Source: an uncultured Hyphomicrobiales bacterium (GTDB lineage Bacteria > Pseudomonadota > Alphaproteobacteria > Rhizobiales > Beijerinckiaceae). Taken from it: 39,380 nt of DNA. The notes under the pieces are model-generated. The model had not been told where the DNA came from and did no database searches. It saw only the letters and a list, made by a program, of their open reading frames with translations. Location: positions 1 to 39,380 of the forward strand of contig CAIOVE010000097.1 of the NCBI GenBank assembly GCA_903861645.1, read 5' to 3'. Shown here piece after piece: positions 1-39,380 of the stretch. The position numbers and the translations under genes are program-made. The first letter of the stretch is position 1, and each line of letters starts with the position of its first letter.

Positions 1-138
1 ATCGAGCGATGCTTCAACAAACTCAAGAATGCCCGGCGCTTCGCGACGAGATACGACAAGCTCGCCGAAACGTTCGGAGGCTTCGTTCAAATCGCCTGCA
101 TCCGGCTATGGATGCGCTACTTTGTCAACGAGACCTAG
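1..138 (+). mobile_element. IS5-type transposase, C-terminal fragment
   Basis: The frame is open from the first base and stops at TAG 136-138, giving 45 residues. It contains IERCFNKLKNARR and ends near LWMRYFVNET. The E-R-x-F-x-x-L-K-x-x-R-R pattern followed by R-Y-D-K is the C-terminal part of DDE transposases of the IS5 group, containing the last catalytic Glu. The rest lies left of the window, so it cannot be judged whether the whole element is intact. I could not delimit its terminal inverted repeat. Right after the stop the sequence becomes coding for an unrelated repeat protein, so the element appears to have inserted into or replaced the start of that gene. Confidence 0.8.
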
Positions 139-140
139 GC

Positions 141-1314
141 GAGGATGGCACCATTCTGGGATTAAACATCAACCTTACCGCTGGCGAACAGTTTTATAAT
201 TTCTCGACAAATACAATAACGGCGGCTTCGGGTTTCAACGCCATCTATCATATGCCCGTCAATCAAACAGTGATTGGCAACGGGGCGCTCGATACCTATG
301 TGTTTGGCTCATACACGCTCAGTCAGTTGACCATTACGCGCAACGCGGATGGCACCGTGACCGTTGCCGCGCCCGATGCGACAGACACATTAAGCCGCGT
401 CCAGATGATCCAGGATTATACTGGCGCGCGGAAATTTATTGGTCATTCCACATCCGACTTCAGCGGCGACGGCAATTCTGACGTTCTGCTGGAAAACACC
501 ACCAGCGGTCAGATCGGCACGTGGGAGATCAGCAACAATACGCCGGTTTGGGCGAGCTTCTCGACCGAAGCGGCAGGCTGGCACGCGGCGGGCAGCGGCG
601 ATTTCAACGGCGACGGCGTGTCGGACATCCTGCTTGAAAATTCGTCGACGGGGGCCGTCGGCACGTGGGAGATCACCAACAACACGCCAACATGGGCCTA
701 CTTCTCCGCCGAGGCGACAGGCTGGCATGTGGCCGGAGTCGGCGACTTCAACAACGATGGACGATCCGATGTTCTCCTTGAAAATTCTTCAACGGGCGTG
801 GTGGGCACGTGGGAGATCACCAGCAACACGCCAACATGGGCCTACTTCTCCGCCGAGGCGACAGGTTGGCACGTGGCGGGTGTCGGCGACTTCAACGGCG
901 ATGGCCAATCCGACGTTCTCCTTGAAAACTCTTCAACGGGCGTGGTGGGCATGGGAGATCACCAACAACACGCCAACATGGGCCTACTTCTCCGCCGAGG
1001 CCACGGGTTGGCACGTGGCCGGCGTCGGCGATTTCAATGGCGATGGACGCTCGGATGTTCTCCTTGAAAACTCCACGAACGGCATCGTTGGCGCGTGGGA
1101 GATCACCAACAATACGCCAAGCTGGGTCTACTTCTCCGCCGAGGCCACGGGTTGGCACGTGACGAGCGTCGGCGATTACAACGCCGATGGTAAGTCGGAC
1201 ATCCTGCTATCCAACACGTCCACGGGTCAGGTCGGCGAATGGCTCATCAACAATAATACGCCAACATGGCAAGGGCTCTCCACGATCGCCGCCGGCTGGC
1301 ACGCCGTGGGCTGA
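141..1314 (+). pseudogene. Truncated, frameshifted FG-GAP/VCBS-like repeat protein
   Basis: Coding sequence in frame 3 starts just after the transposase stop with no credible start codon. About 100 residues are followed by six tandem repeats of 48 residues, each opening with G-D-F-N-G-D-G-x-S-D and carrying LLENSSTG and VGTWEITNNTPTW. The Asp-rich loops resemble calcium-binding FG-GAP/VCBS modules of large secreted or surface proteins. In repeat 4, at about 948-956, two bases are missing compared with the sister repeats (GGGCATGGGAG against GGGCACGTGGGAG). The frame therefore moves to frame 1, where repeats 4b-6 continue to TGA 1312-1314. The gene lost its N-terminus to the transposase junction and also carries a frameshift. 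A sequencing error or phase variation are alternatives for the shift. The original function cannot be told beyond a likely extracellular repeat protein. Confidence 0.8.
453..1311 (+). repeat. Six tandem 144-bp coding repeats
   Basis: Repeats start at 453, 597, 741, 885, 1027 and 1171. The period is 144 bp, except that the fourth unit is 142 bp because of the 2-bp deletion. Units 2 to 5 are nearly identical at the DNA level, while the first and last have diverged, as expected of an array growing by unequal exchange in its centre. Confidence 0.9.
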
Positions 1315-1461
1315 TCGAAGCATCAGGTGGCCGCCGAGCCACATCGCGAGGTTGGGTGGCCAGCGCGCCACCCAAATATCTGTGAATCCACGCGCCGTCG
1401 GACGTATTCCGCCACCGGTCCATGCTACCTCCCGGACGACCATCAACAGGCCGAGGAGCGA

Positions 1462-2937
1462 ATGGGAGCCGACATCGACATCGGCGCGACCGCCGCCGGC
1501 GCGCCCGCGACGCTGGATCTCGAGGAACTGCTCGCCACGCGCCTGCTCGTGCAGGGCAATTCGGGGTCGGGCAAGTCGCATCTGCTGCGCCGGTTGCTGG
1601 AGCAAAGCGCCGGCCGCGTGCAGCAGATCGTCATTGATCCGGAAGGCGACTACGTGTCGCTGGCCGCGCGCTACGGGCATATCGTGCTCGATGCCGCCGA
1701 ATGCGCGCATGAACTGGCGACGATCGCGGCGCGCGCGCGCCAGCATCGTGTTTCCGTCGTGCTCAATCTCGAGGGGCTCGACGTCGACGGCCAGTTGCGG
1801 GCGGCGTCCGTTTTCCTCAACGCCCTGTTCGAGTGCGAGCGCGACTATTGGTTTCCCGCGCTCGTGGTGGTCGACGAGGCGCAGCTCTTCGCGCCCGCCG
1901 CCGCGGCCGACGCTTCAGACGACGCGCGACGGGCGAGCCTGGCGGCGATGACCAACCTGATGTGCCGCGGCCGCAAGCGCGGCCTCGCTGGCGTGATCGC
2001 GACGCAGCGACTGGCGAAGCTCGCCAAGAACGTCGCCGCCGAGGCGTCGAATTTCCTCATGGGGCGGACGTTTCTCGATATCGACATGGCGCGCGCCGCC
2101 GATCTGCTGGGCATGGAGCGTCGGCAGGCGGAGGCCTTTCGCGATTTGCAACGCGGCGCCTTCATCGGCCTTGGACCAGCCATCGCGCGCCGACCGCTGC
2201 GCATCGCGGTCGGGGCCGTTGAAACGGCGGATCGCGGCGCGGCGCCCCGCCTCATGCCCCTGCCCGAGGCCGCCGGGCCCGAAGACCTGCAAGACCTGTT
2301 GTTCGCGCGGATGGAAGAGCCCGCGCCGCCTCGCCGCCCGCGACCGCCGCGCGCGGACAGCGCCCAGACCATTCTGGAGCGCATCGACCGCGGCGCGCCG
2401 GCGCCCTTTGTCGCCGCGCCCGCCCCCGAACTGTCCGACGAGGAGCGCGAAGCCGCCATCGAGGCGATCATCGCGCAGATGGCGGCGGACGCCGGCGCCG
2501 CTTTTCAGCCCGCCGCGACGCTGCATCGCGATTTTCTCGTGCGCTGCCGCATCCGCCGCCTCGGGCCGCACGCGCCCGATGTCGCGGCGTTCGCCGAGCG
2601 GATGACCGTGGAGCGCGCGCGCCGCGCCTATCCAGATGGCGTCGAGGCGGACGAATGGATGCGCGCGATCGATGTCGCGCGCCGCCTGCCGCGCGATCTG
2701 CTTGGCGTCTATCTGTTGATTGGCCGGGCGGCGCTCGCTGGCGAGCCTTGTCCGATGGACGACGAAATCGCCCGGTTCTTCGGCAGCCACTCGCCGGGGC
2801 GGGCGCGGCGCGCGTTGGGGCAACTCGAACAGATCGAGGCCATCGTGACCCGTTCAGACGCGCCAAACCGACGCGTTATCGCCCTGCCCGACCTTGATCG
2901 GGAAACCGCGCTTGCCCGGGTCGAAGCGGAAACCTGA
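1462..2937 (+). CDS. HerA/DUF87-family ATP-binding protein
   Basis: This is a 491-residue P-loop ATPase of the HerA/FtsK-like group (DUF87 helicase domain). Walker A is GNSGSGKS at residues 32-39. Walker B is ALVVVDEAQLF around 133-143, with the acidic pair D138-E139. A conserved-looking IDPEGDY segment sits at 58-64, and GVIATQRLAKL resembles the sensor region. The C-terminal 200 residues are Ala/Pro/Arg-rich with no domain I recognise. The start is ATG 1462, preceded by GAGGAG at good spacing. The frame is open further upstream to 1327, but that stretch has no ribosome site and a non-coding look. HerA proteins are hexameric DNA translocases, often paired with NurA nuclease. No nurA is nearby, so a stand-alone role is inferred and the substrate is unknown. 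Confidence 0.85.
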   Translation: MGADIDIGATAAGAPATLDLEELLATRLLVQGNSGSGKSHLLRRLLEQSAGRVQQIVIDPEGDYVSLAARYGHIVLDAAECAHELATIAARARQHRVSVVLNLEGLDVDGQLRAASVFLNALFECERDYWFPALVVVDEAQLFAPAAAADASDDARRASLAAMTNLMCRGRKRGLAGVIATQRLAKLAKNVAAEASNFLMGRTFLDIDMARAADLLGMERRQAEAFRDLQRGAFIGLGPAIARRPLRIAVGAVETADRGAAPRLMPLPEAAGPEDLQDLLFARMEEPAPPRRPRPPRADSAQTILERIDRGAPAPFVAAPAPELSDEEREAAIEAIIAQMAADAGAAFQPAATLHRDFLVRCRIRRLGPHAPDVAAFAERMTVERARRAYPDGVEADEWMRAIDVARRLPRDLLGVYLLIGRAALAGEPCPMDDEIARFFGSHSPGRARRALGQLEQIEAIVTRSDAPNRRVIALPDLDRETALARVEAET

Positions 2938-2946
2938 GCGTGGTCC

Positions 2947-3252
2947 CTATCGACCCGACTGGAAAAAGCGCCTGAGCCACGCCACCGCGACCGAACCCAC
3001 GACGACCGCGGCGACAACGGGCGCTAGAATCAGCAACGCGCCGGCGAACGCAAAAAGCAAAAGCCCGAGGAGAACGAGAAAACCGACCACCCAGAAGGCG
3101 AGGCGAACGGGACCGACCTGGATGACGCGCATGCGGGCGAACGTCTGGTCCGGGCGATACGCGGACTCCCTGCCCGCGGGCGGCAAAATCTCTGGCTCGA
3201 ATTTTGGCGCTTCGGGCGGCTTGCCGGGGAACTCATCGGTCATGCGGGACAT
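2947..3252 (-). CDS. Small two-pass membrane protein, unknown function
   Basis: The 101-residue product has a polar Pro-rich N-terminus (about residues 1-48). Two adjacent hydrophobic helices follow at about 50-70 and 72-92 (LAFWVVGFLVLLGLLLF, then LLILAPVVAAVVVG). It closes with a basic RRFFQSGR tail that suggests a cytoplasmic C-terminus. I do not recognise a named family. It is convergent with the HerA-like gene, with 9 bp between the stops. The start could be the first Met (3252) or the second (3243); no strong ribosome site distinguishes them. Confidence 0.7.
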   Translation of the reverse strand: MSRMTDEFPGKPPEAPKFEPEILPPAGRESAYRPDQTFARMRVIQVGPVRLAFWVVGFLVLLGLLLFAFAGALLILAPVVAAVVVGSVAVAWLRRFFQSGR

Positions 3253-3347
3253 CTGTTGGGATGAGGGGACCGAAAGACCCTAGCGCTTTCGCGGCGCCGC
3301 GTCTGCGTATTCGACGCGCAACGCGGTCGGCGCGGCTTCGATTGATT

Positions 3348-3509
3348 TCAAAGGTTGGAGGATATTTTCGAAAAGTCGGCGGAAATCTTGGTGCCGACGC
3401 GCGTCACGGCGGAAATGATGACGACGCTGATCAAACCCGCGATCAGGCCATATTCAATCGCCGTCGCGCCGGATTCATCCCGCAGGAACCGGGCCAACAG
3501 GATTTTCAT
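3348..3509 (-). CDS. Flp-type (type IVb) pilin
   Basis: A 53-residue ORF beginning MKILLARFLRDESGATAIEY is the classic Flp/Fap pilin leader. It has a short basic N-terminus, a Gly before the cleavage point (DESG/ATAIEY), Glu at position 5 of the mature form, then a 20-residue hydrophobic helix (GLIAGLISVVIISAV) and a short polar tail. Such prepilins are cleaved by a CpaA/TadV prepilin peptidase and assembled by the Tad/Cpa secretion machine for adhesion. No cpa/tad genes are in the window, so this is an orphan pilin locus here, dependent on machinery elsewhere. The gene is below usual ORF-length cutoffs. The family call is firm; whether it forms the major pilus cannot be said. Confidence 0.92.
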   Translation of the reverse strand: MKILLARFLRDESGATAIEYGLIAGLISVVIISAVTRVGTKISADFSKISSNL

Positions 3510-3655
3510 CGTTCAATCTCCGCTCGTTCGACCGAGTGCCGCGCGCCGAGGCAGGCCGCCATGTCCCGATACGCTTATACCGCGGGCGGACTGGAGAAAT
3601 GGTTAAGTTGATAACTTGATCGACAGCGACGCCATTAACCAATGGGCGCGGATTC

Positions 3656-3692
3656 AAAACGGCCCGGCGGTACATCCGCGCCGGGCCGTTTT
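3656..3692. terminator. Bidirectional intrinsic terminator, repeat copy 1
   Basis: A 14-bp perfect stem (AAAACGGCCCGGCG with CGCCGGGCCGTTTT) encloses a 9-nt loop GTACATCCG. The flanking A and T runs make it work on both strands. It lies downstream of the minus-strand flavin monooxygenase (stop 3788), which it probably ends. The central 27 bases recur exactly at 6123-6149. Confidence 0.85.
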
Positions 3693-3787
3693 TACGGCGT
3701 GGCCGGGGGGAGCCGCCGCCTCGCGGACACGACTAAACGCGTTTTGCGCCAGTTCGATGACACAACGCGCGATGAGCCGAGGACTGG

Positions 3788-4792
3788 TTAATTCCCGCGC
3801 GCGAGCGGCATGACCGCCTCGGCGAATATTTCCATCCCTTCGCGAAACGGATGGAATTGCAGCATCAGCAAATCGATTCCGGCGTCGGCGTAGCGGCGGA
3901 TTCGCTCCGCGACGCGTTGTGGCGAACCGACGAGCCCGGCGCCCAGCGCGCGGGCGGCGACCGCCGCGCTGGCCGCGTTGCCGGCAAGCGCCGCCGCGCG
4001 CGCCTCCGCCCGCGCATCCGTTTCGTCAACAATCGCCAGCGTGCTGATTCCATAGCCGAGGGCGCGTCCGTGTCGCGCGGCGCCCTGGCGCATGTCGGCG
4101 ATATCGGCGGCGACCTTGCGGGCGTTGGCCTCGTAGTTTTCCAGTCCCGGCGGGTGGTAGGCGAACCATGTGTGGCAACGGCGCGCGACAATGTCCTTGC
4201 CCGCGTCGGCGCTGCTGGCGGCGTAAATCGGCGGCGCGGGCCGCCGCAGGGGCCGCAAGGCCATGCCGCCGGCCTCGATCCGGAAGAATTCGCCTTCGAA
4301 GCGCGCGTCCTCGCGCGTCCAAAGGGCATCGATCATCGCGATGAATTCATCCATGCGGCGGTAGCGTCCGCCGGCCTCGTCGAGCCACGCGCCGTTGCCG
4401 TAGAATCCGAATTCCTCGGGCCGATTGCCGGGAACCACGTTGAGCGCGAAGCGACCGCCGCTGAGCCGATCCAGCGAGGCGCCCATCTTGGCCACGACCT
4501 GCGGGTTGATCATGCCGGGATGAATCGCCGCCATGATCTCGATGCGCGACGTCAGAACGGCCAACGCCGAGGCAACGACCCAGGCCTCGAGGTCGCGCGC
4601 CACGAACCGCTCGGCGACCAGCGTGATGTCGAAGCCGAGCTCCTCCGCCCGCCGGACCGAGTCGAGCGCGAATCGAAACGAGCGGTCGGTTGCTCCGCCC
4701 TGCCCCGCCGTCCCAAGATCGGCGAGGGCGGCGTTGATTTCGGGCTCGGGCTGCATGACATGCGGCAGGGGCGTCCATAATCCAAAGCGCAT
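3788..4792 (-). CDS. LLM-class FMN-dependent monooxygenase (SsuD/SfnG-like)
   Basis: The 334-residue protein has the bacterial luciferase-like TIM-barrel signatures. These are MRFGLWTPL at the N-terminus, RRAEELGFD near 50-60, AIHPGMINP around 110, the hallmark RFALNVVPGNRPEEF, ERYRR-like RYRRMDEF, and PIYAASSADAGKD. These match the alkanesulfonate/dimethylsulfone monooxygenase branch, which uses reduced FMN from a partner reductase to oxidise organosulfur compounds. No reductase or transporter gene is adjacent, so the substrate is open. ATG 4792 is chosen because MRFGLW is the family start and GGGGGAA precedes it; the frame stays open upstream without homology. A terminator follows at 3656-3692. 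Confidence 0.85.
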   Translation of the reverse strand: MRFGLWTPLPHVMQPEPEINAALADLGTAGQGGATDRSFRFALDSVRRAEELGFDITLVAERFVARDLEAWVVASALAVLTSRIEIMAAIHPGMINPQVVAKMGASLDRLSGGRFALNVVPGNRPEEFGFYGNGAWLDEAGGRYRRMDEFIAMIDALWTREDARFEGEFFRIEAGGMALRPLRRPAPPIYAASSADAGKDIVARRCHTWFAYHPPGLENYEANARKVAADIADMRQGAARHGRALGYGISTLAIVDETDARAEARAAALAGNAASAAVAARALGAGLVGSPQRVAERIRRYADAGIDLLMLQFHPFREGMEIFAEAVMPLARGN

Positions 4793-4955
4793 GTTTCCCC
4801 CAACGAACGCACGAAACGTCAGGATAAACGCCGCCCGCGCTGGCGCAAGACGGCGCGGGCCGCGCAGCCCGAAACAATCGGGCCATCCGCCTTGCAAGGA
4901 TCGGGGATGCCCTTTATATGTCCGCCCGCTCGCGACCGATGTGTCGCGCATGCCC

Positions 4956-5031
4956 GCGCCCATCGTCTAGCGGTCTAGGACGTCGCCCTTTCACGGCGAA
5001 AACAGGGGTTCGATTCCCCTTGGGCGCGCCA
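4956..5031 (+). tRNA. tRNA-Glu (UUC), CCA encoded
   Basis: The acceptor stem GCGCCCA (4956-4962) pairs with TGGGCGC (5021-5027), followed by discriminator G and encoded CCA 5029-5031. The anticodon stem TCGCC/GGCGA carries the loop CTTTCAC with anticodon TTC at 4990-4992. The T arm reads AGGGG-TTCGATT-CCCCT. All four arms fold. Confidence 0.97.
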
Positions 5032-5073
5032 TTCCCAAAATTGCTTCGAAAACGACCGTCCGCGTCGCCCGAA

Positions 5074-5322
5074 CTATCGCTCGCCGGGATGACCCGCGGC
5101 CATCATCTCGCCATGCGCGAGCAAGCCTTCGAAACGGCCGCGCACGAAGCCCGTGGACACAGCCGCGCGCAGCACCTCCATATCGCGCTCCAGAAAACCA
5201 TTGGCGACGATCAGGGCGCGAACCGCCGCCCGTGCGTCGCCGTCGCATCGGGCGATCACGTGATCAACGGATGACTCAAGATCATCAGGCGGCGCGGAGA
5301 TGTCTTCGGCGAGGGCGGACAC
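5074..5322 (-). CDS. Hypothetical protein, second gene of SOS-type cassette
   Basis: An 82-residue acidic-to-neutral helical protein, with the frame open further upstream. I chose GTG 5322 because GAAAGG lies 7 bases before it and the product then begins 29 bp after the stop of the upstream gene at 5352. The core DGDARAAVRALIVANGFLE suggests a small helical domain. I do not recognise a named family. It has no signal peptide or membrane helix, so it is probably cytoplasmic. Spacing and orientation make it co-transcribed with 5352-5627 from the LexA-boxed promoter at 5657-5685. Function unknown. Confidence 0.7.
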   Translation of the reverse strand: MSALAEDISAPPDDLESSVDHVIARCDGDARAAVRALIVANGFLERDMEVLRAAVSTGFVRGRFEGLLAHGEMMAAGHPGER

Positions 5323-5351
5323 GGTGACAAACCTTTCGAGAGAACGATGGA

Positions 5352-5627
5352 CTATCCGCGGCGACGGCCGGGCGCGGCGCGACGCCCGGCCTTCCCGGCC
5401 AAATGGGCGCGCAGCGCCCGCCCCGCCTCCTCGTAAGCATCGACAATGCATTCGAACGCCCGACGCTCCGCCGTCGGACGAGGCTCGCGGCCGTCGTATT
5501 GAATAATCGCCGCCCGCTCCTCCCACGCGTCACGAGCGTCGTCCGGGAAAAGGCTCAGGACCGAACGCCAATCCGGCGGAATGACAAGGGAACCCGCGCT
5601 TTCGTTTCGGACGATGGAAAGGGCCAT
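5352..5627 (-). CDS. Hypothetical protein, first gene of SOS-type cassette
   Basis: The 91-residue product carries the stretch WEERAAIIQYDGREPRPTAE. I have the impression of similar ERAAI-x-x-x-DG-G-x-x-R-x-x-AE motifs in small proteins of mobile elements and primase/helicase-like proteins, but this is a memory-based likeness only. The tail is Arg/Gly/Ala-rich (GKAGRRAAPGRRRG) and could bind nucleic acid. ATG 5627 is preferred because the longer start at 5666 would fall inside the promoter -10/LexA region. GCGAGG sits upstream of 5627. It is the first gene of a two-gene minus-strand unit whose promoter carries a GAAC-N7-GAAC LexA box, so induction by DNA damage is predicted. Function unknown. 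Confidence 0.7.
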   Translation of the reverse strand: MALSIVRNESAGSLVIPPDWRSVLSLFPDDARDAWEERAAIIQYDGREPRPTAERRAFECIVDAYEEAGRALRAHLAGKAGRRAAPGRRRG

Positions 5628-5648
5628 GGCGACGCCTCGCGGAACAAT

Positions 5649-5663
5649 GTTCTTGTTATGTTC
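5649..5663 (-). promoter_or_regulatory. LexA (SOS) box of alphaproteobacterial type
   Basis: On the minus strand this reads GAACATAACAAGAAC, an exact GAAC-N7-GAAC direct repeat, the form established for LexA in Alphaproteobacteria. It covers the -10 region of the promoter at 5657-5685, the position expected for a repressor. Confidence 0.75.
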
Positions 5664-5685
5664 CATGCATCGCGGGTTTTGTCAA
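5657..5685 (-). promoter_or_regulatory. Sigma-70 promoter under LexA box
   Basis: On the minus strand there is a perfect -35 TTGACA (5680-5685), a 17-bp spacer and AACATA (5657-5662) as -10. Transcription would start about 5650, giving a short leader before ATG 5627. Confidence 0.6.
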
Positions 5686-5717
5686 GCGCAATGGCGTCCA
5701 TCAATCGGGGACGCGCG

Positions 5718-6038
5718 TCAGGGCGCGACGCATTCCGGCGGGCGCACGAAGCCGATGTCATAGCCGCAGGTCGGCTGCTGCCAGGGATCGCATGTTCGGT
5801 CGTGGCGGCGGATGAATTCAAGGCAGACCTGATGACGCGCTTCGAGCGATTGCGGCGACGCGACCTTTTTCGGCTTCTTCCTTTTGGCGGCTGGCTTGGC
5901 CGGCGCGTCAGGCTTGGCGGCGGCCTCGGCCGCCGCCGCCGCCGGCGTGTCCTCGGCGAAGGCAACGCGCGCGCCGGCAAATCCGATGGTCGCGGCGCAA
6001 ACGGCGGCGATAAAAAATTGTGTCGCGATCCTGCTCAT
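5718..6038 (-). CDS. Exported Ala/Lys-rich protein with four-Cys tail
   Basis: The 106-residue protein has a signal peptide (MSRIATQFFIAAVCAATIGF, cleavage likely after AFA near residue 28). A low-complexity linker rich in Ala, Pro and Lys follows, with a basic KRKKPKK cluster. The C-terminal 40 residues hold four Cys (VCLEF, RTCDPW, PTCGYD, ECVAP), which could form two disulfides in the periplasm. I know no family name. ATG 6038 has AAGGGG upstream. It is divergent from the DUF1648 gene, with a repeat hairpin between them. Function unknown. Confidence 0.75.
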   Translation of the reverse strand: MSRIATQFFIAAVCAATIGFAGARVAFAEDTPAAAAAEAAAKPDAPAKPAAKRKKPKKVASPQSLEARHQVCLEFIRRHDRTCDPWQQPTCGYDIGFVRPPECVAP

Positions 6039-6120
6039 CCGTCGGCCCCTTCGTATCGCAGGGGCCTGCATCGCGAAATGCGCGCGACCCCAAAATGATT
6101 CCACCCATTCTAAAACGGAA

Positions 6121-6151
6121 ATGGCCCGGCGGTACATCCGCGCCGGGCCAT
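6121..6151. repeat. Palindromic hairpin, repeat copy 2
   Basis: An 11-bp stem (ATGGCCCGGCG / CGCCGGGCCAT) with loop GTACATCCG. Twenty-seven central bases are identical to the terminator at 3661-3687, including the loop, but here no T run follows. It lies between divergent genes, so it is unlikely to be an ordinary terminator. Confidence 0.75.
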
Positions 6152-6281
6152 CCCCACGCAGCCTGAAGGGGAACGCTGCTAATTGTTATATAGCAAACAC
6201 GGCGCCAGTTTTGGCGCCAAGGCTCTCACACCTATACTGGGGTCGCGAGTCGCCCGTCGAACCGCCACCTGGGAAACAGAC

Positions 6282-6785
6282 ATGCGCGCCAGCCTGATCG
6301 TCACCCTCTTCTTCGCGGGCGCGCTTGTCGGGCTTGGCGTGGAAACGGCGGCGATCTGGCCATCCCTGCCCGCGCGCGTCGCCACGCATTTCGACTGGTC
6401 GGGCGCGCCGAATGGCTGGGCGCCGCGTCCGGTTCTGTTGAGCGTGATGGCCGGCGTTTGCCTGATGGAAATCCTGCTGTTCGCCACCCTCGGCGGCGTC
6501 CGTCTGTCGGACAGGCGGATCAACCTGCCAAACAAGGCTTACTGGCTCGCGCCCGAGCGGCGCGAGGCGACGATCGACGCTATCCGGCTCTGGATACGCG
6601 CCTTCGTGACGGTGATGACCGCGTTTACGTCGATTGTTTTCATCATGGCCATGCGGGCCAACGTGGACCCGGCCCAACCAAGGCTGTCCACGCTCGTACC
6701 CTGGATGACGGCCAGCGTTCTCGTGATCACGCTGACGATGCTTGGCTGGCTTTACCGGCGTTTTCACGCCCCGCCGGACGCCTGA
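6282..6785 (+). CDS. DUF1648-domain four-pass membrane protein
   Basis: The 167-residue protein has four predicted membrane segments (about residues 3-25, 50-73, 103-125, 138-158). After the first segment it carries LPARVATHFDWSGAPNGW, the hallmark of DUF1648 (compare LPxxxxTHF-x-GxPdGW). Members occur in bacterial integral membrane proteins, some with SdpI-like roles in immunity or sensing; the role here is unknown. ATG 6282 matches the start of the first helix, while the frame upstream to 6183 looks non-coding. The 3' end overlaps by 22 bp the end of a possible convergent small ORF. Confidence 0.8.
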   Translation: MRASLIVTLFFAGALVGLGVETAAIWPSLPARVATHFDWSGAPNGWAPRPVLLSVMAGVCLMEILLFATLGGVRLSDRRINLPNKAYWLAPERREATIDAIRLWIRAFVTVMTAFTSIVFIMAMRANVDPAQPRLSTLVPWMTASVLVITLTMLGWLYRRFHAPPDA

Positions 6786-6997
6786 AACGTATCAGGCGGC
6801 GACTTTCGCGCGGGCGGCGGCGCCAACAAGTCCGTGCATGTGGCGGGTGCCGCGTCGGGCCTCGGCCAGAATACGGCGAGCATCGCCTGCGGATCGGTTT
6901 CGGCGTTCAGGCGCGCGGCGCAGGCGCGGCGAAAGGCCTCCTCGAGAAGGCGCGGATCGATGTCGCCCATGCCAGCTTCCTTCATCAGTTCACTCAT
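6764..6997 (-). CDS. Possible small hypothetical protein
   Basis: A 77-residue ORF beginning MSELMKEAGMGDIDPRLLEE. It has a plausible helical N-terminal half and a Pro/Ala-rich tail. GGGGCAAG lies upstream of ATG 6997; a longer form could begin at 7093. I recognise no family, and the C-terminus overlaps the convergent membrane-protein gene by 22 bp. The N-terminal 45 residues look protein-like, but a spurious ORF in GC-rich DNA cannot be excluded. Confidence 0.4.
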   Translation of the reverse strand: MSELMKEAGMGDIDPRLLEEAFRRACAARLNAETDPQAMLAVFWPRPDAAPATCTDLLAPPPARKSPPDTFQASGGA

Positions 6998-7189
6998 GTT
7001 CTTGCCCCATTTGCTTGACGCAAGGTCAGGAATAGCAGGCGCGGGTTGCGGCCAATCCAAGACGGGTAAGGCAATTCGAGCGGTGCGATTCATGTTTCGT
7101 TAGGGCGCGCGCGGGCGGAAACCTTTGCCTCGGAAGCGGGAATTCGATACCTCGCGCGGGCGCGCCGTCAGCGCGCCGGGGACAGCAGC

Positions 7190-8314
7190 TTGACCGAGAC
7201 CTTCACATTCAGCGTGCGCGCCACCGATGGCGCGGCGCGGACCGGCGAAATATCGATGCCGCGCGGCGTCATTCGCACGCCCGCCTTCATGCCGGTGGGC
7301 ACCGCGGCGACCGTCAAGGCGATGTACCCCGGACAGGTCCGGGATCTCGGCGCGGATATCGTGCTGGGCAACACCTATCATCTGATGTTGCGACCCGGCG
7401 CGGAGCGCGTCGCGGAACTCGGCGGTCTGCACACGTTCATGAACTGGCCGCATCCGATCCTGACCGATTCCGGCGGCTTTCAGGTGATGTCGCTGTCGAA
7501 GTTGCGAAAGCTCAACGAAAACGGCGTGACGTTCCAGTCGCACATCGACGGCTCGCGCCACGTGCTGACGCCCGAACGCTCGATGGAAATTCAGGATCTG
7601 CTCGGCTCCGACATCCAGATGCAGTTCGACGAATGCGTGAAGATGCCCTGTTCTGACGCCGAGGCCGAACGCGCGATGCGCCTGTCGCTGCGCTGGGCGG
7701 AGCGCTCGCGCAAGGCCTTCGGCGGCAAGCCGGGGCGCGCGACCTTCGGCATCGTGCAGGGCGCCGCCGTGCCGGCGTTGCGCGTTGAGAGCGCGCGGGC
7801 GCTGGCGGACATGGATTTCCACGGGCTCGCCATCGGCGGCCTCGCGGTCGGCGAGCCGCAGGACGTCATGCTGGCGATGATCGACACGGTCGAGCCGCAC
7901 CTGCCCCAGGCAAAACCGCGCTATCTCATGGGCGTGGGAACGCCCGACGACATCATCGAAAGCGTCGCGCGCGGCGTCGACATGTTCGACTGCGTGATGC
8001 CAACGCGCGCCGGCCGGCATGGGCTCGCCTACACGCGCATAGGGCGCATCAACCTGCGCAACGCGCGACACGCCGCCGATCCCGCGCCGCTCGACGCGCT
8101 GTCATCGTGTCCCGCCGCGCGCGACTATTCGCGCGCCTATCTGCATCATCTCGTCAAGTCGCAGGAAATTCTCGGCATGATGCTGCTGACGTGGGTCAAC
8201 CTCGCCTATTATCAGGAACTGATGGCGGGCTTGCGCGCGGCCATCGCCGCGGGCGGCCTGCGCGATTTCATCGCTCAGACAAAAGCTGGCTGGGCGCAAG
8301 GCGAAGGCCGATAA
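7190..8314 (+). CDS. tgt: tRNA-guanine(34) transglycosylase (queuosine)
   Basis: The 374-residue enzyme exchanges G34 of GUN-anticodon tRNAs for preQ1, the step before QueA. Visible signatures are [16 protein letters not shown] near residues 30-45, [19 protein letters not shown] (catalytic Asp region), the FDCVMPTR segment with the nucleophile Asp, and YSRAYLHHL. The start is TTG 7190, with GGGGA upstream. The residues after it align with the family N-terminus and the next Met is internal, so the rare start decides the gene. The usual CxCxxC zinc ligands are altered: the segment reads S-S-C-P-A-A-R, keeping only Cys307, with Ser305 and Ala310 at the other positions. I recall similar forms in related bacteria. 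queA is about 7.6 kb away on the opposite strand. Confidence 0.95.
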
Positions 8315-8326
8315 GCGGGCAAGCCC

Positions 8327-9949
8327 TTACTCGTGCAGGCCCGGCGCCTCGTGGCCCGTGCGCGCGACATATTCCGTATAGCCGCCGCCGTATTTGGTGA
8401 CGCCCTCGGGCGTCACCTCCAGCACGCGGTTGGACAGCGCGGCGAGAAAGCGCCTGTCATGCGAGACGAAAAGCATGGCGCCCTCGTATTGCGACAGCGC
8501 CTGAATGAGCATTTCCTTCGTCGCCATGTCCAGATGGTTCGTCGGCTCGTCGAGCACGAGGAAATTCGGCGGATCGTAGAGCATCAGCGCCATCACCAGA
8601 CGCGCCTTCTCGCCGCCCGACAGCACGCGGCATCTTTTTTCAACATCGTCGCCGGAGAACCCGAAGCAGCCGGCGAGATTGCGCAGGGAGCCCTGCCCCG
8701 CCTGCGGAAAGGCGCTCTCCAGCGTCTCGAAGATGGTCTGCTCGCCGTCTAGCACCTCCATCGCGTGCTGGGCGAAATAGCCCATCTTCACGCTGCCGCC
8801 GAGCGATACGACGCCGCCATCGGGATTCGTCGCTCCCGTCACCAGTTTCAGCAACGTTGATTTGCCCGCGCCATTGATGCCCATGACACACCAGCGCTCC
8901 TTGCGGCGCACCTGAAAATCAAGACCCTCGTAAATCGGGCGCGCGCCATAGGCCTTGCGCACATCGTTCAGGCTGACGACGTCCTCGCCCGAGCGCGGCG
9001 CGGGTGGAAATTCAAACAGCACCGTTTGCCTGCGCTTCGGCGGTTCGACGCGCTCGATCTTGTCGAGTTTTTTCACGCGGCTTTGCACCTGGGCCGCGTG
9101 GGAGGCGCGCGCCTTGAAGCGCTCGATGAACTTGATTTCCTTTGCGAGCATCGCCTGCTGGCGCTCGAACTGCGCCTGCTGCTGCTTTTCGTTCAGGGCG
9201 CGCTGCTGCTCGTAGAATTCGTAGTCGCCCGAGTAGGTCGTCAAACCGCCGCCGTCGATTTCGACGACCTTGGTGACGATGCGGTTCATGAACTCGCGAT
9301 CATGCGAGGTCATCAGCAACGCGCCGTCATAACCCTTGAGAAACTGCTCAAGCCAGATGAGGCTTTCGAGGTCGAGATGGTTGCTCGGTTCGTCGAGCAG
9401 CATGACGTCGGGACGCATGAGCAGGATGCGCGCGAGCGCGACACGCATCTTCCAGCCGCCCGACAGCGCGCCAACGTCGCCGTCCATCATTTCCTGACTG
9501 AAACTCAGGCCCGCCAGCACCTCGCGCGCGCGCCCGTCGAGCGCGTAGCCGTCGAGTTCCTCGAAACGCCCTTGCACCTCGCCATAACGCTCGATGATCG
9601 CGTCCATGTTGTCGGCCTGATCGGGATCGGCCATGGCGGCCTCGAGCTCGCGCAATTCGGCGGCCACCTCGCTGACCGGGCCGGCGCCGTCCATCACCTC
9701 GGCGACCACGGGCCGGCCCGACATTTCGCCGACGTCCTGACTGAAATAGCCGATGGTGACCCCGCGATCGACGCCCACCTGCCCCTCGTCGGGCTGCTCC
9801 TGCCCGGTGATCATGCGGAACAGCGTGGTCTTGCCCGCGCCATTGGGGCCGACAAGCCCGACTTTTTCGCCGCGCAGCAGGGAGGCGGACGCCTCGATGA
9901 AGAGAATCTGGTGGCCGTTCTGCTTGCTGATGTTGTCGAGGCGAATCAT
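8327..9949 (-). CDS. ABC-F family ATPase (YbiT/Uup-like)
   Basis: The 540-residue protein has two ABC domains in tandem and no membrane segments, the ABC-F plan. The first Walker A is GPNGAGKTT (about residues 35-43) with signature LSGGWKMRVALAR and LLDEPSNHLD. The second is GINGAGKST with LSGGEKARLVMAL and VLDEPTNHLD. A charged linker rich in Gln/Lys/Glu separates them (around 245-300), the P-site tRNA interaction motif region. ABC-F proteins act on ribosomes in the E site to resolve stalls, and some give antibiotic protection. Length and linker are closest to E. coli YbiT. It converges on tgt with 12 bp between the stops. Confidence 0.93.
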   Translation of the reverse strand: MIRLDNISKQNGHQILFIEASASLLRGEKVGLVGPNGAGKTTLFRMITGQEQPDEGQVGVDRGVTIGYFSQDVGEMSGRPVVAEVMDGAGPVSEVAAELRELEAAMADPDQADNMDAIIERYGEVQGRFEELDGYALDGRAREVLAGLSFSQEMMDGDVGALSGGWKMRVALARILLMRPDVMLLDEPSNHLDLESLIWLEQFLKGYDGALLMTSHDREFMNRIVTKVVEIDGGGLTTYSGDYEFYEQQRALNEKQQQAQFERQQAMLAKEIKFIERFKARASHAAQVQSRVKKLDKIERVEPPKRRQTVLFEFPPAPRSGEDVVSLNDVRKAYGARPIYEGLDFQVRRKERWCVMGINGAGKSTLLKLVTGATNPDGGVVSLGGSVKMGYFAQHAMEVLDGEQTIFETLESAFPQAGQGSLRNLAGCFGFSGDDVEKRCRVLSGGEKARLVMALMLYDPPNFLVLDEPTNHLDMATKEMLIQALSQYEGAMLFVSHDRRFLAALSNRVLEVTPEGVTKYGGGYTEYVARTGHEAPGLHE

Positions 9950-10096
9950 GGGTGCGCGGGGCCTTGAACTGTCGCGGCGCCGCGATTGGCGCGCCGCTAC
10001 CGGGAATATCCCTGAAATGTTATGGTTTCCGCGGGAGCGGCGTGACGCTGATAGCGCGGAACGGCTGCTCTATAACGACAAAAGGGAGGATGGGCG

Positions 10097-10576
10097 ATGA
10101 TTTATCGCTGGATGGCCGGCGCCTTGCTGGCTTGTTGCGCGTTGAGCGGCCCGGCCAACGCGCAAGTGCTGCTGGAACGCAACGTCTCCGTGCACATGGC
10201 CCTGACCATCGCGGAAACAGCGCTCGCCGAATGCGGTTCGCGGGTGACGGTCGCCGTGGTCGACCGCGCGGGCCGGCTCCGGGTCTTCCTGCAAGGCGAC
10301 GGCGCCTCGCCGCACAATCTCGAACTCGCCCGCCGCAAGGCCTACACGGCCGGCACCTTCGGGCGCACCTCGCTCGAATGGGCGCAGCGCACGGAAACCC
10401 AGAATCAGGGGCAGCGGGCGCTGACCGATGTCATCACCCAGCAGGGCGGCGTTCCCATCAAGGTCGGCGACGAGACCATTGGCGCGGTCGGGCTCAGCGG
10501 CGCGCCCAACGGCGGCCCTCAGGAAGAAGCCTGCGGCCGAGCCGGCATCGCCAAGGTGGCGGATCAATTGAAATAG
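10097..10576 (+). CDS. Exported GlcG/HbpS-family (DUF336) protein
   Basis: The 159-residue protein has a signal peptide (MIYRWMAGALLACCALSGPA, cleaved after NA near residue 22). A DUF336/HbpS-like domain follows. Its marks are LTIAETALAECG, VTVAVVDRAGRLRVFLQGDGA, LARRKAYTA and the C-terminal GAVGLSGAP segment. Family members include GlcG of the glycolate cluster and the haem-binding HbpS. Several fused or free members are exported and of unknown role. GGGAGG precedes ATG 10097. It stands alone, downstream of the divergent ABC-F gene. Confidence 0.87.
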   Translation: MIYRWMAGALLACCALSGPANAQVLLERNVSVHMALTIAETALAECGSRVTVAVVDRAGRLRVFLQGDGASPHNLELARRKAYTAGTFGRTSLEWAQRTETQNQGQRALTDVITQQGGVPIKVGDETIGAVGLSGAPNGGPQEEACGRAGIAKVADQLK

Positions 10577-10607
10577 GACTGGATCGGCCGGGGCGAAGGC
10601 CCAGCCT

Positions 10608-10650
10608 AAAAAACAAAGGCAAGGCCGGACCTCAAGTGGTCCGCCTTGCC
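10608..10650 (-). terminator. Minus-strand intrinsic terminator with no known gene feeding it
   Basis: Read on the minus strand, GGCAAGGCGGACC and GGTCCGGCCTTGCC form a 13-bp stem with one bulged C around loop ACTTGA. The stem is followed by TTTGTTTTTT. On the plus strand the hairpin lacks a T run, so the orientation is minus. Both neighbours (glcG-like and proS) are plus-strand genes. Confidence 0.7.
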
Positions 10651-10815
10651 CATGAGTCTCCTCGTCTCGACCGTTCCCATTTTATCAATGTCATCAGGCA
10701 GTTGGCCTTATGGCTCGGCGCTCTGACGCTTGACTTGGGACCGGGTTCCTCCCGCGACTTGGATGGCAGCACGTGAGCGACTTTGGGGGTCGTTCGCGGC
10801 CTCCTTTCGGATTGC
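10608..10815 (-). ncRNA. Candidate structured ncRNA between glcG-like gene and proS
   Basis: The 446-bp gap 10577-11022 has no credible protein gene but ends in a strong minus-strand terminator (10608-10650). A possible minus promoter is GTGACA (10845-10850), 17 bp, TAGGTT (10822-10827), giving a transcript of about 205 nt. Internal complementarity includes GGTTCC with GGAACC, CGTCAG with CTGATG (one wobble) around a GCC-ATAA-GGC hairpin, and CGAC with GTCG. I looked for 6S, tmRNA, RNase P and SRP signatures and found no convincing match. The 5' end is a guess. The alternative is a 3' processing element on the glcG-like transcript. Confidence 0.35.
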
Positions 10816-11022
10816 GAGGGGAACCTAGCGGAGGATTTTTCGTTTGTCACTAGTTCGCCACGATTTTTGAAACGCCATTTCGCAATTTTTTTCAGAGGGC
10901 CCGGATCGACCGATTTTGCCCGGCTCCAGCCCTCCGGCTTGCGTTTTTCCCGGCGGCGCCATTGTTACGCCAACGAGGCGGTTGCACACTCGCGGCGCCT
11001 GATTCCCGGAAACCCGCCGACC

Positions 11023-12351
11023 ATGCGCCTGTCCCGCTATTTTCTTCCCATTCTGCGCGAAACGCCCAAGGAGGCGGAAATCGTCTCCCACCGCCTGATG
11101 CTGCGGGCGGGCACGATCCGGCAGGAAGCCGCCGGCATCTACGCCTGGCTACCGCTGGGCCTGCGGGTGCTCAACAAGATCAACGCGATCATTCGCGAGG
11201 AGCAGAACCGGGCCGGCGCGGTGGAAATCCTGATGCCGACGATCCAGTCGGCGGACCTGTGGCGCGAAAGCGGTCGCTACGAGGCCTATGGCAAGGAAAT
11301 GCTGCGGATCAAGGACCGGCACGAACGCGAGATGCTGTTTGGCCCGACCAACGAGGAAATGGTCACGGCGATCGTTCGCGCCCACGTGAAGTCGTACAAG
11401 GATCTGCCGCTCAACCTCTACCATATCCAGTGGAAATTCCGCGACGAGGTGCGGCCGCGCTTCGGCGTCATGCGCTCGCGCGAGTTCCTGATGAAGGACG
11501 CCTATTCCTTCGACATCGACGCGGAAGGCGCCCGTCACGCCTACAACAAGATGTTCACCGCCTATCTGCGCACCTTCGCCCGCATGGGCCTGAAGGCCAT
11601 TCCCATGCGCGCCGACACCGGCCCCATCGGCGGCAACCTCAGCCACGAGTTCATCATTCTCGCCTCGACCGGCGAGAGCGAGGTTTTCTGCCACCGGGAT
11701 TTCCTCGAGCAGCCCACCCCCGCCGCCGACATCGCCTTCGACGACCGCGCGACCATGCAGGGCGTGTTCGACCACTGGACGTCGAAATACGCGGCGACCT
11801 CCGAAATGCACGACGCCGCCGCGTTCGACGCCCTGCCAGAGGCTGATCGCGTGTCCGCGCGCGGCATCGAGGTTGGCCACATCTTCTATTTCGGCACGAA
11901 ATATTCCGAGCCGATGGGCGCCACGGTCAATGGACCCGATGGCAAGGAAACAGCCTTGCAGATGGGCTCCTACGGCATCGGCCCGTCGCGGCTGGTGGCG
12001 GCGCTGATCGAGGCCAACCACGACGACAAGGGCGTGATCTGGCCTACCAGCGTCGCGCCGTTTCAGGTCGGCCTCGCCAATCTCAAGGTTGGCGACGCGG
12101 CGACCGACGCCGCCTGTCTCGACCTTTACGCGCGCCTCGAAAAGGCCGGCGTCGACGTGCTCTATGATGATCGCGACGATCGCCCCGGCGCGAAATTCGC
12201 GACGCTGGACCTGATCGGCCTGCCGCATCAGGTCATTGTCGGGCCGAAGGGCCTCGCCGACGGACTCGTCGAGATCAAGAACCGGCGGACCGGCGAGCGC
12301 GAGACGCTGACGCCGGACGCGGCCATCAACAAGCTGACAGCCCAGGCGTAA
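11023..12351 (+). CDS. proS: Prolyl-tRNA synthetase, short alphaproteobacterial type
   Basis: The 442-residue class II synthetase charges tRNA-Pro. [19 protein letters not shown] is the standard N-terminus. Motif 1 covers [17 protein letters not shown], motif 2 the [25 protein letters not shown] region, and motif 3 the [17 protein letters not shown] segment; an anticodon-binding domain follows ([21 protein letters not shown]). At about 440 residues it lacks the roughly 180-residue editing insertion of E. coli ProS, as is usual for Alphaproteobacteria and mitochondria. ATG 11023 is chosen from homology; the frame runs open to 10783 but that stretch is non-coding. lolC follows 41 bp downstream, so a proS-lolC-lolD unit is likely. 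Confidence 0.95.
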
Positions 12352-12392
12352 ACGCGTTTTCCCACCGGCCGGCGCAAAACCTTAGCGGGGAC

Positions 12393-13697
12393 ATGGAAGA
12401 CACAACGACCACGCCAACGATTCGCGACGGGACGCCTCTAGTGGCCGCCCGACCGTTCGGGCCGTTTGAATGGATGATCGCGCTGCGCTTCCTGCGCGGC
12501 CGGCGGGCGCGTCGGCCTTTCTCGGCCTTCGCGGTCGTCTGTTTCAGCGGCGTCATGCTGAGCGTTGCGACGCTGATCGTCGTCATGTCCGTGATGAACG
12601 GCTTCCACATCGAGTTGCTGAACAAGATCATCGGCATCAACGGCCATGCCTTTCTGCAAGGCGTCGACACGCCGCTGACCGATTACGCCGATGTCACCAA
12701 GCGCGTCGAGGATACGCCGGGCGTCGTCATGGCGATTCCGATGATCGAGGCCGCGGCCGGCGTCTCCTCCACCTATCAACAGACGGGCGGCCTCGTGCGC
12801 GGCATCGGCGGCGCGGATCTGACGCGCCTGCCGGGCATCGGCGCGAATGTGCGCCTTGGAACGCTCGACGGATTTGACGAAGGCGGCGGCGTCGCCATCG
12901 GCGCGAAAATGGCGGAGAATCTCGCTGTACGGATCGGCGACACGATTTCGATTCTCACGGCCAAGGGCGCTTCTACGCCCTTCGGCGTGACGCCGCGCAT
13001 CAAGGCCTACCCCGTCGTCGCGATCTTCCAGATCGGCGTGTCAGAATTCGACAATCTGTTCGTCTACATGCCGCTGAAGGAGGCGCAGGCCTTCTTCAAC
13101 AAGGACGGCGAGGCGAGCGTCATAGAAGTCTTCGTCAAGAATCCCGACGACATGGACGCGATGCGCGACAAGCTGGACTTCGCCATCAAGCGGCCGATGA
13201 TCATCACCGACTGGCGTCAGCGCAACCGCTCGTTTTTCGACGCGCTGGCGATCGAGCGCAACGTGATGTTCCTGATTCTCTCGATGATGGTCATCGTGGC
13301 GGCGCTCAACATCATTTCCGGCCTGATCATGCTGGTGAAGGACAAGGGCCGCGCCATCGCGATCCTGCGCACCATGGGCGCGACGCGCGGCGCGATCATG
13401 CGCGTCTTCCTGCTGACCGGCTGCATCGTCGGCGTCACCGGCACGGCGGCGGGCCTTTTGCTCGGCGTGCTGATCGCGCGCAACGTCGAGAACCTCCGCC
13501 AGTTCGTCAACGCGACGTTTCATATCAACGCGTTCGATCCGAACTTTTATCTGCTGAGCCGTCTGCCCTCGGTCATCTCGACAAGCGACGTGCTACTCGT
13601 CGGCGGGCTGGCGCTGGGCCTCGCGCTGGGCGCGACGATCTATCCGTCATGGCGCGCCGCCAAGCTCGATCCCGTCGAAGCCTTGCGGTACGAATGA
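12393..13697 (+). CDS. lolC: Lipoprotein-releasing ABC permease LolC/LolE
   Basis: This 434-residue inner-membrane permease extracts outer-membrane lipoproteins for transfer to LolA. Its topology matches the MacB/FtsX-type Lol permease. One helix lies near residues 43-65 ([19 protein letters not shown]), then a large periplasmic domain (about 70-275), then three helices at about 285-310, 340-365 and 395-415. [20 protein letters not shown] is a LolC/E hallmark, and it ends in the usual [10 protein letters not shown]. Only one permease gene is present, so it may act as a homodimer, as in other Alphaproteobacteria. The start has GGGGAC just upstream. Its stop overlaps the lolD start. Confidence 0.93.
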
Positions 13698-14392
13698 TGA
13701 GCGAAAAGACCGCCTATCCCGCGCTCTGGTTGCATGACGTCTCCCGCGCCTATCAGCAGGGCGACACGCCGCTGGTCATTCTCGACAAGGCCGAACTGGC
13801 GCTCTGGCCCGGCCAATCCGTGGCGCTTGTCGCGCCCTCCGGCGCCGGTAAATCAACGCTGCTGCATATCGCCGGCCTGCTGGAAAAACCTGACTCCGGC
13901 GATGTCTTCGTCAACGGCGTTTCGACCGCCGGCATGGATGATGGCGCGCGCGCGGCGGCGCGGCGCGTCGACATCGGCTTCGTCTATCAGTTTCATCATC
14001 TGCTGCCGGAATTCACCGCGCTCGAAAACGTCGTGCTGCCGCAGATGATCGCGGGACTTTCGCGCGCGGAAGCGAAAGTCCGCGCGGCGCAGTTGCTCGA
14101 ATATCTTGGGTTGGGCCACCGTCTCGCCCACCGCCCCGCCGAGCTTTCGGGCGGCGAGCAGCAACGCGTCGCCATCGCGCGCGCCGTCGCCAATGGTCCG
14201 CGCGTGCTGCTGGCGGACGAACCCACCGGCAATCTCGACCCGCGCACCGCCGATCAGGTGTTCACCGCCCTGACCGATCTCGTGCGCGCCTCCAGCCTCG
14301 CCGCGTTGATCGTGACCCACAACATGGAGATCGCGGCGCGCATGGACCGCCGCGTCACGCTGCGCGAGGGAGCCGTGGTCGAACTCGCCTGA
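13694..14392 (+). CDS. lolD: Lipoprotein-releasing ABC ATPase LolD
   Basis: The 232-residue ATPase powers the LolC/E permease. Walker A is [11 protein letters not shown] (about residues 50-58). The Q-loop lies at [17 protein letters not shown], which is typical of LolD. The signature [14 protein letters not shown] is at about 155, and Walker B is [12 protein letters not shown], with H-loop IVTHN. ATG 13694 overlaps the lolC stop in an ATGA arrangement, showing translational coupling; a second ATG follows at 13697. In many relatives dnaE comes next, but here a LexA-boxed 32-codon gene follows. Confidence 0.95.
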
Positions 14393-14415
14393 GCCGGGCG
14401 TCGCCACATTAAGCA

Positions 14416-14427
14416 TAAGCGCGCTTA
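14416..14427. other. 12-bp perfect palindrome after lolD
   Basis: TAAGCGCGCTTA lies 24 bp after the lolD stop and 26 bp before the -35 of the SOS-type promoter. It could be a weak hairpin or a protein site. Nothing more supports it. Confidence 0.3.
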
Positions 14428-14452
14428 AGAACCGAAGGTGAAAAAACGCGTC

Positions 14453-14481
14453 TTGAAAAAAGAACAAATTTAGAACATTAT
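14453..14481 (+). promoter_or_regulatory. SOS promoter of the 32-aa membrane protein
   Basis: TTGAAA (14453-14458), a 17-bp spacer and CATTAT (14476-14481) form a good sigma-70 promoter. The LexA box occupies the spacer. The predicted transcript starts near 14488, leaving a leader of about 25 nt. Confidence 0.7.
14462..14476 (+). promoter_or_regulatory. LexA (SOS) box before the 32-aa membrane protein
   Basis: GAACAAATTTAGAAC is an exact GAAC-N7-GAAC direct repeat, the alphaproteobacterial LexA site. It is placed between -35 and -10, where bound LexA would block RNA polymerase. Confidence 0.8.
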
Positions 14482-14513
14482 AGGCTCATAAAGCGAATTT
14501 GCAGGAGGTTCCC

Positions 14514-14612
14514 ATGTTCCGCTCTGTTATTGGCCAGGCTTTTGAACTGGCGTCGCTGGGCTGTTTTCTCACCATGATCGCCTTCGTCGCGAAGGCGGTG
14601 GGCGGCGCCTGA
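14514..14612 (+). CDS. 32-aa SOS-type inner-membrane protein, SidA-like
   Basis: The 32-codon ORF starts with ATG 14514 behind a perfect AGGAGG (14503-14508, 5-nt spacing) and ends at TGA 14610-14612. The product begins MFRSVIGQAFELASLGCFLT and continues with a hydrophobic stretch to VGGA, giving one membrane helix at about residues 9-29 and a short basic N-terminus. It is the first gene after a promoter holding a LexA box. In Caulobacter, SidA is a 29-residue LexA-controlled inner-membrane protein that stops division through FtsW/FtsN. Size, topology, control and the place after lolD all fit a SidA-type inhibitor. I have not aligned the sequences, so the equivalence is inferred. It is too short for standard gene callers. 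Confidence 0.8.
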   Translation: MFRSVIGQAFELASLGCFLTMIAFVAKAVGGA

Positions 14613-14678
14613 GGGAGTTGACGCCGGACGGTTTCGGGCCTCTCTGCCGTTCTCGACGAACGACCATCGGGAGTCTTC

Positions 14679-15527
14679 ATGATCAGGCTTGTGTGCGGCG
14701 CGCTTGCCGCGATGCTGATGGCGGCGCCGGCGCGCGCGGCGGAGCCGCTCAGGCCACAAACCGCGCAACTGCCGGGCGTCGCCCTGCGCTATGTCGATTC
14801 GGGCGGCGCTGGCGCGCCGGTCATTCTGCTCCACGCCAACACCGGCACGATAGAAAGCTGGTCGGCGCAAATCGACGCACTCCGCGCGGCGTCTTTTCGG
14901 GTCATCGCCTTCGACAGGCGCGGATGGGGCGGCAGCCAGCCAGACCCCGCGACCGGTCCGCAACCCGGCACGGTGGCGGGCGATCTCGACGCTCTCGCCG
15001 ACCACCTCAAGCTTGATCGATTCGATCTCGTGGGCGTGGCGGGCGGTGGCTTTGTCGCGCTCGATTACGCCGCGTGGAAACCCGAACGCATCGGCAGAAT
15101 GATCGTCGCGGCGACGTCGGGCCAACTCGCCGAAAAGCAAATGAAGGAGTTTTCGGCGCGCATCGAATTCGAGGGTTTTCGCGCCCTGCCGCCGGTGCAT
15201 CGCGAGGTCGGCCCCTCCTATCGCGGCGGCAATCCGGAAGGCGTCAAACGCTGGATGGAAATCGAGGAACACGCGCAGCAAAAGGGCGCGCCCAATCAAC
15301 CGCTGCGGACGCCCAACACCTACGCGAAGCTGGAAACGATCGCGACCCCGACGCTTGTTCTGGCTGGCGACGCCGACATGGTATCGCCGCCGGAGATGAT
15401 GCGCATCTGGTCGCGCCATCTCAAGCACGCGACCTTCGATTTCGTGCCGGACGCCGGCCATTCGATCGCGTGGGAACAGCCCGAGGCCTTCAACGCGCGG
15501 ATGCTCGCGTTTCTCGCGCGCCGCTGA
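14679..15527 (+). CDS. Exported alpha/beta-hydrolase-fold protein lacking serine nucleophile
   Basis: The 282-residue protein has a signal peptide (MIRLVCGALAAMLMAAPARA, cleavage about residue 21) and an alpha/beta-hydrolase domain. The oxyanion segment is VILLHANTGT and the strand FRVIAFDRRGWGGS is conserved. The acidic residue region is VLAGDADMVSPPE and the catalytic-type His is in DAGHSIAWEQPEAF. The nucleophile elbow reads LVGVAGGGFVALDYA instead of LVGHSMGG, so Ala121 stands where Ser is expected. It is therefore probably not a standard esterase; a binding or other enzymatic role is possible. It starts 66 bp after the 32-aa SOS-type gene on the same strand, so it may be read from the same promoter. 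Confidence 0.85.
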   Translation: MIRLVCGALAAMLMAAPARAAEPLRPQTAQLPGVALRYVDSGGAGAPVILLHANTGTIESWSAQIDALRAASFRVIAFDRRGWGGSQPDPATGPQPGTVAGDLDALADHLKLDRFDLVGVAGGGFVALDYAAWKPERIGRMIVAATSGQLAEKQMKEFSARIEFEGFRALPPVHREVGPSYRGGNPEGVKRWMEIEEHAQQKGAPNQPLRTPNTYAKLETIATPTLVLAGDADMVSPPEMMRIWSRHLKHATFDFVPDAGHSIAWEQPEAFNARMLAFLARR

Positions 15528-15542
15528 GCGACGATCCGGCGA

Positions 15543-15887
15543 TCACTCGCCGCCGGTCTTGCTGCCGGGCTCGGCGATTTTTTCGATTCGGTAGCGGCCG
15601 CGTTCGCCGCCGCACCAGATCACCTCGAACGTCGCGCCCAGCGTGATGTCGCGCGCGCGAATATCCGCGCGCCAGTAGCGATCCTCATCGGCGCGCCCCT
15701 CGCCGAAATCCATGCGACCGTCCGCTTCCAGCACGAAGGGTCGAACGCGCGATGTCCCCAGACCCGCGCAACCAAACAGCTTCCAGCGTCCGACGATCCG
15801 GCGCGTCGCGGGATCGAGGATGGCGTCGAGCGTGATCGGACTTTCGAGCGGATCGTCCTCCCAGCGCGCGAGAATCCGGACGTTCAT
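15543..15887 (-). CDS. Hypothetical protein co-transcribed with queA
   Basis: The 114-residue soluble protein has alternating beta-strand-like segments ([56 protein letters not shown]). There is no signal or membrane helix. I do not recognise a family. Its ATG overlaps the queA stop by 4 bp (ATGA), so it is translationally coupled to queA and probably ends the gyrA-side operon. Function unknown. Confidence 0.75.
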
Positions 15888-16975
15888 GCGCCGTCGGGCT
15901 CGCGGCGGAACAGCAGGCAGGCGTCGCCGTAACTGTAGAAGCGATAGTTCGCCGCGATGGCGTGGGCGTAGGCGGCGCGCATGCGATCAAGCCCGCTGAA
16001 AGCCGACACCAGCATGAACAGCGTCGAGCGCGGCAGATGGAAGTTGGTGAGCAGCACGTCGATCGCGCGGAACCGATAGCCGGGCGTGATGAAAATCGAC
16101 GTATCGCCGGCGAAGGGCGCGACAACGCCATCGGCCGACGTCGCGCTTTCGAGAATGCGGAGGCTCGTCGTGCCCACGCCAACGATGCGTCCACCGCTGG
16201 CGCGCGCCGCGTTGAGCGCCCGCGCGGTCGCCTCGGTGACGATGCCAAATTCCGCGTGCATCTTGTGATCGACCGTATCGTCCGCCTTCACCGGCAGGAA
16301 CGTGCCGGCCCCGACATGCAGCGTGACGCGGTGAACGGAAACGCCGGCGACCTCCAGCGCCGCGACCAGCGCGGGCGTGAAATGCAGGCCGGCGGTCGGC
16401 GCCGCGACGGCGCCGGGCTTGTCGGCGAAGAGCGTCTGATAATCGTCCTGATCGCGGGCGTCCTCGCCACGCTTGCTGGCGATATAGGGCGGCAGGGGCA
16501 TGTGGCCGACGCGCGCGATCGCGTCGTCGAGCGCCGCGCCGGAAAAGGCGAAAGCGAGCACGACCTCGCCGCCCTCGCCCTTCTCCACGACATCAGCGTC
16601 GAGCGAGCCAAGCAGACAGGCCATGCTTTCGCTCGTGTCGCCGAAGCGCACGCGATCGCCGACCGCGATCCGCTTGCCCGGCCGCATGAAGGCGCGCCAG
16701 CGATCATCGCCCTCGCGCTTGTGCAGCGTCGCCTCGACGCGGGAAACATTTTCGCCGCGAACGCGAACGCCATCGAGGCGGGCGGGAATGACGCGGGTGT
16801 CGTTGACCACGAGGGCGTCGCCGGGGCGTAGCCAGCCGGGCAGATCGCGCAGGACGGAACCGCTGAAATCGCCGTCGGAGGGAATGACGAGCAGGCGCGC
16901 GCTGTCGCGCGGTTCCGCCGGGCGGGTCGCGATGCGCTCTTCCGGCAGTTCGAAATCAAACAGATCGACGCGCAT
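15884..16975 (-). CDS. queA: S-adenosylmethionine:tRNA ribosyltransferase-isomerase QueA
   Basis: The 363-residue enzyme transfers the ribosyl part of SAM to preQ1-tRNA, making epoxyqueuosine after the Tgt step. Clear signatures are [20 protein letters not shown] at the N-terminus, [15 protein letters not shown], the [12 protein letters not shown] core, [14 protein letters not shown], and the end [16 protein letters not shown]. Length is normal for Alphaproteobacteria. It lies 56 bp after the cyclophilin gene in a minus-strand run that begins with gyrA. The last 4 bp overlap the next gene. tgt, usually beside queA in relatives, is separate at 7190-8314. Confidence 0.95.
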
Positions 16976-17031
16976 GGGGATGCTTGCGGGCGTCCCGCGC
17001 CAATCGACGCGGGACGCTGTTAGCCGTTATC

Positions 17032-17487
17032 TCAGCTCAGGGTCGCCTTGATGATCTTGTCGGGATCGCGCACGGGCTCGCCGCGCTTGATCTTGTCGAC
17101 GTTTTCCATGCCCGAGGTCACCTTGCCCCAGACGGTGTACTGCCGGTCGAGGAAGCGGGCGTCGCCGAAGCAGATGAAAAACTGCGAGTTGGCCGAGTCC
17201 GGCATCGAAGAACGCGCCATCGAGCACACGCCGCGCACGTGGGGCTCGCCGTTGAATTCCTGCTTCAGGTTCGGATACGACGATCCGCCCGTGCCGGTGC
17301 CGTGGGGGCAACCGGTCTGCGCCATGAAGCCGTCGATCACGCGATGGAACACGATGCCGTCATAGAAGCCCTCGCCGACGAGCTTCTTGATGTGGGCGAC
17401 GTGGTTCGGCGCCAGGTCGGGCCGCATCTCGATGACGACGTTGCCCTTGGTGGTTTCAAGCGTAAGCGTGTTTCCGGCGTCCGCCAT
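17032..17487 (-). CDS. ppiB: Cytoplasmic cyclophilin-type peptidyl-prolyl isomerase
   Basis: The 151-residue single-domain cyclophilin has no signal peptide. It shows the active-site FHRVIDGFMAQTGCP segment, with the catalytic Arg, and SQFFICFGDARFLDRQYTVWGKV. The product assists folding at prolines in the cytoplasm. ATG 17487 has GGAGAAAC upstream; the longer frame to 17535 is rejected. It pairs with a second, exported cyclophilin at 18028-18591, the common arrangement in Hyphomicrobiales. Confidence 0.92.
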   Translation of the reverse strand: MADAGNTLTLETTKGNVVIEMRPDLAPNHVAHIKKLVGEGFYDGIVFHRVIDGFMAQTGCPHGTGTGGSSYPNLKQEFNGEPHVRGVCSMARSSMPDSANSQFFICFGDARFLDRQYTVWGKVTSGMENVDKIKRGEPVRDPDKIIKATLS

Positions 17488-17497
17488 GACGTTTCTC

Positions 17498-18028
17498 CTA
17501 TGGTTGAACGTTGGGAAGCGCGCCGCCCGCGACAAAGCGGATGGCGAATGGATAGCCTGCTATAACCGCCCCCAGCGAGGCGGTAAACCGCAACGGCGCG
17601 CATCGGGCGAGAGCGGCGCGAATGGAGTCCGCCAGCTCCCGCCGCGCGCCCTCGTCCGGCTCCGCGCCGACATGGGTGACGCGCGGCTCGCCGATCACGG
17701 CGCCATCGCGGGAAAACTGGGCGCGGATCGTGACATCGCCCGTCGCGACGGCGGGCGACCAGCATTCGGCGATCCGCTCGGCGATCTCCCGCGGGCGGTG
17801 AAGTTCCGCCTGCGCCAATGGAGCGCCATCCGGCTTGCGGACGGTCATCACGAAACCCGACGGCAGCGGCAAGGGATCGACCGGATGCAGGATTTCGGGA
17901 TGCGGCAATGGCGGCGCGTGGGCGCGATGGCGCCAGCGCGCTTCCTGATGCGGCGCGGTGACCGCGACCGCCCGCCCCGCGATCAGCGTGATCGCGAGGC
18001 AAAGCGCGCCGGCCGCCCGGCGGGACAT
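17498..18028 (-). CDS. Exported protein with TonB-C-like C-terminal domain
   Basis: The 176-residue protein has a signal peptide (about 1-22, ending GRAVA). A His/Pro-rich linker with LPHPEILHPVDPLPLPSGF follows. The C-terminal 80 residues resemble the TonB/TolA C-terminal fold: VTIRAQFSRDGAVIGEPRV, ARCAPLRF, and the final PFAIRFVAGG. This family call is by pattern only. It starts one base inside the stop of the upstream exported cyclophilin (TAATG), so the two are coupled. A periplasmic scaffold or envelope role is inferred. Confidence 0.65.
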   Translation of the reverse strand: MSRRAAGALCLAITLIAGRAVAVTAPHQEARWRHRAHAPPLPHPEILHPVDPLPLPSGFVMTVRKPDGAPLAQAELHRPREIAERIAECWSPAVATGDVTIRAQFSRDGAVIGEPRVTHVGAEPDEGARRELADSIRAALARCAPLRFTASLGAVIAGYPFAIRFVAGGALPNVQP

Positions 18029-18591
18029 TATTTCGCGTCGCTGGCCATGACCATGCGCACGATCTTGTCGGGCGAAGTCACCGAGCCGTTGTCGGTCTTG
18101 GAGCCCTTCTTGATCTTGTCGACGATGTCCATGCCCGAGGTAACCTCGCCGAAGACGGTGTATTGACCGTTCAGGAAGGACGCGTCGGCGAAGCAGATGA
18201 AAAACTGGCTGTTGGCCGAATTTGGCGACTGCGAGCGCGCCATGCCCAGCGTGCCGCGCCTGAACGGGGTCTGGGTGAACTCGGCGGGGATGTTGGGCAG
18301 GTCGGAACCACCCGTGCCGTCCTTGTTTTTCGAGTCGCCCGTCTGCGCCATGAAGCCCTCGATAACGCGATGGAACGGGGCGCCGTCGTAGAATTTCGCC
18401 TTCACCAACGTCTTGATCTGCGCGACATGCTTGGGCGCGAGGTCGGGCCGCAGGCGGATGACGATGCGGCCATCCTTGGTGTCGAGATAAACGGTGTTTT
18501 CGGCGTCCGCGCCCTGGGCGAAGGCCGCTGATCCCGCCGACGCGAGAAGGAGCGAACCGGCGAGCGCGAACTGGCGACGATCGAATGTCAT
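18028..18591 (-). CDS. Exported cyclophilin-type peptidyl-prolyl isomerase, Tat-like signal
   Basis: The 187-residue protein has an N-terminal MTFDRRQFALAGSLLLASAG leader. This carries the twin-Arg RRQF motif and a hydrophobic run ending AFAQG near residue 27, so export by Tat is likely. A cyclophilin domain follows, with FHRVIEGFMAQTGD, SQFFICFADASFLNGQYTVFGEV and the catalytic Arg. The product would isomerise prolines in the periplasm. ATG 18591 is chosen since the leader begins there; the frame remains open into the antisense of coaD. It shares a 1-bp overlap with the following gene. Confidence 0.9.
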   Translation of the reverse strand: MTFDRRQFALAGSLLLASAGSAAFAQGADAENTVYLDTKDGRIVIRLRPDLAPKHVAQIKTLVKAKFYDGAPFHRVIEGFMAQTGDSKNKDGTGGSDLPNIPAEFTQTPFRRGTLGMARSQSPNSANSQFFICFADASFLNGQYTVFGEVTSGMDIVDKIKKGSKTDNGSVTSPDKIVRMVMASDAK

Positions 18592-18625
18592 GCGTGGAAC
18601 TCCGCGATGCTTGAATGAAACCTGA

Positions 18626-19132
18626 TCAGGGCGATGTTTTGCCGAACCGCGCCTTGAGAGCGAGAACGACCTCCGGCGGCGCGAAGGGCGAGATATCGCC
18701 GCCCATCGCCGCGATTTGCCGGACCAATGTCGCGGTAATATGGCGAACGCCGGGCGACGCCGGGACGAAGATGGTCTTAACATCGGGCGCCATGGCCCCG
18801 TTCATGCCGGCCATCTGCATCTCATAGTCGAGATCCGAGCCATCGCGCAGGCCGCGCAGCAGGATCGTCGCGCCAAGGCGCCGCGCGGCGTCGACCGCGA
18901 GACCATCGAAGGTCGCCGTCTCGATGACGCAACCCTTGGAACTGGCCAGCGACGCGGTGGCGCGCGCGATCAGGTCCGATTTCTCGGCGACGGAAAACAG
19001 GGGCGACTTGCCCGGATGCACGCCAATGCCGACGATGACGCGGTCGCAAAAGGCCGCGCCCGCGCGAATGACGTCGAGATGACCATTGGTGATCGGATCG
19101 AACGAGCCGGTGTAAAGCGCCGTCGCGGTCAT
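18626..19132 (-). CDS. coaD: Phosphopantetheine adenylyltransferase
   Basis: The 168-residue enzyme makes dephospho-CoA from 4'-phosphopantetheine and ATP. The nucleotidyltransferase motif is TNGH at residues 15-18 in [20 protein letters not shown]-like positions are replaced by [13 protein letters not shown], and [18 protein letters not shown] is the family's substrate loop. Length is typical. It lies 33 bp after gyrA and 34 bp before the cyclophilin gene. Confidence 0.95.
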
Positions 19133-19165
19133 GCCCGTGGTCTCTCCCTGTCGGCGGACGGATGT

Positions 19166-21907
19166 TTATTCCGTGACGCCTTCCTCGGCTGATGGCCCTG
19201 CCTCGTCGCCGCCTTCCTCGCTGATGCGCTCGACGGAGACGACGCGTTCGTCCTTGTCCGTGCGGAACACGATGACGCCCTGCGAGTTGCGGCCAACGGT
19301 GCGAATGCCCTCGACCGGGCAACGGATCAGTTGCCCGCCATCGGTGACCAGCATGATGCCGTCGCCATGCTCGACGGGGAACGAGGCCACGAGGCGGCCA
19401 TTGCGCGGATTGACCGCCATGGCGACGATGCCCTTGCCGCCGCGTCCCGTGCTTCGATATTCGTAGGACGACGTGCGCTTGCCGTAACCACGTTCGGAGA
19501 TCGTCAGAATGACCTGCTCGGCGGCCGACAATTCCGTGTAGCGATCGGAAGACAGGGTCGCCGTCGCGGCGGCCTCGGCGCCCTCCTCCATCTCAACGGC
19601 TTCCTCGCCGGTCTCGCCCAGCACGGCGCGACGCATCTTGAGATAACCCGCGCGCTCCTCGGGCGTCGCCTCGACATGGCGCAGGATCGCCATCGAGATC
19701 ACGCGATCATCGGTCGCCAGATTGATGCCACGAACGCCCATGGAGTCGCGGCCCTTGAACACGCGAACCTCGTCGCGAATCTGGAAGCGGATGCACTGGC
19801 CCTCGGCGGTGGTCAGCAGGACGTCGTCGTTCTCCGTGCAAATCTGTACGTCGACGATGCCCTCGCCGTCGTCGAGCTTCATGGCGATCTTGCCGGCGCG
19901 ATTGACCTGCGCGAAATCCGACAACTTGTTGCGACGAACCGTGCCGCCCGTCGTCGCGAACATCACGTCGAGATTTTCCCAGGACGCCTCGTCCTCGGGC
20001 AAGGGCATGATGGTTGTGATGCGCTCGCCCTCGACGAGCGGCAGGATGTTCTTGAGGAAACGGCCCACCGCCGTCGGCCCGGCCAGCGGCAGGCGCCAGA
20101 CCTTCTCCTTGTAAACCTGACCACGCGACGAGAAGAACAGCACGGGTTGGTGCGTCGAGGCGACGAAAAGGCGCGCGACGAAATCCTCCTCGCGCGTCGC
20201 CATGCCCGAACGACCCTTGCCGCCGCGCCGTTGCGCGCGATAGGTCGAAAGCGGCACGCGCTTGATGTAGCCCGCGTGCGACACGGTGACGACCATGTCC
20301 TCGCGCTGGAGCAGATCCTCGTCATCGAGGTCGGCGTCGCTGTCGAGAATGCGCGTGCGGCGCGGCGTGGCGAAAGCCGTCTTGATTTCGGCAAGCTCGG
20401 TCTTGATGATGTCGAAAACGCGCGCGCGCGAACGCAGGATATCGAGATAATCGGCGATTTCCAAGGCGAGCTTGTTCAACGCCTCGGCGATTTCCTCGCG
20501 GCCGAGCGCCGTCAGGCGTTGCAGGCGCAGATCGAGAATGGCGCGCGCCTGCGTCTCCGACAGGCGATACGTGCCATCGGCGTTGAGGGCGTGCCGGGGA
20601 TCGGCGATGAGCACGATCAGCGGCTCCATGTCGCGCGCCGGCCAGTCGCGCTCCATCAGTTTCTCGCGCGCGGCGGCGGCGTCGGGCGCGGCGCGAATGA
20701 GCGCGATGACCTCGTCGATGTTTGCGACGGCGATCGCGAGACCCACCTGCACGTGGGCGCTGTCGCGCGCCTTGCCCAATAGGAATTTCGCGCGACGGGT
20801 GACGACCTCCTCGCGGAAGTCGACGAAGGCCTTGAGGAAATCCTTGAGATTGAGGGTTTCCGGCCGCCCGCCGTTCAGGGCGATCATGTTGCAGCCAAAG
20901 GACGACTGCAATTGCGTATAGCGATAGAGCTGATTGAGCACGACATCGGCGACCGCGTCGCGCTTGATCTCGATAACGATGCGCATGCCATCGCGATCGG
21001 ACTCGTCGCGCAATTCCGAAATGCCCTCGATGCGCTTCTCGCGCACGAGCTCGCCGATCTTCTCCAGCAGCGTGGTCTTGTTCACCTGATAGGGAATTTC
21101 GGTGACGATCAGCGCCTCGCGATCCTTGCGGGTCTGCTCGACCGTCACTTGCGCGCGCACCAGCACGGAGCCGCGGCCCGTGTGATAGGCCGCGCGCGCG
21201 CCGCCGCGGCCAAGAATGTTGCCGCCCGTCGGAAAATCCGGCGCGGGCACGTATTCCATCAACTCGGCGATCGTGATCTCAGGCCGATCCATGAGCGCGA
21301 AAACGGCGTCGATCACCTCGCCGAGATTATGCGGCGGGATGTTGGTGGCCATGCCGACGGCGATGCCGCCGGCGCCGTTAACGAGCAGGTTCGGAAACCG
21401 CGCCGGCAGAACCGTCGGCTCCTGATCCTTGCCGTCATAATTGGCCTGGAAGTCAACCGTTTCCTGCTCGATGTCGGCCAGCAGGGACATGGCGACCTTG
21501 GCGAGGCGCGACTCCGTGTAGCGCATGGCCGCCGGCGGATCGCCATCGATCGAACCGAAGTTGCCCTGACCGTCGACCAGCGGCAGCCGCATGGAGAAGG
21601 GCTGCGCCATGCGCACCAGCGCGTCGTAAATCGACTGGTCGCCGTGCGGATGATATTTACCCATCGCATCGCCAACGGGACGCGCCGACTTCACATAGGA
21701 TTTCTCCGGCGTGAAGCCACTCTCGTACATCGTGTAGAGGATGCGGCGATGCACGGGCTTGAGGCCGTCGCGCACGTCGGGCAAGGCGCGGCTGACGATC
21801 ACGCTCATGGCGTAATCGAGGTAGGAGCGCTTCATCTCGTCGGTGATCGAGACGGGGCGAATGTCCGAGCCGCCGGGCGGCGTCACATCGTCTTTTTTAT
21901 CGGCCAA
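19166..21907 (-). CDS. gyrA: DNA gyrase subunit A
   Basis: This 913-residue type II topoisomerase subunit cuts and rejoins DNA with Gyr[21 protein letters not shown] starts the domain, and the catalytic Tyr is Y130 in [10 protein letters not shown]. The gyrase-specific GyrA box QRRGGKG sits in the C-terminal domain at the start of the beta-pinwheel. An acidic C-terminal tail ends the protein. In the quinolone pocket [13 protein letters not shown], Gln91 stands at E. coli Ser83 and Asp95 at Asp87. Loss of Ser83 is linked to low quinolone sensitivity, so intrinsic tolerance is possible. It heads the minus-strand run gyrA-coaD-cyclophilins-queA. Confidence 0.97.
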
Positions 21908-22048
21908 AAGAACGCGATCCCGCTGGTGAAATTCAATTTGTCACGATTATCCGATTCCCGCCCTTCGCGCCAGCGCGGGACGAATTTCCGAAAACCTGAA
22001 AACCTTTTTATTTCAATATCTTGAAATATCGCTGGGACACGTGTCCGA

Positions 22049-23149
22049 TTATCCGCGCGCCAAAAAGGCGCTGATACGACCGCCATGGGGCGCGAGCGAC
22101 ATCACACCGTCGAGATGACCAAGGATTCCCCCGATCGCGGCGGTTTCGACGGCGACGCCATTCGACCTGATGCGCTCGGCCGTTGCGAGCACCCAGTCGG
22201 CGGCGAAAACCTGATCGGACGGCGCGTAGAGGATGAGCGTCGGCGCCCTGATGCGGTCAACGCCGCCGGGACCGCCAGCGACGAAGGTCTGGTTCGCCTT
22301 GACGAGGTAGAGGAAATGATTGGCGTCGGACACGGCCGCGCGCGCGGAAGCCGCGCTCTCCAGCGTCGCCTCGATGCGGTAACGGGCGTTCACGTCGCGC
22401 GCGGGGTCTGCGCCCGCGACGGCGAATTCCCTGCCTTGCGTCTGTTCGGCCCAGAGCCAGTGGTTGGCTTGCAGGCCGACTACCTTGAGCGCTTGCGTCA
22501 GGCCCGCCAGCGGCGGCGCGTCGGGCGCGTAATCGCCATTACGCCAATGCGGGTCGAGACGGATGGGGCTCGCCCAGACGTCGAGCCAGGCGATGAGCCA
22601 TGGATCGGCCTCGGCGGCGCTGATGACCGCGATCAACCGGCCGACCATTTCGGGGTGCGAGGCCGCCCACTCGTAGGCCTGCAAACCGCCCATCGACGGC
22701 CCCATGACCGCGTGCAGCCTGTTGACGCCAAGGCTCTCCACCAGCGCCTTCTGCACCGCGACGAAATCGGCGATTCCAACTTGCGGAAAAGACAGGCCGT
22801 AGGGCTTGCCGGTGGCGGGGTTGATCGACGCCGGCCCGGTGGTGACGACATCGGGATCGCGCGCGTTGAGATTCACGAGCGTATCGGATGCGATGACGAA
22901 ATAACGGTTGGTATCGACGGGCTTGCCCGGACCGATCAGGTAATCCCAATAGCCCGGCAAGGCGTCGCTCTCGCGATACTTGCCCGCGGCGTGACTGGTC
23001 CCAGAGAAAAAATGGGTGATCAGAATGGCGTTGGAACGATCCGCGTTGAGCGAACCGTATGTCTCGTAGCCGACGCGCACATCCGCGATTGACGCGCCAT
23101 TGGCCGTCTTGAACGCGGGCAGTTCGAAGACCTTCTTCTCGACGATCAT
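22049..23149 (-). CDS. MetX-like alpha/beta-hydrolase (homoserine O-acetyltransferase family)
   Basis: The 366-residue protein has the MetX family plan. The N-terminal part shows VRVGYETYGSLN, ITHFFSGTSHAAG and the region leading to the elbow GPSMGGLQAYEWAASHPE with the nucleophile Ser. The acid is in LILYAPSDQVFAADW, and the His is in ILGHLDGVMSLAPHGGRI. Several positions differ from true MetX (for example THFFSGTSHAAG instead of HALTGSSHAAG, and a shorter lid). It may therefore be an acyltransferase or hydrolase acting on another substrate. I see no SAM riboswitch in the short space after ssb. It follows ssb by 66 bp on the same strand. Confidence 0.8.
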   Translation of the reverse strand: MIVEKKVFELPAFKTANGASIADVRVGYETYGSLNADRSNAILITHFFSGTSHAAGKYRESDALPGYWDYLIGPGKPVDTNRYFVIASDTLVNLNARDPDVVTTGPASINPATGKPYGLSFPQVGIADFVAVQKALVESLGVNRLHAVMGPSMGGLQAYEWAASHPEMVGRLIAVISAAEADPWLIAWLDVWASPIRLDPHWRNGDYAPDAPPLAGLTQALKVVGLQANHWLWAEQTQGREFAVAGADPARDVNARYRIEATLESAASARAAVSDANHFLYLVKANQTFVAGGPGGVDRIRAPTLILYAPSDQVFAADWVLATAERIRSNGVAVETAAIGGILGHLDGVMSLAPHGGRISAFLARG

Positions 23150-23215
23150 GCCCGCGTCCGCGACATTCGGCCCGCGGCCTCGAACACGTGGCGTGCGAGG
23201 CGCGCGCGCATGGGA

Positions 23216-23731
23216 TCAGAACGGAATGTCGTCGTCCATCGGCGCGGGCGCGCGACCGCCACCCGCCGGAGCCGGACGCTTTTCCATCGGCGACTTGCGG
23301 CCAAAACCACCGCCGCCACCGCCACCGCCGCCTTCGTAGCCAACCGAGGAATAACCGCCGCCCTCCTCGGACATGGCGCCCTCGCCGCGACGATCAAGCA
23401 TCTGCAATTCGCCACGGAAACGCTGCAACACGACCTCGGTCGCCTTGCGCTGGTTGCCGTCCTTGTCGGTGTATTCGCGGGTCTGGAGCTGACCCTCGAT
23501 GTAAACCTTCGAGCCTTTCTTGAGATATTGCTCGGCGACCTTGCCGAGGTTCTCGTTCCAGATGACGACGTTATGCCACTCGGTCTTTTCCTTGCGTTCG
23601 CCGGACGCCTTGTCGCGCCAGGTCTCGCTGGTGGCGACGCTGAAGCTGACGACGGGGTCGCCATTGCCCGTGCGACGGGTTTCCGGATCGCGACCGAGGT
23701 TGCCGACCAGAATGACTTTGTTGACGCTCAT
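23216..23731 (-). CDS. ssb: Single-stranded DNA-binding protein
   Basis: The 171-residue protein starts with the SSB OB-fold sequence MSVNKVILVGNLGRDPETRR. It continues with FSVATSETWRDKASGERKEKTEWHNV, VYIEGQLQTREYTDKDG and a Gly-rich flexible linker. The conserved acidic tip MDDDIPF recruits repair and replication partners. A LexA box lies 135 bp upstream (23866-23880), so induction during the SOS response is expected, beside basal expression. The CDS is complete and of normal length. Confidence 0.97.
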   Translation of the reverse strand: MSVNKVILVGNLGRDPETRRTGNGDPVVSFSVATSETWRDKASGERKEKTEWHNVVIWNENLGKVAEQYLKKGSKVYIEGQLQTREYTDKDGNQRKATEVVLQRFRGELQMLDRRGEGAMSEEGGGYSSVGYEGGGGGGGGGFGRKSPMEKRPAPAGGGRAPAPMDDDIPF

Positions 23732-23865
23732 GACCCTCTCCTGAACCGAAGCCGGTCACCCGGCGCGTTGCCGCCACCTTAGACCCGATGGGGGCCGGCG
23801 CGCAGACGAAAGGCGGCGAAATCGCCACTTGTCCACAACGGCTGACCGTCGACTTCCATCTATTT

Positions 23866-23880
23866 GTTCTTTTTTTGTTC
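23866..23880 (-). promoter_or_regulatory. LexA (SOS) box upstream of ssb
   Basis: The plus strand reads GTTCTTTTTTTGTTC, an exact GTTC-N7-GTTC direct repeat. On the minus strand a -35-like TTGCGA (23883-23888) lies just before it and an AT-rich AAATAG after it at 17 bp. It is followed by about 135 bp of leader to the ssb start. Confidence 0.7.
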
Positions 23881-23907
23881 TATCGCAACCGATCGCGCAG
23901 ATCAAGA

Positions 23908-23939
23908 ACAAAAAAGGGGCCGGCGCGCGCCGGCCCCTT
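23908..23939 (-). terminator. Intrinsic terminator of dctA
   Basis: A 26-base perfect palindrome (arms AAGGGGCCGGCGC / GCGCCGGCCCCTT, 23914-23939) is followed on the minus strand by a T run and GTTC. It lies 23 bp after the dctA stop and separates dctA from the ssb promoter. Confidence 0.85.
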
Positions 23940-23961
23940 CATTTCCTCGTTTCGGCGGCCT

Positions 23962-25278
23962 TCAGCCCGTGGTGACGGCGGTCTCGACGTCGCTCGGATC
24001 GACGACGCCATCGAGCGCGGTGCGCAGCTTGTCGCGATCGAGCTCGCCTTCCCACCACGCGACGACCACGGCGGCGACGCCGTTGCCGCAGATGTTCGTC
24101 AAGGCGCGGCATTCGCTCATGAACTTGTCGATGCCCAGCACGATGGCCATGCCCGGCACAAGTTCCGGACGGACGGCCGCGAGGGTCGCCGCAAGGGTAA
24201 TGAAGCCGGCGCCCGTGATGCCGCTCGCGCCCTTGGACGTGAGCATGGCGACAACCATGATCGTCATCTGCTCGCCGAAGGAGAGCGGCACGCCCAAGGC
24301 CTGCGCGATGAACAGCGTCGCCAGCGTCATGTAGATGTTGGTGCCGTCGAGGTTGAACGAATATCCCGCCGGCACGACAAGGCCGACGACCGACTTCGAA
24401 CAACCCAGGCGCTCCAGCTTCGCCATCAACTGCGGCAGGGCGCTTTCCGACGAGCTCGTACCGAGCACGATCAGCAGTTCATCCTTGATGTAGCGGAGGA
24501 ACTTGAAGATCGAGAAGCCGGCGATCCGGGCGATGGCGCCCAGCACGACCACCACGAAAATGATCGCGGTCAGGTAGAAGGTCGCGATGAGTCCGGCGAG
24601 ATTGCCGAGGGCCTGCGGACCAAAACGGCCGATCGTGTAGGCCATGGCGCCAAAGGCGCCGATGGGCGCGACCTTCACGACGATGGCGATGACGCCGAAC
24701 ATCGCGTGGGCAATGTCGTCGATCAGGGCGCGCACGGTGTGGCCGCGCTCGCCCAGCGCCATGAGCGCGAAGCCAAACAGGATGGAGAACAGAAGCACCT
24801 GAAGAATATCGCCAGCGGCGAAGGCGCCGACCACGCTGTCGGGAATGACATGCAGGACGAAATCGACCGGCTTCATTTCGCCCGCCTGCTTGGCGTAGGT
24901 GGCGACGGCGGCGGCGTCGGCCTTGCCGGAGAAGCCCGCGCCCGGCCGCGCGACATTGGCCACGATCAGGCCGAGGGCGAGGGCGAACGTCGAAACAATC
25001 TCGAAATAGAACAGGGCCTTGATGGCGACGCGACCGACCTTGCTGACCTCCTGGATATGGGCGATGCCGGCGACCACGGTGCAGAAGATGATGGGCGCGA
25101 TGACCATGCGGATCAGCTTCACGAAGCCGTCGCCCATCGCCTTGATCCAGTCATTCTTGGCGAAATCGGGGAACAACCATCCGACGACCGCGCCCAGCGC
25201 GATCGCGATGAGCACCTGAATATAGAGCACCCTGTACCAGGGCCGGGCGGGCGCCGCCCCGATTGAACCTGCCGACAT
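23962..25278 (-). CDS. dctA: C4-dicarboxylate:cation symporter (DAACS family)
   Basis: The 438-residue transporter of the GltP/DctA family imports succinate, malate or fumarate with protons or sodium. Visible are several hydrophobic helices, the reentrant-loop motif [17 protein letters not shown], the substrate-helix motif [13 protein letters not shown] and the [21 protein letters not shown] segment, which is closer to DctA than to GltP. ATG 25278 has GGGGAGA upstream; the frame stays open to 25473 without homology. It stands alone between ssb and uvrA, with its own terminator. Confidence 0.92.
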
Positions 25279-25577
25279 GAAAATCTCCCCAAGCCTGAAA
25301 TGCGCTCGGCCGGCGGACTCCCCCCCGCTAAATTGGCCAAGACCTCGGCTCTTACCAAGGATTCCGGCCGAACGAAAGAAAACGAGCCGGGTAAACGCGC
25401 CGCCGGCATGCCACTTTAGTCGCGTGGAGCGCGACCAGTCGCCGCGCCTGTGGATTGTTTGGCCCGGTAGCATCGATGTGATGTGGTGATTTCCGCGCGG
25501 ATGCCTAGATTAGCCCCTCAAGGCTGGCGCGCCGAGCGCGCGCGACAAGGCCCTCCCAATTCAGGACGTGAACCACT
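25279..25577. other. Divergent dctA/uvrA intergenic region, nothing recognised
   Basis: The 299 bp contain the upstream regions of both divergent genes. I looked for a GTTC/GAAC-N7 direct repeat before uvrA and found none, although uvrA is an SOS gene in many relatives. No clear -35/-10 pair, riboswitch or small ORF stands out. Confidence 0.5.
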
Positions 25578-28553
<2,976 letters not shown>

Positions 28554-28560
28554 GCCGTGA

Positions 28561-28848
28561 TCAGGCTACTTTCGCCGGACGCACGCGCTCGGCGATTTCC
28601 TTGCCCTTCTCGCGCTCGATCAGGCCAATGTCGTATTGGCTCTGTAAATTCAGCCAGAACTGTGGGCCATTGCCAAAATAAATCCCGAGGCGAACGGCAG
28701 TGTCAGCGGTGATGGCCCGACGGCCGTTGAGAATATCGGTGATGCGGCCGGACGGAACGCCCAGATCGATCGACAATCTGTTGGCGCTGAGGTCGCGCGC
28801 GACGAGTTCCCGTTTCAGCAGGCGACCAGGATGAACGACGGGGGGCAT
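28561..28848 (-). CDS. higA: HigA-type XRE antitoxin
   Basis: The 95-residue protein opens MPPVVHPGRLLKRELVARDL and has the HigA helix-turn-helix LSANRLSIDLGVPSGRITDILNGRRAITADTAVRL. The FGNGPQFWLNLQSQYDI segment that follows is typical of the family. It neutralises the toxin encoded just upstream and should repress the operon. ATG 28848 lies 4 bp after the stop of higB, so the order is toxin first, as in higBA systems. It converges on uvrA with 7 bp between the ends. Confidence 0.9.
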   Translation of the reverse strand: MPPVVHPGRLLKRELVARDLSANRLSIDLGVPSGRITDILNGRRAITADTAVRLGIYFGNGPQFWLNLQSQYDIGLIEREKGKEIAERVRPAKVA

Positions 28849-28852
28849 GACG

Positions 28853-29140
28853 TTAACCTCTGTGATAGTCGACGATTTGAACTTCATAGGCGTCGCCACG
28901 GCGAAACTCGAAGCAAATTCGCCATCGGGCATTGACCGTCATCGCCCACTGATCCTTGCGGTCGCCCTTCAGTTTATGAAGACCGACGCTTTTCAAAGGG
29001 CTGAGATCGGCCAGTGATGAAGCCGCGTTCAGCGCGGCGAGTAGTTCCTCGGCCATGTCGTGATCCAGCGATCGAAACTGGTTTGAACGCTCGCCATCCC
29101 AAAACTTCCGGCTCGCCGAATTTTTCCACGACCGTATCAT
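28853..29140 (-). CDS. higB: HigB/RelE-family mRNA interferase toxin
   Basis: The 95-residue RelE-fold toxin begins MIRSWKNSASRKFWDGERSN. It contains LHKLKGDRKDQWAMTVNARWRICFEFRRGDAYEVQIVDYH, the catalytic and core beta-strand region of HigB proteins with the basic Lys/Arg and terminal His. It would cut mRNA on the ribosome when the antitoxin is degraded. It is complete and apparently functional. It forms an operon with higA (4-bp gap). Confidence 0.9.
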   Translation of the reverse strand: MIRSWKNSASRKFWDGERSNQFRSLDHDMAEELLAALNAASSLADLSPLKSVGLHKLKGDRKDQWAMTVNARWRICFEFRRGDAYEVQIVDYHRG

Positions 29141-29227
29141 GGCAAATTCATACTACGTCAGACGGTGAATCACAATCCGCCCGATGCGCATGGGTCCATG
29201 GGAGCGAAAAGCCCGCCAGAACAATCG

Positions 29228-30760
29228 CTATTTCGCCCCGCACGTCGCGCCCGGCGGCTCCGGCGCGATATAGATCAGCTCGACCGGCGCGGGAGGGCCG
29301 CCCTGCCCCGGCATCATCTGGACGTTGAAGGTCTCGCGCGCGCCAAGGCAGGCCGGCGCGAAACTTTCGAGCGCGGTCGATTTTTCCGCGAGCGCGGCGA
29401 CGCCGCCGACGACCCGGCACGCCGCGATCTGCTCGGGGTGCGACCAATTGGCGGTCGAGAAGTCGAGATAATCCGGCCGCGACTTCAGCCACAGCACGCC
29501 GGAGGGACCGATTTTGCGATCCGAGATAACCACGCAGCGCAGCGGGCCCTTGCCGTGATTGTCCCAGAATGCCTGCGTCGCCTCGGCCAATGGACGGGTG
29601 TCTGCCGAGAACGCCCACAGTGGCTTGCCAATGGCACCGGCAACGACAAGATAGATCGCGAAGCCGACGAGAATGATGGCCGACATGGCCATGGAGATGC
29701 GCGCGGTCACGCGCTCCGACAGACCCTCGCCCTGCCCGCCCGCTGGAAAGAGCAACGCGAGGCCCGCGGCGGTCGTCACGCAGAACGGCTGCAACCACAA
29801 CGGCTTGATGATCTTGTAGGTCAGGATTGCGCCGAGCAGCAGCACGACCGGCGGACCAAAGCCCATCGCGACGGCAACCCACGGGCGCTCCGGCACGCGC
29901 GAAAACTCATCGCGCCCGCGCAGGCCGTTGGTCGCCAGCAGCATCAGCGCGGGGGCGACGCAAAGCGCGAAAACACCCACGATCAGGTTTTGCGAGGACG
30001 CCTGCAAGTCGCTGACGTTCTTGACCTTGTTGGCGTCGACCGCGTGAAAGACGCTGGTCCAGTCGTGCTGGCTGAGCCACCAGATATGCGGCGACGCGAT
30101 CAGCGCAAAGACGAGAACGCTGACGTAGCTCGACACGCGCCCGAAGGCCGGGCGATAACGCGCGACGGCCGCGGCGAGCGCCACCAGCGCCGCCAGCAGG
30201 AAGAAAATTTCGTACTTGGTCCAAAGCCCCAGCCCCGCCGCGACGCCGAGCGCGATGGCGTCGCGCCAGCGAAGCTCTTCCAGATAGCGCAGGCCATAAA
30301 AAGCAGTCGCGGCCAGAAACGGCGAGAGCATGGAGTTGTGGTTGATCTGGACCGCGTAGAAGGTCGCCGCCGGCGAGGCCAGATACATCAGCGCCGCGAG
30401 CGAGGCGGTTTCCGGCGAGGCGAACAGCCGAACGGCGCGCCAGATGTACCAGGTCGCGATGGCGACGGTGATCTGCGAGAGGGCCATCAGGCCCAGAATG
30501 GGCGGGAACCCCGACCGCAGGACCAGATCGATCGCCCAGGTCGTCACCGGCGGGTGCTTGGAATACCCCAGCGCCCACTCCCGGCCCCAATAGGCGGCCT
30601 CAAGCGTGTCGCCGTGAAGGTTGCCAATCAACAGGGCTGGACCGAGGGTCCAGATGAGGATCTGGACGATCAGGGCGACCGCCATCGGCGAGCGTAACAG
30701 CAGGATCTGGGAAGAGCCGGCGCCGGCTAGGGCCCCGGACGACATGGATGACGGGGGCAT
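29228..30760 (-). CDS. GT39/ArnT-like membrane glycosyltransferase
   Basis: This is a protein of about 510 residues with ten or more hydrophobic helices. It has the first-loop acidic motif GDTLEAAYWGREWALGYSKHPPVTTW, in which the Asp/Glu and the KHPP motif match the dolichyl-phosphate-mannose-type/ArnT fold. VQINHNSMLSPF and LGLWTKYEIFF follow as in other members. A soluble C-terminal part (about 400-510) is present. It likely transfers a lipid-linked sugar to lipid A, another lipid or protein on the periplasmic side; donor and acceptor are unknown. The start is uncertain between 30802, 30760 and 30745; I use the Met of MPPSSM. No sugar-biosynthesis genes are nearby. Confidence 0.82.
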   Translation of the reverse strand: MPPSSMSSGALAGAGSSQILLLRSPMAVALIVQILIWTLGPALLIGNLHGDTLEAAYWGREWALGYSKHPPVTTWAIDLVLRSGFPPILGLMALSQITVAIATWYIWRAVRLFASPETASLAALMYLASPAATFYAVQINHNSMLSPFLAATAFYGLRYLEELRWRDAIALGVAAGLGLWTKYEIFFLLAALVALAAAVARYRPAFGRVSSYVSVLVFALIASPHIWWLSQHDWTSVFHAVDANKVKNVSDLQASSQNLIVGVFALCVAPALMLLATNGLRGRDEFSRVPERPWVAVAMGFGPPVVLLLGAILTYKIIKPLWLQPFCVTTAAGLALLFPAGGQGEGLSERVTARISMAMSAIILVGFAIYLVVAGAIGKPLWAFSADTRPLAEATQAFWDNHGKGPLRCVVISDRKIGPSGVLWLKSRPDYLDFSTANWSHPEQIAACRVVGGVAALAEKSTALESFAPACLGARETFNVQMMPGQGGPPAPVELIYIAPEPPGATCGAK

Positions 30761-30952
30761 GAACGTCCAGCGCTTCAGGTAGAGCTTCCTTGCCCCCGAC
30801 AATACGCGCCGTCAAACATTTATTTGCGGCGCGGCAAGCGTCAGCGGCCCGCAGCCGATCACAGCCCCGCTGTTTACGCAGGGTTAACCTTAGACAAAAG
30901 TCTCAAAAAACATCGATTCGCAGGATTTTTTCTCCTCCGTGATCGACCTCTC

Positions 30953-30967
30953 ATGCAAATTTTGCAT
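30953..30967. promoter_or_regulatory. Palindrome resembling a Fur/Mur-type site
   Basis: ATGCAAATTTTGCAT is a perfect inverted repeat with 7-bp arms and one central base. TGCAA-TTGCA-type palindromes are the sites of Fur/Mur regulators in rhizobia, so metal control is possible; this is inferred from the pattern only. Confidence 0.35.
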
Positions 30968-30998
30968 AGCAGCCCCGGCGCGAGCCTACCTGTATTTC

Positions 30999-31025
30999 GC
31001 ATCGCACATCTATATATTGCGATGC
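30999..31025. promoter_or_regulatory. Inverted repeat over the probable DUF1127 promoter
   Basis: GCATCGCA and TGCGATGC form 8-bp arms around 11 bases, CATCTATATAT, which contain a -10-like TATATA. This is the place of an operator that covers a promoter. The 5' arm lies 69 bp before the start codon. Confidence 0.4.
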
Positions 31026-31067
31026 AGCAAGACGGTTCGAGGCAACCGCCGTCGGAAGGAATTGAAA

Positions 31068-31223
31068 ATGTCCATCAAGTTCATTACCGCCAAGGTCTCC
31101 GCGTGGAGGCGTTATCGCTCCGCGGTGCGCGAGCTCGAACAGCTCAGCGACCGTGAGCTCCACGACCTCGGCATTACCCGCTACGACATCGAAGTGGTCG
31201 CCCGCCAGAGCGCCGGCCTCTAG
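31068..31223 (+). CDS. DUF1127-family small protein
   Basis: The 51-residue basic protein has the DUF1127 core [34 protein letters not shown], with the conserved L-S-D-R-E-L-x-D-[IL]-G-[IL]-x-R motif. Small DUF1127 proteins of Alphaproteobacteria take part in RNA turnover, phosphate and stress responses, and some bind RNA or proteins. GGAAGG precedes ATG 31068 by 10 bases. It is a single-gene unit, with a palindrome-rich upstream region and a strong terminator right after it, typical of a highly expressed and tightly regulated small gene. Confidence 0.93.
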
Positions 31224-31282
31224 GTCAAGTTAACGCGAGGGCGGACATTCCCCCTCCCCTTGGTTCCCCTCGCGTATCGAAG

Positions 31283-31320
31283 CGCCCGCCGGTCCCTCCC
31301 CCGGCGGGCGTCTTTTTTTT
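31283..31320 (+). terminator. Intrinsic terminator of the DUF1127 gene
   Basis: CGCCCGCCGG and CCGGCGGGCG form a 10-bp stem around TCCCTCCC, followed by TCTTTTTTTT. This is a textbook plus-strand terminator, about 60 bp after the DUF1127 stop. Confidence 0.93.
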
Positions 31321-31378
31321 GTCCGGCTCGCGATCCGGCCCGCTTGACCGGGTTGCGCGGCGCCCGCACAACCTCCCG

Positions 31379-32785
31379 ATGAAACCCATCCACGTCATTG
31401 GCGGCGGCCTCGCGGGCAGCGAAGCCGCCTGGCAGATTTCCCGCGCCGGCGTACCGGTCATCCTTCACGAGATGCGCCCGCGAAGGCGCACCGAGGCCCA
31501 TCAGACCGACTCGCTGGCGGAACTCGTCTGCTCCAACTCCTTCCGCTCCGACGAGCCCGGCACGAACGCAGTCGGGCTGATGCATCAGGAAATGCGGCGG
31601 ATGGGCTCGCTGATCATGGCGTCGGCGGATGGACATCAGGTGCCGGCCGGCGGGGCGCTGGCGGTCGACCGCGAGGGATTCGCCGCCGCCGTCACCCGCG
31701 CCATCGAAGCGGAGAAACTGATTCAGGTTTCTCGCGCGGAGGTGACGGAACTCACGCCAACCAGCGACGATCATTACATTATCGCCACGGGGCCGCTGAC
31801 CTCGCCCGATCTGGCGCGCTCGATCGCCTCCCTGACGGGCGAGACGGCGCTGGCGTTTTTCGACGCCATCGCGCCCATCGTGCATCGCGATTCCATCGAC
31901 ATGAGCAAGGCCTGGTTCCAGTCGCGCTACGACAAGGTCGGGCCCGGCGGCGATGGCCGCGACTATCTGAACTGCCCGATGGACCGCGAACAGTATTTCG
32001 CCTTCGTCGAGGCGCTCGTCGCGGGGGAGAAGACGGTCTTCAAGGACTGGGAGAACGTCCCCTATTTCGACGGTTGCCTGCCCATCGAGGTCATGGCCGA
32101 GCGCGGGGTCGAGACCCTGCGCCATGGTCCGATGAAGCCGATGGGCCTGACCAACGCCCATGCGCCGGAAACGAAGGCCTACGCCGTCGTCCAGCTTCGG
32201 CAGGACAACGCGCTGGGCACGCTCTACAACATGGTCGGCTTCCAGACGAAGCTGAAGCATGGCGAGCAGGTGCGCATCTTCCGCACGATCCCCGGACTAG
32301 AAAACGCCGAATTCGCCCGGCTCGGCGGGCTGCATCGCAACACCTATCTCGACTCGCCGCGGGTGCTCGACCCGATGCTGCGGCTCAAGAACGAGCCGCG
32401 CATCCGCTTTGCCGGACAGATCACCGGCTGCGAGGGCTATGTCGAAAGCTCGGCCATCGGCCTGATCGCGGGTCGCATGGCGGCGGCGGAACGGCTGGGC
32501 CAGCCCTTCGCCCCGCCGCCGGCGACGACCGCCATCGGCGCGCTGATCAACCACATCACCGGCGGCCACGTGGCGACCATCGACGCGGGTCCGCGCTCGT
32601 TCCAGCCAATGAACATCAATTTCGGGTTGTTCCCGCCGCTCGCAGAGGCGATCAAGTCGCCCGATGGCAAGCGCCTGCGCGGACCAGAGAAGGCGCTGGC
32701 CCGCAAACGCGCGCTGACCGCGCGCGCGAGGGTCGATCTGGAGCGGTGGCTGGCGGGCGAGCCCGGCATGATCGCCGCCCAGTAA
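31379..32785 (+). CDS. trmFO: tRNA U54 methyltransferase TrmFO (folate/FAD)
   Basis: The 468-residue flavoprotein makes m5U54 in tRNA using methylene-tetrahydrofolate. It starts with the FAD-binding [18 protein letters not shown]. It has the hallmark [27 protein letters not shown] with the catalytic Cys region, [35 protein letters not shown] and the C-terminal GFVES-like [20 protein letters not shown] 31379 is the family start; the longer frame begins inside the preceding terminator. It converges on the phytoene-synthase-like gene with 6 bp between the stops. Confidence 0.96.
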
Positions 32786-32791
32786 CGGCTT

Positions 32792-33655
32792 TCAGGCGCG
32801 GGATGCGCGCCACAAGGCCCATTGCCGCCGCCATTGCGGCAGGGCCACCTGCGCGCGGAACGGATCGTAGCCGCGCGTCTCCATGCGGGCGAGATAGGGC
32901 TCGATCAGGGCGAGCGGCAAAAAGGCGGGCGCCGCCTCTGGAATGATCGTCCGCAGATCGGCGCGCGCCGCGCGCAGGTGCTGGCGCGCCATCGTGCGCA
33001 GTTCGTCGAGGGACTCCCGCAGGGCCGGCGTCGTCACGCCGCTGATCACGTGGTCGCGGGTCGCGCCGTGTCGCTTGAGCACGTCGAGCGGCAGATAGCA
33101 CTGGCCTCGGGCGGCGTGCCACGGCAGCGCGCGCATCAAGCCGACAATGGCGTAGGCGAGGCCGCCGTGACCGGCCGCGTCCGCCCCGCCGGGATCGCGG
33201 CCGCCAGCCAGAATGAGCGCCGCCAGCCGCAGCAGCGCCGAGGATGTTTCGCCGCAATAGCCCTCGAACTGGCGCAGACCGGGCATGGGATCGTCGTAGA
33301 GATCGAAGGTCCGGGCGTCGACGAGGTTGGTGAGGGCCGCGCGCGGCAGGGCGCATTTGGTCATCGTGTCCAGCAGCGCCGACGCGATGGGGTGGGCGGC
33401 GATGTCGCCCCTGCCCTCGCCCTCCAGCGCGTCGCGCCACCACTGGTAGCGAATCTCGCCGGGCATGGGATCGGAAACGATATCGCGGATGCGCGCGACA
33501 TCGAGGCTGAAGGCGTAGAGCGCGTGGAGATGCGGGCGCAGGGTCGCGGGCGCGAACAGACACGCGAGCCAACGGTCGGGATCGCCCTCGCGCAGCGACT
33601 GTTCACAATGGGCATAGGCTTCGCCAAGCCGCGGATCGGGTACGTCGTCGATCAA
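32792..33655 (-). CDS. Squalene/phytoene-synthase-like protein (NDUFAF6-type)
   Basis: The 287-residue protein has the trans-isoprenyl-diphosphate synthase head-to-head fold. It shows the first helix LHALYAFSLDVARIRDIVSDPMPGEIRYQWWRDALEG and a middle region with YDDPMPGLRQFEGYCGETSSALLRLAA, closing with LALIEPYLARME. The second Asp-rich motif of true synthases (DxxxD with Arg) is not convincing, and this subgroup is close to mitochondrial NDUFAF6, a complex I assembly factor, rather than to carotenoid enzymes. Its start overlaps the stop of the Mth938-like gene by 4 bp. No carotenoid or hopanoid genes are nearby, favouring the non-carotenoid reading. Confidence 0.8.
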   Translation of the reverse strand: MIDDVPDPRLGEAYAHCEQSLREGDPDRWLACLFAPATLRPHLHALYAFSLDVARIRDIVSDPMPGEIRYQWWRDALEGEGRGDIAAHPIASALLDTMTKCALPRAALTNLVDARTFDLYDDPMPGLRQFEGYCGETSSALLRLAALILAGGRDPGGADAAGHGGLAYAIVGLMRALPWHAARGQCYLPLDVLKRHGATRDHVISGVTTPALRESLDELRTMARQHLRAARADLRTIIPEAAPAFLPLALIEPYLARMETRGYDPFRAQVALPQWRRQWALWRASRA

Positions 33656-34056
33656 CTTGTCGCCAGAAATGCGCCGGCGACGCGACGGCGTTCGCCCAGA
33701 AGAATATTGTAGGTCGAAACCGCCGAGCCTGTCGCCATGAAATCGACGCGCACGCCCGCGGCGCGAAGACCTTCGCGTGTTTCGCGCGACAGAGGCGCGA
33801 GTTGCGCGCCCGTGCCGATGATCAACAGATCGATGGCGCCGGCTGGCGCGGCAAGAACATCCGCCAGCGAATCAAGATCGATTTCCTCGGCGCGCGTCGG
33901 CGACCACGCGCGCACGCCCGAGGGAAGCGCGAGGATGGAGCCGCGATGGGACATGTCGGCGAAGCGAAAACCGCCGGCGCCATAAGCCTCGATCGGCCAG
34001 ACGCCGGGCACGAATCCCGCCAGCTGGCCCGGCAACTGATCCGGCGCGTCCGTCAC
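33652..34056 (-). CDS. Mth938/DUF498-domain protein (NDUFAF3-like)
   Basis: The 134-residue protein belongs to the Mth938/DUF498 fold. Hallmarks are VWPIEAYGAGGFRFADMSHRGSILALPSGVRAW, IDLLIIGTGAQLAPLSRETREGLRAAGV and VDFMATGSAVSTYNILLGERRRVAGAFL. Mitochondrial NDUFAF3, which helps assemble respiratory complex I, belongs to this family. The gene lies 5 bp after secF and overlaps the phytoene-synthase-like gene by 4 bp, so membrane insertion and possible complex I assembly functions share an operon. The bacterial role is not proven. Confidence 0.88.
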   Translation of the reverse strand: MTDAPDQLPGQLAGFVPGVWPIEAYGAGGFRFADMSHRGSILALPSGVRAWSPTRAEEIDLDSLADVLAAPAGAIDLLIIGTGAQLAPLSRETREGLRAAGVRVDFMATGSAVSTYNILLGERRRVAGAFLATS

Positions 34057-34061
34057 GCGAC

Positions 34062-35015
34062 TCAGGCCGGCGTTTTCGCCGCGCCCTTGGGATCGGCCGC
34101 TTCGTCGGCCGCGCGCTGCGCATCCGTGCGCACGCCGAGATAGATCAGGATCGGCGAGCAGATGAAGACCGACGAATAGGTCGCCACGAACAGGCCCCAG
34201 AGCATGGCGATCGAGAACGACCGGATGACGTGGCCGCCGAAAAGCACCAGCGACAGCAGCGCCAGGAACACGGTCGTCGCCGTCATGATCGTGCGCGGCA
34301 GCACGGCGTTGACCGACAGATCGATCATGTCGGCGATGGGCATGCGCTTGTATTTGCGCATCATTTCGCGGATGCGGTCGAGCACGACGACGGTCTCGTT
34401 GAGCGAGTAGCCGACGATGGTCAGAATGGCCGCGATGGACGTCGTGTTGAACTCAAGCTGCGTGACCGAGAAAAAGCCGACCGTCAGCAAGAGATCGTGC
34501 ATGGTCGCGATCACCGCGCCGACCGCGAACTGCCATTCGAACCGGAACCAGAGGTAGCAGAGCACCGCGACAATCGACAGCACTACGCCGAGCGTGCCCG
34601 ATTGCACGAGTTCGCCGGAAACGCGCGGGCCGACGACCTCGACGCGGCGGAATTCATACGTATCGCCAATGCTGGCCTTGACCTTGTCGACCGCCGCCTG
34701 CTGGGCAGCGTCGCCGCCGGGCTGCACGCGCAGGCGCATGGTCACGTCGGTGTCGTTGCCAAAGGCCTGCACCTCGACATCGCCGAGGCCGAGCTTGTCG
34801 CCGACGCCGCGCAAAGCCGATGTGTCGGCCTGACCGGTTTTCGCGCGCAGCTCCAGCAGCGTGCCGCCGGCGAAATCGATGCCGAAATTCATGCCCAGGG
34901 TCAGGAACATGACGACCGAAACAATCGACATGACGGCCGAGAATGGGTAGCTCACGCGGCGGAAGCGCATGAAGCCGAATTTGGTGTCCTCGGGAGCGAG
35001 GCGGAGGAGTTTCAT
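34062..35015 (-). CDS. secF: Sec translocase accessory protein SecF
   Basis: The 317-residue RND-like inner-membrane protein pairs with SecD to use the proton gradient in protein export. Six helices are visible. FGIDFAGGTLLELR is the SecF signature, followed by a periplasmic P-domain, then ILTIVGYSLNETVVVLDRIREMMR and RTIMTATTVFLALLSLVLFGG. ATG 35015 gives MKLLRLAPEDTKFGF, the usual alphaproteobacterial start. It is 11 bp after secD. Confidence 0.96.
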   Translation of the reverse strand: MKLLRLAPEDTKFGFMRFRRVSYPFSAVMSIVSVVMFLTLGMNFGIDFAGGTLLELRAKTGQADTSALRGVGDKLGLGDVEVQAFGNDTDVTMRLRVQPGGDAAQQAAVDKVKASIGDTYEFRRVEVVGPRVSGELVQSGTLGVVLSIVAVLCYLWFRFEWQFAVGAVIATMHDLLLTVGFFSVTQLEFNTTSIAAILTIVGYSLNETVVVLDRIREMMRKYKRMPIADMIDLSVNAVLPRTIMTATTVFLALLSLVLFGGHVIRSFSIAMLWGLFVATYSSVFICSPILIYLGVRTDAQRAADEAADPKGAAKTPA

Positions 35016-35026
35016 GGGCTCGTCCC

Positions 35027-36622
35027 TCAGATCGGCAGGGTTTTGGGACGCGCCCAGCGATACCACAGGGCGATCATCATGCGGGTCATCGTCACAGCGG
35101 TGACGATGGTGGTGAGAATGCCGAGGCCGAGCGACACGGCGAAGCCGCGCACGGGGCCAGAGCCCAGGAAATACAGGATCACCGCGGCGACCATCATGGT
35201 CGCGTTGGAATCCACGATCGTGGCGAAAGCGCGGTTGAAGCCCGCGTCCAGCGCCGAAACGATGGAGCGGCCGGCCTTCGCCTCCTCGCGGATGCGCTCG
35301 TAGATCAGCACGTTCGAGTCAACCGCCATGCCGATGGTGAGCACGATGCCGGCGATGCCCGGCAGGGTCAGCGTGGCCCGCAGCAGGATCAGCGAGGCGA
35401 AGATCAGGGCGATGTGAACCAGCAGGGCGAGATCGGCGAAGACGCCGAACACGCCATAGGTGGTCAGCATGTAGACGACCACGAGGGCGGCGCCGACATA
35501 GGCGGCCTTCTTGCCCGCGTCGATCGAGTCCTGACCGAGGCCGGGGCCGACGGTCCGCTCCTCGACGATGGTCAGCTTGGCCGGCAGGGCGCCGGCGCGC
35601 AGCAGGATCGACAGATTGTTGGCTTGCTCGACCGTGAAACGGCCGGAAATCTGGCCGGAGCCGCCGGTGATAGGCCCGAGAATGCGCGGCGCCGAAATGA
35701 CCTTGTTGTCGAGCACGATGGCGAAGGGCTTGCCGACGTTGGCGCTGGTGACCTCGCCGAATTTCTGGCCGCCGCGAATATTGAAGCGGAAATTCACGAC
35801 CGGCTCGGAGCTACGCTGGTCGAATCCAGGCTGGGCGTCGGTCAGATCCTCGCCCTGCACCATGACCTGCTTTTCGACGGGCAGCAGGCCCGGCTGGTCA
35901 GTCTGCGGCAACTGCTCGATGTCGGCCGGGTTGGCGCCGGGATCGGCGACGAGGCGAAATTCAAGTTTCGCTGTCGTGCCAACGATTTCCTTCAGGCGGT
36001 TGGTGTCCTGCAGGCCGGGCACCTCGACCAGAATGCGGTCGTCGCCAACGCGCTGGATGTTCGGCTCGGTGGTGCCGAGGTCGTTGACGCGCCGGTTGAG
36101 CACCTCGATCGTCTGATCGACGGCGCGGCGGATTTTCTCGTTCACGCCGGCGTCGGTGACCGACAGCTTGAACAGGCCGTCGCCATCGACGGCGATCTCG
36201 ATGGGGGCCGCGCCGGATACGCCCAGCGTGTTGTTGGTGGAGGGCTGCGCCAACTGGCGAAGCTTCGGCATGACCTTGGTCCGGTCGCCCGCGTCCGGCA
36301 CCCTGAACTGGACCACGCGCCCAACGGCGCCGATGCCGCCGGTGATGCGGATGCTTTCCTCGCGCAGGATGCGGCGCACGTCGTCGCGCAGATTGGCGAC
36401 CTGGGTCTTCGTCACGTCGCCGGCGTCGACCTGATAAAGCAGATGCGCGCCGCCCTGAAGATCGAGGCCAAGCACGACCTGCTCCACGGGCAGCCACTTG
36501 GGCAGGGCCTTGCGGGCGGCCTCGAAAGTCTCCTTGGACCAGAAGCTGGGCACGATCACGAGAATCGCGGCGAGCGTCATGGCCAGAATGGAGGCGACTT
36601 TCCAGCGGGCGAAACGAAGCAT
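35027..36622 (-). CDS. secD: Sec translocase accessory protein SecD
   Basis: The 531-residue partner of SecF begins with one helix followed by VLGLDLQGGAHLLYQVD, a SecD hallmark. A large periplasmic part follows, with VEVPGLQDTNRLKEIVGTTAKLEFR. The membrane part has GPGLGQDSIDAGKKAAYVGAALV, LPGIAGIVLTIGMAVDSNVLIYERIREE and FATIVDSNATMMVAAVILYFLGSGPVRGFAVSLG. It is complete. It follows yajC by 68 bp. Confidence 0.97.
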   Translation of the reverse strand: MLRFARWKVASILAMTLAAILVIVPSFWSKETFEAARKALPKWLPVEQVVLGLDLQGGAHLLYQVDAGDVTKTQVANLRDDVRRILREESIRITGGIGAVGRVVQFRVPDAGDRTKVMPKLRQLAQPSTNNTLGVSGAAPIEIAVDGDGLFKLSVTDAGVNEKIRRAVDQTIEVLNRRVNDLGTTEPNIQRVGDDRILVEVPGLQDTNRLKEIVGTTAKLEFRLVADPGANPADIEQLPQTDQPGLLPVEKQVMVQGEDLTDAQPGFDQRSSEPVVNFRFNIRGGQKFGEVTSANVGKPFAIVLDNKVISAPRILGPITGGSGQISGRFTVEQANNLSILLRAGALPAKLTIVEERTVGPGLGQDSIDAGKKAAYVGAALVVVYMLTTYGVFGVFADLALLVHIALIFASLILLRATLTLPGIAGIVLTIGMAVDSNVLIYERIREEAKAGRSIVSALDAGFNRAFATIVDSNATMMVAAVILYFLGSGPVRGFAVSLGLGILTTIVTAVTMTRMMIALWYRWARPKTLPI

Positions 36623-36690
36623 TCAGGGGTCTCTTGGGCTTAAATACAGAGGCGGCGCGGGGCCGTGGCGGACGCGGTGGCGCGTCCGGC

Positions 36691-37023
36691 CTATTCCTTG
36701 ACCGGCTCGCCCTTGGCCCTGACCTCGCCGATGGCGGTGCGCAGCAGCCGGACCTTCACGTTCGGGGCGACCTCAAGCTCGACCTCGTTGTCGTCGAGGG
36801 TGCGGCTGATCTTGCCCACGAGGCCGCCCGACGTCGTCACCGTGTCGCCGCGGCGCACGTTGCGGACGAGTTCGAGATGGGCCTGCTGGCGCTTCTGCTG
36901 CGGACGCAGAATCAGGAAATACATGATGACGAGAATGATCGCGAAGGGCGCGAACTGCATCGCCATTTCGGCCGCGCCACCGGCGCCGGCGGCCTGGGCG
37001 TAGGCGGGAGTAATGAAATTCAT
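36691..37023 (-). CDS. yajC: Preprotein translocase subunit YajC
   Basis: The 110-residue protein has one helix (FAPFAIILVIMYFLILRPQQ). It is followed by the YajC core QKRQQAHLELVRNVRRGDTVTTSGGLVGKI and a small beta domain. It forms part of the SecDF-YajC complex, and the operon order yajC-secD-secF confirms this. Confidence 0.96.
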   Translation of the reverse strand: MNFITPAYAQAAGAGGAAEMAMQFAPFAIILVIMYFLILRPQQKRQQAHLELVRNVRRGDTVTTSGGLVGKISRTLDDNEVELEVAPNVKVRLLRTAIGEVRAKGEPVKE

Positions 37024-37046
37024 GCCAGATGGGCTCCACGTGAAGA

Positions 37047-37064
37047 GCCCCGCCTCGGCGGGGC
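37047..37064. other. GC-rich hairpin between divergent yajC and DUF815 genes
   Basis: GCCCCGC-CTCG-GCGGGGC is a perfect 7-bp stem with a tetraloop. It lies in the yajC leader on the minus strand and has no T run, so it is more likely a leader structure than a terminator. Confidence 0.5.
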
Positions 37065-37106
37065 CCCAAATCGGCGCGGACTATAGCTACGAAGGGGGGG
37101 AAAGCA

Positions 37107-38054
37107 ATGCCACGCCGCGATTTGCCGGACGCGCCGATCCTGCTATGCGAGCGCGCAGGACCAACCGACGAAGCCGAGATGACCCAGGAACCCGCCGACA
37201 TCGCCCCCCTGCTCGCCCGCATCGCCAACGCGCTGGAGCGCCTCGCGCCCGCCGCCGACCCGGCGCCCGACTTCACCGTCGCCGACGCCTTCGTCTGGCA
37301 GGCGGCGACCGCGCGCTTCGCCCCGGTGCCGCGCGTCAACCGGGTGGAGATCGGCCTGCTGCGCGGCATCGACCTTGTGCGCGACCTGCTGGTCGAGAAC
37401 ACCGAGCGTTTCGCCCGCGGCCTGCCCGCCAACAATGCCCTGCTCTGGGGCGCGCGCGGCATGGGCAAGTCGTCGCTGGTCAAGTCGACCCACGCCGACA
37501 TAAATGCGCGGCTCGCGAGCGAGGGCCTCGCGCCTTTGAAGCTCGTCGAAATCCACCGCGAGGACATCGACAGCCTGCCGGCGCTGATGAGCCACGCGCG
37601 TATCGCGCCCTTCCCCTTCATCCTGTTCTGCGACGATCTTTCGTTCGACGCCGAGGACACGTCCTACAAGTCGCTGAAGGCGGTGCTTGAAGGCGGCATC
37701 GAGGGGCGGCCGGCGAACGTGGTCTTCTACGCCACGTCGAACCGCCGCCACCTGCTGCCGCGCGACATGATGGAAAACGAGCGCTCGACGGCGATCAATC
37801 CAGGCGAGGCAGTCGAGGAAAAGGTCTCGCTATCGGACCGGTTCGGCCTGTGGCTCGGCTTCCATCGCTGCTCGCAGGACGAATATCTCGCCATGGTGTT
37901 TGGCTACGCCGACAATTACGGGCTCAAGGCCGACCGCGCGGCGATCGAGCGCGCGGCGCTCGAATGGTCGACGACCCGCGGCGCGCGCTCCGGCCGCACG
38001 GCCTGGCAATTCGTGCAGGATCTGGCGGGGCGGCTGGGGCAGCGGCTGGATTGA
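37107..38054 (+). CDS. DUF815 AAA-type ATP-binding protein
   Basis: The 315-residue P-loop ATPase of the DUF815 family has Walker A ALLWGARGMGKSSLVKS near residues 112-128. Walker B is FILFCDDLSF, and the nucleotide sensor is VVFYATSNRRHLLPRDMMENE. The DRFGLWLGFHRCSQDEYLAMVFGYA segment is a family hallmark. The role is unknown. ATG 37107 has a G-rich ribosome site (AAGGGGGGGAAAG); a second possible start is 37179. Divergent from yajC, an arrangement I recall in other Hyphomicrobiales. Confidence 0.87.
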   Translation: MPRRDLPDAPILLCERAGPTDEAEMTQEPADIAPLLARIANALERLAPAADPAPDFTVADAFVWQAATARFAPVPRVNRVEIGLLRGIDLVRDLLVENTERFARGLPANNALLWGARGMGKSSLVKSTHADINARLASEGLAPLKLVEIHREDIDSLPALMSHARIAPFPFILFCDDLSFDAEDTSYKSLKAVLEGGIEGRPANVVFYATSNRRHLLPRDMMENERSTAINPGEAVEEKVSLSDRFGLWLGFHRCSQDEYLAMVFGYADNYGLKADRAAIERAALEWSTTRGARSGRTAWQFVQDLAGRLGQRLD

Positions 38055-38240
38055 GGCCAGAGAGGGTTGTCCGGCGCGCGGTTGCAAAAATCCCGAATTT
38101 TTCAACTTGAGAGCGACATCGTCTCTTTGCCAACCAGCGCTAATTGGTCACTTGAAAATTCTAGGTTGCAGGGCTCCAATCCTCATTGAAGATGGAAGCG
38201 TCTCAAGCCGTCATCCGCGCCACGCGAAGGATAAAAATTC

Positions 38241-38657
38241 ATGAGCGAAAAGATCACGGTTGAAACGAGAGTCTCCGCGCCAATGCAAGAGGTCTGGCGC
38301 GCGTGGAACTCGCCCGACGATATAAAACACTGGAATGCCGCGTCAGACGATTGGCACACCACGAAATCCAAAGTGGATTTGCGCGTTGGCGGAACATATT
38401 CGGCGCGTATGGAGGCAAAGGATGGAAGCTTTGGCTTCGATTTCGCCGGCACCTACACAAGGATCGTGGAAAACAAGTTGATCGAAAGCGCATTCGGCGA
38501 CAGGGCGCTTGTCGTTGAATTTATCCAGAGCGGCGATGGCGTCACGGTGCGCGAAACATTCGACGCCGAGACAACCCATCCAATCGAGCAGCAGCGTGGC
38601 GGCTGGCAAGCGATTTTGAATAATTTCAAAAAATACGTTGAGGCCCGTCGCGCCTAG
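38241..38657 (+). CDS. SRPBCC/AHSA1-like ligand-binding domain protein
   Basis: The 138-residue protein has the AHSA1 family shape. It starts ITVETRVSAPMQEVWRAWNSPDDIKHWNAAS, then VGGTYSARMEAKDGSFGFDFAGTYTRIVENKLIESAFGDRA and TVRETFDAETTHPIEQQRGGWQAILNNFKKYVEA. The fold holds a hydrophobic cavity; ligands are usually unknown. AAGGA lies before ATG 38241. It is a single gene, close to the mobile-element remnants at the right end, with slightly lower GC than its neighbours. Confidence 0.9.
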   Translation: MSEKITVETRVSAPMQEVWRAWNSPDDIKHWNAASDDWHTTKSKVDLRVGGTYSARMEAKDGSFGFDFAGTYTRIVENKLIESAFGDRALVVEFIQSGDGVTVRETFDAETTHPIEQQRGGWQAILNNFKKYVEARRA

Positions 38658-38715
38658 CTGCGCTCGAATAAAGCCGCTCGGTGAAACCTGTCGCGCCTTG
38701 CGTTGGTGTGGCTTT

Positions 38716-38754
38716 GATCGATAAATGGCACTGTTTTCGATCGTTAAGTGACAC
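38716..38754. repeat. Two imperfect 16-bp direct repeats at a transposon end
   Basis: GATCGATAAATGGCAC (38716-38731) and GATCGTTAAGTGACAC (38739-38754) match at 13 of 16 positions with 23-bp spacing. Paired short end repeats are typical of transposase-binding sites in Tn7/Tn5053-like elements with a TniB-type ATPase, whose remnant starts here. The ATPase stop lies inside the second repeat. Confidence 0.55.
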
Positions 38755-39037
38755 CTATGACAAGGGCGCTCCGGGCGGCATCGACAACCTCGTCGGTAAT
38801 GAGGGTCAGCTCGTTGATCTTCATGATCCGCTCGATCTGGGTGAACAGCCGATGCAGGAGGCGGAAATTGCCGCCGGTGATGCGGGCGATCGAGGCGACG
38901 GCCTGCGTGTCCGTAAAATCAGCGTTGTCCAGACTGATGCCCAGCGAGCGCCAATGACGCGTCAGAACGAAGGTCAGCTCGTCGCCGGTGAGAGGCCGGT
39001 AATGATGCGCGAACCCGACGCGGCTGTAAAACTGTGG
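38744..39037 (-). pseudogene. Truncated TniB/IstB-like transposition ATPase
   Basis: About 98 C-terminal residues remain, running PQFYSRVGFAHHYRPLTGDE to SALVIGVT. They include RHWRSLGISLDNADFTDTQAVASIARITGGNFRLLHRLFTQIERIM, which is characteristic of the C-terminus of AAA ATPases that accompany Mu/Tn5053-type transposases. The N-terminal part with the P-loop is gone, cut at about 39037-39041 by an IS630 fragment. It is not functional as an ATPase. Confidence 0.8.
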
Positions 39038-39040
39038 GAC

Positions 39041-39211
39041 CCCGACCTGAACCCTATCGAGAAAGCCTACGCCAAGCTCAAGGCCCACTTACGAAAGCTC
39101 GCCGAGCGAACGGTTTCCGGCTTGATGGCGCTCCTCGAAACCTGCGCCTATATTTTCAAACCCAAAGAGGCTGAGAATTTCTTCGCAGCTTGCGGGTATG
39201 ATACAGATTGA
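39041..39211 (+). mobile_element. IS630-type transposase, C-terminal fragment
   Basis: The frame reads PDLNPIEKAYAKLKAHLRKL and continues to the stop at 39211 with FFAACGYDTD. PDLNPIE is the hallmark third catalytic Glu region of IS630/Tc1-type DDE transposases. Only about 56 codons remain; the 5' part is missing and replaced by the TniB-like fragment. TAGGGAAACGCTCTAG just after the stop looks like the terminal inverted repeat of such elements. Confidence 0.82.
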
Positions 39212-39246
39212 TAGGGAAACGCTCTAGACGAGTTTCAGTTTCAGCT

Positions 39247-39380
39247 TTAATTGTGAGCTGCGGCAACGGGGGTAATGGGGCGCAAGATGTTGCATAGACG
39301 GTCTCGGACGAAAAATACTACGCGGCGTGAAATTTTATCCAGCGGAATAGCGATCGCAAGCGCTAGCGCCATGAGTCTTC
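39247..39380 (-). CDS. Unidentified partial ORF at window edge
   Basis: A minus-strand frame is open from the window edge to TAA 39247-39249, about 44 codons. It includes a Met followed by ALALAIAIPLDKISRRVVFF and ends PITPVAAAHN. I recognise no family and cannot see its start. It may be the end of a real gene or chance coding next to the IS630 remnant. Confidence 0.3.
   Translation of the reverse strand, partial: RLMALALAIAIPLDKISRRVVFFVRDRLCNILRPITPVAAAHN

Follow-up and report, generated by a model that had tools for sequence, protein, structure and literature searches.

The window, as we call the whole stretch of 39,380 nucleotides from an uncultured Hyphomicrobiales bacterium that was analysed here, carries directly behind lolD a 32-codon open reading frame (ORF) headed by a LexA-type box. 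It is likely that this ORF is an orthologue of Caulobacter SidA and that its product would act as a LexA-switched division inhibitor that holds FtsW/FtsI/FtsN inactive.

Organization of the sidA-like locus

In the window, lolC (TIGR02212, 442 bits, above the cut-off of that model) precedes lolD, which occupies positions 13694 to 14392 on the plus strand and matches the LolD model TIGR02211 with an E value of 1.4e-74 and 250 bits, under its 308-bit cut-off. A putative LexA-type operator, an exact match to GAAC-N7-GAAC (GAACAAATTTAGAAC; 14462 to 14476, plus strand), starts 69 bp past the lolD stop (14392). This box overlaps a sigma-70-like promoter (14453 to 14481, plus strand) that is made up of TTGAAA (14453 to 14458), a 17-bp spacer, and CATTAT (14476 to 14481), has 9 of 12 consensus bases, and is the sole promoter-like site between 14380 and 14700 (mean in shuffles, 0.1). 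The ribosome binding site AGGAGG (14503 to 14508, plus strand) is followed by the sidA-like gene (14514 to 14612, plus strand), whose 32 codons run from an ATG at 14514 to a stop that ends at 14612. Promoter, box, AGGAGG, and ORF all lie at the positions given in an earlier reading made from the letters alone (the sequence-only reading), except that the box is not wholly within the spacer, as had been described there, since its last base is the first base of the -10 element.

The encoded 32-amino-acid protein has one predicted transmembrane helix; the AlphaFold2 model, built with 23 aligned sequences, has a single helix over residues 2 to 30 (mean pLDDT, 92). No Pfam or NCBIfam model recognised the protein, no SulA domain was found in it (Pfam, E up to 1), and a plasmid search with the peptide gave no match. 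An alpha/beta hydrolase gene (14679 to 15527, plus strand; PF00561, 85 bits) begins 66 bp downstream of the ORF, and its product, the start of which resembles a signal sequence by eye, is apparently exported. At the far left of the window (9 to 1314), frames rich in FG-GAP-like repeats, as read by eye, run on in a different frame, as a frameshift or an assembly error would produce.

Background rate of the LexA-type box

Mononucleotide shuffling of the 121-bp gap between lolD and the ORF produced an exact box in 104 of 20,000 cases (about 1 in 190), and boxes with at most one mismatch were not in excess across the window (28 found versus 32 expected). The genome to which the window belongs holds 126 exact copies of GAAC-N7-GAAC, versus 70 of the reversed control pattern. 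Taken alone, the box is weak to modest evidence. None of the 32 exact control boxes from the same genome (L001 to L030) was followed by a one-helix micro-ORF. The motif itself looks like the LexA operator of this genome, since exact copies precede both lexA and ssb: one lies 121 bp before a match to the LexA DNA-binding domain, and another (GAACAAAAAAAGAAC; 23866 to 23880, minus strand) lies upstream of ssb (23216 to 23731, minus strand) and serves as a control for the motif within the window. The window also contains a second small gene with a LexA-type box, in which an exact box (GAACATAACAAGAAC; 5649 to 5663, minus strand) stands directly before a 91-codon ORF (5352 to 5627, minus strand) that has no Pfam match at E up to 1.

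Conservation of the micro-ORF and its box

With the 32-amino-acid query, matches (E up to 10) were obtained in 60 of 199 genomes from the window's family. Thirty family loci were fetched, and 27 were accepted, the window itself (L031) included; L047, L053, and L055, which lie in longer frames and have no box, were rejected as false hits. All 27 accepted loci have a box within 250 bp upstream of the ORF (21 exact, 6 with one mismatch), and identity to the window protein in alignment A2 ranges from 10 to 53%. A profile of 22 members (A1) was then used across the order and gave matches (E up to 1) in 217 of 297 genomes, with many partial matches in long frames. This search was judged on its best 30 loci, among which L061 repeats the window and L062 repeats L051; 25 of the 30 have an exact box, 3 have a box with one mismatch, L087 has none, and L070 was unreadable at the assumed position. 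The same profile gave no convincing match outside the order in 385 genomes of the class. Sequence similarity alone thus stops at the order, and gene order was therefore used to reach other orders.

Selection on the 32 codons shows in a dN that is below dS: the two values were 0.138 and 0.922 against L213, 0.585 and 1.487 against G139, and 0.48 and 0.972 against G028; dS was saturated in the comparison of the window ORF with G991. A promoter pair of at least 9/12 overlapping the box was found at 19 of 46 loci (the window included), versus 6 of 2300 random anchors. A single promoter common to all loci is not claimed, since only these 19 of 46 reach 9/12, and seven of the eight genomes of the Caulobacter genus described below have a pair of 7/12 or less or no pair. 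At L033, L044, L045, and L049, two exact boxes lie 11 bp apart upstream of the ORF, and the neighbouring boxes share a half-site. Conservation of the ORF in related genomes, on which the sequence-only reading had staked its claim beforehand, was thus found in 27 of the 30 fetched family loci, all of them boxed, and the pairing of a LexA-type box with the ORF held up in the family, in the order, and at the lolD/dnaE loci described below. At the level of sequence, this joint conservation is decisive evidence that the element is real.

The sidA interval of Caulobacter

Caulobacter genomes were picked with a CtrA query, and the genus so identified (g452; CtrA 97 to 99% identical) is the one that we take to be Caulobacter. 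Each of the eight g452 genomes that were read has a 29-codon ORF between lolD and dnaE. The box before it is exact (GAACATCTTGTGAAC) in five, and G925, G951, and G942 have only a box with one mismatch. In G956, the product of this ORF matches the NCBIfam model NF033228, "cell division inhibitor SidA," over 29 of 29 positions (E value, 2.2e-20), and an inosine-uridine nucleoside hydrolase gene adjoins it. This neighbour agrees with published numbering, in which sidA is CCNA_02004 (PMC11034885) and the nucleoside hydrolase is CCNA_02005 (PMC3667746). The SidA match and the fit of the neighbour together indicate that the interval between lolD and dnaE is the sidA interval.

Distribution of the ORF between lolD and dnaE

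The DNA downstream of lolD was read at 80 alphaproteobacterial loci (the window and 79 others; G193 was dropped, as it has no true LolD). The scan rule called for a box, a ribosome binding site, and an ORF of 22 to 60 codons with a hydrophobic stretch within 900 bp before a dnaE match. At 55 of the 80 loci, dnaE fell inside the stretch read. A boxed one-helix micro-ORF stands just before dnaE at 38 of these 55 loci (19 of 29 family codes) when the box must be exact and at 44 (20 of 29 family codes) when one mismatch is allowed, and the median distance from the ORF stop to the dnaE match is 130 bp. Elsewhere, the window ORF aside, the scan gave one match (in G226) in 920,062 bases over both strands. 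Three of the 11 loci that the rule missed have a SidA-like ORF by eye: G546, with two exact boxes; G461, with a degenerate box; and G368, seen as L088. Eight of the 55 loci have no such ORF just before dnaE by the rule (G226, G237, G199, G495, G497, G511, G522, and G534), and in the last seven of these, none was seen by eye in the 420 bp before dnaE. At the G226 locus (L149), a boxed one-helix ORF of different sequence lies at about 1085 to 1212 from the lolD start, some 1.6 kb before dnaE; it is possibly a replaced or diverged sidA.

The sample of 80 genomes is biased, in that 28 are from the window's family and a further 10, from the order's other families, were known beforehand to have the ORF. 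In the remaining sample, the rule picked out the ORF at 10 of 11 dnaE loci from Caulobacteraceae (11 of 11 if G546, read by eye, is counted), at 7 of 10 from the order's other families, and at 9 of 14 from families elsewhere in the class. Where lolD is about 2 to 13 kb away (G115, G090, G018, and G233), the ORF still stands before dnaE, and at the 24 other lolD loci, which have no dnaE in the stretch read (some end at contig ends), no such ORF was found by the rule. The partner of the ORF is therefore dnaE more than lolD. The search for small ORFs behind lolD proposed in the sequence-only reading did recover relatives in the lolD-dnaE interval.

Within 1.5-kb flanks, the ORF is followed by dnaE at 17 accepted family loci out of 27 and at 29 of the 30 order loci; in the window, only lolD is present. 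At nine of the family loci (L033, L039, L040, L041, L045, L052, L054, L056, and L060), both genes are missing from these flanks. Stretches of 5.5 to 10 kb, read for six of them, contained no dnaE and no LolD-like match above 35% identity. These six wider stretches (L204 to L209, from G118, G072, G138, G055, G154, and G167) carry the boxed ORF away from both genes. A Pfam scan of one raw frame at one locus without lolD and dnaE gave only a weak NUDIX match below the cut-off. Loci with neither neighbour indicate that the ORF has also moved elsewhere, its box included. The order lolD...sidA-dnaE probably goes back to an ancestor of a large part of the Alphaproteobacteria.

Relationship of the window protein to SidA

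An alignment with Caulobacter SidA had been suggested in the sequence-only reading, and it succeeded at the level of profiles: a set of 9 Caulobacteraceae sequences (A3) and a set of 23 Hyphomicrobiales sequences (A4) were aligned by hhalign over 25 ungapped columns with an E value of 2.3e-5 and a probability of 76. As a control, 644 unrelated membrane segments (cleaned set) were scored on the Hyphomicrobiales core profile. The number of controls scoring as high was 0 for G836 and G896; 1 each for G966, G961, G925, G951, and G867; 2 for G546; 4 for G937; and 15 for G956. The G956 SidA alone is therefore weak on this profile, and the Caulobacteraceae sequence of G836 both passes the SidA model and outscores all 644 controls.

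The SidA model NF033228 did not match the window protein and did not exceed its 35-bit cut-off in any of 199 genomes of the order; the Caulobacter vibrioides control passed. The one sub-threshold match of the order in these 199 genomes was in a 404-codon frame of G332 (E value, 0.004), and a Hyphomicrobiales member, G274, gave a sub-threshold match with an E value of 0.067. Divergence is the most likely reason why the curated model misses the window ORF. A wider SidA-like family can be proposed on the basis of profile similarity, a single helix of about 30 residues, the GAAC-N7-GAAC box, and a place after lolD and just before dnaE. The window gene shares all of these features, with moderate profile similarity, apart from the place just before dnaE. 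It is a probable member of this family, and since the SidA model does not match it, we file it outside the curated SidA equivalog.

The sequence-only reading had gone no further than a SidA-type functional counterpart in a different order. Since SidA and the relatives of the window ORF occupy the same interval and their profiles are related, the window ORF is probably an orthologue of SidA, which goes beyond that claim. A shared locus is no proof of shared function.

Rearrangement around the window gene and the downstream hydrolase

In the window's genome, dnaE lies on a different contig (C67), and the 1.5 kb upstream of it contains no exact box on the dnaE strand. It stands there behind a 138-codon ORF whose product resembles a PIN-domain (VapC) protein and near a guaA-like gene (both by eye). 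In L211 and L213 (about 1680 to 5140), dnaE is on the opposite strand, upstream of lolC, unlike the usual lolD...sidA-dnaE order. Judged from these arrangements, the window's lineage probably kept lolD and lost the linkage to dnaE. Behind lolD in L211, whose LolC is the most similar of eight named loci, there was no SidA-like ORF, and L217 (Roseiarcus fermentans) and L218 had neither a SidA-like ORF by the rule nor a dnaE match in the stretch around lolD. The host probably belongs to the Beijerinckiaceae, and Roseiarcus fermentans is among the relatives of its LolC.

The succession of ORF and hydrolase recurs in L213, where the box has one mismatch, and in L220 (G991), where it is exact, with hydrolases 76 to 79% identical, and the linkage is therefore older than one genome. 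No such ORF was found by the rule at nine other hydrolase homologues of the genus (L221 to L229). No terminator-like site was found between the ORF and the hydrolase gene, and one inside the ORF was discarded as being at chance level. The sequence-only reading had proposed a unit with the hydrolase; the repeated order in L213 and L220 speaks for that proposal, and L221 to L229, together with dnaE as the usual downstream gene, speak against it. The hydrolase gene is a lineage-specific neighbour that is perhaps co-transcribed with the sidA-like ORF.

Alternative explanations

A chance ORF behind a chance box would be in keeping with the 126 copies of the motif in the genome and with the shuffle rate of about 1 in 190 in the gap, but ORF and box are conserved together, none of the 32 control boxes has such an ORF, and dN is below dS, so that this explanation is extremely unlikely. 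It has also to be considered that the LexA-controlled promoter serves mainly to drive the next gene, i.e., dnaE in many genomes and the hydrolase here, with the micro-ORF as a leader or minor product. The short distances to the next gene (a median of 130 bp from the ORF stop to the dnaE match and 66 bp to the hydrolase in the window) would suit such a promoter. However, the peptide is conserved with dN below dS and has its own ribosome binding site, the ORF is still boxed where the next gene differs, and the Caulobacter micro-ORF is itself a known inhibitor (PMC4211646); we consider this explanation very unlikely.

The window protein could also be an SOS-induced small membrane peptide that disturbs the membrane and makes no contact with the divisome, in the manner of TisB or DinQ. 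Those E. coli proteins are SOS-induced, membrane-disturbing peptides; they are LexA regulated, hydrophobic, and similar in size to the window protein, and TisB has an antisense RNA. The common size class and LexA-type control favour this possibility, as does the fact that no residue held in common with SidA proves FtsW binding. DinQ is described as an SOS-regulated, single-helix toxic peptide that likewise has an antisense RNA (PMC3567139). On the other side, the relatives of the window ORF lie at the SidA locus, its profile is related to that of SidA, and tRNA is the sole Rfam family in the window at gathering scores, so that no known antisense RNA is present there. On balance, a peptide of the TisB or DinQ type is unlikely.

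Proposed function

Under the preferred explanation, that of a SidA orthologue, LexA would occupy 14462 to 14476, overlapping the -35 and -10 elements, and keep the gene off. DNA damage would lead to RecA-driven cleavage of LexA and free the promoter, and the strong ribosome binding site would then allow the 32-amino-acid, single-helix protein to be made. This protein would enter the inner membrane and keep the late divisome complex FtsW/FtsI/FtsN inactive, as SidA does, and septation would be held back until repair. LexA binding and induction by damage are what we infer from the operator and the promoter-like site; the FtsW/FtsN target and the block of division are suggested by the kinship with SidA. 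The window's genome does have an ftsW gene, between murD- and murG-like genes as read by eye, and its product is the sole FtsW/RodA-type protein found there (PF01098). SidA inhibits division via FtsW and FtsN, and suppressors map to FtsW and FtsI (PMC4211646); a 2026 paper places SidA on helix 7 of FtsW in a model that does not have high confidence (PMC13396833). By analogy, the window protein may act on the divisome in the same way.

It is also conceivable, although quite unlikely in our estimate, that one LexA-controlled promoter serves both ancestral sidA and dnaE, so that read-through raises the polymerase together with the brake, and that in the window this promoter has been re-coupled to the exported hydrolase. 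Were that so, septation would be tied to the state of the replication fork, and the window's lineage would have an SOS-inducible envelope enzyme.

Comparison with known division inhibitors and implications

The window protein resembles SidA in size (32 versus 29 amino acids), in its one hydrophobic helix, in the LexA-type box in the promoter region, in its place after lolD, and in its related profile. It differs in that the SidA model misses it, in that dnaE is not adjacent in its genome, and in its core (LALVSVVGF, versus ELASLGCF in SidA). YneA of Bacillus and SosA of Staphylococcus are longer proteins than that of the window, and YneA has a LysM domain, of which the window protein, having no Pfam match, shows none. 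Both are likewise SOS-induced membrane division inhibitors, and YneA interacts with FtsW (PMC13396833). DidA of Caulobacter is also a small single-helix division inhibitor that acts on the FtsW/I/N complex, but it has 71 amino acids and is damage induced independently of SOS (PMC4211646). In the portions of that article available to us, SidA is described for Caulobacter only, and SulA is stated to lack wide conservation outside the gammaproteobacteria (PMC4211646). The available parts of the open-access literature, a scope that leaves aside the 2011 SidA paper, yielded no report of SidA outside Caulobacter.

If the SidA-like reading is true, many Hyphomicrobiales and other alphaproteobacterial families would use SidA-like proteins encoded before dnaE as their SOS division brake, and this class, which includes nitrogen-fixing symbionts and methylotrophs, may have one common overlooked DNA damage checkpoint. 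Its length of about 30 codons and its place outside the curated model would account for the gene having been missed. The dnaE flank would then be a ready handle for finding SidA-like genes, the sequence diversity in alignment A2 would offer a route to mapping the residues that bind FtsW, and what halts division after DNA damage in these bacteria would become directly testable.
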